Assembly: GCF_020911925.1 (NCBI RefSeq)
Contig: NZ_CP087134.1
Span: forward strand, 2,232,001 to 2,296,000
From: Flavobacterium cupriresistens
Lineage (GTDB): Bacteria > Bacteroidota > Bacteroidia > Flavobacteriales > Flavobacteriaceae
Length of the DNA stretch: 64,000 nt
Direction of reading: 5' to 3'
Position numbers and translations under genes: made by a program. The notes below the pieces were generated by a model that was not told the origin of the DNA, searched no databases, and saw only the letters and a list, made by a program, of their open reading frames with translations. Below are positions 1 through 64,000 of the stretch, piece by piece (positions within the stretch are counted from its first letter, which is position 1; the number at the start of each line of letters is the position of its first letter).

Positions 1-1
1 T

Positions 2-202
2 AAGTCAATGGCGCTTTATGGCTTAGATTATGAAGAGCTCAATATTGCCCCACGTTGGGAATGCACAGTGAAAATGTATAAAGCAAAAGGAATAAAGCCG
101 ACGAAATTAAGTGATTGTTGCCGGGAAATGAACATTCAGCTGAGCCATCACGAAGCACTTTCTGATGCACGAGCCTGTGCTAAATTATATCTGTTGAAAT
201 AA
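2..202 (+). CDS. DnaQ-like 3'-5' exonuclease, C-terminal fragment (cut by window start)
   Basis: Only the last 66 or so codons are in the window; the frame is open to the left edge, so the ATG at 8 is probably internal. The tail contains SHHEALSDARACAKL, which matches the ExoIII motif (HxxxxD) of DEDDh exonucleases: the His and the downstream Asp bind the catalytic metals. Such stand-alone exonuclease-domain proteins trim single-stranded DNA or RNA 3' ends and resemble the proofreading subunit of DNA polymerase III. The upstream ExoI and ExoII motifs lie outside the window, so the exact subfamily cannot be given. The next gene begins 78 bp downstream on the same strand. Confidence 0.75.
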   Translation, partial: KSMALYGLDYEELNIAPRWECTVKMYKAKGIKPTKLSDCCREMNIQLSHHEALSDARACAKLYLLK

Positions 203-280
203 TTTAAGTTATATTTGTAAGATTAGTACTAATTTTTATTTATTTTTAGGTTTGTTTATGAATTAATATAAAGCCTAAAA

Positions 281-1552
281 ATGAAAGAAGAATTTCTTCA
301 TTACCTGTGGAAATTTAAGAAATTTGAAACCTTAAATTTAAAGACGACTCAAAATGAGCCTGTAACAATTATTAAGACAGGAGACTATTTGGGACTTTCG
401 GGACCTGATTTTTTTAATGCTCAAATTATAATTGGAAAGCAAAAGTGGGCTGGGAATGTCGAAATTCATCTAAAATCATCCGATTGGTATGTGCACGGTC
501 ATGAAAGCGATATTGCTTATGAAAATGTAATTTTGCATGTAGTTTGGGAGCACGATACCGCAATATTTCGGGTAGATAATACTGAAATTTCTGTTTTGGT
601 ATTAAAGGATTATGTTTCGTTAGAAATACTAAATAATTATGAGCATTTAACTAAACCAAAGTCATGGATTCCCTGTGAAAGGGAAATTGCTCGGATTGAT
701 GAATTTGTTTTCAAAAATTGGCTGGAACGTATTTTTTTTGAACGATTAGAACGCAAATCTGAACTTGTTTTTAGTTTGTTGAAGGAAAAAAATCAGGATT
801 GGGAAGCCGTTCTATTCTGTTTACTGGCTAAAAATTTCGGTTTGAATATAAATGGAGATTCTTTTTTTCAAGTCGCGAAGTCAATTCCGTTTTCAATTGT
901 CAGAAAAGAAGGTTTCGAAACAGAAAATCTGGAAGCTTTGTTTTTTGGAATTTCGGGTTTGCTGGATACGGAGAAAGAAGATGTTTATTTTACAGATTTA
1001 CAAATCAGATATTTTTATCTAATTAGTAAATACCAGTTACCGAAAGTGTACATTGATCCACTTCAGTTTTTTAAACTTCGTCCGGATAATTTTCCGACCA
1101 TTCGACTTTCGCAACTAGCGGCCTTATATAAAAAACATCAAAACTTATTCACTGCAATAATTGAAGTAAAATCGATCAAAAAGGTGTATGAATTGTTTGC
1201 TGTTTCCTCCACTTTGTACTGGCAGAATCATTACCAGTTCGATAAAGAAAGTCCTAAAAAAGTAAAAACAGTATCGAAATCATTCATAGATTTAATAATT
1301 CTAAATACAATAATTCCGCTACAATTTGCTTACGCAGAAAAGAGAGGGGAATTTATTTCAGAAGATTTAATTGATTTTATGAAGGAGGTCGCTCCCGAGA
1401 AAAATTCGATTATTGATAAGTTTGAATCCTTCGGAGTAGTATCAAACAGCGCTTTTGATACACAAGCGCTCTTGCAACTCAAAAAAGAATACTGCAATCA
1501 AAATGCCTGTTTAAAATGCGCAATCGGAATAGAATTATTAAAAGGCAATTAG
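281..1552 (+). CDS. DUF2851 family protein
   Basis: A 423-residue soluble protein with the hallmark DUF2851 segment around residues 55-90 (WAGNVEIH, then DWYVHGH and NVILHVVWEHD), a conserved family of Bacteroidetes. There is no signal peptide or membrane segment. The C-terminus carries three cysteines (about 405, 410 and 413) that may bind a metal or a cluster. The function is not known; the acidic and His-rich N-terminal core recalls nuclease-like folds, but that is only an inference. It follows the exonuclease gene on the same strand. The ATG at 281 is the only sensible start and has no Shine-Dalgarno, as usual in this phylum. Confidence 0.85.
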   Translation: MKEEFLHYLWKFKKFETLNLKTTQNEPVTIIKTGDYLGLSGPDFFNAQIIIGKQKWAGNVEIHLKSSDWYVHGHESDIAYENVILHVVWEHDTAIFRVDNTEISVLVLKDYVSLEILNNYEHLTKPKSWIPCEREIARIDEFVFKNWLERIFFERLERKSELVFSLLKEKNQDWEAVLFCLLAKNFGLNINGDSFFQVAKSIPFSIVRKEGFETENLEALFFGISGLLDTEKEDVYFTDLQIRYFYLISKYQLPKVYIDPLQFFKLRPDNFPTIRLSQLAALYKKHQNLFTAIIEVKSIKKVYELFAVSSTLYWQNHYQFDKESPKKVKTVSKSFIDLIILNTIIPLQFAYAEKRGEFISEDLIDFMKEVAPEKNSIIDKFESFGVVSNSAFDTQALLQLKKEYCNQNACLKCAIGIELLKGN

Positions 1553-1554
1553 AA

Positions 1555-1676
1555 AACAGGTTCGTTATATATTTTTGTACTTTTGTCCAAAGTCTAGAAT
1601 CTAAGTTTTAAAATCTGAAGTCAGGAGTTTAGAATCTAAAATCTAAAGTCATCAATCTAAAATCTAAAATAAGCGC
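1555..1676. repeat. AATCTAAA-type short degenerate tandem repeat
   Basis: The gap between the DUF2851 and PspC genes contains at least five copies of a degenerate 8-12-mer around ATCTAAAATCTAAAGTC. The same word recurs around the tRNA genes (about 8160-8200 and 8325-8365), so it is a dispersed low-complexity family of this genome rather than a local accident. No gene is visible here. Confidence 0.6.
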
Positions 1677-1904
1677 ATGTCAGCAATAGTAAAACTCAAA
1701 TTCTTTTTTGAAAAATATGGTTTTCATGTCTCTTCAAGATTGGCAGATAAATTGGGTATGCGGGTAACTAGCGTACGGTTATTTTTTATTTATATTTCAT
1801 TTGTGACTGTAGGCTTGGGTTTTGGAGTTTATTTAACTCTGGCCTTCTGGATAAGGCTAAAAGATTTAATTAGAGCAAAACGAACTTCCGTTTTTGATTT
1901 ATAA
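1677..1904 (+). CDS. PspC domain small membrane protein
   Basis: A 75-residue protein that matches the PspC domain: a short N-terminal stretch, the segment SRLADKLGMRVTSVRLFF, and a hydrophobic helix at about residues 33-60. PspC proteins in Proteobacteria sense envelope stress, but in Flavobacteria short stand-alone PspC proteins are common and their role is not established. It is probably an inner-membrane protein. The gene is followed by a strong bidirectional terminator and convergent transcription from the permease, so it is probably the last gene of its transcript. Confidence 0.8.
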   Translation: MSAIVKLKFFFEKYGFHVSSRLADKLGMRVTSVRLFFIYISFVTVGLGFGVYLTLAFWIRLKDLIRAKRTSVFDL

Positions 1905-1908
1905 GCAT

Positions 1909-1940
1909 AAAAAAACTCCAAATTTAATTTGGAGTTTTTT
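1909..1940. terminator. Bidirectional rho-independent terminator
   Basis: A near-perfect hairpin, AAAAACTCCAAAT / ATTTGGAGTTTTT, lies between the convergent PspC and permease genes. It has A-rich and T-rich flanks on both sides, so it can end transcription in either direction. Confidence 0.85.
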
Positions 1941-1961
1941 TATGAAATAGTATGCTGAAAA

Positions 1962-3422
1962 TTATTCTGTTTTATTCAGTTTTGATCTTTTCTTACTGTA
2001 TCCAAAATAAACTAATATACCAATAGCCATCCATCCCAGTGAAAGTAATTGAGCATCTATACTTAGGTTAATCATTAGATAAGTATTGATTGAAATACCA
2101 AGAATTGCAATTACAGGTAAAGCAGGAACTTTAAAAGTTCTGGTTAATTGTGGTTGCTTAACTCTTAGAATCCAAACCGCAATACAAACCATGGTAAAGG
2201 CAAATAAAGTACCAAAACTTGTCATTTCTGCTAATTTATTGATTGGAGTGAAAGCGGCAACAATAGCGATAATACCACCCAAGATCATTAAATTGTTTTT
2301 TGGCGTTCCTGAAATAGGGTTAACTTTAGAGAATACAGAAGGAATTAAGCCGTCTTTAGACATTCCAAGGAAAATTCTTGATTGTCCCATGATCATTACC
2401 ATTAATACAGAAACCAAACCAACAGTTGCTGCAATAGTAATTATTAAACCAGCCCAACCTTGTCCTGCAATATCAAATGCATAAGCAACCGGTGCTTTTA
2501 TAGCTTCAGGGTATTTTCCTAGTGGGTTAAAATCTTTATAGTTAATCATTCCTGTTAGTACTAAAGAAACAAGAATATATAAGGTAGTACAAATTAATAA
2601 TGAAGCAATGATGGCAAACGGAACATCCTTTTTAGGATTAATAGCCTCACCAGCTTGAGTAGAAACAGCATCAAAACCTACATAAGCAAAGAAAATTGCT
2701 GCAGCTCCGGATATAACTCCTCCTATTCCGTAAGCATTATGTGTAGTTTCTTTTTCAATAATTTGAGTAGCTTCCGGAATAAATGGATGCCAGTTAGCAG
2801 TATTGATGAAGAAAAGTCCCGCAATAATTACAAATATTACAGCAGAAACTTTAAGGATAACAATCATATTGTTCGCTTTTGCAGCACTTTTTGTTCCTTT
2901 AATAAGGATTGAAATAACAAAAAGAACGATACAGAAAGCAGGAAGATTCATAGAGAAACCTTCTCCTGAGTAACTGGCAGGGTCAGTTGTAAGCCATTCA
3001 GGGAGGTGAATATGAAACATTTTAAGTAATTTATTAAAGTAACCCGACCAGGAAACGGCGACCGTCATAGATCCCATCGCATATTCGAGGATAAGTCCCC
3101 AACCGATAACCCAGGCAAAAATTTCTCCAATTGTACCATAGGCATAGGCATAAGCAGAGCCTTCAACAGGTAAAATAGAAGCGAACTCAGAATAACAAAG
3201 AGCTGCAAAAACACAGGCAATACCTGCAATAATAAAAGAAAGGGCTAATGCCGGTCCTGCATGATAGTAAGCTCCGGTACCGGTAAGAACAAATATTCCT
3301 CCACCAATAATGGCTCCAACTCCAATGGCAGTAAGGCTCCATTTTCCTAAAACCCTTTTTAAATCACTTTTCTTCATATCAGCTTCAAAAGCTGATATTG
3401 GTTTAACTCGCATAATTGACAT
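1962..3422 (-). CDS. APC-family amino acid permease (cationic amino acid transporter type)
   Basis: A 486-residue integral membrane protein with about 12 hydrophobic segments. Near the N-terminus it has GVGAIIGGGIFVLTG, the first-helix signature of the APC superfamily, followed by the GPALALSFIIAG helix and SEFASILPVEGSAY. This arrangement matches the bacterial cationic amino acid transporter branch (YfnA-like). It should import or exchange an amino acid across the inner membrane; the substrate cannot be read from sequence. It stands alone with its own promoter and a shared terminator. A second APC permease lies at 45944-47356, but the two are divergent in sequence. Confidence 0.88.
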   Translation of the reverse strand: MSIMRVKPISAFEADMKKSDLKRVLGKWSLTAIGVGAIIGGGIFVLTGTGAYYHAGPALALSFIIAGIACVFAALCYSEFASILPVEGSAYAYAYGTIGEIFAWVIGWGLILEYAMGSMTVAVSWSGYFNKLLKMFHIHLPEWLTTDPASYSGEGFSMNLPAFCIVLFVISILIKGTKSAAKANNMIVILKVSAVIFVIIAGLFFINTANWHPFIPEATQIIEKETTHNAYGIGGVISGAAAIFFAYVGFDAVSTQAGEAINPKKDVPFAIIASLLICTTLYILVSLVLTGMINYKDFNPLGKYPEAIKAPVAYAFDIAGQGWAGLIITIAATVGLVSVLMVMIMGQSRIFLGMSKDGLIPSVFSKVNPISGTPKNNLMILGGIIAIVAAFTPINKLAEMTSFGTLFAFTMVCIAVWILRVKQPQLTRTFKVPALPVIAILGISINTYLMINLSIDAQLLSLGWMAIGILVYFGYSKKRSKLNKTE

Positions 3423-3453
3423 ACTATAATCGTGGTTTATTGTTATTAAGTTC

Positions 3454-3487
3454 CAAATGTATCGTTTTTTATAAAAAATAAAAACAA
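3454..3487 (-). promoter_or_regulatory. Bacteroidetes-type promoter for the amino acid permease
   Basis: Reading the minus strand, TTG at 3487-3485 is followed after 23 bp by TACATTTG at 3461-3454. This fits the flavobacterial consensus TTG-N17-23-TAnnTTTG. It lies about 30 bp ahead of the permease ATG. Confidence 0.6.
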
Positions 3488-3700
3488 TTATGTAATATTA
3501 AGTGACAAAATCTTCACTATTTATATAAATCGCACTTAAAGTATCCGTTAATGCTTGAAATCATTAATTAATTCTATGAAGGCATTTAAGCAGAAAAAAG
3601 ACCTCAAAATAAATTTGTAAGATTTTTCTTTTAAAATTAAACCTTTTTAATTAATTTAGGCTTGTAATAAAGTATAAAGTTTTAGGTGAATAGGAGTTTT

Positions 3701-4597
3701 ATGACGTTAGTAAGGTATTTTAAGTTTACAAATCAGCAACGAACCGGAATTATTTTGCTTTTTGGAGTAATAATAGTGTTGCAAATGATTTACTTTTTGG
3801 TAAACTTCACGGAACTCGAAAAAAAAGTTCCTGAAAAAGAACAGTGGATGTCTTTGCAGGCTGAAATTGATTCCTTAAAAATAGAGAAATACAAGAACAA
3901 GCGACAAGTCTATTTGTTCAATCCTAATTATATGTCAGATTACAAAGGTTATAAATTAGGTATGTCTATTCAGGAAATTGACAGGTTGATGGCTTTTCGT
4001 AAAGAAAATCGGTATGTAAATTCGGCTGAAGAGTTTCAGCAGATTACAAAAATATCAGATTCGTTATTAAATGTCATTTCTCCTCTTTTTAAATTTCCGG
4101 AATGGGCAAGCAATAAAAAAAGAGTTGTTGAGAATAAGAGGGACTTTAATAAAAGTGAAAAATATGGTAATTCAACCTTTGTAAAAAAAGTGAAGAGTGC
4201 AGTGATGGATCTTAATTTAGCGACTCAGGAAGATTTAATTAAAATTTATGGAGTTGGTGATGCATTATCCTTACGAATACTCAAACAGAAGGAAATCTTG
4301 GGCGGATTTGTTTCAATGGAACAATTAAAGGAAGTTTGGGGGCTTTCACCCGAAGTGATTAATGAATTGAATGTGCATTTTAAGATTTTTGAAATCCCCA
4401 AGCTTAAAAAGATTGCAATAAACAAGGTCTCTTTAAAAGAATTATCCCAGTTTCCTTATTTTAAATTTGCATTAGCAAAACAAGTCATTACCTATAGGAG
4501 TATGCATGGAGATTTTAAGAATATTGAGGATTTAGCAAAAATTAACGGTTTTCCTGTTGAAAAAGCAAAAATAATTAGTTTATATTTGGAGTTCTAA
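3701..4597 (+). CDS. Membrane-anchored helix-hairpin-helix (ComEA-like) protein
   Basis: About 298 residues. It starts with a single transmembrane helix (about residues 12-35 of the ATG form) and continues with several helix-hairpin-helix repeats, for example MDLNLATQEDLIKIYGVGD, LSLRILKQK and the C-terminal NKVSLKELSQFPYFK block. HhH motifs bind DNA backbone without sequence specificity; in ComEA they hold incoming DNA for transformation. Whether this protein has a role in DNA uptake is an inference. A GTG at 3686 would add five residues, but the ATG at 3701 is preferred. The acyl-CoA dehydrogenase gene begins 16 bp downstream, so the two may share a transcript. Confidence 0.8.
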   Translation: MTLVRYFKFTNQQRTGIILLFGVIIVLQMIYFLVNFTELEKKVPEKEQWMSLQAEIDSLKIEKYKNKRQVYLFNPNYMSDYKGYKLGMSIQEIDRLMAFRKENRYVNSAEEFQQITKISDSLLNVISPLFKFPEWASNKKRVVENKRDFNKSEKYGNSTFVKKVKSAVMDLNLATQEDLIKIYGVGDALSLRILKQKEILGGFVSMEQLKEVWGLSPEVINELNVHFKIFEIPKLKKIAINKVSLKELSQFPYFKFALAKQVITYRSMHGDFKNIEDLAKINGFPVEKAKIISLYLEF

Positions 4598-4613
4598 AAT
4601 TAAACTGACCACT

Positions 4614-5756
4614 ATGAATTTTGATTATAACGAAACACAATTAATGATTGCGCAGTCAATAAAGGAATTTGCGGACAAAAACATCAGACCTAATATAATG
4701 GAATGGGATGAAGCGCAAACTTTCCCTGTTGCCTTATTTAAAGAATTAGGAGAAATGGGATTCATGGGCGTTTTAGTTCCTGAAGAGTATGGAGGAAGTG
4801 GCTTAGGGTATCACGAGTATATTACTGTTGTAGAAGAAATCTCAAAAGTAGATCCTTCTATTGGGTTATCCGTTGCGGCGCATAATTCATTATGTACGAA
4901 TCATATTTTGACTTTTGGAAATGAAGAGCAAAAGAAAAAATGGTTGCCAAAATTAGCAACTGCGGAATTTATAGGAGCCTGGGGTTTAACAGAACACAAT
5001 ACAGGTTCTGATGCCGGAGGGATGAATACCACTGCCGTTAAAGATGGTGATTTTTGGATCGTCAATGGTGCTAAAAACTTTATCACACATGCGATTTCAG
5101 GTGATGTTGCTGTTGTGATAGTTCGTACAGGAGAAAAAGGCGATTCAAAAGGAATGACGGCTTTTGTTTTTGAAAAAGGAATGCCTGGATTTACGTCTGG
5201 CAGAAAAGAAAATAAATTAGGAATGCGCGCCAGCGAAACGGCTGAGTTGGTTTTTGACAATTGTCGTATTTCTGATGCTAACCGATTAGGAGAAGTGGGC
5301 CAGGGCTTTGTTCAGGCAATGAAAATATTAGATGGCGGTAGAATTTCTATCGGAGCTTTGTCACTTGGAATTTCCAAAGGAGCATATGAAGCAGCATTAA
5401 AATATTCAAAAGAAAGACATCAATTTGGACAACCTATTAGTAGTTTTCAAGGTATTTCTTTTAAATTGGCTGATATGGCAACAGAAATTGAAGCTTCAGA
5501 ACTATTGTTGCATAAAGCAGCTTTCTTAAAGCAGCAGCACAAACCGGTTACGACAAGCGGAGCTATGGCAAAAATGTATGCCTCAGAAGCCTGCGTTAAA
5601 ATTGCAAATGAAGCAGTTCAAATTCATGGAGGTTACGGGTACACTAAAGATTTTCCTGTTGAGAAATTCTATCGTGACTCTAAATTATGTACGATAGGTG
5701 AAGGAACGACTGAGATTCAGAAAGTAGTAATTGCTAGAAATTTGCTAAAAGAATAG
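4614..5756 (+). CDS. Acyl-CoA dehydrogenase (short-chain/butyryl-CoA type)
   Basis: A 380-residue flavoprotein of usual family length. It oxidises acyl-CoA to trans-2-enoyl-CoA in fatty acid or branched-chain amino acid degradation. Family signatures are present: GAWGLTEHNTGSDAGG in the flavin-binding middle domain, KERHQFGQPISSFQG, and the C-terminal GEGTTEIQK, in which the Glu (about 363) corresponds to the catalytic base of short- and medium-chain enzymes. The chain length preferred cannot be fixed from sequence. It follows the HhH gene by 16 bp and is probably cytoplasmic. Confidence 0.93.
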   Translation: MNFDYNETQLMIAQSIKEFADKNIRPNIMEWDEAQTFPVALFKELGEMGFMGVLVPEEYGGSGLGYHEYITVVEEISKVDPSIGLSVAAHNSLCTNHILTFGNEEQKKKWLPKLATAEFIGAWGLTEHNTGSDAGGMNTTAVKDGDFWIVNGAKNFITHAISGDVAVVIVRTGEKGDSKGMTAFVFEKGMPGFTSGRKENKLGMRASETAELVFDNCRISDANRLGEVGQGFVQAMKILDGGRISIGALSLGISKGAYEAALKYSKERHQFGQPISSFQGISFKLADMATEIEASELLLHKAAFLKQQHKPVTTSGAMAKMYASEACVKIANEAVQIHGGYGYTKDFPVEKFYRDSKLCTIGEGTTEIQKVVIARNLLKE

Positions 5757-5761
5757 AATTT

Positions 5762-5862
5762 ATAGAGTAAAGAGAATAGAATATAGAGTAGGTTTTGTTG
5801 GTCTAAGTTAGGATTGACGTAGCTTGAGTCTGTTTTTTATATTCTATTCTCTCTTTTCTTTT
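5762..5862 (+). terminator. Long-loop inverted repeat, possible terminator of the acyl-CoA dehydrogenase gene
   Basis: AAAGAGAATAGAATATA soon after the stop codon pairs imperfectly with TATATTCTATTCTCT about 60 bp later, followed by TTTTCTTTT. The loop is long, so this could equally be one more dispersed palindromic spacer repeat. Confidence 0.4.
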
Positions 5863-5914
5863 ATTTAAAGAAAAATAATTCATAATTTATAACTGATAAC
5901 TCATAATTAATAAT

Positions 5915-5922
5915 TACTTTTG
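5915..5922 (+). promoter_or_regulatory. -7 promoter element of rpsU
   Basis: TACTTTTG matches the Bacteroidetes TAnnTTTG element and sits 30 bp ahead of the rpsU ATG. No clear TTG is seen at the -33 position, so the promoter match is partial. Confidence 0.5.
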
Positions 5923-5932
5923 CAGCCTTAAC

Positions 5933-5943
5933 GAGAGGAGGTG
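5933..5943 (+). promoter_or_regulatory. Strong Shine-Dalgarno sequence of rpsU
   Basis: GAGAGGAGGTG contains AGGAGGTG, an eight-base perfect complement of the 16S rRNA anti-Shine-Dalgarno. It ends 8 nt ahead of the rpsU ATG. Most genes in this window have no such element. In Flavobacterium, bS21 helps to hide the anti-Shine-Dalgarno, and rpsU keeps a strong site as part of autoregulation. Confidence 0.85.
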
Positions 5944-5951
5944 TCAATATT

Positions 5952-6146
5952 ATGTTAATTATACCAATTAAAGACGGAGAAAATATCGATAGAGCATTAA
6001 AGCGCTATAAAAGAAAATTTGATAAAACAGGAACTGTTCGTCAATTAAGAGCACGTACTGCTTTTATTAAGCCTTCTGTAATCAAAAGAGCTCAAATTCA
6101 AAAAGCGGCTTACATTCAAAACATGAGAGATGGTTTAGAAAGTTAG
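5952..6146 (+). CDS. rpsU: 30S ribosomal protein bS21
   Basis: A 64-residue basic protein with the family pattern: an N-terminal IPIKDGENIDRALKRYKRKFDKTG and an Arg/Lys-rich helix (RQLRARTAFIKPSVIKRAQIQKAA). It binds the 30S platform beside the 3' end of 16S rRNA. In Flavobacterium ribosomes, bS21 with bS18 and bS6 sequesters the anti-Shine-Dalgarno (established work on F. johnsoniae), which explains the rarity of such sites in mRNAs. The gene is monocistronic: it has its own promoter-like element, an exceptional ribosome-binding site, and a strong terminator. Confidence 0.96.
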   Translation: MLIIPIKDGENIDRALKRYKRKFDKTGTVRQLRARTAFIKPSVIKRAQIQKAAYIQNMRDGLES

Positions 6147-6167
6147 TAGTAGCTTATCAAAATAATT

Positions 6168-6214
6168 ACCGTTAGCGGTCAAAAATATATTTTTTTGATG
6201 CTAACGGTTTTTTT
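6168..6214 (+). terminator. Rho-independent terminator of rpsU
   Basis: ACCGTTAGC (6168-6176) pairs perfectly with GCTAACGGT (6200-6208), followed by a run of T. It lies 21 bp after the rpsU stop codon. Confidence 0.9.
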
Positions 6215-6281
6215 ATGCCTAATTTTGAGATTGTCGAATTTTCGACATGATTCTTTTTGAGTGACTTTTAGGTTAGCTTCA

Positions 6282-6611
6282 AAAAAGTTTGTTGTTCAGA
6301 TTTGGAATTTGGAATTTCAAGGATTGGAATTTTATTTCAACTTGTGCTTTCGAATAGTTTTGGATTAAGGGTAGAAAAGGTTGTTGTTCAGATTTGGAAT
6401 TTGGAATTTCAAGGAGTGGAATTTTATTTCAACTTGTGTTTTCGAATAGTTTGGGATTAAGGGTAGAAAAGTTTGTCGTTCAGATTTGGAATTTGGAATT
6501 TCAAAGATTGGGATTTTATTTCAACTTGTGTTTCTGAATAGTTTTGGATTAGGGGTAGAAAAGGTTGTTGTTCAGATTTGGAATTTGGAATTTCAAAAAT
6601 TGGAATTTTAA
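6282..6611. repeat. 92-bp tandem repeat, about 3.6 copies
   Basis: The word CAGATTTGGAATTTGGAATT begins at 6297, 6389, 6481 and 6573, giving an exact 92-bp period with a few substitutions per copy; the last copy decays near 6611. The unit length is not a multiple of three and no open frame runs through it. The internal core TTTGGAATTTGGAATTT recurs at 45851-45883, so the array probably grew from a dispersed spacer repeat. The region 6215-6674 contains no gene. Confidence 0.93.
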
Positions 6612-6674
6612 TTCCCTTTAGTTTCTGGTTTTTTCGAGGAGCAAATTAGGTGTGATGTATAACGGTGGTTTTGT

Positions 6675-7568
6675 ATGAAAACAAATAAAGAGGCATTTCG
6701 TGATTATCTGCAATTAGAGAAAAAATATTCCCTTCATACGGTTAATGCGTATCTGGGTGATATCTCGTTTTTTGAAATGTTTAATCAGTCTCAATTTGAA
6801 CAGGAGAATATAGAGCAGGTTCATTACGGTCAAATTAGAAGTTGGATTGTCTCTTTGGTGGATCAGGGTGTTTCTAATGTTTCTGTGAATAGAAAAATGG
6901 CTTCTCTGCGGGCTTTTTATAAGTTTCTTTTAAAAACAAAACAAATAGAAGTAAATCCGATGTTGAAGCATAAGGCTTTGAAGACTCCTAAAATTGTTCA
7001 GATTCCATTTTCTGAAAAAGAACTTGTTGATTTGATGGAGGAGGTTAGTAGTCCGATTGGTTTTGAGGAGATCAGGGACAAGCTTGTTGTGGAGTTGTTT
7101 TATGCAACCGGAATTCGAAGAGCGGAGCTGATTAATTTGATGGTTTCTAATGTGGATTTGTCTTCAGGGGTGATAAAGGTTTTGGGGAAAAGAAATAAAG
7201 AGCGTATAATTCCGGTTCTTCCTGTTGTTTTAGGGCAGTTTGAGTTGTATTTGAAGGAAAGATCTTCTTTAGAGAAAATAGTGGATCAGAATTATTTTTT
7301 TATTTCAAGGAAAGGGTTAAAATTGAGTGAATCTTTTGTGTATCGTTTAATAAATTCATACTTTAGTAGGGTCTCTGAAAAGGTAAAAAAAAGTCCACAT
7401 GTCCTCAGGCATACTTTTGCGACTCACTTATTAAATAACGGAGCGGATTTGAATTCAGTTAAAGAATTATTAGGGCATTCGAGTTTGGCGTCTACGCAAG
7501 TTTATACTCATAATAGTTTGGCAGAGTTGAAGAAAGTGTATGGTGACGCGCATCCGAGAAATAAATAA
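6675..7568 (+). CDS. xerC: Tyrosine recombinase XerC
   Basis: A 297-residue site-specific recombinase that resolves chromosome dimers at dif, usually together with XerD. The N-terminal SAM-like core-binding domain spans about residues 1-90. The catalytic residues of the family are all present: Arg148 (in ATGIRRAEL), Lys172 (GKRNKER), His242 and Arg245 (HVLRH), His268 (LLGHSS) and the nucleophile Tyr277 (QVYTH). The spacing is almost identical to that of E. coli XerD. The hpf gene follows 34 bp downstream, an order common in Bacteroidetes. The XerC rather than XerD assignment rests on size and context. Confidence 0.9.
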   Translation: MKTNKEAFRDYLQLEKKYSLHTVNAYLGDISFFEMFNQSQFEQENIEQVHYGQIRSWIVSLVDQGVSNVSVNRKMASLRAFYKFLLKTKQIEVNPMLKHKALKTPKIVQIPFSEKELVDLMEEVSSPIGFEEIRDKLVVELFYATGIRRAELINLMVSNVDLSSGVIKVLGKRNKERIIPVLPVVLGQFELYLKERSSLEKIVDQNYFFISRKGLKLSESFVYRLINSYFSRVSEKVKKSPHVLRHTFATHLLNNGADLNSVKELLGHSSLASTQVYTHNSLAELKKVYGDAHPRNK

Positions 7569-7602
7569 TAGTTCTTAAATGTTTAACCCTAAAATTTATA
7601 TT

Positions 7603-7905
7603 ATGAAGGTAGATGTTCATGCAGTTAACTTTACTGTTGACAGAAAGTTGGTAGATTTTATTCAGGAAAGAATGGATAAGTTGGAAAAATACTACGATCG
7701 AGTGGTTTCGGCAGATGTTTTTTTGAAAGTGGAAAGAACAAGTGATAAGGAGAATAAGGCGGTAGAGATAAAGATTAATGTTCCTGGGGATGATTTTTTG
7801 GTTAAAAAGCAGTGTAAAACGTTTGAAGAGGCGATTGAGCTTTCGGCAGAATCTTTAGAACGATTGCTTGTAAAGAGGAAAGAAAAAATTAGAACACATA
7901 TATAA
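7603..7905 (+). CDS. hpf: Ribosome hibernation-promoting factor, short form (HPF/RaiA family)
   Basis: A 100-residue protein starting MKVDVHAVNFTVDRKLVDFI, with the beta-alpha-beta-beta-beta-alpha fold pattern of the S30AE family. It contains the typical KLEKYYDRV helix and the C-terminal ELSAESLERLLVKRKEK helix that sits in the 30S mRNA and tRNA channel. It inactivates ribosomes in stationary phase. An upstream ATG at 7579 would add eight residues (MFNPKIYI), but family alignments by memory begin at MKVDVH, so 7603 was chosen. It lacks the long C-terminal dimerisation domain. It is co-directional with xerC and ahead of the tRNA promoter. Confidence 0.88.
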   Translation: MKVDVHAVNFTVDRKLVDFIQERMDKLEKYYDRVVSADVFLKVERTSDKENKAVEIKINVPGDDFLVKKQCKTFEEAIELSAESLERLLVKRKEKIRTHI

Positions 7906-7938
7906 TTGAATTTAATTGAAATTTTTTTCAAAAAATGT

Positions 7939-7968
7939 TTTGATTAAAGGATAAATTAGCTACATTTG
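7939..7968 (+). promoter_or_regulatory. Promoter of the tRNA-tuf-secE-nusG-ribosomal operon
   Basis: TTTG at 7939-7942 and TACATTTG at 7961-7968 are separated by 18 bp, an excellent match to the flavobacterial promoter consensus. Transcription should start near 7975. Confidence 0.8.
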
Positions 7969-7970
7969 CA

Positions 7971-7996
7971 GTCCGTTAGAAATAGCGGACTTTTTT
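7971..7996 (+). promoter_or_regulatory. Terminator-like hairpin just after the tRNA promoter
   Basis: GTCCG and CGGAC flank a 10-nt loop and are followed by six T residues. It has the shape of a rho-independent terminator, yet it lies between the predicted start site and the first tRNA. It could be an attenuator, a processing site, or the terminator of an hpf read-through transcript. Confidence 0.5.
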
Positions 7997-8005
7997 AATG
8001 AGTTT

Positions 8006-8079
8006 GCCAGCGTAGCTCAGTTGGCTAGAGCAGCTGATTTGTAATCAGCAGGTCGTGGGTTCGAGTCCCTCCGCCGGCT
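8006..8079 (+). tRNA. tRNA-Thr (anticodon TGT)
   Basis: A 74-nt cloverleaf with anticodon TGT at 8040-8042 in the loop TTTGTAA, a T loop TTCGAGT and discriminator base T. The acceptor stem shows an A-C mismatch at its fourth pair, and the T stem has a T-T mismatch. No encoded CCA is present. Confidence 0.95.
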
Positions 8080-8202
8080 CAAAAAAAGTTTCAAATGCGA
8101 TTTGAAACAGGTTCTTTTAAATTATTGAAAAAAGTATTTATGATCAGAGAAAGATTTTAGGTTTTAATCTAAAATCAGAAGTCTAAAATCATAAATTATT
8201 TC

Positions 8203-8283
8203 GGGGAGATACTCAAGCGGCCAACGAGGGCAGACTGTAAATCTGCTGTGTGAACTTCGCAGGTTCGAATCCTGCTCTCCCCA
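8203..8283 (+). tRNA. tRNA-Tyr (anticodon GTA)
   Basis: An 81-nt cloverleaf with a perfect acceptor stem GGGGAGA/TCTCCCC, anticodon GTA at 8237-8239, and the long variable arm expected of bacterial tRNA-Tyr. The discriminator is A. Confidence 0.96.
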
Positions 8284-8372
8284 CAAAAAAAGAAGTTAAG
8301 ATTTCGGGTTGTAGGTTAAGGATATTGAAAGTCTTAAATCTAAGATTCAAAAATCTAAAATCAGAACTCTCT

Positions 8373-8444
8373 GCCGACTTAGCTCAGGGGTAGAGTGCTT
8401 CCTTGGTAAGGAAGAGGTCACGGGTTCAATTCCCGTAGTTGGCT
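8373..8444 (+). tRNA. tRNA-Thr (anticodon GGT)
   Basis: A 72-nt cloverleaf with anticodon GGT at 8405-8407 between stems CTTCC and GGAAG, and T loop TTCAATT. It reads ACC and ACT codons, complementing the TGT isoacceptor upstream. Confidence 0.95.
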
Positions 8445-8499
8445 CAAGTAAGTAGGAAATTGAAAATTAATATATAACTAAGATTAAAAATTAAGTAAA

Positions 8500-9687
8500 A
8501 TGGCAAAGGAGAATTTTAATCGTTCCAAACCGCACTTAAACATAGGTACAATTGGACACGTAGATCACGGAAAAACTACATTAACTGCAGCAATTACAAA
8601 AGTATTGTCTGACGCTGGTTACTGTCAAGCTAAATCGTTTGATCAAATCGATAACGCTCCAGAGGAGAAAGAAAGAGGTATTACTATTAATACATCACAC
8701 GTAGAGTATGAAACAGCTAACCGTCACTACGCTCACGTTGACTGTCCAGGTCACGCGGATTACGTAAAGAACATGGTTACTGGTGCTGCTCAAATGGACG
8801 GTGCTATCTTAGTAGTTGCTGCTACAGATGGTCCAATGCCACAAACTCGTGAGCACATCCTTTTAGGTCGTCAGGTTGGTATTCCAAGAATGGTTGTATT
8901 CATGAACAAAGTGGATATGGTTGATGATGCTGAATTGTTAGAGCTTGTTGAAATGGAAATTAGAGATTTATTATCTTTCTACGAGTATGATGGAGATAAT
9001 GGTCCTGTAGTTCAAGGTTCTGCTTTAGGAGGATTGAATAATGATCCTGCTTGGGTTCCTAAAATTATTGAATTAATGGAAGCTGTTGATGCTTGGATCG
9101 AGGAGCCAATCCGTGATACTGCAAAACCTTTCTTAATGCCTGTTGAAGATGTATTTACAATTACTGGTCGTGGAACTGTTGCTACAGGTCGTATCGAAAC
9201 TGGAATTGCTAATACTGGAGATGCAGTTGAAATCATTGGTATGGGAGCTGACAAATTAACTTCTACTATTACAGGAGTTGAGATGTTCCGTAAAATCCTT
9301 GACAGAGGTGAAGCTGGAGATAACGTAGGTTTATTGTTAAGAGGTGTTGATAAAGAATCTATCAAAAGAGGAATGGTTATCATTAAGCCAGGATCAGTAA
9401 AACCACACGCTACTTTCAAAGCTGAGGTTTATATCTTGAAAAAAGAAGAAGGTGGACGTCACACTCCATTCCATAATAACTACCGTCCACAGTTCTACGT
9501 ACGTACAACTGACGTAACAGGAGTTATTACTTTACCAGAAGGAGTAGAGATGGTAATGCCAGGAGACAACTTGACAATTAATGTTGCTTTATTAAGCCCA
9601 ATCGCAATGAGCGTTGGTTTACGTTTCGCTATCCGTGAAGGTGGTAGAACTGTAGGAGCAGGTCAGGTGACTGAAATCGTAGGATAA
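8500..9687 (+). CDS. tuf: Elongation factor Tu
   Basis: A 395-residue translational GTPase that delivers aminoacyl-tRNA to the ribosomal A site. The G domain shows the P loop GHVDHGKT (residues 19-26), the switch [12 protein letters not shown] and the NKVDMVDD guanine-specificity motif; domains 2 and 3 follow at full length with the terminal [10 protein letters not shown]. The gene sits between tRNA genes, just as in E. coli tufB. Codon use is strongly biased towards a few codons, as expected for one of the most expressed genes of the cell. A hairpin terminator follows. Confidence 0.98.
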
Positions 9688-9704
9688 TCCTATAAAATTA
9701 TAAG

Positions 9705-9742
9705 AAGCCAGTTGATTTTCTTAACTGAAATCACTGGCTTTT
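9705..9742 (+). terminator. Hairpin terminator after tuf
   Basis: AAGCCAGTTGATTT pairs with AAATCACTGGCTT (one bulge) and is followed by TTAATT. It lies between tuf and tRNA-Trp, so it may dampen but not abolish read-through into the tRNA and secE. Confidence 0.75.
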
Positions 9743-9746
9743 AATT

Positions 9747-9817
9747 ACGGGCGTAGTTCAAGGGTAGAATAGCGGTCTCCAAAACCGTTGATGGGGGTTC
9801 GAATCCCTCCGCCCGTG
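9747..9817 (+). tRNA. tRNA-Trp (anticodon CCA)
   Basis: A 71-nt cloverleaf with acceptor stem ACGGGCG/CGCCCGT, anticodon CCA in the loop CTCCAAA, T loop TTCGAAT and discriminator G. It sits between tuf and secE. Confidence 0.96.
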
Positions 9818-9835
9818 CAATAAAAAATATATCAA

Positions 9836-10033
9836 ATGACAAAAGTTACGAATTATTTATCAGAGGCTTTCGAAGAGTTAAAGTCAAATGTTACTTGGCC
9901 GGCTTGGGCTGAGGTTCAGAAATTGACAATTGTTGTGGCTGTATTTTCGATACTGTTTGCTTTGGCAACATGGGGAACAGACGAATTTTTTGCAAAAGCT
10001 TTAGCTGGATTTTTTAACTGGTTAAAAGGATAA
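9836..10033 (+). CDS. secE: Preprotein translocase subunit SecE
   Basis: A 65-residue single-span membrane protein, the short form of SecE. It has the conserved amphipathic stretch EAFEELKSNVTWPAWAEVQK followed by a transmembrane helix (about residues 28-48). SecE clamps the SecY channel. The gene starts 18 bp after tRNA-Trp and precedes nusG by about 10 bp, the canonical secE-nusG arrangement. Confidence 0.95.
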   Translation: MTKVTNYLSEAFEELKSNVTWPAWAEVQKLTIVVAVFSILFALATWGTDEFFAKALAGFFNWLKG

Positions 10034-10043
10034 TTTTTTTGTG

Positions 10044-10595
10044 ATGGCAGATAATAATGTGAAAAAATGGTACGTAGTTAGAGCTGTAAGCGGACAAGAA
10101 AATAAAGTCAAAGCTTATATCGAAACTGAGATTGCCAGATTAGGTATGGGTGATTATGTTTCCCAAGTTTTAGTACCTACAGAAAAAGTAGTTACTGTAA
10201 AAGAAGGAAAGAAAATGTCTAAGGATAAAGTTTATTTCCCTGGATATGTTATGATCGAAGCCAACTTGGTTGGTGAGATACCTCATATTATTAAGTCAAT
10301 TACTAGTGTAATTGGTTTTTTAGGAGAGATCAAAGGGGGCGAGCCTGTTCCATTGAGACTTTCTGAAGTAAATCGTATGTTAGGAAAAGTAGATGAGCTT
10401 GCTGTAAATACAGATACTCGTGCAATTCCGTTCAACTTAGGTGAAACTGTAAAAGTGATCGATGGTCCTTTTAACGGATTTAACGGTACGGTTGAGAAAA
10501 TAAACGAAGAGAAGCGTAAACTTGAAGTAATGGTTAAGATTTTCGGAAGAAAAACACCATTGGAATTGAGCTTTATGCAAGTTGAAAAAGTATAA
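10044..10595 (+). CDS. nusG: Transcription termination/antitermination protein NusG
   Basis: A 183-residue protein with the NGN domain (KKWYVVRAVSGQENKVKAYIE at the start, and KVYFPGYVMIEA in the middle) and a C-terminal KOW domain (GETVKVIDGPFNGFNGTVEKI). It binds RNA polymerase beta' clamp helices and couples transcription to Rho or the ribosome. The frame is also open from a GTG at 10041 directly before the ATG at 10044; the ATG is taken as the start. It is cotranscribed with secE and the L11-L1 genes. Confidence 0.97.
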   Translation: MADNNVKKWYVVRAVSGQENKVKAYIETEIARLGMGDYVSQVLVPTEKVVTVKEGKKMSKDKVYFPGYVMIEANLVGEIPHIIKSITSVIGFLGEIKGGEPVPLRLSEVNRMLGKVDELAVNTDTRAIPFNLGETVKVIDGPFNGFNGTVEKINEEKRKLEVMVKIFGRKTPLELSFMQVEKV

Positions 10596-10662
10596 TTTTT
10601 GTTACATCTATAATAACCACTATAATTGCTTCCTATGATTATGGTGTTAAATTTTTTAAAAA

Positions 10663-11100
10663 ATGGCTAAAGAAATTAGTAAGGTAGTTAAACTACAAGT
10701 TAAGGGAGGTGCTGCGAACCCGTCGCCACCGGTTGGACCTGCTTTAGGAGCTGCTGGGGTTAATATCATGGAGTTCTGTAAGCAGTTCAATGCTAGAACA
10801 CAAGATAAACCTGGCAAAATATGCCCAGTACAAATTACTGTGTATAAAGACAAATCATTTGATTTTGTTGTAAAAACTCCTCCAGCTGCTGTCCAATTAT
10901 TGGAAGCTGCAAAGCTAAAGTCTGGATCAGGTGAACCAAATCGTAAAAAAGTAGCTAGCGTTACTTGGGACGTTATCAAAGCAATTGCTGAAGATAAAAT
11001 GGTAGATTTAAATGCATTCACAATCGAATCTGCAATGAGCATGATCGCTGGAACTGCTAGATCTATGGGTATAACTGTATCAGGAGATGCTCCTTTTTAA
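10663..11100 (+). CDS. rplK: 50S ribosomal protein uL11
   Basis: A 145-residue protein of usual length. The N-terminal domain carries the proline-rich [21 protein letters not shown] segment, which is the thiopeptide-binding side of the GTPase-associated centre, and the C-terminal domain binds 23S rRNA helices 43-44. It is followed 13 bp later by rplA, the conserved L11-L1 pair. The 67-bp leader upstream could hold an L1-binding autoregulatory site, but no clear structure was recognised. Confidence 0.97.
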
Positions 11101-11113
11101 TTAAGAGAAAGAA

Positions 11114-11803
11114 ATGGCAAAATTAACAAAAAAGCAAAAAGAGGCTGCTTCAAAAATTGAAAAGAACAAACTATACTCTTTGAAAGATGCTGCTGCATTG
11201 ATTAAAGTTATAGCTTCTGCAAAATTTGATGAGTCTGTTGATATCGCAGTTCGTTTGGGTGTTGATCCAAGAAAAGCGAATCAAATGGTTAGAGGTGTAG
11301 TTACATTACCTCACGGAACTGGTAAAGACGTTAAAGTATTAGCATTAGTTACTCCAGATAAAGAAGCGGAAGCTAAAGAAGCTGGAGCTGATTATGTAGG
11401 TCTTGACGATTACTTACAAAAAATTAAAGATGGTTGGACAGATGTTGATGTAATCATCACTATGCCAGCTGTTATGGGTAAATTAGGTCCATTAGGTCGT
11501 ATTTTAGGACCTAGAGGTTTAATGCCAAACCCTAAAACAGGTACTGTAACTATGGATGTTGCAAAAGCTGTTGCAGAGGTTAAAGCTGGTAAAATTGACT
11601 TTAAAGTTGATAAAACTGGTATCGTACATGCAGGAATTGGTAAAGTTTCTTTTGGAGCTGAGCAAATTTATGACAATGCACACGAAATTATTCAAACATT
11701 AATCAAACTTAAACCAACTGCTGCTAAAGGTACCTACATTAAAGGTATTCACCTTACAAGCACTATGAGTCCAGCAATTGCTTTGGACCCTAAAGCAGTA
11801 TAA
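11114..11803 (+). CDS. rplA: 50S ribosomal protein uL1
   Basis: A 229-residue protein that forms the L1 stalk moving deacylated tRNA out of the E site. The diagnostic internal signature [19 protein letters not shown] is present at about residues 128-150. In many bacteria it represses its own rplK-rplA mRNA. It is closely spaced with rplK before it and rplJ 22 bp after it, so all are probably one transcript. Confidence 0.97.
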
Positions 11804-11825
11804 TTGGTAGTTAATAATTTTTAGT

Positions 11826-12332
11826 ATGACTAGAGAAGAAAAATCAATCGCGATTGAAGATTTAACTGCGCAGTTAGCTGGTACAAATATTATTTATGTA
11901 TCTGATATTTCTGGATTAAATGCAGAAACAACTTCAAACTTGAGAAGAGCTTGTTTTAAAGCAGGTATTAAATTAGAAGTTGTAAAAAACACTTTGCTTG
12001 CAAAAGCAATGGAAGCTTCTGCTAATGACTATGGTGATTTACCTTCAGTATTGACTGGTAACAGCGCTATCTTTATTTCAGACGTTGCAAATGCACCTGG
12101 AAAAATAATCAAAGATTTCAGAAAAAAATCAGCTAAACCTTTATTAAAAGGAGCTTATATCAATTCTGAAATTTACATTGGAGATGATCAATTAGATGCG
12201 TTAGCAACTATTAAATCTAAAGAAGAACTTCTTGGAGAGCTTATCGGATTGTTACAATCACCAGCTCAAAGAATTATTTCTGCACTTCAAAACAAATTTG
12301 CTGGAGAAGAAGCAGCAACTGAAGAAGCATAA
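11826..12332 (+). CDS. rplJ: 50S ribosomal protein uL10
   Basis: A 168-residue protein that anchors L7/L12 dimers to the 50S stalk base. The N-terminal globular part contains LRRACFKAGIKLEVVKNTL, and the C-terminal helix (QSPAQRIISALQNKF) is where L12 dimers dock. It ends with a short acidic tail. It is followed by rplL after an 89-bp gap that contains an imperfect hairpin (GACAGCTACTGTC) but no strong terminator. Confidence 0.96.
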   Translation: MTREEKSIAIEDLTAQLAGTNIIYVSDISGLNAETTSNLRRACFKAGIKLEVVKNTLLAKAMEASANDYGDLPSVLTGNSAIFISDVANAPGKIIKDFRKKSAKPLLKGAYINSEIYIGDDQLDALATIKSKEELLGELIGLLQSPAQRIISALQNKFAGEEAATEEA

Positions 12333-12421
12333 TACAAAAGACAGCTACTGTCTCTTGTGTTGATAAATTCGCACACACAAATAAATTATAATTTTACAAA
12401 TCATTTTAAACGATAGAAAAA

Positions 12422-12793
12422 ATGGCAGATTTGAAACAATTCGCAGAACAATTAGTTAACCTAACAGTTAAAGAAGTTAACGAATTAGCAACAATATTAA
12501 AAGACGAGTATGGTATCGAGCCTGCTGCTGCAGCGGTTGTAGTTGCTGCTGGTGGTGGAGAAGGTGCTGCTGAAGAAGCACAAACTGAATTTACAGTAGT
12601 ATTAAAAGAAGCTGGAGCTTCTAAATTAGCTGTTGTAAAATTAGTTAAAGAACTTACAGGTTTAGGTCTTAAAGAAGCTAAAGATGTAGTTGACGGTGCT
12701 CCAAGTAACGTTAAAGAAGGTGTTTCTAAAGAAGAGGCTGAAGGTCTTAAAAAATCATTAGAAGAAGCTGGAGCTGTAGTTGAACTTAAATAA
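12422..12793 (+). CDS. rplL: 50S ribosomal protein bL12 (L7/L12)
   Basis: A 123-residue acidic protein: an N-terminal dimerisation helix (about residues 1-32), an alanine/glycine-rich hinge ([19 protein letters not shown]) and the C-terminal domain with [25 protein letters not shown] that recruits translation factors. The length and order after rplJ are typical. A hairpin about 25 bp past the stop codon separates it from rpoB. Confidence 0.97.
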
Positions 12794-12815
12794 GTTTACT
12801 CGGTTTTAAGAACTA

Positions 12816-12856
12816 GGTTTAGGTCTTGAGTCAAAACTCAATGGCCTAAACCATTT
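12816..12856 (+). terminator. Hairpin between rplL and rpoB, possible attenuator
   Basis: GGTTTAGG (12816-12823) pairs with CCTAAACC (12845-12852), with an inner TTGAGT-CAAA-ACTCAA hairpin, then a short T run. A partial terminator here would set the ratio of ribosomal protein to RNA polymerase, as the E. coli rplL-rpoB attenuator does. Confidence 0.6.
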
Positions 12857-13058
12857 TTCGTATAATAAAATATAGCATGTTTTATTATCAAATAGTTTAA
12901 AATACGAAAAAGTTTTTGATCAATACGAAGAAAAAAAATTAAGCCTTATTTTCTTGGTTTATTTTTAAAGATGTATTGATTACAATAAGAAAGTATACAT
13001 TAAACAATGTGTTTTTACACAAAAAACTACTTTTTTTTAATCAAAATTTTGTTCATTG

Positions 13059-16000
13059 ATGATAACAAATCAGACTGAAAGATTGAATTTTGCCTCTACA
13101 AAAAATATTCCTGACTATCCGGATTTTCTAGATGTTCAGGTTAAATCCTTTAAAGATTTTTTTCAATTAGAAACTAAATCTGACGAGAGAGGCAACGAAG
13201 GGTTGTACAACACCTTCATGGAAAACTTTCCAATCACAGATACAAGAAATAACTTTGTATTGGAGTTCCTGGATTATTTTGTAGACCCGCCACGTTATAC
13301 AATTCAAGAATGTATAGAGAGAGGACTTACTTATAGTGTGCCTTTAAAAGCCAGGTTAAAACTATACTGTACAGACCCGGAACACGAAGATTTTGAAACT
13401 ATTGTACAAGATGTTTATCTTGGAACAATTCCTTACATGACGCCAAGTGGTACCTTTGTAATTAATGGTGCTGAGCGTGTTGTAGTATCTCAACTACACC
13501 GTTCTCCTGGGGTTTTCTTTGGACAATCATTCCATGCAAATGGAACAAAATTATATTCTGCCAGAGTAATTCCTTTTAAAGGTTCTTGGATAGAATTTTC
13601 TACAGATATCAACAGCGTTATGTACGCATATATCGATAGAAAGAAAAAATTACCGGTTACAACTTTATTCCGTGCAATCGGATTCGAAAGAGATAAGGAT
13701 ATCCTTGAAATTTTCGACCTTGCTGAAGAAATTAAAGTTTCTAAAACAGGTATCAAAAAGTATATTGGAAGAAGACTTGCTGCACGTGTATTGAATACAT
13801 GGCATGAGGATTTCGTTGATGAAGATACCGGTGAGGTAGTTTCTATCGAGCGTAACGAAATCATCCTTGATCGTGATACTATTATCGACAAAGATAATGT
13901 GGAAGAGATCATCGATTCTAACGTTAAATCTATTTTGTTACACAAAGAGGATAATAACCAAGCAGATTATGCTATTATCCACAATACATTACAAAAAGAT
14001 CCAACAAACTCTGAAAAAGAAGCTGTAGAGCACATTTACCGTCAGTTGCGTAACGCTGAACCGCCTGATGAGGAAACGGCTCGTGGTATTATAGATAAAT
14101 TGTTCTTCTCTGATCAACGTTACAACTTAGGTGAGGTAGGTCGTTACAGAATGAACAAAAAACTTGGTTTAGATATCCCGATGGAAAAGCAAGTGCTTAC
14201 CAAAGAAGATATCATTACCATTGTAAAATATTTGATCGAATTGATCAACTCTAAAGCAGAGATTGATGATATTGATCACTTATCTAACCGTCGTGTTAGA
14301 ACAGTTGGAGAACAATTGTCTCAACAATTCGGTGTAGGTTTAGCACGTATGGCTAGAACTATTAGAGAGCGTATGAACGTTAGAGATAACGAGGTGTTTA
14401 CACCAATTGATTTGATTAATGCTAAAACATTATCATCAGTTATCAACTCTTTCTTTGGAACAAACCAGTTGTCTCAATTTATGGATCAAACGAATCCATT
14501 AGCTGAGATTACACACAAGAGAAGATTATCTGCACTTGGACCAGGTGGACTTTCGAGAGAGAGAGCTGGTTTCGAGGTTCGTGACGTTCACTATACACAC
14601 TATGGTCGTTTATGTCCGATTGAAACTCCAGAGGGACCAAACATTGGTTTGATTTCATCTCTTGGTGTTTATGCAAAAGTTAACGGAATGGGTTTCATCG
14701 AAACTCCTTACCGTAAAGTTACTGAAGGTGTAGTTGATTTGGAAAGTACTCCTATTTATTTGAGTGCTGAAGAAGAAGAAGGAAAAATGATTGCTCAGGC
14801 AAACATTGAAATGGATGCTACAGGTAAAATTACAGCGAGCAATGTTATTGCGCGTGAGGAAGGTGACTTCCCGGTTGTTGAGCCATCAGCAGTACATTAT
14901 ACAGACGTTGCTCCTAACCAGATTGCTTCGATTTCGGCTTCATTGATTCCTTTCTTGGAACATGATGATGCGAATAGAGCCTTGATGGGATCTAACATGA
15001 TGCGTCAGGCGGTTCCTTTGATCCGTCCGGAAGCACCAATCGTTGGTACAGGTTTAGAGCGTCAAGTAGCTTCAGATTCTAGAGTATTGATTAATGCTGA
15101 AGGAGATGGAACTGTAGAATATGTTGATGCTAATATCATTACTATCAAATACGACCGTACTGAAGATGAAAGAATGGTTAGTTTTGATGCTGATGAGAAA
15201 ACATACAACTTAATTAAATTTAGAAAAACCAATCAAGGTACAAGTATTAACCTGAAACCAATCGTAAGAAAAGGAGACAGAGTTAGTCTTGGTCAAGTAT
15301 TATCAGAAGGATATGCTACTCAAAATGGTGAATTAGCTTTAGGTAGAAACTTAAAAGTTGCGTTCATGCCATGGAAAGGGTATAACTTTGAGGATGCGAT
15401 TGTAATTTCTGAAAAAGTAGTTCGTGATGATATTTTTACTTCTATCCACGTTGATGATTATTCATTAGAGGTTAGAGATACTAAGTTAGGAAATGAAGAG
15501 TTAACAAACGATATTCCTAACGTTTCTGAAGAAGCTACTAAAGATTTAGATGAAAACGGTATGATCAGAATTGGAGCAGAGGTTAAACCTGGCGACATTT
15601 TGATCGGAAAAATTACACCAAAAGGAGAATCAGATCCAACTCCGGAAGAGAAATTGCTTCGTGCAATCTTCGGGGATAAAGCGGGAGATGTAAAAGATGC
15701 TTCATTAAAAGCTTCTCCATCTTTACATGGTGTAGTTCTTGACAAAAAATTATTTGCAAGAGCCGTAAAAGATAAACGTAAACGTACTCAGGATAAAGAT
15801 GCTTTAGGCGCTTTAGAAATGGAATTTGAGACTAAATTTGTTGAATTAAAAGACAGATTGGTTGAAAAATTATTCTTGATCGTTAACGGAAAAACATCTC
15901 AAGGTGTAATGAATGATTTGGGTGAAGAAGTTTTACCAAAAGGTAAAAAATATACTCAAAAAATGCTTTACGCAGTAGAAGATTTTGCTCACTTAAGCAA

Positions 16001-16871
16001 AGGTCAATGGGTTGCTGATGATGCTACAAATAAAATGGTGAATGATTTAATTCATAACTATAAAATTAAGCTAAACGACTTACAAGGATCTTTAAGAAGA
16101 GAGAAATTTACGATCACAGTTGGAGATGAATTACCATCTGGAATCTTGAAATTAGCTAAGATTTACATTGCTAAAAAACGTAAATTGAAAGTTGGGGATA
16201 AAATGGCAGGACGTCACGGTAACAAAGGTATTGTTGCAAGAATCGTTCGTCATGAAGATATGCCTTTCCTTGAAGACGGAACACCGGTAGATATCGTATT
16301 GAATCCACTTGGGGTACCTTCACGTATGAACATTGGTCAGATTTATGAAACTGTTCTTGGATGGGCCGGTATGAACTTGGGTAGAAAATTTGCTACTCCA
16401 ATTTTTGACGGTGCTTCTTTAGATCAAATTAATGAATTAACTGATGAAGCTGGAGTTCCACGTTTCGGACATACACACCTTTATGATGGTGGTACTGGAG
16501 AGCGTTTCCATCAAGCAGCGACTGTGGGTGTAATTTACATGCTTAAATTAGGACACATGGTTGATGATAAGATGCACGCACGTTCTATCGGACCATACTC
16601 ATTGATTACGCAACAACCTCTTGGAGGTAAGGCGCAATTCGGAGGTCAGCGTTTTGGAGAGATGGAGGTTTGGGCACTTGAAGCTTATGGAGCATCAAGT
16701 ACACTTAGAGAAATCTTAACTGTTAAATCGGATGACGTTATTGGTAGAGCTAAAACTTACGAAGCTATCGTTAAGGGAGAGTCTATGCCAGAACCAGGTT
16801 TACCAGAATCATTCAACGTATTGATGCACGAATTAAAAGGTCTTGGACTAGATATTCGTTTAGAAGAATAA
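13059..16871 (+). CDS. rpoB: DNA-directed RNA polymerase subunit beta
   Basis: A 1270-residue beta subunit. The rifampicin cluster reads [13 protein letters not shown], then [13 protein letters not shown], and is wild-type at the positions matching E. coli Gln513, Asp516, His526 and Ser531. Also present are [25 protein letters not shown] and the C-terminal [23 protein letters not shown]. The frame opens at a TTG at 13056, but the ATG at 13059 is the natural start. A 265-bp leader with the attenuator-like hairpin precedes it, and a 272-bp gap with a strong hairpin separates it from rpoC. Confidence 0.98.
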
Positions 16872-16886
16872 ATAAGTTTTCAGTCG

Positions 16887-16925
16887 CAGTCTCAGTATTC
16901 AGTTCAACACTGAAAACTGAGACTG
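16887..16925. repeat. 17-bp hairpin in the rpoB-rpoC spacer
   Basis: CAGTCTCAGTATTCAGT (16887-16903) pairs with ACTGAAAACTGAGACTG (16909-16925) with one mismatch and a 5-nt loop. It has no long T tail, so it is not a classical terminator. It may be a dispersed palindromic spacer repeat or an RNA processing or stability site between the two large polymerase genes. The rest of the 272-bp spacer shows nothing recognisable. Confidence 0.75.
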
Positions 16926-17143
16926 TAGCTGTTTACTAAAATTAAAGTTTTTAGGATTTATACCCGTAAACCGTTCCGATTTTTTATAAAACTGAATATG
17001 TTTTATATCTAGCGCTTCAAAATTTAAAGGTTTGAAGTTTAGAGAAGTAACCCGAGGTAGTGTTAACAGTCATAAAGTCAGCAGTGGCTTTCGACTTAAA
17101 CAAAAATCAATTTTTAATTGCAAATAAATCAATAGTAAAAACT

Positions 17144-20100
17144 ATGATGAATAATAGAAACAATAATAAAGATAAAAATCCGGTAAAAAGATTTAATAAA
17201 ATCTCTATTGGATTAGCTTCACCTGAATCTATCTTGAAAGAATCAAGAGGAGAGGTTTTAAAGCCAGAAACAATCAACTACAGAACACACAAACCTGAAA
17301 GAGACGGACTTTTCTGCGAAAGAATCTTCGGACCTGTTAAGGATTTTGAGTGTGCTTGTGGTAAATATAAAAGAATTCGTTACAAAGGGATCATCTGTGA
17401 CCGTTGTGGTGTTGAAGTTACTGAGAAAAAAGTACGTCGTGACAGAGTAGGACACATCAACCTTGTTGTGCCAATTGCTCACATCTGGTATTTCCGTTCT
17501 CTTCCAAACAAAATTGGTTATATCCTTGGTCTTCCATCTAAGAAATTAGATATGATCATTTACTACGAAAGATACGTAGTAATTCAAGCTGGTATTGCTA
17601 AAAATGCAGATGGAGAATCCTTACAAAGATTAGATTTCTTAACAGAAGAAGAATATTTGAATATTTTAGATACTCTTCCACAAGAAAATCTTTATTTAGA
17701 TGATATGGATCCTAATAAATTTGTTGCCAAAATGGGAGCAGAATGTATTATGGATTTATTAGCGCGTATTGACTTAGATGAGTTATCTTACCAACTAAGA
17801 CACAGTGCTAACAACGAAACATCTAAACAACGTAAAACTGAAGCATTAAAAAGATTACAAGTTGTTGAGTCTTTCCGTGAGTCTAACTTAAACCGCGAAA
17901 ACCGTCCGGAATGGATGATTATGAAAGTGGTTCCTGTTATTCCACCAGAATTACGTCCGCTTGTGCCACTTGATGGAGGTCGTTTTGCAACTTCAGATTT
18001 AAATGATTTATACCGTCGTGTAATCATCCGTAACAACCGTTTGAAAAGATTAATGGAGATTAAAGCTCCTGAAGTAATCTTAAGAAACGAAAAACGTATG
18101 TTACAAGAATCTGTAGATTCATTATTTGATAACACTCGTAAAGCTTCTGCTGTTAAAACAGAATCTAACAGACCATTAAAATCATTATCAGATTCATTAA
18201 AAGGTAAACAAGGACGTTTCCGTCAAAACCTTTTAGGAAAACGTGTGGATTATTCTGCTCGTTCGGTAATTGTTGTTGGTCCTGAATTAAAATTATTCGA
18301 ATGCGGATTGCCAAAAGATATGGCAGCTGAATTATACAAACCTTTCGTTATCCGTAAATTGATTGAAAGAGGTATTGTTAAAACAGTAAAATCGGCTAAG
18401 AAAATCATAGACAAAAAAGAGCCGGTAGTTTGGGATATCCTTGAAAATGTAATTAAAGGACATCCTGTATTACTTAACCGTGCTCCTACGTTGCACAGAC
18501 TTGGTATCCAGGCTTTCCAACCAAAATTAATTGAAGGAAAAGCAATCCAGTTACACCCGTTAGTTTGTACGGCATTTAACGCGGATTTTGATGGGGATCA
18601 GATGGCAGTTCACTTGCCATTAGGACCAGAGGCTATTTTAGAGGCACAATTATTAATGTTGGCTTCTCACAATATTCTTAACCCTGCAAATGGTGCTCCA
18701 ATTACGGTACCTTCTCAGGATATGGTCTTGGGTCTATATTATATGACCAAAGAACGTATCTCTACACCAGAACACATTATTTTAGGTCAAGACTTAACAT
18801 TCTATTCTGCTGAAGAAGTAAATATTGCACTAAACGAAGGAAGATTAGAATTGAATGCTCGTGTAAGAATTAGAGCAAAAGATTTTAATGAGGCTGGAGA
18901 ATTGGTGTATAAAATTATCCAAACAACTGCAGGACGTGTATTATTTAACGAAGTAGTACCGGAAGCAGCAGGATATATCAATGACGTATTGACTAAGAAA
19001 AACCTTAGAGATATTATCGGACACATTTTAAGTGTGACGAATGTACCTACTACAGCAGCTTTCTTGGACAATATGAAAGACATGGGTTATAAATTCGCAT
19101 TTAGAGGAGGTTTATCATTCTCTTTAGGTGATATTAGAATTCCAGAACAAAAAACAAAATTAATTGCAGATGCCAGAGAGCAAGTTGAAGGTATTTCTGT
19201 AAATTATAACATGGGTCTTATCACGAATAACGAGCGTTACAACCAAGTTATTGACGTTTGGACTTCTGCGAATGCACAGCTTACAGAATTAGCAATGAAA
19301 AATATTAGAGAAGACCAACAAGGTTTCAACTCTGTATACATGATGCTTGACTCTGGAGCGAGGGGTTCTAAGGAGCAGATTCGTCAGTTAACAGGTATGC
19401 GTGGTTTGATGGCTAAGCCTAAAAAATCTACTGCCGGTGGTGGTGAGATTATTGAAAACCCGATTCTTTCTAACTTTAAGGAAGGTCTTTCGATCCTTGA
19501 GTACTTCATTTCTACTCACGGTGCTCGTAAAGGACTTGCGGATACGGCTCTTAAAACGGCTGATGCCGGATACTTAACAAGAAGGCTTCATGACGTTTCT
19601 CAAGATGTTATTGTAAACATCGAAGATTGTGGAACTTTAAGAGGTGTTGAAGTATCTGCTTTGAAGAAAAATGAGGAAATTGTTGAATCTTTAGGAGAAA
19701 GAATTTTAGGACGTGTTGCGTTGCAAGATGTTATTAATCCTCTTACTAATGAAGTAATTGTTCAATCAGGTCAACAAATCACTGAAGCAATTATGAAGGT
19801 TATCGAAGCTTCTCCTATTGAAAGAGTAGAAGTTAGATCTCCATTAACTTGTGAGGCTTTAAAAGGTATTTGTGCGAAATGTTACGGTAGAAACTTAGCT
19901 ACTGGTAAGATGACACAAAGAGGTGAAGCAGTTGGAGTTATTGCAGCTCAATCTATTGGTGAGCCAGGTACACAGTTAACACTTCGTACGTTCCACGTTG
20001 GAGGGGTTGCAGGAGGTATTTCTGAAGAATCTAGTATTGTTACAAGATTCAACGGTAGACTTGAGATTGAAGATTTAAAAACAGTTAAAGGAGAAGACAG

Positions 20101-21454
20101 CGAAGGTAATGCAGTTGATATCGTGGTATCACGTTCAACAGAATTAAAATTAGTTGACGAGAAAACCGGAATCGTTTTAAATACACATAATATTCCTTAC
20201 GGATCTAGTATTTTCGTTAAGGATGGTGAAGTAGTTACTAAAGGATCTGTGATCTGTAAGTGGGATCCATATAATGGTGTAATTGTTTCTGAATTTACAG
20301 GTAAGATTGCTTACGAAGATTTAGAGCAAGGACAATCGTTCATGGTTGAAATCGATGAGCAGACAGGTTTCCAGGAAAAAGTAATTTCTGAAGCAAGAAA
20401 TAAAAAATTAATCCCAACTTTATTGGTTTACGGTAAAGAAGGTGAATTGATTCGTTCGTATAACTTACCAGTAGGGGCACACTTAATGGTTGAGAATGGT
20501 GAGAAAATTAAAGCAGGTAAAGTATTGGTAAAAATCCCACGTCGTTCTTCTAAAGCAGGCGATATTACGGGAGGTCTTCCAAGAATTACCGAGTTACTTG
20601 AGGCTCGTAACCCTTCTAACCCAGCAGTTGTTTCTGAAATTGACGGTGTTGTTTCTTTTGGAAAAATCAAAAGAGGTAACCGTGAAATTGTTATCGAATC
20701 TAAATTTGGTGAGATTAAAAAGTATTTAGTTAAACTTTCAAGCCAAATCTTAGTACAAGAAAATGACTTCGTAAGAGCAGGAGTGCCATTGTCTGACGGT
20801 GCAATTACACCGGACGATATTTTAAGAATTCAAGGACCGGCTGCTGTTCAACAGTACTTGGTAAATGAAATTCAAGAGGTATACCGTTTACAAGGGGTAA
20901 AAATTAATGACAAGCACTTTGAGGTAGTTATTCGTCAAATGATGCGTAAAGTAAGAGTTCAAGATCCAGGAGATACTTTATTCTTAGAAGATCAATTAAT
21001 TCACACTAAAGACTTTATCGTTCAAAATGATAAATTATACGGTATGAAAGTAGTTGAAGATTCAGGAGATTCTGCTGTATTGAAACCAGGTCAGATTATT
21101 ACACCTCGTGATTTACGTGATGAAAACTCATTGTTGAAACGAAATGATAAAAATCTGGTTGTAGCCAGAGACGTAATTACTGCAACTGCAACGCCAGTTT
21201 TACAAGGTATTACAAGAGCTTCGCTACAAACTAAATCATTCATCTCTGCTGCTTCTTTCCAAGAAACAACAAAAGTACTTAACGAAGCTGCTGTAGCTGG
21301 TAAAGTAGATGATTTAGAAGGATTGAAAGAAAATGTAATTGTTGGACACAGAATCCCTGCCGGAACTGGTATGAGAGAATACGATAACACTATCGTTGGT
21401 TCTAAAGACGATTACAATGAAATGATGGCTAATAAAGAAGAATATATTTATTAA
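17144..21454 (+). CDS. rpoC: DNA-directed RNA polymerase subunit beta'
   Basis: A 1436-residue catalytic subunit. The zinc-binding [15 protein letters not shown] ribbon follows the N-terminus, the active-site loop [15 protein letters not shown] binds the catalytic magnesium, and the second zinc site ([16 protein letters not shown]) and trigger-loop region ([16 protein letters not shown]) are intact. The frame is open from a GTG at 17060, but that extension (about 28 residues) is unlike the family; the ATG pair at 17144/17147 just ahead of [18 protein letters not shown] is chosen. It is followed 11 bp later by the DUF3467 gene. Confidence 0.97.
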
Positions 21455-21465
21455 TTTAGGACACT

Positions 21466-21777
21466 ATGAGTAATTCGAAACAACAACAAGAGCAAATTAA
21501 TATTGAGTTAGACGAAACAATTGCGGAGGGAATTTATTCTAATCTTGCGATTATCAATCACTCTTCATCAGAGTTTGTTTTAGATTTTGTGAGCATTATG
21601 CCCGGTATTCCTAAAGCCAAGGTAAAGTCAAGAATTGTATTGACACCACAACATGCTAAAAGATTATTAAAAGCAATTGGTGAAAATATTCATCGATTTG
21701 AAGCAGCCCACGGCGAGATCAAAGAGACGGAACAAGCACCAATACCGCTTAATTTTGGTCCTGCGGGACAAGCATAA
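21466..21777 (+). CDS. DUF3467 domain protein
   Basis: A 103-residue small protein matching DUF3467: the core GIYSNLAIINHSSSEFVLDFVSIMPG and a C-terminal RIVLTPQHAKRLLKAIGENI segment. It has no membrane helix or signal peptide. Function is unknown. The gene lies 11 bp after rpoC, ahead of a strong terminator, and this position is conserved in Bacteroidetes as far as I recall; cotranscription with RNA polymerase genes suggests a housekeeping role in transcription, which is inference only. Confidence 0.88.
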   Translation: MSNSKQQQEQINIELDETIAEGIYSNLAIINHSSSEFVLDFVSIMPGIPKAKVKSRIVLTPQHAKRLLKAIGENIHRFEAAHGEIKETEQAPIPLNFGPAGQA

Positions 21778-21780
21778 ATT

Positions 21781-21810
21781 TTAAAAGCCCCAGTAATGGG
21801 GCTTTTTTTA
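21781..21810 (+). terminator. Terminator of the rpoB-rpoC-DUF3467 operon
   Basis: AAAAGCCCC and GGGGCTTTT flank a short AGTAAT loop and are followed by further T residues, immediately after the DUF3467 stop codon. Confidence 0.92.
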
Positions 21811-21974
21811 TGGAATGAAATGAAAGTTGCGTACAGGTAGTTTAACTGATTTTCATTACGTTTATCGAGTAAATTTCGTGTTATGATTCTATTGTTTTAA
21901 TTTGCAACATCTAATAAAAGGATTTATTTTTAGAATATAGAAACTAATAAAGGTTGGTTTAATTCAAATTTAAA

Positions 21975-22009
21975 AAAAAGCGCTGATTTTTTAATTAGCG
22001 CTTTTTTTA
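21975..22009. terminator. Second terminator-like hairpin in the 812-bp spacer
   Basis: AAAAAGCGCT and AGCGCTTTTT flank a T/A-rich loop. No gene is visible between this hairpin and the operon terminator 170 bp upstream, so it could end an unrecognised small RNA or serve as back-up. Confidence 0.6.
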
Positions 22010-22049
22010 TGCCGTATTTGTTGTGAAATTTTTTTGCGTTTGATTTTCT

Positions 22050-22442
22050 AATCGTAAAACGCGCAAAGCTTTTCTTTTGCACGCAGATTTAGCAGATTAG
22101 GCGGATCTTATTTACCCTTTATTAAAAATCTGCGCAATCTGCTAAATCTGCGTGTAAAAAAATTGGGGACAGAATTAAAAAAGGAGTTGTAATGCTATAA
22201 TTAGACTTTACGAATCTTGCCCTTTACTTTGCGATTAAAAAATTAAACGCAAGACTTTTAAAGATTTTCTTTTGCACGCAGATTTGCTTCGGTAGTTCGC
22301 TATCGCTCTGTTAGTAGATTAGGCAGATCTTATTTGCCCTTTATGAAAAATCTGTGCAATCCGCTAAATCTGCGAGCAAAAAATTAGTTATAGAATTAAA
22401 AAAGGAGTCGTAATGCTATAATTAAACTTTGCGAATCTTGCC
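22050..22442. repeat. Duplicated palindromic spacer element (CACGCAGATTT family)
   Basis: Two diverged copies (about 22050-22221 and 22244-22442) lie head to tail. Each holds an inverted repeat; in copy 1, CACGCAGATTTAGCAGATT (22080-22098) pairs perfectly over 19 bp with its complement at 22136-22154. Each copy ends with GGAGTNGTAATGCTATAATTA. Copy 2 has about 28 extra bases in its left arm. The same hairpin family is present twice near 36200-36440. The spacer 21778-22589 has no gene. Confidence 0.88.
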
Positions 22443-22589
22443 GCATAATCACCTCTGACTTTGGTAAACCTAATACGATTGTTGAAAATTGAAAAAATAT
22501 TTCACGCTCTTCCCAACCTTTTTGATAAAAATGTACTCTATATAAATAAGTGGTTATTCATGAACCGCTTTAATTTAAAAATGTAGTGT

Positions 22590-23330
22590 ATGAAAAAGAA
22601 ATTCACCTTAGAAATAGCAAGTCCTTGTTCTGAAAGTTTTGATAAAATGACAGTTAATTCAAACGGTTCATTTTGTGATTCTTGTATGAAAAATGTAATT
22701 GACTTAAGTGCCAAAACAAATTCAGAAGTGGCTAAATTCATTGCAGGAAATAAAGATAAAAATATTTGTGCGCGACTAAAAACGACTCAGTTAGAAGAAG
22801 AATTTGAACACAATGAGATTTCTAAAATCAATACTTTAAAATATGCTGCCGTAGCAGCATCAGTTTTGTTGACGTCAAATCTGGTGGCACAAGAAAAAAC
22901 ACCGGTTGCAACCGAAGTGAGTTGTCCAAAACCTAATGTTCACACAGTTGGGAAAATAGCCATTAATAAGACTGCTGATAAAGAAGTTTCAATATTGGTG
23001 AAAGGAAAACTAATCGAAACAAAAACAAATAAACCTTTTGATGGTAAAACCTATCCGAATCTGATGCTTAGCATTAATGGTTTTGAAAGTGTAGTGAAAG
23101 TAAATCCAAAAACAGGGGAGTTTTCTGTTCCGATGCGCGTTTTAAAAACGGACAAAACACTTGAGATTGTTTTAAGAGGAGACGATTATTATCTTTCAAA
23201 AGCGATACCTTTTACTTTTAGTTCGGTTAAGAATAAGGTTTTGTTGCAGGACATTAGTATAGCTGCAGAGGAACTTTCCAGAATTTATATTGCCGGAGGA
23301 TTAGGGATTAATTATTCAAGTAAGAGATAA
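22590..23330 (+). CDS. Cys-motif membrane protein with possible carboxypeptidase-regulatory-like domain
   Basis: A 246-residue protein of unassigned function. The N-terminus holds four cysteines (13, 29, 32, 60), including CDSCMKNVIDLS, a pattern like a small metal-binding or thioredoxin-type CxxC element, and ends with NICARLKTTQLEE. One hydrophobic helix follows at about residues 84-100. The remaining 145 residues look beta-rich (VSILVKGKLIETKTNKPFDG, then LMLSINGFESVVKV), resembling the regulatory-like domain of TonB-dependent systems. So a cytoplasmic Cys head is joined to a periplasmic or surface beta domain. I recall similar N-terminal heads in Flavobacteria, but no function. Confidence 0.75.
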   Translation: MKKKFTLEIASPCSESFDKMTVNSNGSFCDSCMKNVIDLSAKTNSEVAKFIAGNKDKNICARLKTTQLEEEFEHNEISKINTLKYAAVAASVLLTSNLVAQEKTPVATEVSCPKPNVHTVGKIAINKTADKEVSILVKGKLIETKTNKPFDGKTYPNLMLSINGFESVVKVNPKTGEFSVPMRVLKTDKTLEIVLRGDDYYLSKAIPFTFSSVKNKVLLQDISIAAEELSRIYIAGGLGINYSSKR

Positions 23331-23551
23331 ATAAAAGCGGGGGCAATTACTTTTAACACATGGAGACATAGTCGGTAAGGCTTAAAAGAGGTGTTTTGCT
23401 ACTACTAAAATTCATAAGACTTTGGGGGGAATTGTGATTTTCTTGAAACGCTTTAGTAGGTTCTTTTGTAGCTATGTTTCTGTGCGTTAACTAGTAGTTT
23501 TTTTTTAAATTACAATAAAGAGTTTATTATTATTCAGGGTTTTTATGAAGA

Positions 23552-23590
23552 AAAAAAGGCAATCTAAAAATTTTAGACTGCCTTTTTGTT
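23552..23590. terminator. Bidirectional terminator beside prfC
   Basis: AAAAAGGCAATCTAAAA and TTTTAGACTGCCTTTTT form a long stem with one mismatch, with A and T runs outside. It sits 22 bp from the prfC stop codon and also serves the plus-strand gene upstream. The remaining part of 23331-23611 shows nothing. Confidence 0.88.
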
Positions 23591-23611
23591 TTTTCGTAAC
23601 TCGATTAGGGA

Positions 23612-25201
23612 TTACTCAAATTCAGAGGTGAAAAATAATTTCACACTTGGATATTTATTTTGTGTCATTTGAATTGTAAAGTCAGAATCGGCTAAAAATA
23701 CCAATTGACCGTACTTATCATGTGCCAGGAATTTTTGCTTGATACGCTTAAATTCTTTGAATTCATTATTTTTAGCATCATCAGGTTTTACCCAACATGC
23801 CTTGTGTACCGGGAAGTTTTCATAGGTACATTTTGCACCGTATTCGTGTTCTAAACGGTATTGAATTACTTCATATTGAAGCGCTCCAACGGTTCCGATT
23901 ACTTTACGATTGTTCATTTCTAAAGTAAACAACTGAGCAACCCCTTCGTCCATTAACTGATCAATTCCTTTATCAAGCTGTTTGGCTTTCATCGGATCAG
24001 CATTATTGATGTATCTGAAGTGTTCCGGAGAGAAACTTGGAATTCCTTTAAAACTCATGATTTCACCTTCTGTCAAAGTATCACCAATTTTAAAGTTTCC
24101 GGTATCGTGTAAACCTACGATATCTCCAGGATAAGAGATGTCTACAATTTCTTTTTTCTCAGCAAAAAACGCATTTGGACTTGAGAATTTTAAGTTTTTC
24201 TTCTGACGAACGTGGTAGTACGGTTTGTTTCTTTCGAAAGTTCCAGAAACGATTTTAATGAATGCCAGACGATCACGGTGTTTCGGATCCATATTAGCGT
24301 GGATTTTAAACACAAATCCTGTCATTTTTTCTTCTTTCGGATCAACCAAACGCGTTTCAGAATCTTTTGCTCTTGGAGATGGTGCAATGGCAACAAAACA
24401 ATCTAAAAGTTCACGAACTCCAAAATTATTTAAGGCAGAACCAAAAAACACCGGTTGAATTTTTCCGTCTAAATAATCCTGACGGTCAAATTTAGGATAT
24501 ACTTCGTCGATTAATTCTAATTCTTCACGTAGCCTGTCAGCAGGTTTCTGACCAATAATTTTTTCTAATTCCGGATTTTGAACGTCTGAGAAAGCAATGG
24601 TTTCCTCAATATTTTTACGGCTGTCTCCACTAAAAATATTAATGTTTTGTTCCCATAAATTATAGATTCCCTGAAAATCGTACCCCATTCCGATTGGGAA
24701 ACTTAAAGGAGTAACCTTCAAACCTAATTTTTGCTCTACCTCATCCATCAAATCAAAGGCATCTTTACCCTCACGATCTAATTTATTGATGAAAACAATC
24801 ATTGGAATGTTTCGCATTCTACAAACAGAAACTAATTTCTCCGTTTGTTCCTCGACCCCTTTTGCAACGTCGATTACAACAATAACACTGTCAACAGCAG
24901 TTAAAGTTCTAAAAGTATCTTCTGCAAAATCCTTGTGACCAGGGGTATCAAGAATGTTGATTTTTTTGTCTTTATAGTTAAAAGCAAGGACAGAGGTTGA
25001 AACCGAAATACCTCTTTGGCGCTCGATTTCCATGAAATCACTCGTTGCTCCTTTTTTAATTTTATTGTTTTTTACAGCACCAGCCTCTTGAATAGCCCCT
25101 CCAAACAATAGTAATTTTTCTGTTAAAGTGGTTTTACCGGCATCGGGATGCGATATAATTCCAAACGTTCTTCTGCGTTGTATTTCTTTTAAAAAGCTCA
25201 T
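23612..25201 (-). CDS. prfC: Peptide chain release factor 3
   Basis: A 529-residue translational GTPase that recycles RF1/RF2 after termination. The G domain shows GIISHPDAGKTTLTEKL, the switch II DTPGHKDFAEDTFR and NKLDREGKD; RF3-type domains follow (QLFTLEMNNRKVIGTVGALQYEVIQYRL). The length is usual. It is monocistronic, with a -7 element 20 bp upstream and a strong terminator after it. Confidence 0.96.
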   Translation of the reverse strand: MSFLKEIQRRRTFGIISHPDAGKTTLTEKLLLFGGAIQEAGAVKNNKIKKGATSDFMEIERQRGISVSTSVLAFNYKDKKINILDTPGHKDFAEDTFRTLTAVDSVIVVIDVAKGVEEQTEKLVSVCRMRNIPMIVFINKLDREGKDAFDLMDEVEQKLGLKVTPLSFPIGMGYDFQGIYNLWEQNINIFSGDSRKNIEETIAFSDVQNPELEKIIGQKPADRLREELELIDEVYPKFDRQDYLDGKIQPVFFGSALNNFGVRELLDCFVAIAPSPRAKDSETRLVDPKEEKMTGFVFKIHANMDPKHRDRLAFIKIVSGTFERNKPYYHVRQKKNLKFSSPNAFFAEKKEIVDISYPGDIVGLHDTGNFKIGDTLTEGEIMSFKGIPSFSPEHFRYINNADPMKAKQLDKGIDQLMDEGVAQLFTLEMNNRKVIGTVGALQYEVIQYRLEHEYGAKCTYENFPVHKACWVKPDDAKNNEFKEFKRIKQKFLAHDKYGQLVFLADSDFTIQMTQNKYPSVKLFFTSEFE

Positions 25202-25220
25202 ATTTCGTATAAATAGGTTG

Positions 25221-25228
25221 CAAAAGTA
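25221..25228 (-). promoter_or_regulatory. -7 promoter element of prfC
   Basis: TACTTTTG on the minus strand matches TAnnTTTG, about 20 bp ahead of the prfC ATG. No clear TTG occurs at the -33 distance. Confidence 0.45.
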
Positions 25229-25307
25229 CTATTAATTACGGCTTAATAAAAATATTCACTTCTTAAATTGGAACTCTTTGTCGTTTAAAATAAAAGTTTT
25301 GCAGAAT

Positions 25308-25340
25308 AAACAAGGCTGTTTTTTTAGAACAGCCTTGTTT
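25308..25340. terminator. Hairpin between amylase and prfC genes
   Basis: AAACAAGGCTGTT pairs perfectly over 13 bp with AACAGCCTTGTTT around a TTTTTAG loop. It is 150 bp past the amylase stop on the minus strand and probably ends that transcript. Confidence 0.75.
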
Positions 25341-25489
25341 GTTATTGTTAACCCATTGGGAGTACTTATTTTTACCGCATATAGACCTAGTTTATAAAGC
25401 TCAAAAAAAGACGTTTCAATTTTAAAAAATTAAAATCTATGTTTCTATGTGTTAAAAAAGTTTTAGCTGAATTACATCCAACTGGTTTA

Positions 25490-26932
25490 TTATTGATTAA
25501 TTGACCAAACAGTATATCCTTTAGGCGGACATTGGATTTTTACCCATTGATCTCCCTGAGTTGTCGGGTACCAAGAAGAGTTTCCTGTGAAATCTTTGAT
25601 TTGAGTATTGGCCCAATTCGTCTGAATCCATCTTTCCTGCCAGGTAGTCGAATTGTTAATATAAACAACCAGTCCCGGGTTTCCGTTGTAACCGTTTCTT
25701 CTGGCGATATACTCATCATTATCCGAATATAAAATGGAAGTGTTTCCGGTAGCTTTGTTATTATGGATCCAGATAAGATTGTTTAATTTACTTTTATCCA
25801 GCCATTCTTCATAATCCCTGTAAAAGATTGTCGGATAACCTTCATGAGTTAAAATATAAGAGTAGGCAAGTAGCTTGTTTGAAATTTCATCTGTATCGTG
25901 ATTGCTGACGAAAGTAACAGCTTTATACGGATTTCTTTTCCACATCATATCATCATTCAAAAGAGCCAGATTATTTCCGTCAAAAGCATCATTCATTTTA
26001 TAATAACACGCAAAATCAAAAACAGAACTGTTGGCATTGTTCGCCCAATCATTTAGTGTATTTACGTTAGAATCCCATAATTCACCGACAGAAAATCCAC
26101 CAACATTGGCATTCCAATCGCGTACGACCCAAGAACCAAAACCTTTTACATAATCAAATCTCCAGCCGTCAAATTTCATGGTGTTCTTGTAATATTTACC
26201 AACTCCGTCCGCTCTAAGCCACAACCAATCCTGTACATAAGGACTTGCATGACACAAATCCGGAAAACCTCCAAATGCGCCTTCGTCATTATTGCCGTAG
26301 CTGTTTTTGTAAAAATCATTGTACGAACGTTTGAATTTTCCGGAAGCAACTCCGTTAAAGTTGGTCCAGGTATTTGTTCCGGTAAACGGATTGGCTTCAG
26401 ACTGACCTCCACTATTGTGATTAATAACAATATCGGCATACACTTTCATGTTTTCGGTATGTGCTTTTGTGATCAGACTTACTAATTCTGTTTTTGATCC
26501 AAATCGGGTTTCTGTAGTTCCATTTTGATTGAAATCTCCAAAATCAAAATAATCCGTTGGGTCGTAGCCCATAGAAAAAGCGCCATTTTGAGCTTTAGAT
26601 GCTGGAGGTAGCCAGATAGAGCCAATTCCGGCATTAGACCAGGCTGTTACTTTGCTATTTACGGTGTCCCACCAGGTTCCGCCAGCAGGAACATCCCAAT
26701 AGAAGGCCTGCATCATAACACCACCACCCGGATTGTCTACATATTTTCCGGTGCGTGTTGTTTTTGAATCTCCGGTACTAAAAGGTTTTCCATCGTGGTT
26801 TGTAACATTGATAATTTTAAATTGTTGACTTTCTGCTTTTGCATCAATTTCATTGGTCTCATTTTGCGAGCAAGAACACAAAAACGCTGTAAGAGCCAAA
26901 AAAGAATAGATTTTTGGGATTGGTTTTTTCAT
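25490..26932 (-). CDS. Secreted lipoprotein alpha-amylase, GH13, archaeal-like (GH13_7 / Sinomicrobium-type)
   Basis: A 480-residue protein with a lipoprotein signal peptide (FLALTAFLCSC, lipid Cys about 21) and a GH13 catalytic domain hydrolysing internal alpha-1,4-glucan bonds. The four GH13 motifs are clear: DIVINHN, GWRFDYVKG (nucleophile Asp), GELWDSN (acid/base Glu) and FVSNHD (stabilising Asp). GGGVMMQAFYWDVPAGGTWW, IWLPPASK, MGYDPTDYFD and ILTHEGYPTIFYRDYEEW closely match the Pyrococcus-type amylases rather than usual bacterial ones. The C-terminal beta domain ends VKIQCPPKGYTVWSI. It stands alone, not inside a Sus-type polysaccharide locus. It should be a surface or periplasmic starch-degrading enzyme. 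Confidence 0.93.
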   Translation of the reverse strand: MKKPIPKIYSFLALTAFLCSCSQNETNEIDAKAESQQFKIINVTNHDGKPFSTGDSKTTRTGKYVDNPGGGVMMQAFYWDVPAGGTWWDTVNSKVTAWSNAGIGSIWLPPASKAQNGAFSMGYDPTDYFDFGDFNQNGTTETRFGSKTELVSLITKAHTENMKVYADIVINHNSGGQSEANPFTGTNTWTNFNGVASGKFKRSYNDFYKNSYGNNDEGAFGGFPDLCHASPYVQDWLWLRADGVGKYYKNTMKFDGWRFDYVKGFGSWVVRDWNANVGGFSVGELWDSNVNTLNDWANNANSSVFDFACYYKMNDAFDGNNLALLNDDMMWKRNPYKAVTFVSNHDTDEISNKLLAYSYILTHEGYPTIFYRDYEEWLDKSKLNNLIWIHNNKATGNTSILYSDNDEYIARRNGYNGNPGLVVYINNSTTWQERWIQTNWANTQIKDFTGNSSWYPTTQGDQWVKIQCPPKGYTVWSINQ

Positions 26933-27473
26933 AATTAAGGATTTGGTTTGGTTAGATTAATAAAGTTGTAATTGTAATTTATCGGGTCTTAAAACATAAA
27001 TATTCGTAATTTTTAAGCGCAAAAATTATCAATCATCTATCTAAAGTAGGGGTTTTTTGTTCCGATTTTAATTATATGAAAATATCTATATCGCGAAAAC
27101 GTTGTAGTGTTGAAAACTTTTTTTTATTTCGCTGTGAAGTAGTAGTTTATGGTTTGCTAAGGATAATCGAGCGAAAGTATAATCCCGTTTCGTAATTTGT
27201 AATTTTTATGCTCTTTTTTGAAGGTTTTTTATCTTCAAAAACAGCACTTTAGTTGTTGGATTTAAGAGTTATCATATAATTTTTTGTTAATAGTATAGCT
27301 GATAGTTGTATTATGTAATTGAATTGTTATTTTTGTTCGTTATAAGTTATAAGAAACCAGGTGCTAATTCGATAGTGTTTCCTGAAAATTCAGGTCAGCA
27401 CTGTTAGATTACTCCTTGTTTTAAAAATGAAATTCTAAAGCAAGATCTTTACATTCAAATTAAATTTAAAATA
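26933..27473. other. Gene-free spacer with a structured leader candidate
   Basis: This 541-bp AT-rich spacer separates the divergent amylase and SurA-like genes. No open frame of note is present. The only structure seen is CAGGTGCT (27358-27365) pairing with AGCACTG (27397-27403) around an inner CCTGAA/TTCAGG hairpin, 70-110 bp ahead of the SurA-like ATG, which could be a 5' leader fold. Confidence 0.5.
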
Positions 27474-28904
27474 ATGTTATTAAAAAAATTACAGCTAAAA
27501 ACAATTGATTACAGATTTGGGTTAACAATGTGTTTTTTACTTTTTTTCAACTCTGTCATTTCTGCACAGGAAATAATTAAAGATGTTGTGGCTGAAAAAC
27601 CAGCTGAAGTGCCTTCAACGCAGAAGCGAAAAATTGATGGTATTATTGCTACTGTTGGAGATTATATTGTTTTAGATTCAGATATTGATAAAGGGTTTCT
27701 GGAAATCAGTGCTCAGGGTGGTTCTGTAAAAGATATTACGAGATGCCAGATGCTTGGTAAACTGTTAGAAGATAAATTGTACGCACATCAGGCTGTTCAG
27801 GATAGTATTATCGTAAGTGATGCCGAAGTGAGAAGTATGATGGAAGAGCGTTTGACTTATATGACCCAACAAGTTGGTGACATTAATAAAGTAGTGGCTT
27901 ACTATAAGAAAAACTCGGTAGAAGAGTTTAAAACTTATTTTGCTGACATCTTAAAAGAGCAAAAGTTAGCATCAGAAATGACTAAAAAGATTGTTGATGC
28001 GGTAGAAATTACACCGGAGGAGGTTCGTAATTTCTTTAAAAAAATCCCTAAAGACGAGTTGCCAACTTTTGGAGCTGAAATGGAAGTAGCACAAATTGTG
28101 ATCGAACCTAAAGTTTCAGATGCCGATAAACAAAAAGTGAAAGACAAATTAAATGCAATTAGAAAAGATGTCTTAGAAGGTTCCAGTTTTGCTACGAAAG
28201 CTGTTTTGTATTCACAAGATCCAGGGTCTTCTCCAAACGGAGGTTATTACAAAATGACAAGAAAAACACCTTTTGTAAAAGAATTTAAAGATGTTGCTTT
28301 TAGTTTGCAACAAGGAGAGATTTCTGAGCCGTTTGAAACTACTTTTGGATTTCATATTATTATGATCGATAAAATTAAAGGTCAGGAAGTAGAATTAAGA
28401 CATATTTTGATCTCGCCAACAGTATCTGAAGATGCTTTAAAAGAAGCGAAAGAGAAAATTACGAATATCAGAAGCAAGATCATAAATAAAGAAATTTCGT
28501 TTGCAGATGCAGCAAGAACAGAATCTGACGAAAAAGAAACAAGAGCAAACGGAGGAACATTAGTAAATCCTACTTCTCAGGATACTCGTTTTGAATTGAC
28601 TAAAATGGACCCGACGTTATACAGTCAGGTTTCAAATTTAAAAGATGATGAAATTTCTCAACCGCTTTTAAATACAGACGATAAAGGTAAAAAAACATAC
28701 AAGTTGATTACGGTAACGAACAGAATTGATGCCCATACCGCTGATTATGCTAAAGATTACACTAAGATTAAAGAATTAGCATTAAAAGAAAAACAAATCA
28801 CTGCGATTGCAAAATGGTTTGATACAAAAATTAAAGACACGTACATTAAAATTATTGGAGAATACAGAGATTGTACTTTCACAAACAATTGGTTGAAAAA
28901 ATAA
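27474..28904 (+). CDS. SurA-like periplasmic peptidyl-prolyl isomerase
   Basis: A 476-residue chaperone-type protein. A signal peptide (about residues 1-31, ending VISAQ) is followed by a SurA N-terminal helical domain beginning KIDGIIATVGDYIVLDSDID, and two parvulin domains: the first around residues 195-290 (MEVAQIVIEPK, then SQDPGSSPNGGYYKM) and the second around 300-400 (VELRHILISP, then ANGGTLVNPT). It should escort outer membrane proteins through the periplasm. A hairpin terminator separates it from moxR, but the same orientation leaves partial cotranscription possible. Confidence 0.9.
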   Translation: MLLKKLQLKTIDYRFGLTMCFLLFFNSVISAQEIIKDVVAEKPAEVPSTQKRKIDGIIATVGDYIVLDSDIDKGFLEISAQGGSVKDITRCQMLGKLLEDKLYAHQAVQDSIIVSDAEVRSMMEERLTYMTQQVGDINKVVAYYKKNSVEEFKTYFADILKEQKLASEMTKKIVDAVEITPEEVRNFFKKIPKDELPTFGAEMEVAQIVIEPKVSDADKQKVKDKLNAIRKDVLEGSSFATKAVLYSQDPGSSPNGGYYKMTRKTPFVKEFKDVAFSLQQGEISEPFETTFGFHIIMIDKIKGQEVELRHILISPTVSEDALKEAKEKITNIRSKIINKEISFADAARTESDEKETRANGGTLVNPTSQDTRFELTKMDPTLYSQVSNLKDDEISQPLLNTDDKGKKTYKLITVTNRIDAHTADYAKDYTKIKELALKEKQITAIAKWFDTKIKDTYIKIIGEYRDCTFTNNWLKK

Positions 28905-28917
28905 TTTTTATTAAATA

Positions 28918-28964
28918 AAGAAAAAGAGTTAGTTTTATGAATTCATAGAGCTAACTCTTTTTAA
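28918..28964 (+). terminator. Terminator after the SurA-like gene
   Basis: AAAAAGAGTTAG and CTAACTCTTTTT pair over 12 bp around an 18-nt loop that itself contains GAATTC; T residues follow. It lies between the isomerase stop codon and the moxR start. Confidence 0.85.
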
Positions 28965-28981
28965 TTTTAAAATATATTTAA

Positions 28982-29935
28982 ATGTCTGACGTAACAGCAA
29001 TTCATAATTTAGTTCAAAAACGAAATGAACTAAAAACAGAAATAGCGAAAATTATTGTAGGCCAGGATGAAGTTATCGATCAGATTTTGATCTGTATTTT
29101 TTCCGGTGGACATGCACTTTTAATAGGTGTGCCGGGATTGGCAAAAACATTACTGATTAATACTTTGTCACAGGCTTTGGGATTGGATTTTAAAAGAATT
29201 CAGTTTACACCCGATTTAATGCCTTCGGACATTTTGGGAAGTGAAATTCTAGACGAAAACAGAAAGTTTAAATTTATAAAAGGGCCTATTTTCTCTAATA
29301 TTATTCTGGCTGACGAGATCAACAGAACGCCGCCTAAAACGCAGGCAGCTTTACTTGAAGCCATGCAGGAGCGTTCGGTAACCATAGCGGGTGAAAATCA
29401 TAAGTTAGATCTGCCTTATTTTGTTTTAGCAACTCAAAATCCAATTGAACAGGAAGGTACTTATCCGTTACCGGAAGCGCAGTTGGATCGTTTTATGTTT
29501 GCCATAAAATTAGAATACCCTAGTTTTGAAGAGGAAGTACAAGTTGTAAAACGTACAACATCTGATGTTAAAACAGATATAAATCCGTTGTTTACGGGAC
29601 AGGAAATAATCGATTTCCAGCATTTGATTCGCAGAATACCTGTAGCGGATAATGTTGTGGAGTATGCCGTAACATTGGTGAGTAAAACAAGACCCGATAA
29701 TGCTCTGTCAAATGATTTTGTAAAAAATTACTTGGATTGGGGAGCAGGACCAAGAGCTTCTCAAAACCTGATTTTGGCAGCAAAAGCACATGCTGCTTTT
29801 AAAGGTAAATTTTCTCCGGATATTGAAGATGTAAAAGCAGTTGCAACCGGAATTCTGAGACATCGAATTATTAAAAATTACAAAGCCGATGCCGAAGGAA
29901 TTACAGAAGAAATTATCATACAGAAATTGATGTAG
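28982..29935 (+). CDS. MoxR-family AAA ATPase
   Basis: A 317-residue AAA+ ATPase of MoxR type. Walker A is GVPGLAKT (about residues 45-52), Walker B is IILADEINRTPPKTQAALLEAMQE, and sensor 1 is FVLATQNPIEQEGTYPLPEAQLDRF. MoxR ATPases act as chaperones that help to assemble metal- or VWA-containing complexes, usually encoded beside DUF58 and VWA genes. Those partners are absent here: the gene is followed by a terminator and a 0.9-kb gene-free region, so it appears solitary. Confidence 0.92.
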   Translation: MSDVTAIHNLVQKRNELKTEIAKIIVGQDEVIDQILICIFSGGHALLIGVPGLAKTLLINTLSQALGLDFKRIQFTPDLMPSDILGSEILDENRKFKFIKGPIFSNIILADEINRTPPKTQAALLEAMQERSVTIAGENHKLDLPYFVLATQNPIEQEGTYPLPEAQLDRFMFAIKLEYPSFEEEVQVVKRTTSDVKTDINPLFTGQEIIDFQHLIRRIPVADNVVEYAVTLVSKTRPDNALSNDFVKNYLDWGAGPRASQNLILAAKAHAAFKGKFSPDIEDVKAVATGILRHRIIKNYKADAEGITEEIIIQKLM

Positions 29936-29955
29936 TTTATTTATAAAACAAATAT

Positions 29956-29998
29956 AAAAGCCCAAACCGATACGTATTTCAGGTTTGGGCTTTTTGTT
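29956..29998 (+). terminator. Terminator of moxR-type gene
   Basis: AAAAGCCCAAACC and GGTTTGGGCTTTT pair perfectly around a 14-nt loop, followed by TGTTTT. Confidence 0.9.
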
Positions 29999-30025
29999 TT
30001 AGTGGCTACATGTCGCCAATACAGG

Positions 30026-30497
30026 GAACCAAGTCCAAAAGTTGTGGGGTATCGCAGGAAAAACCTTTTCGTGGAAGCTGCTATATCGTGTGGCTTGTCT
30101 ATGTGAGAGCTATTTCGTTTAATTGGTCTTCGTATCGAAGGTTCGCTATTTTTAGTGTCGATTTTTTAGCTCTTATTTTTTGAACTCATATCATTTCGGA
30201 TGAAATTAGTTCGTACAATACAAAAGACACCTTTCCTTAAATCTAATTTTAAAATAGAATTAATTACCCAAAAGTCAAATCTGACAGGTTTCAAAAACCT
30301 GTCAGATTTAATTCGTAAAGAGGAAGGAAACAATTTTGCGATATAATATTATTTCTCGTTTGATTTACTTGGTCTATTCGTTTTTATTGGCGTCTGCTTC
30401 GTCGGAAGAAAAGACAATCAGAGCGTTTAATCTTTTTTAACTTTACTGCAATTCTGCGAGATTTTTACTTCCCTACAAGTTTCGGACTTGATCCTTC
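30026..30497. repeat. Possible MITE-like element B in the 936-bp moxR-acnB spacer
   Basis: The left end AAGTCCAAAAGTTGTGG (30031-30047) is identical to the left end of an element at 44032-44048. The right end, GAGATTTTTACTTCCCTACAAG to GACTTGATCC (30458-30494), matches that element's right end and is an imperfect inverted copy of the left end. No transposase frame lies inside. A perfect CCTGACAG-type hairpin is nested within it. The rest of 29999-30871 is AT-rich and carries no gene. Confidence 0.5.
30277..30309. repeat. Perfect 15-bp CTGACAG hairpin
   Basis: AAATCTGACAGGTTT (30277-30291) and AAACCTGTCAGATTT (30295-30309) form a perfect stem with a three-base CAA loop. A second member of this family lies at 62699-62731. 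Confidence 0.85.
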
Positions 30498-30831
30498 TTT
30501 TTCTAAAATTAGATTTTAAGAAAAAGAAGCAAAAGAATACTGCAAAGTTTTGCTCTTCAAAGTTTATGACAGGGGGTAAAAACACCTACTATAACGTTAT
30601 AGATGCTAATTTAGAAAGGTTCTTTACTTAAAAAGGCTTTAAAATGACCTTAGTCTGCAACACCCGATTTCGACTTTAATAAAGAAAGGATTTTAAAATA
30701 GTAATAAATCATTTTTTTAATACAAAATTGAAATTTTAGCAAAAAATGGCAGTGAAAATCGTTTTTTAGCAATAATAATTTTTGAAAAGCCGACTTCTAT
30801 TATATTTTTTTTAATTCTCGTCTTTAATATT

Positions 30832-30839
30832 TAAATTTG
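30832..30839 (+). promoter_or_regulatory. -7 promoter element of acnB
   Basis: TAAATTTG matches TAnnTTTG, 32 bp ahead of the acnB ATG. The -33 region is T-rich with no clear TTG. Confidence 0.5.
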
Positions 30840-30871
30840 CGTACAAAAAAACAAAAAGACTTCTATATATT

Positions 30872-33643
30872 ATGAATACGTATAACGATTACATTAAAGA
30901 GATCGAAGAAAGAAAAGGTCAGGGTCTTCACCCGAAGCCTATCGATGGTGCTGAATTAGTAAGCGAAATCATCGCACAGATTAAAGATTTGGAGAATCCA
31001 TATAGAGCAGATTCTCTTCAATTTTTTATTTATAATACGTTACCTGGAACTACTAGTGCTGCTGGTGAGAAAGCTAAGTTTTTAAAGGAGATTATCCTGG
31101 GAGAAGCTGTAGTAAAAGAAATCACACCTGCTTTTGCTTTTGAATTATTATCGCACATGAAAGGTGGACCTTCTATCGAGGTATTGCTTGATTTGGCTTT
31201 AGGTAATGATGTTGCTATTGCAAAAGAAGCGGCAAAAGTTCTTAAAACTCAGGTTTTCCTTTACGAAGCAGATACAGATCGTTTAGTGGAAGCCTTCAAA
31301 AACGGTAACGAAATAGTTAAAGATATTCTTGAAAGTTACGTACAAGCGGAGTTTTTTACAAAACTTCCGGATGTGGCAGAAAAAGTAGAGATCGTTACTT
31401 TTATTGCCGGTGAGGGAGATATTTCAACAGATTTACTTTCTCCGGGTAATCAGGCGCACTCTCGTTCAGACCGTGAGCTTCACGGACAATGTATGATCAC
31501 GCCTCAGGCACAACAGGAAATTAAAGCACTACAGGCGCAACATCCTGACAAAAGTGTGATGTTGATTGCTGAAAAAGGGACAATGGGTGTAGGTTCTTCA
31601 AGAATGTCAGGTGTAAACAACGTGGCTCTGTGGACCGGTAAACAAGCAAGTCCATATATTCCTTTCGTAAATATTGCTCCAATTGTTGGGGGAACAAACG
31701 GTATTTCTCCGATTTTCCTAACTACGGTTGACGTTACGGGTGGTATTGGTCTTGACCTTAAAAACTGGGTTAAAAAGCTTGATGCTGATGGTAATATCGT
31801 TCGTAATGAGAATGATGAGCCAATTTTAGAAGAAACGTATTCTGTAGCAACAGGAACGGTTCTTACAATCAATATTAAAGAGAAAAAATTATATAAAGGC
31901 GACCAAGAGCTGATTGACATTTCTAAGGCATTTACTCCTCAGAAAATGGAATTCATTAAAGCTGGTGGTTCCTACGCGATTGTATTTGGTAAAAAACTTC
32001 AAACATTTGCAGCTAAGACTTTAGGAGTTGATTTTCCACTTGTATATGCTCCGTCAAAAGAAATTTCTATTGAAGGACAAGGTCTTACAGCAGTTGAGAA
32101 AATCTTCAACAGAAATGCTGTTGGTACCATTTCAAATAAAGCGTTACATGCAGGTTCAGATGTACGTGTAGAAGTAAATATCGTAGGTTCACAAGATACG
32201 ACTGGTCTTATGACTGCTCAGGAATTAGAATCTATGGCTGCTACCGTAATTTCACCAATCGTTGACGGTGCTTACCAATCAGGTTGTCATACGGCTTCGG
32301 TTTGGGATAAAAAAGCACAGGCAAACATTCCAAAATTGATGAAATTTATGAACGATTTCGGTTTGATCACAGCTCGTGACCCGAAAGGTGTTTATCATGC
32401 TATGACCGATGTAATTCACAAAGTACTTAATGATATCACAATAGACGAGTGGGCGATCATTATTGGTGGTGACTCACACACAAGAATGTCAAAAGGTGTT
32501 GCTTTTGGTGCTGACTCCGGAACAGTGGCTCTTGCACTTGCTACAGGTGAAGCTTCAATGCCAATCCCTGAATCAGTGAAGGTAACGTTCAAAGGAGACA
32601 TGAAAGGATACATGGACTTCCGTGATGTGGTTCATGCTACACAAGCTCAAATGCTTCAGAAATTTGGAGGAGAAAATGTATTCCAAGGTAGAATTATTGA
32701 GGTTCATATTGGAACTCTTAATGCAGATCAGGCCTTTACATTTACAGACTGGACTGCAGAGATGAAAGCAAAAGCTTCTATCTGTATTTCTGAAGATTAT
32801 ACTTTGATTGAATCATTGGAAATTGCTAAAGGCAGAATCCAGATCATGATCGATAAAGGTATGGATAATGAAAATCAGGTTCTTCAAGGATTAATTGATA
32901 AAGCAAATAAGAGAATCACAGAAATTATTTCTGGAGAGAAACCAGCTTTAATTCCAGATGCAAATGCGAAGTATTACGCTGAGGTTGTTGTTGATCTTGA
33001 TGTGATTGCTGAGCCAATGATTGCAGATCCGGACGTTAATAATATTGATGTTTCTAAACGATATACACACGATACCATCCGACCATTGTCTTTTTATGGA
33101 GGAGTGAAAAAAGTAGATCTTGGATTTATTGGTTCTTGTATGGTTCACAAGGGTGATATGAAAATCCTTGCTCAAATGTTGAAAAATATTGAAGAGCAAC
33201 ACGGTAAAGTAGAGTTCTTGGCGCCGCTTGTAGTGGCACCACCTACTTATAACATCGTTGATGAATTGAAAGCAGAAGGAGACTGGGAAGTTTTACAAAA
33301 ATATTCCGGTTTCGAATTTAACGATAGCGCTCCTAAAGGTGCAGCACGTACAGAATACGAAAACATGTTGTATTTAGAGCGTCCTGGATGTAACCTTTGT
33401 ATGGGGAATCAAGAGAAAGCAGCAAAAGGAGATACTGTAATGGCAACTTCTACGCGCCTTTTCCAAGGAAGAGTTGTGGAAGATTCTGAAGGTAAAAAAG
33501 GAGAGTCTTTACTTTCTTCTACTCCGGTTGTAGTATTGTCTACAATTTTGGGTAGAACGCCTACTATCGAAGAATATAAAGTAGCTGTAGAAGGAATCAA
33601 CCTTACTAAGTTTGCACCTTCTCACAAGTTATTGGTGAAATAA
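30872..33643 (+). CDS. acnB: Aconitate hydratase B
   Basis: A 923-residue enzyme, somewhat longer than the E. coli AcnB (about 865). It isomerises citrate to isocitrate in the TCA cycle and often also hydrates 2-methylaconitate. The N-terminal HEAT-like domain specific to AcnB (residues 1-160) is present, then the swivel domain, then the [4Fe-4S] core with Cys near 755 (GSCMVHKGD) and Cys near 839 and 842 (RPGCNLCMG). It is followed by a terminator and, 123 bp on, by a second and unrelated aconitase. Confidence 0.95.
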   Translation: MNTYNDYIKEIEERKGQGLHPKPIDGAELVSEIIAQIKDLENPYRADSLQFFIYNTLPGTTSAAGEKAKFLKEIILGEAVVKEITPAFAFELLSHMKGGPSIEVLLDLALGNDVAIAKEAAKVLKTQVFLYEADTDRLVEAFKNGNEIVKDILESYVQAEFFTKLPDVAEKVEIVTFIAGEGDISTDLLSPGNQAHSRSDRELHGQCMITPQAQQEIKALQAQHPDKSVMLIAEKGTMGVGSSRMSGVNNVALWTGKQASPYIPFVNIAPIVGGTNGISPIFLTTVDVTGGIGLDLKNWVKKLDADGNIVRNENDEPILEETYSVATGTVLTINIKEKKLYKGDQELIDISKAFTPQKMEFIKAGGSYAIVFGKKLQTFAAKTLGVDFPLVYAPSKEISIEGQGLTAVEKIFNRNAVGTISNKALHAGSDVRVEVNIVGSQDTTGLMTAQELESMAATVISPIVDGAYQSGCHTASVWDKKAQANIPKLMKFMNDFGLITARDPKGVYHAMTDVIHKVLNDITIDEWAIIIGGDSHTRMSKGVAFGADSGTVALALATGEASMPIPESVKVTFKGDMKGYMDFRDVVHATQAQMLQKFGGENVFQGRIIEVHIGTLNADQAFTFTDWTAEMKAKASICISEDYTLIESLEIAKGRIQIMIDKGMDNENQVLQGLIDKANKRITEIISGEKPALIPDANAKYYAEVVVDLDVIAEPMIADPDVNNIDVSKRYTHDTIRPLSFYGGVKKVDLGFIGSCMVHKGDMKILAQMLKNIEEQHGKVEFLAPLVVAPPTYNIVDELKAEGDWEVLQKYSGFEFNDSAPKGAARTEYENMLYLERPGCNLCMGNQEKAAKGDTVMATSTRLFQGRVVEDSEGKKGESLLSSTPVVVLSTILGRTPTIEEYKVAVEGINLTKFAPSHKLLVK

Positions 33644-33668
33644 GCATACGATTAAACAATCATAATTC

Positions 33669-33705
33669 AAAGGCCCGAGTCACAAACTCGGGCTTTTTCT
33701 TTTAT
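33669..33705 (+). terminator. Terminator between the two aconitase genes
   Basis: GCCCGAGT and ACTCGGGC flank a CACAA loop, with AAAG upstream and a TTTTTCTTTT tail. The two aconitases can therefore be transcribed separately. Confidence 0.9.
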
Positions 33706-33766
33706 AGCGACTCTATTTTTCGTATCTTGGATGTTCAAAAAAAAATAACAAAACAATTTTATAATT

Positions 33767-36031
33767 ATGGCATTTGATATTGAAATGATTAGAAAAGTGT
33801 ATGACAACATGCCGGGTCGTGTTGATGCAGCACGCAAGATTGTTGGTCGTCCACTTACTTTAACAGAGAAAATTTTGTACAATCACCTTTGGGACGGAAC
33901 TCCGTCTAAGGCGTTTGGAAGAGGAATCGATTATGTTGATTTTGCACCCGATCGTGTAGCATGTCAGGATGCCACGGCACAAATGGCATTATTACAGTTT
34001 ATGCATGCCGGTAAATCTAAAGTGGCAGTTCCGACAACGGTTCACTGTGATCACTTGATTCAGGCAAAAGTAGATGCGGCAACTGATTTGGCGAGAGCAA
34101 AAACACAAAGTAATGAAGTTTTCGATTTCTTATCGTCAGTTTCAAATAAATACGGAATTGGTTTCTGGAAACCCGGAGCCGGAATTATTCACCAGGTAGT
34201 ACTTGAAAATTATGCATTTCCGGGTGGAATGATGATCGGTACCGATTCGCATACTGTAAATGCAGGTGGTTTAGGAATGGTAGCGATTGGTGTTGGTGGA
34301 GCCGATGCTGTTGACGTGATGTCCGGTATGGCCTGGGAACTAAAATTCCCTAAATTAATCGGAGTAAAATTAACCGGTAAATTATCCGGTTGGACTGCTC
34401 CTAAAGATGTTATTCTTAAAGTAGCCGGTATACTTACTGTAAAAGGAGGAACTGGAGCTATCGTTGAATATTTTGGTGAAGGAGCAACTTCGATGTCCTG
34501 TACCGGAAAAGGAACGATTTGTAACATGGGAGCTGAGATTGGAGCGACAACCTCAACTTTTGGTTACGATGCTTCAATGGGACGTTATTTACGTTCTACC
34601 GACAGAGCAGATGTTGCCGATGCCGTAGATAAAGTAGCTTCTTACTTAACAGGAGATCCGGAAGTATATGCTAATCCCGAACAGTATTTTGATCAGGTGA
34701 TCGAAATTAACTTATCGGAATTAGAGCCACACTTAAACGGTCCATTTACACCGGATTTAGCTACTCCGATTTCTAAAATGAAAGAAGAAGCCATCAAAAA
34801 CAACTGGCCATTGCAAATTCAAGTCGGTTTAATAGGTTCTTGTACCAACTCTTCTTATGAGGATATTGCCCGTGCGGCTTCTTTAGCGAAACAAGTTTCG
34901 GCTAAAAATTTAAAAACTAAAGCCGAGTTTACAATCACTCCGGGTTCTGAGGTAGTGCGTTCTACTATTGAAAGAGATGGATTTATTGAAACTTTTCATA
35001 AAATTGGAGCTACTGTTTTTGCCAACGCCTGCGGACCTTGTATCGGTATGTGGGACAGAGAAGGGGCAGAGAAAGAAGAAAGAAATACAATCGTGCACTC
35101 TTTCAATCGTAACTTCTCAAAACGTGCCGATGGTAACCCGAATACACTGGCTTTTGTTGGTTCTCCGGAATTAGTAACTGCCATGGCTATTGCAGGTGAT
35201 TTAGGTTTTAATCCGTTAACTGATACCTTAATCAACGAAGATGGTGAAGAAGTAATGCTTGAAGCGCCAACAGGAGATGAACTTCCTGCAAAAGGTTTCT
35301 ATGCTGAGGATCCCGGATTTCAAGCTCCCGCTGCTGATGGTTCAGGAGTTCAGGTTGTTGTAAGTCCAACATCTGAGCGTTTGCAATTGTTGGCTCCGTT
35401 TGATGCGTGGGATGGTAAAAACATCACAGGTGCTAAATTGTTAATCAAAGCCTTCGGAAAATGTACTACAGATCATATTTCTATGGCAGGACCGTGGTTG
35501 CGTTTCCGTGGACACTTAGACAATATTTCGAACAATATGTTGATTGGTGCCGTAAATGCATTCAATCAAAAAACAAATTCAGTTAAAAATCAATTGACAG
35601 GTGAATACGATGCCGTTCCAGCTGTAGCTCGTGCCTATAAAGCAGCCGGAGTTCCGTCTATCGTTGTGGGAGATCATAATTATGGAGAAGGTTCTTCACG
35701 TGAGCATGCTGCAATGGAGCCACGTTTCTTAGGTGTTAAGGCGGTATTGGTAAAATCATTTGCCCGTATTCACGAAACAAACCTTAAAAAACAAGGTCTT
35801 TTAGGATTGACTTTTGCTAACGAAGCAGATTACGATAAAATTCAGGAGAATGATACGATTAACTTTACGGATTTAGTTGCTTTCGCTCCCGGAAAACCGT
35901 TAACCTTAGAATTTGTTCATGCAGATGGAACTAAAGATACTATTCTGGCAAACCATACGTACAACGAAGGACAAATAGGTTGGTTCGTTGCAGGTTCAGC
36001 ACTAAATTTAATTGCTGCCGGAAAAGCTTAA
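33767..36031 (+). CDS. Aconitate hydratase, mitochondrial type
   Basis: A 754-residue aconitase similar in size and sequence to the eukaryotic mitochondrial enzyme rather than to AcnA (about 890) or AcnB. The order is domains 1-3 followed by the swivel domain. Cluster ligands are Cys near 358 (GSCTNSS) and Cys near 421 and 424 (ACGPCIGMW). Substrate-binding [14 protein letters not shown] and [19 protein letters not shown] are intact. It catalyses citrate-isocitrate conversion. Having both types side by side suggests different oxygen or iron stability or different substrates, as for E. coli AcnA and AcnB. Confidence 0.95.
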
Positions 36032-36054
36032 TCGTTAAGATTTTAATTATACTA

Positions 36055-36084
36055 AAAACGCGCTGTGTGAACAGTGCGTTTTTT
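36055..36084 (+). terminator. Terminator after the second aconitase
   Basis: AAAACGCGCTGT and ACAGTGCGTTTT form a 12-bp stem with one G-T pair and a GTGA tetraloop, followed by TTAT. Confidence 0.85.
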
Positions 36085-36131
36085 ATTTAAGAGCTTTTTC
36101 GGTTATTTAAAATAGTTTAAGTTGCCTCAGT

Positions 36132-36482
36132 TATTTTATAGCTATAATCAAATGATTTGAATAGCCTCCTGCTCTCAATGTTATTATGTTAAGAAAATTT
36201 TTCACGCAGATTTTGCAGATTTTGCAGATTTTTTTTTATTTCAATCTGCAAAATCTGCGTGAGACTTTTTTTTGATAATACTTTTGAATCTTTTGGATGA
36301 TTACAAATATTTTATAGCTACAATCAAATGATTTGAATAGCCTCCTGCTCTCAATGTTATTATGTTAAGAAAATTTTTCACGCAGATTTTGCTGATTTTG
36401 CTGATTTTTTTTTATTTCAATCTGCTAAATCTGCGTGAGACTTTTTTTGATAATCCTTTTGAATCTTTTGGATGATTACAAA
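36132..36482. repeat. 176-bp direct tandem duplication carrying CACGCAGATTT hairpins
   Basis: Two head-to-tail copies (36132-36307 and 36308-36482) share TATTTTATAGCTA..ATCAAATGATTTG, CTCCTGCTCTCAATG and the tail GGATGATTACA. Each contains a 19-bp inverted repeat: 36203-36221 with 36243-36261 (perfect) and 36379-36397 with 36419-36437 (two mismatches). It is the same hairpin family as at 22080. The 480-bp spacer 36032-36511 holds no gene. Confidence 0.92.
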
Positions 36483-36511
36483 ACACAATTGTGAAGTTGT
36501 GATAAAATTGT

Positions 36512-36910
36512 TTAGTTTAATCCCCAGTAAATTAATCCGCTGATCATCCATAGTAAAATCCATTGTCCTAATTTTAAATAGTTGTTTGGGAATTTTTTCG
36601 AGATTGCGATTCCTATTAGCCACACTATTCCATATCCCAGAAAATAAACGGCTGCTAATTGAAGTAACATTCTTTCGCTAATCAAAAAATCGGTAAAATT
36701 GATTAGTCCGAGTCCGATGGTGGCAAATAATAAATCAAACGAAATCCAATGCCATCCACACCTTGCCATGGTCCATTTTTCCTGTTTCAGATCTTTTTCA
36801 TTAAGTCCATCTTTGGGTTCTATTGTTCTCAATTCTTTGTCGCCAATAAAGGTGTGAATTAGGAATGCGAATAAAGTGAGAATGTTGGCTAATAAAATAG
36901 GTATATTCAT
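36512..36910 (-). CDS. Four-helix hypothetical membrane protein
   Basis: A 132-residue protein with about four hydrophobic helices, starting MNIPILLANILTLFAFLIHTFIGD and including ARCGWHWISFDLLFATIGLGL. No family was recognised. Two histidines lie in or near the first two helices. It is the last gene of a four-gene minus-strand operon: its ATG overlaps the stop codon of the SRPBCC gene (ATGA), which points to translational coupling. Confidence 0.8.
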   Translation of the reverse strand: MNIPILLANILTLFAFLIHTFIGDKELRTIEPKDGLNEKDLKQEKWTMARCGWHWISFDLLFATIGLGLINFTDFLISERMLLQLAAVYFLGYGIVWLIGIAISKKFPNNYLKLGQWILLWMISGLIYWGLN

Positions 36911-37407
36911 GTTGTTCTTTGTTTTTGCTTACGGGACATTGTTTTTCTTAGTATTCTTACCCATAAACTCCAGGGGGTATTTACTTTGTTTTTTGTAAAA
37001 TGATTTTCTACTTTATCAAACGAATCTTCTACTACGGCATCGTGTAACCAACGAATGGCTATTGCCCATCGTAAAGAGGTTTTTCCGGTGGTTCTCATGT
37101 CAATAGTATGAGAAAGTTCTGTTTTATCGATCGTTATGGGTTTTAAATCAAATCGGTGAAAACCGTCAAAACCAGTCATATCAAACTGAAATGTTACGGT
37201 TTGACCAGGGAGATATTCTGTTACAAAATACCGTATTGGCCCGTGTCCGCCTTTGGAACCGACTTGTAATCCTTTGTCTAATTTCATCGGGAACCATTTT
37301 TCATTAGCAAATAGCATATCGTTTTCGGTGGATAAGGTGCTTAATAATTTTGCTACTTCTTCGATAGGTTGATTGATTTCTCGTTTATGAATGTTGAGTA
37401 CTTTCAT
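36907..37407 (-). CDS. SRPBCC-like (START-fold) protein
   Basis: A 166-residue protein beginning MKVLNIHKREINQPIEEVAKLL, with the layout of SRPBCC/polyketide cyclase-like proteins: an N-terminal strand, the VTEYLPGQTVTFQF strand pair, and a long C-terminal helix (WLHDAVVEDSFDKVENHF). Such folds bind hydrophobic ligands. The frame extends 12 bp upstream only to a TTG codon, so the ATG at 37407, one base after the previous gene's stop, is used. It lies between two membrane protein genes; all three were probably acquired or act together. Confidence 0.75.
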   Translation of the reverse strand: MKVLNIHKREINQPIEEVAKLLSTLSTENDMLFANEKWFPMKLDKGLQVGSKGGHGPIRYFVTEYLPGQTVTFQFDMTGFDGFHRFDLKPITIDKTELSHTIDMRTTGKTSLRWAIAIRWLHDAVVEDSFDKVENHFTKNKVNTPWSLWVRILRKTMSRKQKQRTT

Positions 37408-37408
37408 T

Positions 37409-38026
37409 TTATTTTCCAATTAAGATGTGATACTGTTTTGGGATTTCAACTCCGCTAAAATGATTGGTCAGTCCGTATAATATTAATGTCGTACTGCAGA
37501 TTCCAATCATTAAAATTAATATAGCCTGACTATTTGGTGTTATGCCAACAAGAGTCTGTTTCATTTTTTTGCTGTGAATGGCGGCTATATGTCCAAAGAA
37601 TGAAATAATGGCAAGGCTGTAATAGGGAATAAAAAATAAGTTTAAGGGGAAGGTGTTTAATCCGGCTGCGCCAAAATAAAAGTTGGTGTCAAGATTCAGA
37701 TAGAGGCGACCTATGAGAATAACGGGTACATGGATAAGAAGAAAAACAGCCAGATAGAGCCCCGTCCAAATCTGTAATTTGTCAAAGTTTGTTATCGTAG
37801 TTTTTCGACTTTTTCTAAAAAGCGTAAGACCTGAAACAATTTGAACTAAAACGGCGGTCAATAGAATAGTTTCAACGAAAATATTGCGATAAAAATGCCG
37901 CAAGAGGTTCATTATTTCAATGTGTTTTGCTGCGCCATTAATACTGCAAATGTGATTGAATAAATGCAGTCCGACAAACAGCGTGATGGTGATTCCGGAT
38001 AAACGATGTAGTTTTTTGATTGTCAT
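37409..38026 (-). CDS. Cytochrome b-like hypothetical membrane protein
   Basis: A 205-residue protein with about five transmembrane helices. Histidines are spaced in or at the ends of helices (LHLFNHICS near the start, LLIHVPVI, and FFGHIAAIH), a pattern seen in di-heme b-type cytochrome and ferric-reductase-like domains. This is an inference only; no family is certain. It follows the Crp-family regulator gene by 56 bp and is coupled to the SRPBCC gene downstream. Confidence 0.7.
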   Translation of the reverse strand: MTIKKLHRLSGITITLFVGLHLFNHICSINGAAKHIEIMNLLRHFYRNIFVETILLTAVLVQIVSGLTLFRKSRKTTITNFDKLQIWTGLYLAVFLLIHVPVILIGRLYLNLDTNFYFGAAGLNTFPLNLFFIPYYSLAIISFFGHIAAIHSKKMKQTLVGITPNSQAILILMIGICSTTLILYGLTNHFSGVEIPKQYHILIGK

Positions 38027-38082
38027 TCGGTTTCTTTTCCTGTAAAATAAAGCCTAATAATCCTGATTACATTTGATTTAAA

Positions 38083-38676
38083 TCAAATTCGTTTTTTGGG
38101 ATTGCGAATTCTGCTTAGTGTTTCAAGGGTGATTCCCAAATAAGAGGCAATATGTGTGAGCGGAACTCTTTGTGTAATATAGGGACGGATTTTGAGTAAA
38201 CTTTCGTATTTCTGCTGGGCAGATTCAAATTGAATGGAAACAATACGACTCCGCAATTGCAGCATTATTCGAGTGGTGATCATTCTCCCCAATCGGTCAA
38301 AATCGTGGTGTTTATTGCATAGTTTGTTAATATTTTGCATGGATATTTCCAAAAAAGTAGTGGGTTCAAGAAGTTCTATAAAATAAGAACTTGGTGTGCT
38401 CTGAAAAAAGCCATCAATAGAAGTAATAAATTCATTTTCGAAAGCAAACCAATCGGTAATGTCTTTGCCGTCTTTGAGGTAAAATGCCCTTGCAGCACCT
38501 TTCACAATAAAATAGGTTTTGCTTACATGTTCCCCTTCTCTTATCAATACGGTGGATTTTTCGAGTGTAAAAAGTTCAGCCGCCTGTTTAAAATCTGCCT
38601 TGGTGTTTTCTGTTAAAGGAGAATAAGTATCGCTAACCAATTTTATTGCCTGCTCCAGTCCCTGTGGGTTTTCCAT
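38083..38676 (-). CDS. Crp/Fnr-family transcriptional regulator
   Basis: A 197-residue regulator. The N-terminal cyclic-nucleotide-binding-like beta roll includes STVLIREGEHVSKTYFIVKGAARAFYLKDG, followed by a dimer helix and a C-terminal helix-turn-helix (LTHIASYLGITLETLSRIR). No Fnr-type cysteine cluster is present. It heads a minus-strand operon with a cytochrome-like membrane protein, an SRPBCC protein and a small membrane protein, which it probably controls. Regulators of this short type are frequent in Flavobacteria and are often self-regulated by an unknown ligand. Confidence 0.88.
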   Translation of the reverse strand: MENPQGLEQAIKLVSDTYSPLTENTKADFKQAAELFTLEKSTVLIREGEHVSKTYFIVKGAARAFYLKDGKDITDWFAFENEFITSIDGFFQSTPSSYFIELLEPTTFLEISMQNINKLCNKHHDFDRLGRMITTRIMLQLRSRIVSIQFESAQQKYESLLKIRPYITQRVPLTHIASYLGITLETLSRIRNPKKRI

Positions 38677-38821
38677 AAGTTAGAAATTGTAAAAACGCGC
38701 ACCATTTCATAAATATATCTGATGCAAAATGATTTGGATTTGTTTTTGCGTATTTTATTACAGCAGGGTCTTGCAGGCATTGAGACAGTTGCCATTGCTG
38801 ATCATTGAAAATACGGTTACT

Positions 38822-38829
38822 CAAATATA
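38822..38829 (-). promoter_or_regulatory. -7-like element upstream of the Crp-family operon
   Basis: TATATTTG on the minus strand matches TAnnTTTG, about 145 bp ahead of the regulator ATG, so the leader would be long. No matching -33 element is seen. The rest of the 395-bp spacer 38677-39071 is AT-rich with no gene. Confidence 0.35.
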
Positions 38830-39071
38830 CTACAAAAATGGAATAGAATTAAAAGCTTAATTGAAGATGCGGCTAAAAAAAAAGTAGCTTTTTTTTTATG
38901 GATTTGATATAAATAAGGCCCGTTTTGATGTAAAATTGTTAATTTCGGTAAAAACAAGTGTTAAAAACTAGGCTTTTTTGTTTAAAAAAGTTAAATTCGC
39001 TCTATAAGTAATAGAATTGTGTTTTTTACTAATGGAACACAAAATTGAGAATAAAAAAATCCCCCCAAATA

Positions 39072-40220
39072 ATGATTTTTAGGTTAACTGTTGTATTATT
39101 TTTTTTTAGTTTGAGTGCGTTTTCACAGGAGAAATATACGAAACATATTATTTCAGAAGGTGAGAATTTATCAGTAATAGCACAAAAATACGGAGTAAAA
39201 ACCAGAGAAATTATTGAAGCAAATCCGAATAGTCCTAAGATACTAAAATTAAAATCGGTTTTGTTGATTCCAAACAAAAAGCAGAAAGTAGTTGCCAGTA
39301 AAAAAGCGGTTGCCAGTAAAAAGGAAACACCAGTAGTTGCTGATACTCCCGGATTGCATGTTATTCTTGCTAAAGAAACACTTTGGGGTATTGCTAAGAA
39401 GTACAATGTTTCGGTAGAAGAGTTAAAGGGAGCCAACCCGTTTTTGGAAACAGAAGGTTTAAAAATAGGACAACAGATTGCGATTCCTTCCAAAGTAGTA
39501 GCAGAAGCAGAAAAACCGATTGAAACTATTGATGCTGCAAAACCGGAAGAGGTTGAGGTTGCCAGAGAAGTTTTGTCTAAAGAAACCAAATACGCAATTG
39601 CAAAAGAATTCGGGATTACTGTTGCAGAATTAGAGAAACAGAATCCAGCGATAAAGAAAAGATTGAAGGTCGGTTATGTGCTTAAAATAAAAACTTCCAA
39701 AGAAAAAGCAGAGGCATTACAAGCTTTAAAACCTACTCCTGAAATAAAAGATCCTACATCAACTCCTAGTGGGATTACCGAGAATCCAGTTGTCGTTGTC
39801 GATTCGTCAACAGTTATTAAGGTTAGTAATTATTCCGATTTAGTTAATCAACTAATTGAAAGTGCTACTCAGAATATCGGAATTCGGTATCGTTCAGGTG
39901 GAACTACCAGAGCAGGTTACGATTGTTCCGGTTTAATGATTTCAACTTTTAGTGGTTTTGACATTAAGTTACCCCGAAGTTCTATTGAGCAGTCTCGCAT
40001 CGGAATGAGAGTTAGCGCTGATGAGGCACAAAAGGGAGATTTGATTTTCTTTAAAACCAATGGCAGACGTCGTATTAATCACGTTGGTATGGTGGTAGAA
40101 GTAGCCGATGGTGAAATTAAGTTTGTACATTCCGCAACTCATGGCGGAGTTATGATTTCTTCTACTAAAGAGGCGTATTACGGAAGGAATTTTTCACAGG
40201 TAAATCGTGTTCTGAAATAA
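39072..40220 (+). CDS. LysM-NlpC/P60 peptidoglycan hydrolase
   Basis: A 382-residue exported protein. A signal peptide (MIFRLTVVLFFFSLSAFSQ) is followed by three LysM-like repeats (HIISEGENLSVIAQKYGVK, then HVILAKETLWGIAKKYNVS, and a degenerate third with ETKYAIAKEFGIT). The C-terminal NlpC/P60 domain carries the catalytic Cys in AGYDCSGLMIS and the His in INHVGMVVE. It should cut the stem peptides of peptidoglycan during growth or separation. The frame also opens at a TTG (39045), but the ATG at 39072 gives a clean signal peptide. It converges with the two-component genes across a 12-bp gap. Confidence 0.92.
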   Translation: MIFRLTVVLFFFSLSAFSQEKYTKHIISEGENLSVIAQKYGVKTREIIEANPNSPKILKLKSVLLIPNKKQKVVASKKAVASKKETPVVADTPGLHVILAKETLWGIAKKYNVSVEELKGANPFLETEGLKIGQQIAIPSKVVAEAEKPIETIDAAKPEEVEVAREVLSKETKYAIAKEFGITVAELEKQNPAIKKRLKVGYVLKIKTSKEKAEALQALKPTPEIKDPTSTPSGITENPVVVVDSSTVIKVSNYSDLVNQLIESATQNIGIRYRSGGTTRAGYDCSGLMISTFSGFDIKLPRSSIEQSRIGMRVSADEAQKGDLIFFKTNGRRRINHVGMVVEVADGEIKFVHSATHGGVMISSTKEAYYGRNFSQVNRVLK

Positions 40221-40232
40221 TTTCAACAAACA

Positions 40233-40628
40233 CTATGCCTTTAGAAAAAGTGATTTTTTAAATTCTTCAATAGGTAGTGGTTTGTTTAAAAACGCCGTTA
40301 CATAATTATTTTTATTTATTTGTTCGATTTCATCCGGGTCTAAAGTTGAGGAGAGCACATAAATTTGAACTTCTTTTTTAAATTCACTACTTAATTTATC
40401 GTAGGCATTCAGAAATTCAAAGCCATTCATTACAGGCATTTGAATGTCTAATAGAATAATCAGAGACTGTTGCAGGTTTTTGTGGTTAGAAAGCCATTGT
40501 AGCGCTTCCAGACCATTATTCGTAATGTTTACCTCCGTCACATCAAGAAACTTTTTTAGCAATTGTTTAATGACCAATTGATCGATCAGATTGTCTTCGA
40601 TTAATAAAAATACAGGTTTATGTTCCAT
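40233..40628 (-). CDS. Single-domain response regulator (receiver only)
   Basis: A 131-residue CheY-like receiver with the acidic pair Glu11-Asp12, the phospho-acceptor Asp61 (ILLDIQMPVMNG), the switch residues in YVLSSTLD and the conserved Lys in FLNKPLP. There is no output domain, so it must act through protein contacts or as a phosphate relay. Its start overlaps the end of the histidine kinase gene by 11 bp, so the two are a translationally coupled pair. Confidence 0.93.
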   Translation of the reverse strand: MEHKPVFLLIEDNLIDQLVIKQLLKKFLDVTEVNITNNGLEALQWLSNHKNLQQSLIILLDIQMPVMNGFEFLNAYDKLSSEFKKEVQIYVLSSTLDPDEIEQINKNNYVTAFLNKPLPIEEFKKSLFLKA

Positions 40629-42042
40629 TTGAGTTTGGTATTGTTACAATAAATTTACTTCCAATACTATTTTCTGAGGAGACGAAAATGGTACCTTTAA
40701 TATTTTCGACGGCTTCTTTTACTATATAAAGACCTAATCCGGAGCCTTTGTTTTTGTTAGTTCCAAAGTACATTTCAAAGATGTGTTCTTTGAATTCATC
40801 TTTAATTCCAATTCCGTTATCTGCTATTTCAATTTTATTAAAACCATCCGAAATATAAGTTTTAATAGAAATAAACATTTCTTGTTTACTACTGTCTGCA
40901 TATTTTATAGCGTTTGAAAGTAAATTTGAAATGATAATTTTTAAACGCAAGCCATCACTCTGAATCTCGTCAATTAAAAGTTCTTTTTTGATTTCGATGC
41001 GATTGGCATTTTCGATATGCATCAATTGCGCAATGGCTTCATTAAATATTTCCTGAAGGCTTACCGGTTCGATAATAATAAGTTTACGTTTGTTTTTAGA
41101 ATAGTCTATAATGTCGCTAATAAACTGATCTTGCCTAGTAAGACTTTGGTGCATTAAAGTCAGATAATCTCTAATCTGATGGATGTTGTCTTCTAATTGT
41201 GTAATCTCAATAAGTCCTTGCAAAGACGTGATGGGTGATCTCAAATCGTGCGATGCACTATAAACGAAACGATCCAGTTCGTGATTTACCAGCAGTAGAT
41301 TTTCGTTTTTAACTTCGATTTCTTTTTTAGAAGTAAGCAGTCTTCTTACCATTATCGAGTAGTAGCAACTTACACTGCAGATGATCACGAGGATGAAAAA
41401 AATATTTGTGATCGTTAAGAGGGTTTTTATTTTTCTGGTTCCTTCTCCGAGTGTGTTTGAGAAGTTGCGTTCGTTGATCGTGAGCTTGTCACTAATTTGG
41501 CTAATTTGAAGCAGGTACTTTTGCTGATCCTGAAGCGTAAGGATATTGCGTTTGACTTTTGCATTGATCTCTGTTCCAATGACGTATAATTCGTCAATTA
41601 ATTGATCCCCTTGTTCCCATTCGTGAATGGCTTTTGCTAAAAAAGGAATTTCTTTAAAATGGATAAACAACCAAACAAGATCATCAATGTCTTCTTTGTG
41701 ATTTCGACCTGTTAAGAAACCTTTGCGGGCAGCAATATTATCGCCTGCTTTCAAAAGTGTTTTACGGGCAATACCATCTCCTTGCGGGACTTTTAATTCT
41801 TCATTGTATAATTTCCATTGTTCAGCTTCGCGGGTATAGAGATAAGTAATAAGGTGTCGGGAGGCATCTTTTTGACCTTTTGAATAATGTGATTCCCCAT
41901 TTACATAGGCTCTGTTGGCAGATAGTATTTTGATAGTGAAAAAATTAATACAGATCAATAAAGCGCATGAAATGAATACAATCAATAGCAGTATAAATAC
42001 ATTTGGAAAACGTAAATTCTTTAAAACCTGGCCCTTCAACAT
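40618..42042 (-). CDS. Membrane sensor histidine kinase
   Basis: A 474-residue kinase. Two transmembrane helices (about residues 15-38 and 208-230) bracket a 170-residue helical sensor region resembling CHASE3-type domains. After a short coiled linker comes the HisKA domain with the phospho-acceptor His265 (SASHDLRSP), then the HATPase domain with the N box (LLSNAIKYA), DNGIGI and GSGLGLYIVKEA. It presumably phosphorylates the receiver encoded by the overlapping downstream gene. The signal is unknown. Confidence 0.93.
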   Translation of the reverse strand: MLKGQVLKNLRFPNVFILLLIVFISCALLICINFFTIKILSANRAYVNGESHYSKGQKDASRHLITYLYTREAEQWKLYNEELKVPQGDGIARKTLLKAGDNIAARKGFLTGRNHKEDIDDLVWLFIHFKEIPFLAKAIHEWEQGDQLIDELYVIGTEINAKVKRNILTLQDQQKYLLQISQISDKLTINERNFSNTLGEGTRKIKTLLTITNIFFILVIICSVSCYYSIMVRRLLTSKKEIEVKNENLLLVNHELDRFVYSASHDLRSPITSLQGLIEITQLEDNIHQIRDYLTLMHQSLTRQDQFISDIIDYSKNKRKLIIIEPVSLQEIFNEAIAQLMHIENANRIEIKKELLIDEIQSDGLRLKIIISNLLSNAIKYADSSKQEMFISIKTYISDGFNKIEIADNGIGIKDEFKEHIFEMYFGTNKNKGSGLGLYIVKEAVENIKGTIFVSSENSIGSKFIVTIPNSNGT

Positions 42043-42536
42043 AGTTTTTTAATTTGTAGGTTACTGATTCGGATTCCTTATTTTAATGAGTATCTGACAG
42101 CATTGTTTTTTATTGACACTTTTGGAACTTGATTGTTTATTTGGTGAAAAATAAACAATTGTTAATTAATTCTTAAGGTTAAGGGCTTTTATGTGACTCC
42201 TCTCAAAATTAATAAAAAAAAAGAAAAGTTTTACAAATGACAAAATATTTCTTTTTTGTTATATTTAGTTTAATTTATTTACATGTAACTGGTTGGTTTT
42301 TAGTTTATTGTTTGTTTTGGTGTAAGAATTTTTTGTATGGATTGAAATTTGAAGAATAAACCTAGGAATAAAGACTGATAAGAGAGGTTATCACTTAAAA
42401 TTCCTGTTTTGTAGCCTTTTTTGTTTAATCTTTTGGTTTGTTTTTCTGCTCTTTTGCAATACCATCGTGGTTCAGTTGGGGCCAAAAAAAACTGCAAATG
42501 GTGAATTTGCAGTTTTCTGGTTTTTTATAGAAGAAG
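42043..42536. other. Gene-free AT-rich spacer
   Basis: A 494-bp region between the histidine kinase and the hydrolase. A 65-codon minus frame lies inside, but it looks spurious. Apart from the terminator at its right end, nothing was recognised. Confidence 0.5.
42485..42518 (-). terminator. Terminator of the alpha/beta hydrolase gene
   Basis: On the minus strand AAAACTGCAAATT and AATTTGCAGTTTT-like arms (plus strand AAAACTGCAAAT, GGTG, AATTTGCAGTTTT) form a hairpin followed by a T run, 20 bp past the hydrolase stop codon. Confidence 0.85.
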
Positions 42537-43931
42537 TTATTTCGTTTGCACTTTAATCCATTGCAGGACTTCGTTCATTGCAATTGGAGAAAGTGTTTGT
42601 TCTATTTTTGAATATTCATCGGGAGAACCCGTTTGACATTCCTGAAACAGGTGATTTAAATTTGGGATCTCTTTTATAGTTACCTTTTTATTGCCTCCTT
42701 TTGCAAGTGCCTTTTGAATGATTTCTAAATTTTCTTTAGGAGCGACCTGTAAATCTTTCTCTCCGTTTAGGGCTAAAACAGGGCACTTCACTTTTTCTAA
42801 TACCGGTTCCGGATTGTATCTTAAAAAATAAGCCATCCATGGATTTGTTACTTGAGCAACTCGTAAATTGACATAATCTTCTAAGGTCATACTTCCGGGT
42901 TTGTCTGGATTATTTTGGGATACTTCGGTTAGATAAGTTGTTAGCTGCGTTTTTAATTCCTGTGGGTCCTTATATTTATTTACAATCTCAAAAGTTTTTT
43001 GATTTATGATTTTTGTTCTTTCAATGTCAGAATCAAAAGCTCCTCCTGCTTTTGCTATTAATTTTTGCTGTAGTAGAAGCAATTGATCGCCTTGTAATCC
43101 AGGCCCTGCCATCAAGACGATAAAAGCAATGTCTTTGGATTTACTGGCTAGGATAGGAGCGATTAACCCGCCTTCGCTATGTCCCACTAATCCTATTTTC
43201 TTTTTATTGATTTCTTTTCTGGAAAGCAAAAATTGAACTCCGGCTTCGACATCTGTAGAAAAATCTAATGAAGTTCCCGTTTTAAAATCTCCTTTTGAAG
43301 CCGCAGTTCCTCGGTCATCAAAACGTAAAACAGCAATGCCATTTTTAGTTAAGTAATCCGATAATACCAGAAAAGGTTTGTGCCCCAGTAGTTCTTCGTC
43401 TCTGTTTTGTGGTCCACTTCCGCTGATTAAAATTACAGCAGGAAATACGCCTTCTTTTTTCGGTAATGTCAAAGTTCCGGCTAAATTTATTCCGGCTGAC
43501 TTGTTTTCAAAAACAACATCTTCGCTATAATATGGAAATGGTTTTACGGGTTCCTGAGGACGCACGAGCTTTTCTTTTTCAATTTTTTCTTTGGATAAAT
43601 TCAATGGAAAAGATTGTCCACCTTGTTTAAAAATTCCTGTAATAGTATTGTCTTTGCCTAAAACACCTTCATACTCAATTCGGAAATTAGCTAAGGCAAT
43701 TTTCAAAGTCGAATTTTCATAGCTGGTTGAGGTGGTAGGGATTCCGATCGCTTTTTGATCCGGACTGTCCATAGTGGAGCTAAATCCGTTCTCATTTTTG
43801 TTTACATTAAAAATAACGGTCAATTGTGTCCCCTGCACTTTTAAAATTCCGTTCCACTGCCCAGTGATATCTTGTGCAAAAACGGTTGTTATGCTACTAA
43901 AAGCAAGTAATAATAGAAGTAGTTTCTTCAT
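42537..43931 (-). CDS. Secreted alpha/beta hydrolase (DUF3887-like N-terminus plus dienelactone-type hydrolase fold)
   Basis: A 464-residue protein with a signal peptide (MKKLLLLLLAFSSITTVFAQ). The N-terminal 130 residues form a beta-rich domain (ITGQWNGILKVQGTQLTVIFN), and the C-terminal alpha/beta hydrolase carries the oxyanion part SGSGPQNRD, the nucleophile elbow GHSEGG, Asp in LALNGEKDLQV and the final His in NLNHLFQ. It is probably a periplasmic esterase or acyl-peptidase; the substrate is not known. The gene is monocistronic with its own terminator. Confidence 0.9.
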   Translation of the reverse strand: MKKLLLLLLAFSSITTVFAQDITGQWNGILKVQGTQLTVIFNVNKNENGFSSTMDSPDQKAIGIPTTSTSYENSTLKIALANFRIEYEGVLGKDNTITGIFKQGGQSFPLNLSKEKIEKEKLVRPQEPVKPFPYYSEDVVFENKSAGINLAGTLTLPKKEGVFPAVILISGSGPQNRDEELLGHKPFLVLSDYLTKNGIAVLRFDDRGTAASKGDFKTGTSLDFSTDVEAGVQFLLSRKEINKKKIGLVGHSEGGLIAPILASKSKDIAFIVLMAGPGLQGDQLLLLQQKLIAKAGGAFDSDIERTKIINQKTFEIVNKYKDPQELKTQLTTYLTEVSQNNPDKPGSMTLEDYVNLRVAQVTNPWMAYFLRYNPEPVLEKVKCPVLALNGEKDLQVAPKENLEIIQKALAKGGNKKVTIKEIPNLNHLFQECQTGSPDEYSKIEQTLSPIAMNEVLQWIKVQTK

Positions 43932-44026
43932 GGTTTAATAAGATGGTTTTATAGTTGGTTTTATAAGAACACGAATTTACAGTAAAGTAATATAGAAGCA
44001 GTATATTTTTTAATACAATTTAGAAG

Positions 44027-44260
44027 AGATCAAGTCCAAAAGTTGTGGAGTGATTTTTAGAAATTCTCTTTTGTTAGAAGTAGCGCATCTTATACTTTTT
44101 CATCGCTGTTTTTTAAGTCGCTATTTCCTAGTTTCTCATTTTGACGATCTCGCAAAGACGCCAAGTCGCCAAGTTTTAATAAAAAAACAGAAAAAAAACT
44201 TTGCGACTCTGCGACTCTGCGAGATTTTCACTTCCCCGCAACTTTTGAATTTGATCCCTT
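44027..44260. repeat. Possible MITE-like element A (palindromic, nested hairpin)
   Basis: The left end GATCAAGTCCAAAAGTTGTGG (44028-44048) and the right end (44232-44257, reading CCCCGCAACTTTTGAATTTGATCC) are imperfect inverted repeats of each other. Inside lies a second inverted repeat of CTCGCAAAGACGCCAAG type (about 44150-44223). A related element with the same ends is at 30026-30497. It fills most of the 356-bp spacer downstream of the Tam-like gene and codes for nothing evident. Confidence 0.55.
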
Positions 44261-44287
44261 TAAAAGTAGTAAAGCATCGCTATTTCC

Positions 44288-45046
44288 TTAAAAAGTCGCA
44301 TACATAAGCAATCGTTTGAACGCATAAATTGAAGGAACTGCCGGAAAATAGAGATTAATTCGTTTCTTGAATTCATTTGATAATTCCTGAAATTCCTGGT
44401 CTTTCAGACGTTCTTGATAAACTGTGAGTGCAGAGCCCGAAATAAAGTCAAAAAAGGAATCCTGCTGAGTTGAAATCAACGGATATACTTTTTGGTATAA
44501 AACCAAATTTTGCCCGCCATTATCAAAAAGGATTTTAGCATATTGATCCAAAGTCAAAACCGGAGAAGGACGTGTCCAATGATTTAAATAAGAAGCATAA
44601 GGTTCTTCCTGTACTAAATCTAATAAAATTTTGTTCAATACATTTTCCGTTTGCTGTGGCATTTGTATAACCAATTGTCCGCCTGACTTAATACGGGATA
44701 TTATTTTGGTGAAAAGCTCCTCATGATGATCGACCCATTGTAAGGCTGCATTCGAAAAGATCAAATCCCATTTGGTTTCCTGTTCCAGTTGTTCTGAAAT
44801 AGAAAATTGTCTGAATTGTATATTTTCCTGATGAGGTGCTTTTGCCAGCATTTCAGCAGAAGAGTCGATTCCAAGTACAACAGGATCCGTAAGTTGATTA
44901 GACAGTTTTTGGGTTAATTCACCGGTACCGCAACCTAAATCAATAACTTTTAGATTGGGTTTGTCAACGATATGACTGGTAAGGTCTCCAAACGGTTTAT
45001 AACGGTCTTCTTTAAATTCGTTGTATTTGTTTGGATCCCAGGTCAT
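44288..45046 (-). CDS. tam: Trans-aconitate 2-methyltransferase-like SAM methyltransferase
   Basis: A 252-residue class I methyltransferase. It has the SAM-binding motif VIDLGCGTGELT and the Tam signatures MTWDPNKYNEF at the N-terminus, SNAALQWVDHHEEL, and a C-terminal lid. In E. coli Tam methylates trans-aconitate, a spontaneous side product of aconitate that inhibits aconitase. The genome has two aconitases about 8 kb away, which makes the function sensible. Family assignment is by the overall pattern; a generic methyltransferase with another substrate remains possible. Confidence 0.82.
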   Translation of the reverse strand: MTWDPNKYNEFKEDRYKPFGDLTSHIVDKPNLKVIDLGCGTGELTQKLSNQLTDPVVLGIDSSAEMLAKAPHQENIQFRQFSISEQLEQETKWDLIFSNAALQWVDHHEELFTKIISRIKSGGQLVIQMPQQTENVLNKILLDLVQEEPYASYLNHWTRPSPVLTLDQYAKILFDNGGQNLVLYQKVYPLISTQQDSFFDFISGSALTVYQERLKDQEFQELSNEFKKRINLYFPAVPSIYAFKRLLMYATF

Positions 45047-45193
45047 GATGTTTTGTTTTGTAGTTTATAAAAATCAACTTAACTAAAATACAAATTAAAA
45101 TTCTGCTAAAAAGTCCAAATTCAGAATAATGCAAACAAGTACGAATTATTTTTTAGTTTTTTATTCTGGATGATAATTTCCTTTGTAAGATGA

Positions 45194-45592
45194 TCATCGT
45201 CTTCTGGCAGCGCTTCTGGTATGAGGCCTTACATAAGTACCGTCTTTTCTTGTATACCCTTTTACCGAAACACTTCCTCCAGATGAAGTTGTAGTTGAAG
45301 AGCGATTATAATTTTGTGTTGAAGAATCCGGTCTAGTGGAACTGCTTGATAAAGAACTATTATTGTATACAGGATTAATCACCCATCCTTTATAGTCTCC
45401 CCATTTTATTTGTCTTTGTTTTTTATCACTTCGATTGATATAGGCACCAGATCCTTTTGGAATTAATGCAACAGATTGAGTTCCTTCTTTTGAACTGTAA
45501 ATAGTAGTATCTTCATCGATATTGACATAATAATAATTTGTAGCACAAGAATTTAAGATAAACAATAGTGCAATCAGTAAAAATTTTTTCAT
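45194..45592 (-). CDS. Small lipoprotein with SH3-like region
   Basis: A 132-residue lipoprotein: MKKFLLIALLFILNSC is a type II signal peptide with lipid Cys16. The following 60 residues (TTIYSSKEGTQSVALIPKG, then IKWGDYKGWV) resemble a bacterial SH3 domain. A Ser/Thr-rich linker leads to a basic tail with GYTRKDGTYVRPHTRS, a short motif found at the ends of other bacterial and phage proteins. It should be anchored in the outer or inner membrane. Function is unknown. A -7-like element (CAAATTTA at 45619-45626 in plus orientation) lies 27 bp upstream. Confidence 0.78.
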   Translation of the reverse strand: MKKFLLIALLFILNSCATNYYYVNIDEDTTIYSSKEGTQSVALIPKGSGAYINRSDKKQRQIKWGDYKGWVINPVYNNSSLSSSSTRPDSSTQNYNRSSTTTSSGGSVSVKGYTRKDGTYVRPHTRSAARRR

Positions 45593-45943
45593 AAAAAAGT
45601 TTTTAAATTAAGTTAGTTCAAATTTAAAGAGCTGATTTAATCGGATCTTACGGAAAACCATAAACTCAGTTTTTATTCTGAATTTATTAAGCGAATCGTT
45701 TTTATCAGGAATAAGAATGATATCCCTTTGTGTTGGGTTTACTACAAAAGAGATACTGATAAGCTCAACCCGCAAAGAAACCGTTAAAAATATTCTTAGG
45801 TATGAAAGAAGTTTATAAGCTGTATTTGTTCTACACTAACCCACATGCTGTTTGGAATTTGGAATTTTAATATTTGGAATTTCACAACCAGATTATAAAA
45901 TTTCCAAAAAAGGTATATCTTTAACCAACCAAAAATTAGAATA
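45593..45943. repeat. Gene-free spacer with TTTGGAATTTGG repeat
   Basis: The spacer between the divergent lipoprotein and permease genes is 351 bp. At 45851-45883 it carries TTTGGAATTTGGAATTTTAA and another TTTGGAATTTC, the core of the 92-bp array at 6282-6611. Nothing else was recognised. Confidence 0.6.
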
Positions 45944-47356
45944 ATGCAAGAAGACAACCAAGAACATTTTAAAAGAGAACTCGGATTATTAGATGGAACC
46001 ATGCTTGTGGTAGGTTCTATGATCGGGTCAGGGATTTTTATAGTAAGTGCTGATATTACCAGACAAGTAGGTTCTGCCGGATGGCTGACACTGATTTGGC
46101 TGCTTTCAGGATTAATTACAGTTATTGCGGCTGTGAGTTATGGAGAATTGAGTGCCATGTTTCCAAAAGCGGGAGGACAGTATGTGTACCTGAAAGAAGC
46201 ATACAATAAATTGATTGCGTTTCTGTACGGCTGGAGCTTTTTTGCTGTCATACAAACCGGTACAATTGCTGCGGTAGGAGTGGCTTTCTCCAAGTTTGCG
46301 GCTTATCTTTATGAACCTTTGAGTGACGAAAATGTATTGTTTACATTGGGGGCTTTTAAACTCAATGCCGCTCAGATTGTTTCGATTTTCACGATTATTT
46401 TATTGACGTATATTAATAGCCGTGGTGTAAAAAACGGAAAGATTCTGCAAACGGTTCTTACGATTATCAAAATTTTATCCTTGTTGGGCTTAATCGTTTT
46501 TGGATTAACGCTGGCTGCGAAAGCTTCGGTTTGGGATGCCAACTGGGCGGATGCCTGGACAACACGTGCTTATAATGCCGAAACAGGCTCATGGCTTCCG
46601 ATTGGCGGAACGGCTTTGATTACTGGTATCTCTGCGGCGATGGTAGGATCTTTATTTTCAAGTGATGCTTGGAATGGGGTGACTTTTATTGCAGGAGAAA
46701 TTAAAAACCCAAAACGTAACGTTGGTTTCAGTTTGTTTCTTGGAACTTTTATAGTGACGATTATTTATGTATTAACCAATTTGATGTATTTGGCTGTAAT
46801 TCCGCTTAACGAAATTGCAACAGCAAAATCAGATCGTGTAGCCGTTGTAGCTTCAGATTATATTTTTGGAGATATCGGAACGTTGATTATCGCAATCATG
46901 ATTATGATCTCGACTTTTGCCTGTAATAATGGATTGATTATGGCTGGGGCAAGAGTTTATTATACGATGGCAAATGATGGTCTGTTCTTCAAAAAAGCAG
47001 CTGTTCTAAACGAATCGAGTGTTCCGGAATGGGCACTTTGGGCGCAATGTTTCTGGGCTTCGGCTTTGTGTTTGACAGGGAAATACGGAGATTTATTGGA
47101 CTTCGTAATTATCATCGTTTTGATTTTTTATATTTTAACAATTTACGGAATCTTTATCCTACGCAGAAAAATGCCAGACGTAGAGCGACCTTATAAAGCG
47201 TTTGGATATCCGTTTTTACCACTGCTGTATATTGTAATTGCGACTGCTATTTGTATTTCGCTATTAATCACAAAATTCTCAACCTGTGGCTGGGGAATCT
47301 TGATTATGTTAATTGGAATTCCGGTGTATTATTTAACGAAACCGAAAGAGGTTTAG
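45944..47356 (+). CDS. APC-family amino acid/polyamine transporter
   Basis: A 470-residue protein with about 12 transmembrane helices. The first helix has GTMLVVGSMIGSGIFIVSADI, followed by the SYGELSAMFPKAGGQYVYLKEAYN signature in helix 3. The features fit the APC/LAT-like branch of amino acid permeases or exchangers. It is a paralogue of, but clearly divergent from, the permease at 1962-3422. It is followed by a composite palindromic repeat rather than a plain terminator. Confidence 0.9.
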   Translation: MQEDNQEHFKRELGLLDGTMLVVGSMIGSGIFIVSADITRQVGSAGWLTLIWLLSGLITVIAAVSYGELSAMFPKAGGQYVYLKEAYNKLIAFLYGWSFFAVIQTGTIAAVGVAFSKFAAYLYEPLSDENVLFTLGAFKLNAAQIVSIFTIILLTYINSRGVKNGKILQTVLTIIKILSLLGLIVFGLTLAAKASVWDANWADAWTTRAYNAETGSWLPIGGTALITGISAAMVGSLFSSDAWNGVTFIAGEIKNPKRNVGFSLFLGTFIVTIIYVLTNLMYLAVIPLNEIATAKSDRVAVVASDYIFGDIGTLIIAIMIMISTFACNNGLIMAGARVYYTMANDGLFFKKAAVLNESSVPEWALWAQCFWASALCLTGKYGDLLDFVIIIVLIFYILTIYGIFILRRKMPDVERPYKAFGYPFLPLLYIVIATAICISLLITKFSTCGWGILIMLIGIPVYYLTKPKEV

Positions 47357-47359
47357 CTA

Positions 47360-47660
47360 GGAGTTGCTGAGGTTCTGAGATGCTGAGATGCTGAGTTTTT
47401 TTGTTTCAAGTTTCAGGTTTCAAGTTTCAGGTTTGAAGTTTCAGGTTTGAAGTTTCAAGTTTCAGGTCTCAGGTTTCAAGTGGAAGACTTTGCGATTTTG
47501 CGTCTTTGCGAGAAATTTAACCGCAAGGTTCGCAAAGGGTTTGCGTAAAGAGCGCAAGGCTTTTTTAAGGTGCACAATTTTTTGTTCGCAAAGACATAAA
47601 GCTTTTACCTCTGTAGCTCAGAATCTTAGAACCTCAGTACCTAAGAACCTTAGAAGCTAA
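47360..47660. repeat. Composite palindromic repeat with GTTTCAA/GTTTCAG tandem core
   Basis: The outer arms GTTGCTGAGGTTCTGAGATG (47363 on) and CTCAGAATCTTAGAACCTCAG (47617-47637) are mutual inverted repeats. Inside is a run of about ten 7-mers of GTTTCAA/GTTTCAG type (about 47403-47480), then an inverted repeat of CTTTGCGAG / GTTCGCAAAG type (about 47481-47570). A smaller relative lies at 63317-63415. No gene is present in 47357-47726. Confidence 0.7.
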
Positions 47661-47663
47661 AAA

Positions 47664-47700
47664 AAACGACACTACTTTAAGAAAAGAGAGTGTCGTTTAA
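47664..47700. terminator. Terminator of the DUF1810 gene
   Basis: AAACGACACT and AGTGTCGTTT pair perfectly with A and T runs outside. It is 27 bp past the DUF1810 stop on the minus strand and could also stop transcription from the permease. Confidence 0.85.
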
Positions 47701-47726
47701 ATCAAATGATCAATTGTCGCAGTAGC

Positions 47727-48188
47727 TTAAACTACTTCAGGCTCAACAGACGATTTTATTGTTGAATTAATAATAGACATTGTAAAGGGATCCATTTCGC
47801 CGGAGAAAAAAGCATCCAATACATTCTGAAATATAGGATTCGTATTTTCTACCAGGAAAAAAAGTGTCATGCAAGAACGCAATTTGCGAGCATCTAAGTC
47901 TCCCAAAATAGCTTCGGCAGATTTTCTATTATACGTTAATAATAGTTCTGAAATTTCGATAAGGTGTTTTCCTAATATAGGATGCTCCAGAAAATCAGCC
48001 GCTTCTTTCAGGTCGTTAATGGCATAATAATTTGCAGTATCGCTCTTGCCTAATCCTTTGATTTGAGGGAAGATAAACCACATCCAGTGGGTTTCTTTTT
48101 TCCCTTTGTTAATCTCAGAAAGAGCAGTAAGATAAAGTTTGTTTTGCGCATCTAAAAAGCGCATTAAATCATTGTTTGAATAAGCCAT
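47727..48188 (-). CDS. DUF1810 family protein
   Basis: A 153-residue protein with the DUF1810 pattern: FLDAQNKLYLTALSEINKGKK at the start, then HWMWFIFPQIKGLG and the LDARKLRSCMTLF segment. It has no signal peptide or membrane helix. The family is widespread and uncharacterised; some members occur next to macro-domain or YbiA-like NAD-related proteins. A -7-like element (TACTTTTG, plus 48220-48227) lies 32 bp ahead of the ATG. Confidence 0.88.
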   Translation of the reverse strand: MAYSNNDLMRFLDAQNKLYLTALSEINKGKKETHWMWFIFPQIKGLGKSDTANYYAINDLKEAADFLEHPILGKHLIEISELLLTYNRKSAEAILGDLDARKLRSCMTLFFLVENTNPIFQNVLDAFFSGEMDPFTMSIINSTIKSSVEPEVV

Positions 48189-48353
48189 TTTGGTATTTTA
48201 TTTATAAAAAAAAGGGTTGCAAAAGTACAAAAAAAATCGGGTTTATCTAGTAAAAGCTTCATACAGTGTGCGTTTTAACTTTTGAAGGAAGGTATCTCTT
48301 ACGCTAATACACGTGTAAAAAAGCGTGTTATTTACTTTATTGGGTCATAATCA

Positions 48354-48977
48354 TCACTTTCGGAAGGTTCTTCTAAAAGTCAGATTGATTCGGGGTAATA
48401 CGTTTTTGGCTGTCTTAGGAACCTGATGTTGCCAAAAACTATTTGTGGTTCCTGCCATTAACAAAAAAGAACCATGATGTAATGGAATTTCCACCTGACC
48501 AATGTCTTTTCTAAACTTATGACGCAAGCGAAACATTCTGGTATCTCCAAAAGTCACTGATGCAATAATTGGATTTGAACCGGTATGGTGTTCTTTATCA
48601 CTGTGCCAGGCTACACTGTCGTTACCGTTTCGATACAAATTAAGGAGCAGACTATTAAAATCAAGTTGGGTTTCTTTTTCTACCCGGCTTCTGATGCTCA
48701 ATAAATCATAAGACCAGTCCGGGCCTTTTGGGTCTGCACCCTTATTCTCTTTATCCTCATACCAGGCAATCATTCTGGGTGCCGTAACGGTTTTATCAAA
48801 CATTTCCATTTCATATTCTCTCCATTTGGTTTGATGAAGCAGTTTTTCATAATATTGATCCGATTCTTCTTTGCTGAAAAAATTATCAATCAGAATCAGT
48901 TCGCAGTCAGGCAGGTCAAATACGGTTTTTCCGCGAAGGCCTGAAGTAAATAATTCGGTATCGTTAAATAGTGTCAT
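48354..48977 (-). CDS. alkB: AlkB-like Fe(II)/2-oxoglutarate dioxygenase
   Basis: A 207-residue oxygenase that repairs alkylated bases (1-methyladenine, 3-methylcytosine) by oxidative demethylation. The metal ligands are His125 and Asp127 (WHSDKEHH) and His184 (FWQHQVP), and the 2-oxoglutarate ligands Arg196 and Arg202 are in LPRINLTFRRT. The FGDTRMFRLR and HHGSFLLMAG segments are typical of AlkB. It starts 11 bp after the exonuclease-GIY-YIG gene and is the last gene of the damage cassette. It resembles the short Bacteroidetes AlkB group. Confidence 0.92.
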   Translation of the reverse strand: MTLFNDTELFTSGLRGKTVFDLPDCELILIDNFFSKEESDQYYEKLLHQTKWREYEMEMFDKTVTAPRMIAWYEDKENKGADPKGPDWSYDLLSIRSRVEKETQLDFNSLLLNLYRNGNDSVAWHSDKEHHTGSNPIIASVTFGDTRMFRLRHKFRKDIGQVEIPLHHGSFLLMAGTTNSFWQHQVPKTAKNVLPRINLTFRRTFRK

Positions 48978-48988
48978 GACTCAATTTT

Positions 48989-50380
48989 TTAAGATAAAGC
49001 TTGTTTTGAGAACTGTTTGTTAAATAGAATTTTATTCGGGTGCTTTTCTGCGTAAGCAAAAATTAAATGCATAATGTATTGATTGCTTTTGTAAGGTGTA
49101 ACATAATTTTTGACTTCTGATGGTTCTGTAATGGAAGCGTCTGAAGGAATGTATCCCATACCGTAAAAATGCCCTTTTTCAATCCAGATACAACTGCGCT
49201 CGTCAGTAGACCTGCCTTTGTCTATAATGGCGAAACTGGGTCTTTGGTTTAATAAAAAATCAATTGCATTGTCAACTTGTTCGTTGTGCAGTGCGACATC
49301 AGGGGAGTCTTCGATGTCATTATTTTGAAAAATTACTCCCTCTTCAGGTTTTGAATATTTACAAAAGCGCTGGTCGATTTTAAATTGTTCAGATAAACTT
49401 CTCAATAAGTTGATGGCATCATAAAGGCTGTTAAATTCATAAGTACAAACCTGAAATTTGTTGACTTTGCCGATTGCTAAATATTTATAACCATTTCGGG
49501 CTTCATATTGATAAAGTCCATATTTGGGTTCAAAACGTTTTAATGCCCGATTGTAGGTGGGCCATAATTGTTTGATTTCGGTACATTCTAAAAGCAACGC
49601 CATTAATTCAGTAGCACAAATTTCAAAAGAAATCCCGTAAATATCCCGCAGGAAATTTTGCCTTTGGGAGTTAATGTTATGCCCACTGAAATGAGAAGCA
49701 ACACGTTTTTTTATGTTCACGGCTTTACCAACATAAATGACTTTTTTTACCTGATTATAAAAATAATAGACTCCCGGTTTTTCCGGTAATTGAGTAAAAT
49801 CGTCAGGAGGCAGATTGGGAGGTAAACGTTGGTCTTGTGCCGTTTTTAGAATCATTTTTTCTATTTCTCCGGCATCGTCCCATTCAAGTAATAAAGAAAA
49901 TAAAAGGGCAGTAGCATCTGCATCTCCGCCGGCACGATGCCTGTTTTCTAGAACTATATCTAATGAATTACAAAGATTGCCTAAACTATACGAACTTAAT
50001 CCGGGTTTGATTTTTCTTGCTGCGCGAACGGTGCATAGCTTTCTTGCTGTCCATTTGAATCCCGCTTGTTCAAGTTGGTGTCGTACAAACGAATAATCAA
50101 AATTGACATTGTGTGCCACGAAAATACGATCAGTAAGCATTTCCAGTACTTTATCTGAAATAGCATCGAAGACCGGTGCATTTGCGACCATTTCGTTATT
50201 GATTCCTGTTAATCCAAAAATAGCAGCCGGTATTTCTCTTTCCGGATTTACAAGTGTTTCATAACGGTCGATTACATTTATACCGTCATGAATAACGATG
50301 GCAATTTCTGTAATGCGGCTGCCACTGGCATTACCGCCGGTGGTTTCGATATCTACTATGGCATATTCCTGCTTTTTCAT
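48989..50380 (-). CDS. Fusion of DnaQ-like 3'-5' exonuclease and GIY-YIG nuclease
   Basis: A 463-residue protein. Residues 1-170 are a DEDDh exonuclease: Asp10 and Glu12 (VDIETTGG), Asp95 (HNVNFDYSFVR) and His148/Asp153 (HRAGGDAD). Residues 200-290 are a GIY-YIG nuclease of UvrC/Cho type: GVYYF, YVGKA and Arg226, with the catalytic-type Glu in LLLECTEIKQ. The C-terminal part has no known domain. It could proofread for the DnaE2 polymerase and incise damaged DNA. It lies 125 bp after dnaE2 and is coupled to alkB. DnaQ/GIY fusions are known in several bacteria. Confidence 0.9.
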   Translation of the reverse strand: MKKQEYAIVDIETTGGNASGSRITEIAIVIHDGINVIDRYETLVNPEREIPAAIFGLTGINNEMVANAPVFDAISDKVLEMLTDRIFVAHNVNFDYSFVRHQLEQAGFKWTARKLCTVRAARKIKPGLSSYSLGNLCNSLDIVLENRHRAGGDADATALLFSLLLEWDDAGEIEKMILKTAQDQRLPPNLPPDDFTQLPEKPGVYYFYNQVKKVIYVGKAVNIKKRVASHFSGHNINSQRQNFLRDIYGISFEICATELMALLLECTEIKQLWPTYNRALKRFEPKYGLYQYEARNGYKYLAIGKVNKFQVCTYEFNSLYDAINLLRSLSEQFKIDQRFCKYSKPEEGVIFQNNDIEDSPDVALHNEQVDNAIDFLLNQRPSFAIIDKGRSTDERSCIWIEKGHFYGMGYIPSDASITEPSEVKNYVTPYKSNQYIMHLIFAYAEKHPNKILFNKQFSKQALS

Positions 50381-50505
50381 TTTTATAAAACGTAAATTCT
50401 TCTTTTGTTATTTAGATGCTTAATACGTGGCGCTATGTTTATTTGAATAAGTGAGCGTTACAAAGACTATGTTTTTATCTGTTAAAAAATAATGGTTTTC
50501 CTGTT

Positions 50506-53500
50506 TTAAAATTTCATTCGATGTCGGGGCAGATGAATTTCATGTTCCTGCGGATAAGGTTTTCGATGCGTATTACTGACATCTTCCTTAATTTGATTTT
50601 GAGTTTTAAACTGATGCTCTTTCGAATCGCTGTAACGCGGATCAGGAATAAAAGGCATTTTAGCCATTTTGTTAATGGTAATAGTCGGAAAGTGATAATC
50701 AACTTCTACAGTACCTAATAACAAATAACAGCCACCACCCTGAAACGGATATTGTATCAGACTATCCGGGAAATGTGCCGTATCAAAATAAGTTCCCTCA
50801 TTGTCCACCCAGGTTCCAAAATACATGGCTCCTTTTTTAGTGGGTACGTGTTTTCTTGAAATTAAATACGCCAACATTCGGACTTGTTTTTTATGATACA
50901 CCACAAGATCTTTGGCCATGATATCACCACGATATTTGGTTTGCAATAAATCAAAAGGAGAACAGGAAACGGGGAAACTCAGCAGCTCTATTTCATCAAA
51001 AGCATCTTCAAAAAAAGAACGTTCCAAAGTCGGAAGTTTGTATTCTTTGGCTGGTTCCTGCAAGAGCATCAGACTTCTGTTTTCGGGTTTGAAATTGGTT
51101 AAAAGCAGACTGGCTACAACCAGAAGCTGATTTTTGGTTTTTCCTGTAAAGCGAAAAGCACCAATAAAAATCAAAATTTTAATACCTTCCAAACCAATTG
51201 GAATGCGATTGATGAAATCCTCCAAAGAGGCAAAATCGCCATTTTTAGCACGATCGGATATGATGAGTAAGGTTATTTTTGATTCTAAACGCTCCAGATG
51301 CATAAAACCTAAATAAACAGCAGTGCCATATAAAGTGGTTTGGTAATCGCTTTTGTTGACACAAGGATTCTCAATCGTTGCTCCCGACATACGTGTTTCG
51401 TGTACGTAAACTTCGGTTCTGTAAAAACCACCCTGATTGTTGATTACCGCCACCATAAATTCGATAGGATAATTAACCTTCAAATACAAACTCTGATAAC
51501 TTTCTACGGCATAAGAAGCGGAATGTGCTTTACAAAAAGAATAACCCGCAAAAGATTCAATCTGACGGTAAATTTCTTCACTAAGCGCTTGAGGATGCCC
51601 TTTTTGGGCACAACAGGCAAAGAAATTGTCTTTTACTTTTTGTAACGCTGTTTTAGATCTGCCTTTACCGGACATGGCACGACGCAGGATATCTCCGTCG
51701 GCAGCAGGAAGACCTCCGTAATGCAGGGCGATTTTAATCACATCTTCCTGATACACCATAATACCGTAGGTTTCTCCGAGCTGCTCTTTAAATACCTCAT
51801 GAAAATAATCAAACTGATTGGGGTGATTGTGGCGAAAAATATATTCTTTCATCATTCCGGATTGTGCTACACCGGGACGAATAATAGAGGAAGCGGCTAC
51901 CAGAATTTTATACGTATCACAATTCAAACGACGCAATAAACCACGCATGGCTGGGCTTTCAATATAAAAACAGCCAATGGTTTTTCCTTGAGCCAGATAG
52001 GTATTGCAAACGGCTTCGTCTTTAGAAATAGCGGTGTTGCGAATATCAACTTTAATGCCTCTGTTTTTTTCAATAAGTTTCACACTATCGTCAATGTGAC
52101 CAATACCACGCTGGCTTAGAATATCAAATTTTTCAAAGCCAATATCTTCCGCTGTATGCATGTCAAAAAGAACAATGGGGAATCCTTTTGGAGGCATTTC
52201 CAGAGGCGTGTAGTTTGTTATCGGTTCTTCGGATACGATAATACCGCAAGAGTGCATGCTACGTTGATTGGGATATTTTTCAAGCAGCATACCGTATTCC
52301 TGCACGAGTTTTACAATTGAATTTGGTTCGTGCAGATTCATTGGATTTTTGGCGAGTTTGTCAAGTTCTTCTTTTGGAAGACCAAATACTTTACCCACTT
52401 CGCGAAAGATGGAGCGGTATTTGAATTCGACGTTAGTACCGCAAAAAGCCACATGATCCCTGCCGTATTTATCGAATATATAGTGAAGAATGGTATCGCG
52501 TTCTTTCCAGCTCCAATCGATATCAAAATCGGGAGGACTTTTACGGTTGAGGTTTAAAAAACGTTCAAAATAAAGATCCAATTCTATCGGGCAGATATCT
52601 GTAATGCCTAAACAATAAGCAATAATACTATTGGCACCGCTACCACGGCCAATGTGCATAAAACCCTGACTGTTGCTGTATTGTATGATATCCCAGGTGA
52701 TTAAAAAATAACCGCTAAACTCCAGTTCGTCAATTACTTTGAGCTCTTTTTCGATGCGTGATTTTGCCAAAGTATGATTTTCGCCATAGCGCCAAATCAA
52801 TCCTTTTTGCGCCAGCTCCGTTAGTAAAGCAAAGTCGGTCTTGCGATCGGTAGTAAAAAACTTTTTATTTTTTGGAGTTTTAAATTCGTAGGTGAAATTA
52901 CATTCGTCAATAACCTTTTGTGTATTGGCAATAATTTCCGGGTAATCGTCATAAGCAGATAAAAGGGACGAAAGAGGAAGCATTACTTCAGAAGTACTGC
53001 AATAATCAGCCTCAGTAAGTTTAGACAGTATGTTGTTGGTGTCTATGGCACGTAAAATTTTATGAAGATTAAATTCTTTTTTGGTTTGAAAAGTTACGGG
53101 CTGTAAAACAACCATTTTTTGGATTTTAGTTTTCCATTCTTTTAGAAAAAGCTTTGGTAAATCTTCAGGCCGAATTCCGATAAATTCATTTTCGCGAAGA
53201 ACAGGAGGTGCATTTTCTAAAGGATAGATAAGAAAGACAGCTTCAAATTCGGGTGCAATTTGAGGCAGCGTTTCTCCGCTGAAATTATGTGCCGTCAAAA
53301 ACCGATTCATTTCTGCAAGACCGTCTGCATTTTTTGCCAAACCGATATAACGTAATTGATGTTGCGAACGAAATTCGATACCAATTAAAGGTTTTATACC
53401 TTTTGGTTCACAGCCTTTTATAAAATCATAAATTCCGGTGACAGTATTAATGTCGGTAAGTGCCATGGCTTTTACATTGCATTCGACGGCCTGCTCAAGA

Positions 53501-53562
53501 AGTTTCTCAAGAGAAATAGTGCCATAACGCAGCGAATGAAAAGAATGACAGTTGAGATACAT
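50506..53562 (-). CDS. dnaE2: Error-prone DNA polymerase III alpha subunit (DnaE2-like)
   Basis: A 1018-residue C-family polymerase, shorter than replicative DnaE (about 1160). The catalytic aspartates are in PDFDIDWSW (E. coli 401/403 pair); the third is in the later GFEKFDILSQRGIGHIDD region. The GRGSGANSIIAYCLGI and GAYSFCKAHSASYA-like finger motifs are intact. The N-terminal PHP-like domain reads LNCHSFHSLRYG, with Asn at the position of the first metal His, so the exonuclease-like site is degenerate, as often in error-prone forms. Its ATG overlaps the dinB stop (TAATG), so the two polymerases are coupled. It should do translesion synthesis. Confidence 0.9.
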   Translation of the reverse strand: MYLNCHSFHSLRYGTISLEKLLEQAVECNVKAMALTDINTVTGIYDFIKGCEPKGIKPLIGIEFRSQHQLRYIGLAKNADGLAEMNRFLTAHNFSGETLPQIAPEFEAVFLIYPLENAPPVLRENEFIGIRPEDLPKLFLKEWKTKIQKMVVLQPVTFQTKKEFNLHKILRAIDTNNILSKLTEADYCSTSEVMLPLSSLLSAYDDYPEIIANTQKVIDECNFTYEFKTPKNKKFFTTDRKTDFALLTELAQKGLIWRYGENHTLAKSRIEKELKVIDELEFSGYFLITWDIIQYSNSQGFMHIGRGSGANSIIAYCLGITDICPIELDLYFERFLNLNRKSPPDFDIDWSWKERDTILHYIFDKYGRDHVAFCGTNVEFKYRSIFREVGKVFGLPKEELDKLAKNPMNLHEPNSIVKLVQEYGMLLEKYPNQRSMHSCGIIVSEEPITNYTPLEMPPKGFPIVLFDMHTAEDIGFEKFDILSQRGIGHIDDSVKLIEKNRGIKVDIRNTAISKDEAVCNTYLAQGKTIGCFYIESPAMRGLLRRLNCDTYKILVAASSIIRPGVAQSGMMKEYIFRHNHPNQFDYFHEVFKEQLGETYGIMVYQEDVIKIALHYGGLPAADGDILRRAMSGKGRSKTALQKVKDNFFACCAQKGHPQALSEEIYRQIESFAGYSFCKAHSASYAVESYQSLYLKVNYPIEFMVAVINNQGGFYRTEVYVHETRMSGATIENPCVNKSDYQTTLYGTAVYLGFMHLERLESKITLLIISDRAKNGDFASLEDFINRIPIGLEGIKILIFIGAFRFTGKTKNQLLVVASLLLTNFKPENRSLMLLQEPAKEYKLPTLERSFFEDAFDEIELLSFPVSCSPFDLLQTKYRGDIMAKDLVVYHKKQVRMLAYLISRKHVPTKKGAMYFGTWVDNEGTYFDTAHFPDSLIQYPFQGGGCYLLLGTVEVDYHFPTITINKMAKMPFIPDPRYSDSKEHQFKTQNQIKEDVSNTHRKPYPQEHEIHLPRHRMKF

Positions 53563-54743
53563 TAGAGGTGGCGTTTTAAAATTTCATTTTTAGTGTTGGG
53601 TTTGATAGACGCTCCGGCGCAACGCATAACGGCATCAAAACCATAACGGCTTTTCATTTTATCCATAGCGGCATATAAGGACAACATTTCCTGAGTATCT
53701 TCGAAAAGATCAATTTGATAGGTACCGCGAACGAGTCCGCTAAAGCGAATGCCAATCAAGCGAAGACGCATACGACGCTGATAAACTTTATCGAATAAAT
53801 CGTTTACGTTTTTATTTAAAATATGATCTGCTGATGTGTACGCAATTTTGCATTGCTTGGTCTCGGTGTCAAAATTGGCGTAACGTATTTTAACCGTAAT
53901 TGTAGAGGTTAACCATTGTTCAGAACGGAGTTGAAAAGCCAGTTTTTCGACCATTCCCATCAGTATTCTTCTCAATTTTGGAATATCGATCGTGTCCTGA
54001 GAAAAAGTATGTTCGGTAGAAATCGACTTTCGTTCAGAATAAGGTTCCACCGGAGTATTGTCAATGCCATTTGCTTTTTTCCAGATATCAAGACCATTTT
54101 TTCCGATCATGCGCTGCAGTACTTCGGCAGGCATTTCGGAGAGGGTTTGTATCGTGCGAATTCCGATTCGGGATAAGAGCTGAAAAGTTACATTACCAAC
54201 CATCGGTATTTTCTGAATCGATAATGGATTTAAAAAGGCTTGTACTTCATGTTCCGGAATTTCTAAATTTCCTTTTGGTTTGCCTTCTCCGGTTGCAATT
54301 TTAGAGACGGTTTTATTGACAGATAAAGAAAAACTAATTGGGAGTCCTGTTTCTTTATTGACCGCTTGCGCCAGTTCATTCGTCCATTTATAACTTCCAT
54401 GAAAACGATCCATACCGGTGATGTCAAGATAAAATTCATCGATACTGGCTTTTTCCATAATAGGTGCCTTTTCCTGAATTACCTGAGTGACATTATGTGA
54501 TAATTGAGAATATAATTCCATATCCCCTTTGATGATTTTGGCTTGTGGACAGAGTTTCATCGCCATGTAAATGGGCATGGCAGAACGAACTCCGAAATGA
54601 CGTGCTTCATAGGAGCAGGAAGCAACCACACCACGGTCACCGCCACCGATAATTAGCGGAATACCTTCTAATTGAGAATTGGTGAGCCTTTCGCAGGACA
54701 CAAAAAAAGTGTCCAAATCCATGTGTACAATTGCCCGTGCCAT
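53562..54743 (-). CDS. dinB: Y-family DNA polymerase IV
   Basis: A 393-residue translesion polymerase. Catalytic residues are Asp9 and Asp11 (HMDLDTFFVSCERL) and the Asp-Glu pair in SIDEFYLDIT; the YEARHFGVRSAMP motif and little finger domain are present. In the SOS regulon DinB bypasses alkylation and other lesions. It is the first gene of a polycistron with dnaE2 and lies divergent from the XRE-S24 repressor gene, whose product very likely represses it. The C-terminus lacks a clear beta-clamp motif. Confidence 0.92.
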   Translation of the reverse strand: MARAIVHMDLDTFFVSCERLTNSQLEGIPLIIGGGDRGVVASCSYEARHFGVRSAMPIYMAMKLCPQAKIIKGDMELYSQLSHNVTQVIQEKAPIMEKASIDEFYLDITGMDRFHGSYKWTNELAQAVNKETGLPISFSLSVNKTVSKIATGEGKPKGNLEIPEHEVQAFLNPLSIQKIPMVGNVTFQLLSRIGIRTIQTLSEMPAEVLQRMIGKNGLDIWKKANGIDNTPVEPYSERKSISTEHTFSQDTIDIPKLRRILMGMVEKLAFQLRSEQWLTSTITVKIRYANFDTETKQCKIAYTSADHILNKNVNDLFDKVYQRRMRLRLIGIRFSGLVRGTYQIDLFEDTQEMLSLYAAMDKMKSRYGFDAVMRCAGASIKPNTKNEILKRHL

Positions 54744-54763
54744 TTTTTTGTTTTTGAATAAGA

Positions 54764-54771
54764 CAAAATTA
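54764..54771 (-). promoter_or_regulatory. -7-like element of the dinB promoter
   Basis: TAATTTTG on the minus strand matches TAnnTTTG, 20 bp ahead of the dinB ATG. No TTG is found at 17-23 bp upstream; the nearest is 13 bp away. Confidence 0.45.
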
Positions 54772-54778
54772 GTACAGG

Positions 54779-54821
54779 TTGTAACAAAAATGATTATATT
54801 TGTTGTTCCAAATTATAACAA
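54779..54821. promoter_or_regulatory. Candidate operator region shared by dinB and the XRE-S24 repressor
   Basis: The 86-bp divergent spacer contains the palindrome TTGTAACAA (54779-54787) and a spaced inverted pair TTGTT (54800-54804) and AACAA (54817-54821). TATATTTG at 54795-54802, a -7 element for the repressor gene, lies between them. The layout suits autorepression and simultaneous control of dinB. The exact binding site cannot be settled by eye. Confidence 0.5.
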
Positions 54822-54829
54822 AATAAATT

Positions 54830-55606
54830 ATGTCTTTATTTTCAGATAATATCAGGGCCCTACGGGTAAAGCATAAAATTTCGCAGGAGAAACTTGCGGA
54901 AAACCTTTGTATCACAAGAGGAAGATATGTTAAATATGAAGACGGAACTTCTGAAGCGCCGTACGATATCTTAAAGCTGATTGCTTTATATTTTCATACC
55001 AGTATTGATTTGTTATTGTCTGTTGATATCCGTAAAATTGATATTGAAAATTTGATAAAACTGGAAGGCAACCGACTTATTTTACCCATTCAGGTGGATC
55101 ATTTTGGAGAAAATTATATCGAAATTGTCACCCAAAAAGCCAAGGCTGGTTATTTAAACGGTTATTCAGATCCGGAGTATATCGAAAATTTGCAGCAGAT
55201 TTCATTGCCTTTTTTGGGACCTGGAAAACACAGAGGATTTCCGGTAGAAGGAGATTCGATGCCGCCACATGAAGACGGAAGTATTATCATTGGTCGATAT
55301 GTAGAAAGGCTGGGAGAGGTGTTGGATGGAAAAACCTATATCCTGATTACCAAAAACGAGGGAATGGTGTACAAACGGCTGAATAAAAACAAAAAAAATG
55401 CATTGGTTTTAGAATCCGATAATCGTTTTTATCCCAATTATGAAGTCAAAGCTTCTGATATTTTGGAAATTTGGGAATACGAATGCAATATTGGCCGCAG
55501 CGATAAACGTCATGAATTAACAGAAACTCAGAGTATGAAAGAATTGCTTTTGGAGGTGAAACGGGAAGTCATGGAGATTAAAAGTAATACTCTGAGTGGG
55601 AGTTAA
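54830..55606 (+). CDS. XRE-S24 LexA-like self-cleaving repressor
   Basis: A 258-residue regulator. The N-terminal XRE-type helix-turn-helix (about residues 5-60, ISQEKLAENLCITRGRYVKYE) is followed by a C-terminal S24 serine peptidase domain. The predicted cleavage site is Ala106-Gly107 (KAKAGYLN), the nucleophile is Ser143 (VEGDSMPPHEDG) and the general base Lys182 (MVYKRLNK). The spacing (36 and 39 residues) is close to that of E. coli LexA (Gly85-Ser119-Lys156). It should repress the divergent dinB operon and be inactivated when RecA filaments form. No canonical LexA is present in the window. Confidence 0.9.
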   Translation: MSLFSDNIRALRVKHKISQEKLAENLCITRGRYVKYEDGTSEAPYDILKLIALYFHTSIDLLLSVDIRKIDIENLIKLEGNRLILPIQVDHFGENYIEIVTQKAKAGYLNGYSDPEYIENLQQISLPFLGPGKHRGFPVEGDSMPPHEDGSIIIGRYVERLGEVLDGKTYILITKNEGMVYKRLNKNKKNALVLESDNRFYPNYEVKASDILEIWEYECNIGRSDKRHELTETQSMKELLLEVKREVMEIKSNTLSGS

Positions 55607-55615
55607 AGTTTTAGG

Positions 55616-56056
55616 TTAATTGCCTTTTACGATAGCCGAAGCAATTTGCCCGCAATGATGTGAATTGTGAAAAAGAATGATAGACAATAGTCTGATTCTT
55701 GATACCGTTCCCAAAAAAGGAGCTTCTGTTTCTTCGAACCAATCTTTGTCCGAAGAATTTTCTATTACAGCTTCGAGTGCTTTATATCCTTGTTCCAAAA
55801 GGGCGCGACTTGTTTGCAAATCGTACTCTTTTCCGGTGTCGGATTGTCCTATGGTTGTGTTCTCTACGTTGGTTTCAATCCCGAAAGATTGGCCTAAAAT
55901 AAGGGCAGTTTCTCCAATATGTCTGTAAATAAATCCGACAGAAGCTGTTTTTTCATTCAATCTGAAACGAATGTTTTCGGCACTTATGTTTTTAAAAGTA
56001 GCATAACAATTAGATCGGTTTTGATCTAAAAGAGCAAGTAGCATTTCTTTTTGCAT
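55616..56056 (-). CDS. DinB-superfamily (YfiT-like) putative metal-dependent enzyme
   Basis: A 146-residue four-helix bundle protein of the DinB/DUF664 superfamily (not related to polymerase DinB). The metal-binding histidines are visible: one in the second helix (FIYRHIGETALIL) and two in the C-terminal HNSHHCGQI. Family members include thiol S-transferases and hydrolases. It is the last gene of a three-gene operon with an ArsR regulator and an SRPBCC protein; it may detoxify a compound sensed by the regulator, which is an inference. Confidence 0.88.
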   Translation of the reverse strand: MQKEMLLALLDQNRSNCYATFKNISAENIRFRLNEKTASVGFIYRHIGETALILGQSFGIETNVENTTIGQSDTGKEYDLQTSRALLEQGYKALEAVIENSSDKDWFEETEAPFLGTVSRIRLLSIILFHNSHHCGQIASAIVKGN

Positions 56057-56073
56057 GATTTTTAATTTTAAAA

Positions 56074-56394
56074 TTAATCTTTCTTTTTGTTTAAAATAGT
56101 TTCCAGTTTACTGAGTTTATTTTCCCAGAATTGATCAAAATGACTGATCAGCGCTTTTACGTCATTAAACCCTTTTTGGTTTAAAATGCAATGGCGTTCC
56201 CGTCCGATTTCCTGAATCGAAATAAAGCCGGCCTGCTGTAATATTTTAATATGTTTTGAAACCGCAGGACGACTCATATCAAAATTTTCAGCCAAAGCAT
56301 TTATGTTGTAACTCTCTTGGGTCAGTAATTGCAGAATTTGCCTGCGACTTGGATCTGCAATTACTTGTAAAGCATCAAAATTTGGGATTGACAT
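56074..56394 (-). CDS. ArsR-family transcriptional regulator
   Basis: A 106-residue winged helix regulator: DPSRRQILQLLTQESYNINALAENFDMSRPAVSKHIKILQQAGF is the recognition domain. There is no evident metal-binding cysteine pair, so it is likely a non-metal ArsR member of the type found next to SRPBCC (Aha1) proteins. Its start codon overlaps the stop of the SRPBCC gene (TAATG). It presumably binds the GTAAC palindromes in front of the operon. Confidence 0.9.
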   Translation of the reverse strand: MSIPNFDALQVIADPSRRQILQLLTQESYNINALAENFDMSRPAVSKHIKILQQAGFISIQEIGRERHCILNQKGFNDVKALISHFDQFWENKLSKLETILNKKKD

Positions 56395-56822
56395 TATTTC
56401 GTATTTAAAGCATTAACTAATTTTTCCATGATTTTAAGCCATCCGTCGGTCATTCCGTTAAGGATTGAGATATTGGCTTCTTTAAATCCGGTGTGGAGAA
56501 GATATAATTCGGTTCCGTTATCTTTCTTTTCGAGTGTCCATTCTACAACGGTATCAAGTGTGATTACCTTATTTCCGGGGCCGGCTGTCCAGCTGTAAAC
56601 CAGTTTTTGATGAGGGATGATTTCTAAAACTTTACAGTGCATAATTCCGTCAAGATCTAAACTCGGAATCGGATTGGTGCGAAAGGTAAACTCGTGTCCC
56701 AAGGCAAGTTTAAAATCATTTGGCATGATCCATTGTGCGATTAAATCGGCATCGGTTAAATAAAGCCAGATTTCTTCGGGAGATTGGTTGTAAAACCATT
56801 TGTGTTTGATTTCTGTTTTCAT
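56394..56822 (-). CDS. SRPBCC (Aha1-type) protein
   Basis: A 142-residue START-like protein: HKWFYNQSPEEIWLYLTDADLIAQWIM at the N-terminus, GHEFTFRT and a long C-terminal helix (LNGMTDGWLKIMEKLVNAL). The activator of Hsp90 ATPase domain is implied by fold only; these bacterial forms bind small hydrophobic ligands or have unknown roles. It is the first gene of an SRPBCC-ArsR-DinB-superfamily operon, an order often seen in soil and water bacteria. Confidence 0.88.
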   Translation of the reverse strand: MKTEIKHKWFYNQSPEEIWLYLTDADLIAQWIMPNDFKLALGHEFTFRTNPIPSLDLDGIMHCKVLEIIPHQKLVYSWTAGPGNKVITLDTVVEWTLEKKDNGTELYLLHTGFKEANISILNGMTDGWLKIMEKLVNALNTK

Positions 56823-56828
56823 AATTAA

Positions 56829-56877
56829 GTAACTTTAAGGTTACGTAAAATTACATGTAACTTTTGAGTTACGCAAA
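56829..56877 (-). promoter_or_regulatory. Promoter and twin GTAAC operators of the SRPBCC-ArsR operon
   Basis: GTAACTTTAAGGTTAC (56829-56844) and GTAACTTTTGAGTTAC (56857-56872) are two 16-bp imperfect palindromes spaced 28 bp centre to centre. On the minus strand TTTG (56877-56874) and TAATTTTA (56853-56846) lie 20 bp apart, as a flavobacterial promoter requires, so one operator fills the promoter core and the other covers the start site. This fits ArsR autoregulation. Confidence 0.7.
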
Positions 56878-56940
56878 TATTTTTGAAATTTTTTTTCGTT
56901 GAATGGTTTTTAAGTGCTTTGAATGTCAGTTGTTTATGAT

Positions 56941-57080
56941 GGGTCTTCGGCTTCGCTCAGACTGACAGCGTTACTTTGATGAGTGTTCGTTTGATGAGTG
57001 TGTGATAAACGGAGTGTCCCCCTGAGCGAAGTCGAAGGGCTTATTAGGAAGAAGGGTCTTCGGCTTCGCTCAGACTGACA
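56941..57080. repeat. TTCGGCTTCGCTCAG inverted and direct spacer repeats
   Basis: GGGTCTTCGGCTTCGCTCAG begins at 56941 and again near 57053, and the inverted form CCTGAGCGAAGTCGAAGGGC lies at 57021-57040. Such palindromic repeats are common in spacers of this phylum. They lie between the SRPBCC operon and the PAP2 gene and may act as a terminator of the latter. Confidence 0.85.
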
Positions 57081-57105
57081 ATGGTGGTATAAATGGAAAA
57101 ATGGT

Positions 57106-57873
57106 TTAGAAAACTTTTACATAACTTAATCCGTATTGTTGTCCGTTGTAGAAGGGAGCAATCATCGAAGTCGAATTATGTTCAGAAGCTGATTTACCGA
57201 ATAGTTTTTTTGTGATATAAGGATTCATCCAATAGGCGATTTTGGTACTCAGAATTCCGATTCCAGCTCCGGCTGCCACATCGGTTAACCAATGGCGATT
57301 GTTGTAGATTCTAAAAAGTCCGGTTCCTGTGGCTACGGCATAACCGGCAATTCCGTACCAAATAGATTTGTCTTTGTATTCCTGCCATAAAAATTCGGCT
57401 CCCGCAAAAGCAGTTGCGGTATGGCCGGAGGGAAAAGAATTATTCGAACTTCCGTCAGGTCTGTCTTCGTGTACAATTGATTTTAAACCCAGAACAGTTG
57501 AGGCCATAATAACATACGAAGTCACAAAGATCACAGAACGGTCGCGCATGTTATTTTTTCCTTTTACACCAAAAGCATTCAAAGCATAAACCGAAGCAGC
57601 AGGCGCGTATTGCGAGAAATCATCAATGGTAATTTTCTGATCGATGTCTTCTGTAACTTCTTTGTTGATCTGCGAATTAAAACTTAAAAGCTGATCACTT
57701 TCCAGACCAATTACCCCATAGCCAATTAAAACACCCGGAATAATCAATTGCTTGTAATTGAACTTCAGATTGTGCGATGCCGTGCTGTCAATTGCAGCAA
57801 TAGAATCTGTTTTTTGCGCTGTAGCAGAAAAAATACCGAATAACAATACCAGGGAAATCGTTTTGTAAAACAT
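57106..57873 (-). CDS. PAP2-family membrane or periplasmic phosphatase
   Basis: A 255-residue protein with a signal peptide (MFYKTISLVLLFGIFSATAQ) and the three PAP2 motifs: KSIVHEDRPDG, SFPSGHTATAF (His of the Ser-His element) and RIYNNRHWLTDVAAG. It removes phosphate from a lipid or small phosphate compound, such as undecaprenyl pyrophosphate or phosphatidic acid; the substrate is unknown. The gene is monocistronic, downstream of the histidine kinase gene after a 251-bp spacer in which nothing was recognised. Confidence 0.9.
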   Translation of the reverse strand: MFYKTISLVLLFGIFSATAQKTDSIAAIDSTASHNLKFNYKQLIIPGVLIGYGVIGLESDQLLSFNSQINKEVTEDIDQKITIDDFSQYAPAASVYALNAFGVKGKNNMRDRSVIFVTSYVIMASTVLGLKSIVHEDRPDGSSNNSFPSGHTATAFAGAEFLWQEYKDKSIWYGIAGYAVATGTGLFRIYNNRHWLTDVAAGAGIGILSTKIAYWMNPYITKKLFGKSASEHNSTSMIAPFYNGQQYGLSYVKVF

Positions 57874-58124
57874 AGCTGATTGTCTTTATGATTTGCAAGT
57901 ATAACGAATGATTTTGGGAACTATTTTTCGCTTAATTCAACCTTAAGTGAATATTAATCTATTGGCTTTTAAAGAGGCATTATATGGAGGATACAGAATA
58001 AATATACATGATATTCCGAGTAAGAGATAAGGACTTTAGAAGCATAGAAATCCTCAGCTTCAATCAGACCGATGGTGCTAATAGAAACGACAATGTAAGA
58101 ATAATAATGGTAATAAACAATAGG

Positions 58125-59846
58125 CTAGGCGTTTAGTGAAAACCAAAAAGTACTTCCCAAGCCTAAATTACTTTCTACACCAATGGTACCGTTTTGGGCT
58201 TCGATAAATTCTTTACTGATGGCTAACCCCAATCCCGTTCCGGATTTCTGACTGCCCGGGATTTGAAAATATTTGTCGAAAACTTTGCTTTTGTATCTCG
58301 CATCAATACCTTTTCCGGTATCGATAACCTGAAATACGATTTGGTTGTTTTCTCTTTTTAGTCTGATGGTAATGGTACTTTTTTCAGACGAATAGGTAAT
58401 GGCATTTGATAAATAATTAATCAGAACCCAGCCCGTTTTTTCACTGTCGGCTTTTACTTCGCTTAAGTTTTCATCGGCCTCAACGACTAATTTTATCTGC
58501 TTTTGCTCGGCTTGTACTTTTACGGCTTCGGTAGCGTAATGTACAATAGCGTAGGGGTTGCTTTTTTCGATATTCAATTGAATATTTCCCGTTTCTAATT
58601 GCGATAGATTAAGTAATTCGCCCGTGATTTTCAGTAACCGCTGACTATCGTCTTTAATGCTTTCAACCAACTGATTCTGATCTTCATTCATTGCGCCGGT
58701 TTTAGCATTTTGCAGCAATTGGAGACTCAGTTTTATAGAAGCAATTGGCGTTTTTAATTCGTGAGAAACGGTTGCGATAAAATTAGTTTTGGCAAAATCA
58801 AGTTCTTTAAAAAGGGTAATATTTCGAAGAATAATAACATCACCAATATTGATTTCTGTTTCTTCCCCTGTTGGAGTTATCGTAATATTGATCGTTTCTT
58901 TATCAAAATAACTTTCTTTTCCGTTGGCGAAAATTTTCATAGGCTGCTTTTTCTGCAATTCACTAGCGGGTTCTTTTAAAATCAGTGAACGCATTAAATC
59001 ATTCGACAAAGCCAGGTCGGGAGCCAATTTCCCGATAATATCTTCCGATTTTAAACCTACAATTTTCAAGGCTTCATCGTTTGCAAACAAAATCAGTCCT
59101 TCATTATCTAAACCAATAATAGGATCGTGCATGTTATTGATGAGTGTTTCCAGTCGTTTTTTCTCAAAGAAAAGCTTGTACAAGTTACTGCTATTGTATT
59201 CCTCGAGTTTCTGCGCCATTGTATTAAACGATTTGGCGAGATCACCGTACTCATTATGGCTGGTGAAATGTACCCGTTCGGAATAATTTTTATTGGCAAT
59301 TTCTTTGATACTGAGTGTTAATTCTTTAATCGGATTCGCAATATTATTCGGTAGATTAATCAGTAAATTAAAAGCAATTAGAAAGCACAAGGTACCAACA
59401 ACTGCAATTAGTATATTGGCATTTTCGGCGGTATGTTTGGCGATATCACTTTTTTGCTTAATTGAATTCAGATTCAATTTCATAATCATAAAAATGTTCT
59501 GTCTGATTTGTTTTTTGACTGTTTCATCAGAATTGCTTTTTTCTAAAAGAGCAAAATTCTTTTCGAGACTATCGGTTGCCTCTTTTTCTCCGGGTTCGGT
59601 AATATTTTGAGTTTGTTTTTCGAGATTGCCTTTAAAATTATGAATGGATTTATTCGTATCTGCTACAGCTTCATCTAAAGACAAAATCATATTTCTGGAA
59701 TATTCCAGCGTATTATAATTGTCTTCCAGAATATTTTCGGTGTCTTGTTTTATTAAAAAGACAGAGTAGGCACTCACTAGCGAAAGTATAATGATCATTA
59801 AAAATAACAATCCAACTCCAAGATTCAATTTGGTTTTAATTCTCAT
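58125..59846 (-). CDS. Membrane sensor histidine kinase with HAMP and PAS domains (KdpD partner candidate)
   Basis: A 573-residue kinase. An N-terminal helix (about 10-30) and a second near residue 150 enclose a periplasmic sensor region; then HAMP (about 165-220, NPIKELTLSIKEIANKNYSERV), PAS (about 230-300, MHDPIIGLDNEGLILFAND), HisKA with the phospho-acceptor in VSHELKTPIAS and HATPase (LINYLSNAITYSS, DTGKGI, GTGLGLAISKEF). It lies downstream of a kdpD fragment without a kinase domain; it could supply the missing kinase. The 5' end and start codon are partly duplicated in the tandem repeat upstream. Confidence 0.92.
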   Translation of the reverse strand: MRIKTKLNLGVGLLFLMIIILSLVSAYSVFLIKQDTENILEDNYNTLEYSRNMILSLDEAVADTNKSIHNFKGNLEKQTQNITEPGEKEATDSLEKNFALLEKSNSDETVKKQIRQNIFMIMKLNLNSIKQKSDIAKHTAENANILIAVVGTLCFLIAFNLLINLPNNIANPIKELTLSIKEIANKNYSERVHFTSHNEYGDLAKSFNTMAQKLEEYNSSNLYKLFFEKKRLETLINNMHDPIIGLDNEGLILFANDEALKIVGLKSEDIIGKLAPDLALSNDLMRSLILKEPASELQKKQPMKIFANGKESYFDKETINITITPTGEETEINIGDVIILRNITLFKELDFAKTNFIATVSHELKTPIASIKLSLQLLQNAKTGAMNEDQNQLVESIKDDSQRLLKITGELLNLSQLETGNIQLNIEKSNPYAIVHYATEAVKVQAEQKQIKLVVEADENLSEVKADSEKTGWVLINYLSNAITYSSEKSTITIRLKRENNQIVFQVIDTGKGIDARYKSKVFDKYFQIPGSQKSGTGLGLAISKEFIEAQNGTIGVESNLGLGSTFWFSLNA

Positions 59847-60222
59847 GACTTATGTTTTTTTGAACCATATAAGTGATGTAAGTAAATATAAGTGCTATTT
59901 AAAAACAAAACTTGAACGAGTTCATATGACTTATATGGTTTATTTTTTTTGCAATAGCCAAATTCAATTTGGTTTTAATTCTTATGATTTATGTTTTTTT
60001 GAACCATATAAGTGATGTAAGTAAATATAAGTGCTATTTAAAAACAAAACTTGAACGAGTTCATATGACTTATGTGGTTTATTTTTTTTGCAATAGCCAA
60101 ATTCAATTTGGTTTTAATTCTTATGATTTATGTTTTTTTGAACCATATAAGTGATGTAAGTAAATATAAGTGCTATTTAAAAACAAAACTTGAACGAGTT
60201 CATATGACTTACATGGTTTAAT
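59823..60222. repeat. 139-bp tandem repeat, about 2.9 copies, carrying the kinase 5' end
   Basis: The word ATTCAATTTGGTTTTAATTCT begins at 59823, 59962 and 60101, an exact 139-bp period. Each unit holds the first ten or so codons of the histidine kinase on the minus strand, but the two upstream copies change ATG to ATA. The inner part is bounded by the inverted repeat AACCATATAAGT / ACTTATATGGTT, which has drifted in copies 2 and 3. The array fills the gap between kdpD and the kinase gene. Confidence 0.93.
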
Positions 60223-60227
60223 TTTTT

Positions 60228-61355
60228 TTAAGATAAAATAACAAGGTCAACATTCGATAATGACAGACTATTTAATAAACGTCTGAAAATCGTTGTTGAC
60301 AAAATTACTTTAAATAAATTCAAATGTGGTTTTCCAATGCAGACAGTTGTAATTTGTTTTTGTTCAACTGTCATTAGAATGGCATCGGCTATGTTTTTAT
60401 GTTCAATTTTAATTACTTCTGCGCCTAATTGTGTGGCCAGTTTAAAATTATTAATTAGATGACGTTGTTTGTCTAAAGGGATTTTTATGGGGTTTTCTTT
60501 AGGTGTTTCTACATACATTACACACCAGCTACCGTTGTAATAACCCGCCAAACGCGCCGCTTTTCGGATTACAATTTTGGCTGTTTTATCATTACTACTA
60601 ATGCATGCCAGAAGTCTTTCATGTTTCAGTGCGTGTAATTGTGGTATTTCATTCTCTACTTTTCGGACTACCTGACTTGCGACTTCTTTCAAGGCCAATT
60701 CCCTCAGTTGGAGAATCTGTTCTGATTTAAAAAAGTTTGTCAAAGCCGTCTGAATTTTATCAGCCGTATAAATTTTTCCTTCTTTCAAACGGGCAATTAA
60801 ATCCTCTGCAGTCAAGTCGATATTCACAACCTCATCTGCAACTCGCAAAACATTATCGGGAATTCGTTCCTGTACATCAATACCGGTAATGCGTTTTACA
60901 TCTTCGTTTAAACTTTCAATATGCTGAATATTAACAGCCGAAATCACATTGATTCCAGCTTCGAGAATCTCTAAAACATCTTGCCAACGTTTTTCATTTT
61001 TACTTCCTTCTACATTGGTATGTGCCAGTTCATCTACAATTACGACTTCGGGTCTCAGGTTGATGATGGCTTGTACATCGAGTTCTTCGAGCTCTTTGCC
61101 TTTATAGAAAATAGTCCGCCTCGGAATCAGGGGCAGACCAAATAATAATTCATGTGTTTCTTTTCGGAGGTGTGTTTCGATATAGCCGATTTTCACATCA
61201 ATTCCGTTTTTCAATAGCGAATGTGCTTCCTGAAGCATTCGGTACGTTTTGCCCACACCGGCGCTCATGCCGATATAGACTTTAAACTTTCCTTTTCTTG
61301 ATTTCTGAATTAAATCGAGGAAGTGTTGTGCGTTATTTTCTTTTTCCTGTTTCAT
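60228..61355 (-). CDS. kdpD: KdpD N-terminal sensor module (KdpD plus Usp domain, no kinase)
   Basis: A 375-residue cytoplasmic protein. The KdpD domain (about residues 25-220) has the Walker A-like SAGVGKTYRML and Walker B-like VVIVDELAHTN, and a Usp-type domain follows (KHERLLACISSNDKTAKIV). Full KdpD (about 890 residues) continues with four membrane helices, HisKA and HATPase; these are absent. A frame upstream opens at TTG within a GCCACGAAGGCGC spacer repeat, so the ATG at 61355 is used. It belongs to the kdp locus, between the porin and the histidine kinase. Confidence 0.92.
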   Translation of the reverse strand: MKQEKENNAQHFLDLIQKSRKGKFKVYIGMSAGVGKTYRMLQEAHSLLKNGIDVKIGYIETHLRKETHELLFGLPLIPRRTIFYKGKELEELDVQAIINLRPEVVIVDELAHTNVEGSKNEKRWQDVLEILEAGINVISAVNIQHIESLNEDVKRITGIDVQERIPDNVLRVADEVVNIDLTAEDLIARLKEGKIYTADKIQTALTNFFKSEQILQLRELALKEVASQVVRKVENEIPQLHALKHERLLACISSNDKTAKIVIRKAARLAGYYNGSWCVMYVETPKENPIKIPLDKQRHLINNFKLATQLGAEVIKIEHKNIADAILMTVEQKQITTVCIGKPHLNLFKVILSTTIFRRLLNSLSLSNVDLVILS

Positions 61356-61593
61356 AGTGTTTGCCACGAAGGCGCTAAGACGCAAAGTTTTTTTTATACC
61401 ACAGATATTTTAAGAAAGTGCTTTTGAACTTTGTTAAAGCGTTGCTAATCTGGTATATCTATGTGCAAAAAAACAGCCACGAATTTCACCAATTGGCACG
61501 AATTAATTAGTGTAATTAGTGAAATTCGTGTCTAATTTTTTGCGTCACAGATTATTAATCATTTTAATCATTTTAATCTGTGGCAGATACTTA
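61356..61593. repeat. Stacked spacer palindromes between kdpD and the porin gene
   Basis: CACGAATTTCAC (61479-61490) pairs with GTGAAATTCGTG (61519-61530), and CACAGATT (61546 on) with AATCTGTG near 61575. The stretch GCCACGAAGGCGCTAAGACGC at 61363-61383 is a third spacer repeat. No gene is present. They may act as terminators for the upstream genes. Confidence 0.65.
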
Positions 61594-62670
61594 CTAAAAA
61601 GAAATCGCCAACGAAGTCGTCACAAACGTATTCGTATCCGTTGGAAGATCATTTTTTGCGAAAATTTCATCTTTACTCGAAAGATTTCTGGCTTCAATTC
61701 TAAACATTACATTATCGGTAACCAGGTAATCAAAGTTAGCTGAAAATCCGTAAGTTTTAAAACCATTCGGAGTTTTGGTCGAGATAATTACCTCTTTTTC
61801 ATCGCTGTAATATTCACCTCTTGCTGCCAATTGAATTTTTTCAGTTGGTTTGTACTGTAGAATCAGAACAGGAGAAAACCAAGTATCGTATTTGTTACTG
61901 TTTTTAGCCGATTGCTGAGAACCTACATCAATACCGGCTGTTAGGTTTGTTTTATCCGTTAGTTTAAATTGTCCGTAAAAATTATTAAAGTAGCGCCATT
62001 TTTTGTCAATGTCAGGTTGTTCATTTCCCACATAAGTACTCCAATTTAGCGTTGCTCTGTCCGATGGTTTGTAGGTAACCTGTGTCCCGAAAGCAGGTGT
62101 TTGATTTCCGTCTATTTTCTGGATTCTTTGCCATCCGTTCAGATACATTCCGGCCAAATACCATTTTCCAGATGCTGAGGTATAGCCAATTTTTACTCCT
62201 GCTTCATAATAAGGGGAGTTTTCTGCTAAAATACTTCTGGTTAAGTTGGCACAATCTTTTCCAATAGCGCTTTCAAAACCAAGATGGGAAGGCATGATTC
62301 CGGCGTCAATCCACAAGTCATGATTTTTTGAAATTTTTACACCAACATTTGCTTCATATACGTTTTTTAATAAGTCTTGTTCTGCTGAGAGATTATATTG
62401 GGCGTATGTCCCAGCCATCAAAGCAAAATTCCCACGGACATTTTCTTTACTGTAATTCACTTTTGCTAAACCCAGATTTAGGTTTATTTCGTTACTTCTG
62501 TTGTAATTGTAGATAAAACCGGGGCGGGTATGATCTTCCGGTTTTGCAAAATCATAACTATAATAAACCTCAACATAGCCGGAAAACGTAAACGGACTTT
62601 TGGATGTTTCCTGAGCGTGTAAATTGGTAAAGCCAAAAGCAATTAAAGCGGTAAGTATTATTTTTTTCAT
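61594..62670 (-). CDS. Outer membrane porin (beta-barrel)
   Basis: A 358-residue protein with a signal peptide (MKKIILTALIAFGFTNLHAQ) and many alternating amphipathic strands, for example FSGYVEVYYSYDFA, ARGEYYSDEKEV and YGFSANFDYLVTDNVMFRIEARNL, ending in Phe as outer membrane barrels do. It matches the BBP2-type porins of Bacteroidetes. It is inserted between kdpC and kdpD and so may supply potassium or other small ions to the Kdp pump; this link is inferred from position only. Confidence 0.88.
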   Translation of the reverse strand: MKKIILTALIAFGFTNLHAQETSKSPFTFSGYVEVYYSYDFAKPEDHTRPGFIYNYNRSNEINLNLGLAKVNYSKENVRGNFALMAGTYAQYNLSAEQDLLKNVYEANVGVKISKNHDLWIDAGIMPSHLGFESAIGKDCANLTRSILAENSPYYEAGVKIGYTSASGKWYLAGMYLNGWQRIQKIDGNQTPAFGTQVTYKPSDRATLNWSTYVGNEQPDIDKKWRYFNNFYGQFKLTDKTNLTAGIDVGSQQSAKNSNKYDTWFSPVLILQYKPTEKIQLAARGEYYSDEKEVIISTKTPNGFKTYGFSANFDYLVTDNVMFRIEARNLSSKDEIFAKNDLPTDTNTFVTTSLAISF

Positions 62671-62698
62671 TTTATTTTTATTTGGTATTCGAATTTTT

Positions 62699-62731
62699 AA
62701 ACCTGACAGATTTCCAAAACCTGTCAGGTTT
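62699..62731. repeat. CCTGACAG hairpin between kdpC and the porin
   Basis: AAACCTGACAGATTT and AAACCTGTCAGGTTT pair with one mismatch around a short loop. It may end the kdpFABC transcript on the minus strand. The same family is at 30277-30309. Confidence 0.8.
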
Positions 62732-62744
62732 AGAATTTGTTTTT

Positions 62745-63296
62745 TTATTTTAAAGCATCTAAAGCTACATTCAATTCCAGAACATTAACTGTTGAAGGTC
62801 CGACAACGGCCGTATTAATTTTAGATTCAACCAAGGCCTTTACTTTTTCTTCAGGCAATTTTCTTTCTTTGGCGATACGTTTTACCTGAATTAAAGCGCC
62901 TTGTGGAGAAATATTCGGATCCAGTCCGCTTCCGGATGCTGTAACCATATCAGCGGGAATTTCAGATTTTCTTAAGTACGGGTGTACAATCAAGAAAGTA
63001 TCAATTCTTTTCTGAACCAAAGCCAAGTACTCTTTGTTATCGGCTGCTTTGTTGCTTCCGCCACTTCCTGCAGCATTATAATCTACAGCCGAAGGCCTTC
63101 CCCAGAAATAATTGGACTTATCGAATTTCTGACCTATTTTTTGGTAACCAACCACTTTTCCGTTAACCGAAATAGTTTCTCCTTTCCCTTGATTTGGAGC
63201 AAATTGAGCAATTCCGTAAACAGCCAAAGGATAGACAACGGCGAATAAAACCACTATTAAAAGAGTGAATTTTAGTATTGAGAATATATTTTTCAT
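62745..63296 (-). CDS. kdpC: Potassium-transporting ATPase subunit C
   Basis: A 183-residue subunit with a single N-terminal transmembrane helix (about residues 7-29) and the conserved motifs YFWGRPSAVDYNAAGSGGSN, ASGSGLDPNISPQGA and a C-terminal LNVALDAL. KdpC stabilises the KdpB catalytic subunit in the high-affinity K+ uptake complex. It is preceded by kdpB after a 123-bp repeat-bearing gap and followed by the porin gene. Confidence 0.96.
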   Translation of the reverse strand: MKNIFSILKFTLLIVVLFAVVYPLAVYGIAQFAPNQGKGETISVNGKVVGYQKIGQKFDKSNYFWGRPSAVDYNAAGSGGSNKAADNKEYLALVQKRIDTFLIVHPYLRKSEIPADMVTASGSGLDPNISPQGALIQVKRIAKERKLPEEKVKALVESKINTAVVGPSTVNVLELNVALDALK

Positions 63297-63316
63297 TTTG
63301 TTTTTTTATTTTTTAA

Positions 63317-63415
63317 GATTCTAAGAGACTAAGTGTCTAAACAGCTGAAATTTTTCGGGGGACATGCAGATTTGGGTTCTCAGTGACTTAGCAACTCAGA
63401 GTCTCAGAATCTTTT
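63317..63415. repeat. Palindromic spacer repeat between kdpB and kdpC
   Basis: AAGATTCTAAGAGACTAAG (63319-63337) is an imperfect inverted copy of CTCAGAGTCTCAGAATCTT (63394 on). It is related to the outer arms at 47360-47660. It breaks the usually tight kdpB-kdpC junction. Confidence 0.7.
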
Positions 63416-63419
63416 TTAG

Positions 63420-64000
63420 TTACATAAACAGCGCTACCAATAAATCAATTAATTTAATTCCGATAAAAGGGACAATCAGACCACCTAAACCATAAATCAA
63501 CAAGTTTCTTTTTAGAATTGCACTTGCACCAATTGGTTTGTAATCAACACCCCTTAAAGCAAGCGGAATTAATATTGGAATAATAACCGCATTAAAAATC
63601 ACCGCCGATAAAATGGCGCTTTCAGGACTGTGCAGTCGCATAATGTTTAAACCTTCAAGAGCAGGAATCGCTGTAATAAAAAGGGCAGGGACAATAGCAA
63701 AATATTTAGCAACGTCATTGGCGATAGAGAAGGTGGTAAGCGTTCCTCGAGTCATTAATAACTGTTTTCCGATTTCGATGATCTCAATTAATTTGGTTGG
63801 ATCATTGTCCAGATCGACCATGTTTCCTGCTTCTTTGGCGGCTTGTGTTCCGCTGTTCATTGCCACACCAACATTAGCTTGAGCAAGTGCCGGTGCATCA
63901 TTGGTACCGTCACCCATCATGGCAACAAGTTTGCCTTGATTTTGTTCGTTTTTAATGTAGTTCATTTTATCCTCCGGTTTCGCCTCAGCAATAAAATCAT
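63420..64000 (-). CDS. kdpB: Potassium-transporting ATPase subunit B, C-terminal part (cut by window end)
   Basis: The frame stays open to the right edge; ATG 63965 is internal (it reads [18 protein letters not shown] across it). The visible part holds the P-type ATPase hinge motif [21 protein letters not shown] and the last membrane helices, ending at LLVALFM. KdpB hydrolyses ATP to drive K+ uptake by KdpA. The kdpA gene and the phosphorylated Asp motif must lie beyond the window. Confidence 0.96.

Follow-up and report, generated by a model that had tools for sequence, protein, structure and literature searches.

The question raised by this locus in Flavobacterium cupriresistens is whether a row of DNA repair genes lying back to back with a single repressor gene is one damage-inducible unit, and what such a unit would contain. 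In the window, by which is meant the whole stretch of 64,000 nucleotides that was analysed, the initial annotation had described an XRE-S24 gene divergent from dinB and dnaE2, followed by genes for an exonuclease-GIY-YIG protein (exo-GIY) and AlkB, and both the open reading frames and the domains agree with this layout. The repressor gene, of non-canonical LexA type, occupies 54830..55606 on the forward strand and encodes HTH_3 and Peptidase_S24 domains. On the reverse strand are dinB (53562..54743, a Y-family polymerase with IMS and IMS_C domains), dnaE2 (50506..53562, the second DnaE of the genome, with PHP, DNA_pol3_alpha, finger and HHH_6 domains), exo-GIY (48989..50380, RNase_T and GIY-YIG domains) and an alkB-type Fe(II)/2-oxoglutarate dioxygenase gene (48354..48977, 2OG-FeII_Oxy_2 domain), with the stop of dinB overlapping the start of dnaE2 as TAATG and gaps of 125 bp between dnaE2 and exo-GIY and 11 bp between exo-GIY and alkB. 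The conserved unit reaches one gene past alkB, where after a further 165 bp an open reading frame with a DUF1810 domain (47727..48188, reverse strand) is found that is also linked in relatives; a gene resembling that of exonuclease III extends it too in relatives. As the same genes are found side by side again in relatives, their grouping is more than chance. The block is very probably an S24-repressed, RecA-triggered operon of the SOS type, predicted to be induced by DNA damage and to couple lesion bypass with base repair.

The repressor has an N-terminal CI-type HTH and a C-terminal S24 peptidase domain, as found by domain search and in a structure model (mean pLDDT 69.0 for the whole model) whose HTH matches chains of the P22 c2 repressor with a TM-score of 0.88-0.90 of target. 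The A106-G107 cleavage bond, S143 and K182 are all present in the window protein, and the recognition helix is made up of residues 30-38, including residues 31 and 34. Across 63 aligned S24 rows the serine and the lysine are each found in 62 and the A-G bond in 44, with M-G replacing it in 17, besides a second copy in one locus (L222). The protein belongs with the non-canonical LexA repressors of Bacteroidetes, a class already published (PMC8565304), and in the parts of that account available it is matched in having an XRE HTH with an S24 domain carrying A-G, S and K, and in lying divergently from an error-prone polymerase.

A single strong operator, O1, is found in the window, at 54804..54820 in the gap between S24 and dinB (TGTTATAATTTGGAACA on the reverse strand); it scores 25.0 against 15.3 for the next best, is palindromic with a 5-nt spacer and lies in the promoter of the repressor itself. 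A half-site, O2 (54771..54785, reverse strand), is only half a palindrome and is 34 bp from O1. We take TATATTTG (54795..54802, forward strand) to be the -7 type promoter element for S24 and TAATTTTG (54764..54771, reverse strand) presumably serves dinB in the same way; the pairing of O1 with O2 in this shared promoter is new here. The consensus operator core is TTAC-AAATT-GTAA, and this is the very site bound by the SOS regulator of E. anophelis (PMC8565304), in which a palindromic operator with a 5-nt spacer is likewise found. Neither of the two main motifs in the available parts of that account, GGA-N5-TCC and CTAA-N5-TTAG, was seen in the S24/dinB gap, and in this the window operator is unlike them. 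The half-sites of O1 and O2 co-vary, with 25 matches over 10 types against 16.4 expected, a value reached in 4 of 20000 shuffles when a spurious row (L048) is left out and the counter-example L044, in which O1 and O2 mismatch each other, is counted as its own type; 5 of 45 rows yielded no O1/O2 pair. Operators are also retained at copies of dinB-dnaE2 that have no adjacent S24 (L048, L060 and L106).

The operator is tracked by residues 31 and 34 of the recognition helix. Valine at position 34 pairs with T at base 2 of the half-site in every case (29/29), and D, E or P at position 31 pairs with G at base 3 (14/14, against 0/45 for other residues), a rule that emerged from the held-out set and was tested afterwards against the first set. 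On a tree from which the HTH was left out, the tracking of base 2 by residue 34 involves no fewer than 5 forced changes. The converse, that a residue other than V34 means no T at base 2, was true of 11 of 12 combinations in the first set but of only 10 of 18 held-out ones, and therefore only the direction from V34 to T is claimed. Judged from sequence, this way of reading the DNA site seems to be new for the repressor. The binding motifs of SOS repressors are in constant flux, and this hypervariability has been called intrinsic to the SOS response in the part of PMC8565304 available; a residue-to-base rule would make it directly testable at the bench.

Besides the cassette, one site alone in the 5.74-Mb genome comes within one mismatch of the operator; it lies 68 bp before uvrA, and is shared by 9 of 30 relatives and missing in 21. 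The genome operator search saw no site upstream of recA, so the predicted regulon is the cassette and uvrA only, which sets it apart from the non-canonical LexA SOS as described in the available parts of PMC8565304. It could be argued that S24 is a repressor of phage type co-opted for some stress that is not DNA damage signalled by RecA, and that the cassette is stress-induced without being SOS; in favour are this lack of a recA site, the likeness of the HTH to phage repressors and a second S24 of the genome, prophage-like, with 46% identity in the peptidase part. However, the A-G, S and K residues are retained, a site precedes uvrA, and mitomycin C gives induction in E. anophelis and in further relatives of this kind, according to the same available parts (PMC8565304), which makes such a role very improbable. 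Matches with 3 mismatches are mostly chance: there are 89 on the forward strand and 94 on the reverse, where the reversed pattern gives 82 and 74. The list of loci with up to 2 mismatches has 21 entries, and 13 of them fall inside open frames; of the intergenic ones listed, cassette and uvrA apart, none precedes a recognisable repair gene (the genes there, identified by eye, being leuS-like, TonB-type and others). A strict dyad search gave 25 against 54 in the control, each way, so that the dyad alone is not enriched, and a perfect palindrome at G000:C1:2880766, considered as an operator, lies within a hairpin followed by T and is thus read as a terminator.

Of 64 named loci with context, 60 have the polymerase genes adjoining each other. 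F. pectinovorum and F. johnsoniae are among the nearest named matches of DnaE2, and F. johnsoniae strain CI04 (L033) is one of the carriers of the cassette. DinB has a SIDE motif and a QIDLF clamp-like motif, from which it looks active, together with a tail that resembles the RecA N-terminus when AMDKMKSRYGFDAVMRC in DinB is compared by eye with TLDKLDKTYGKGTVMKM in the cell's own RecA. An ImuB-C domain was not found, the domain search of DinB giving IMS domains only, and there is no ImuA gene in the block; PF00154 over the genome finds one gene, RecA, in a search that could miss ImuA. The pair fits the DnaE2B-PolY-RecA module, which in the available parts of its accounts (PMC12926913, PMC6511836) likewise has a presumptively active Y-family polymerase adjoining DnaE2, no ImuB-C and a RecA-NT-like polymerase tail, the DnaE2B assignment resting on PMC12926913 and on the pairing with PolY. 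The suggestion that imuB had been replaced by dinB therefore stands only in part: the DnaE2B lineage is found where a genome has no ImuA or ImuB (PMC12926913, as far as available), yet in two loci of relatives (L334 and L349) a real imuA-imuB-dnaE2 cassette takes up the position of dinB-dnaE2, with S24 and alkB as neighbours. That cassette is also an SOS-type operon with a second DnaE, unlike the window in having ImuA and ImuB, where the window has a DinB that lacks ImuB-C. Nor is the whole combination as uncharacterised as was first thought, as the class of regulator (PMC8565304) and the pair of PolY with DnaE2 (PMC6511836, PMC12926913) have been published, to go by the parts of these papers available.

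It is the attached repair enzymes, exo-GIY and AlkB, beside a known switch and known polymerases that look new. A GIY-YIG exonuclease is already among the predicted targets of the regulator class in PMC8565304, whose main text has 0 occurrences of alkB, no link of alkB to the cassette was found in the literature searched, and exo-GIY, AlkB, xthA-like and DUF1810 genes were not found in the available parts of the DnaE2B-PolY-RecA accounts (PMC12926913, PMC6511836). The exo-GIY protein consists of a DEDDh exonuclease, a UvrC-like GIY-YIG domain (matching UvrC 1yd6, E 5.3e-23) and a C-terminal region. The RNase H-like and HhH domains that follow GIY-YIG as hallmarks of UvrC were not found by domain search or among the matches listed, and the 50 Foldseek matches listed for its model are all to the exonuclease part, none to the C-terminal region. 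Its best NCBIfam match is a PRK07883 model of DEDD exonuclease-GIY-YIG proteins, with which it shares the order of the two domains, but at 258.5 bits it is under the cut-off of 495. AlkB matches the 2OG-Fe(II) oxygenase family (E 2e-31) and has ALKBH3 as its nearest solved chain, with which its HxD...H and R...R motif residues line up; against the NCBIfam alkb model, the E. coli equivalog, it reaches 32.5 bits, below the threshold of 231.05. The AlkBs of Flavobacterium cassettes form their own clade, which is new here.

In an undamaged cell an S24 dimer would sit on O1, by its own -7 element, and on O2, at the dinB -7 element, shutting both directions. RecA on single-stranded DNA would then provoke self-cleavage of S24 at A106-G107 by way of S143 and K182, releasing dinB-dnaE2-exoGIY-alkB. 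In the likely division of labour DinB and DnaE2 would carry out lesion bypass, probably with RecA instead of ImuA, AlkB would take alkyl groups off bases in exposed single strands and exo-GIY may trim or nick the DNA around lesions; the proofreading initially suggested for this exonuclease is a putative role.

The content of the block in relatives was surveyed in 74 repressor-centred Flavobacterium loci, counting L334 and L349 as imuA-imuB-dnaE2. Opposite S24 there is dinB-dnaE2 in 52, umuDC in 11 (taking the place of dinB-dnaE2 in L247, for example), imuA-imuB-dnaE2 in 2, alkB or exo-GIY-alkB alone in 6 and none found in 3; alkB and exo-GIY are each present in 40. Linkage in neighbouring species, a check proposed at the outset, is thus borne out for the core, which is widely kept, and less so for the tail, which is optional, as in 29 Flavobacterium loci exo-GIY follows dnaE2 in only 16 and alkB in only 18. 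The divergent genes are modular, and the swapping of polymerase genes between relatives looks new, exchange with umuDC or imuA-imuB-dnaE2 not being found in the available parts of PMC12926913 and PMC6511836. It puts three mutagenic polymerase systems in one place under one kind of switch, and AlkB, a direct-reversal enzyme, and DUF1810 join the candidate SOS genes of Bacteroidota. Patchy gene content, and a core that is also found on a mobilizable plasmid, might suggest a defence or genome island in which repair genes hitch-hike without joint work. This is unlikely, as operators accompany every polymerase module examined, the AlkB clade is a dedicated one and there are at least two arrangements in which alkB is found with S24. 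A broader proposal, put forward only tentatively, is that of an exchange platform on which S24 and a repair tail, made up of exo-GIY, exonuclease III, DUF1810 and an AlkB lineage of its own, stay constant whilst whole translesion systems (dinB-dnaE2, umuDC, imuA-imuB-dnaE2 or none) are swapped; the residue-31/34 operator code would then allow orthogonal repressors in one genome, and the tail enzymes may act together with the mutasome, repairing exposed bases before bypass.

Whether the tail answers to S24 is a separate matter, as the repressor might control itself and dinB-dnaE2 only, with exo-GIY and alkB simply lying downstream with promoters and regulation of their own. The 125-bp gap upstream of exo-GIY makes a separate transcript possible, though TAnnTTTG is found neither there nor in the 11 bp between exo-GIY and alkB, and no conserved promoter could be aligned in the larger gap, only a block adjoining the start codon. 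Within the window, nothing scoring above 7 as an operator precedes exo-GIY, alkB or DUF1810. In 22 of the 74 loci dinB-dnaE2 has no tail gene, and in L248 exo-GIY adjoins LigD/Ku genes without an operator, yet a stand-alone exo-GIY does carry one (L192), alkB or exo-GIY-alkB directly opposes S24 in 6 loci (alkB facing it under O1/O2 in L307-L309) and the tail is retained when the polymerases are exchanged. Separate control is accordingly improbable, and the sequence evidence favours the SOS-like unit first proposed, with exo-GIY and alkB probably co-transcribed under the divergent repressor. Further downstream, a promoter-like element, TACTTTTG, lies within the 165-bp gap upstream of DUF1810.

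The five genes of the initial annotation were recovered as open frames with the positions and domains claimed for them: alkB (48354-48977), an exonuclease/GIY-YIG fusion, exo-GIY (48989-50380), dnaE2 (50506-53562) and dinB (53562-54743) on the minus strand, and, divergent from these, the XRE-S24 repressor gene S24 (54830-55606, plus strand), with the dinB stop and dnaE start reading TAATG. The unit is real and its SOS-like nature was well guessed, but its core belongs to an SOS system already described and is not new. In the parts of PMC8565304 available, this class of repressor is reported along with its role in SOS, with umuDC, imuA-imuB-dnaE2 and dinB-COG0587 as targets and a GIY-YIG exonuclease as a predicted one, and a PolY-DnaE2-RecA module is described in the accessible portions of PMC6511836 and PMC12926913. 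What appears new from sequence comparison is the tail of dedicated AlkB and exo-GIY, the way polymerase systems replace one another, and the code that links repressor and operator; these make the cassette worth bench work. In the open-access papers searched, no alkB-dnaE2 operon was found in Bacteroidetes, nor was any account found tying alkB to an S24/LexA SOS response there; the six papers listed for the combination of alkB, imuB, dnaE2 and SOS concern other bacteria. The excerpts of Aravind et al. (PMC3765255) cover SRAP and ImuB-C neighbourhoods, the text having no occurrence of AlkB or GIY-YIG.

The genome is a single contig of 5.74 Mb with one copy of the cassette DnaE, a longer DnaE of 1518 residues and one RecA-family match. 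A search with S24 gave one close match, one distant match in a prophage-like region and two weak HTH-only matches. The distant match (L112, G000:C1:5456076-5456486) shares 46% identity with the cassette repressor across the peptidase part.

The S24 protein consists of HTH and S24 domains, and its AlphaFold2 model has a mean pLDDT of 69.0, near 90 in the HTH, with helices at 19-25 and 30-38. Foldseek ranks a lambda-186 hybrid repressor and the 186 and lambda repressors highest and T. maritima LexA lower, and its weak matches include HppE chains, which are unrelated. The protein has A106-G107, S143 and K182; the serine and lysine are kept in 62 of 63 aligned rows and A-G in 44, the predicted cleavage bond being M-G in 18 rows, all of the Chryseobacterium group going by record names, and a gap in L068. 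DinB, read by eye, has a SIDE motif, a clamp-like QIDLF motif and a tail resembling the N-terminal end of RecA from this genome. The DnaE residues D344, D346 and D479, which we take to be catalytic, are invariant across 10 aligned relatives. With NCBIfam the replicative DnaE models outscore the error-prone one, both falling below cut-off, and the protein is called DnaE2 because of PMC3919608, which reports a reduced DnaE2 in Bacteroidetes, and PMC12926913, as far as the accessible text of each goes. The exo-GIY protein joins a DEDDh exonuclease to a UvrC-like GIY-YIG domain, and domain and structure searches listed no match for its last ~180 residues. Among solved chains, human ALKBH3 comes nearest to this AlkB (E 1.7e-36), which scores 32.5 bits against the E. 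coli AlkB model, below its cut-off of 231.05. ALKBH3 favours single strands, and such a preference would suit gaps at stalled forks.

The 86 bp gap between S24 and dinB holds one TAnnTTTG element per direction, the predicted palindromic operator O1 (54804-54820) adjoining that of S24 and the half-site O2 (54771-54785) lying at that of dinB. The O1 sites of the window and of 25 Flavobacterium loci, 26 altogether, were made into a matrix with the consensus TGTTACAAATTGTAACA; on it the window's O1 scored 25.0 and the second-best site in the window 15.3. O1 and O2 are 33 or 34 bp apart in all 26 loci and vary together across species, with 25 matching bases over 10 types against 16.4 expected, a co-change that 4 of 20000 shuffles reached (a single misread row taken out, the counter-example L044 retained, and no pair extracted from 5 of 45 rows). 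The consensus core of the Flavobacterium operators, TTAC-AAATT-GTAA, is identical to the site bound by the E. anophelis regulator, which is induced by mitomycin C together with the error-prone polymerase opposite it, according to the available part of PMC8565304. Directly before the exo-GIY start (50381-50400) is a block like TTTACGTTATATA, which is seen again in many relatives, including ones whose sequence further upstream is different.

Certain operator bases go with particular repressor residues. The 41 rows used (four operators, L058, L061, L071 and L193, located by eye) give 31 distinct pairings of helix and operator; both halves carry T at half-site base 2 in 19/19 of those with V34 and in 1/12 of those with another residue at 34 (Fisher 1.4e-7, kinship ignored). 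Residue 34 is the strongest-associated column of the protein by Fisher test and sits within helix 30-38 of the model; the term "recognition helix" is absent from the available text of PMC8565304. On a tree of 32 S24 rows, built from the region C-terminal to the HTH, the operator label must change 7 times, at least 5 of these forced by well-supported branches, and residue 34 agrees with the label in 31 rows (the exception being L071), therefore this is not a single inherited event. In a held-out set of 28 further combinations with helices absent from the first (2 of 74 loci being unusable), V34 occurred with T in 10/10 and non-V34 in 8/18, therefore the rule runs one way only, from V34 to T. 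This set also suggests a second rule, as G stood at base 3 in 11/11 combinations whose residue 31 is D, E or P and in 0/17 of the others; first spotted here, it was then checked on the first set (3/3 vs 0/28).

Gene order was surveyed from DnaE2 in 80 named loci, F. pectinovorum and F. johnsoniae among them, of which 64 with at least 3 kb on each side were kept and 16 excluded, grouped by record name. In Flavobacterium (29 loci) dinB was present in 29, divergent S24 in 26, exo-GIY in 16, alkB in 18 and DUF1810 in 16. Twelve Flavobacterium loci have identical outer neighbours and are therefore not independent. Chryseobacterium and kin (19) had dinB in 18, S24 in 17, exo-GIY in 0 and alkB behind dnaE2 in 1 and on the S24 side in 6; the other groups (16) had dinB in 13, S24 in 10, DUF1810 in 1 and neither alkB nor exo-GIY.

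As selection on DnaE2 was to be avoided, a second survey started from S24, which is present in 75 of 150 Flavobacterium genomes searched, the window's own included and some being the same assemblies as the named ones. From 84 matches 74 were taken, leaving out the window itself and nine fragments, contig-start rows and weaker rows. Divergent from S24 were dinB-dnaE2 in 52, umuD-umuC in 11, imuA-imuB-dnaE2 in 2, alkB alone in 4 (L307-L309 and L329, starting 88-120 bp from the S24 start) and exo-GIY-alkB in 2; no divergent gene was found in 3 of the 74, two of these at contig ends. Tail genes were exo-GIY (40), alkB (40), DUF1810 (28) and an exonuclease III-like gene (10), and 22 loci had dinB-dnaE2 without any. 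In Flavobacterium sp. Root901 (L247) an S24 90% identical to the window's, with O1/O2 of the same type, faces umuD-umuC-exoGIY-xthA-alkB-DUF1810 in place of dinB-dnaE2. At L334 and L349 the third system comprises a gene resembling imuA that scores under the cut-off of 150 (57.7 and 62.5 bits), a homologue of the Y family, and a DnaE of the error-prone kind with 1373 and 1367 bits against a cut-off of 939; next comes alkB in L334 and exo-GIY-DUF1810-alkB in L349.

The tail genes are also found apart from dinB-dnaE2. In 22 genomes, mostly picked because their locus was without exo-GIY, nine cassette-type exo-GIY genes (68-83% identity) were found: two behind dnaE2 (L189, L190), one behind umuDC (L191/L247), one alone with an operator ~110 bp upstream (L192), one downstream of S24 and co-directional with it (L195), one as an open frame in a second, decayed cassette of F. 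frigoris with operator, dinB fragment and dnaE2 tail (L194), and one in F. aquariorum (L193/L250), where a second S24 with a GGGAT-type operator faces exo-GIY-alkB without polymerases, besides a GTTAC-type cassette (L032). No cassette link was found for L196, at a contig edge, or L197, beside LigD and Ku genes, and a second exo-GIY, 34-38% identical, present in many of these genomes, is without such an operator. AlkB gave 33 matches in 19 genomes; 30 loci were fetched, and in 11 of them S24, dinB, dnaE2 or exo-GIY is found within 1.5 kb. On a tree of 52 rows (four identical or short ones dropped) the 21 AlkBs from Flavobacterium cassettes group in a single clade (100/100), separate from the unlinked Flavobacterium AlkBs. 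The S24-linked AlkBs of Chryseobacterium form another, including L061, behind dnaE2, and L229 and L244, without a link in their short flank; the order of clades is weakly supported and the tree tool warns of long branches.

A genome scan for the operator with at most one mismatch gave two places, O1 and a cassette-type site 68 bp upstream of a UvrA-domain gene (L116:1501-1517; G000:C1:4688212-4688228). Read by eye, the latter was missing in 21 of 30 relatives and present in the other 9, whose UvrA proteins are all 94% identical or more; the site is a perfect TGTTAC-N5-GTAACA in 7, with the right half TTAACA in L147 and L150. The stretch upstream of recA, as read, had no cassette-type site, and none lay near recA among the matches listed. 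Copies of dinB-dnaE2 without adjoining S24 (L048, L060, L106) still carry operators, and for two of the three an S24 cassette lies elsewhere in the same genome (L033 for L048, L247 for L106).

In many linked loci the DUF1810 gene (47727-48188, minus strand) trails the cassette, and in L039, L045 (Sphingobacterium) and L093 it is directly behind dnaE2; from this placement it is a candidate SOS gene. It has one solved relative, Rv1873 (2jek), and a search of the open-access literature by its name found only unrelated papers. An SRAP-type gene lies in the fetched cassette flanks of 8 of the 80 named loci, for example L043:3431-4054, Pfam being run on L043 only. Adjoining S24 (55616-56822) are three genes, for a DinB_2-fold protein that is no polymerase, a regulator of ArsR type and an AHSA1 protein; the DinB_2-fold and ArsR-type genes again adjoin S24 in L070 and in three of the survey loci. 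On a contig placed in a Bdellovibrio MAG (L046), possibly misbinned Bacteroidota DNA, lies a dnaE2 with 74% identity to the query, and a mobilizable Chryseobacterium plasmid (L246, NZ_CP033916.1) carries S24, dinB and dnaE2.
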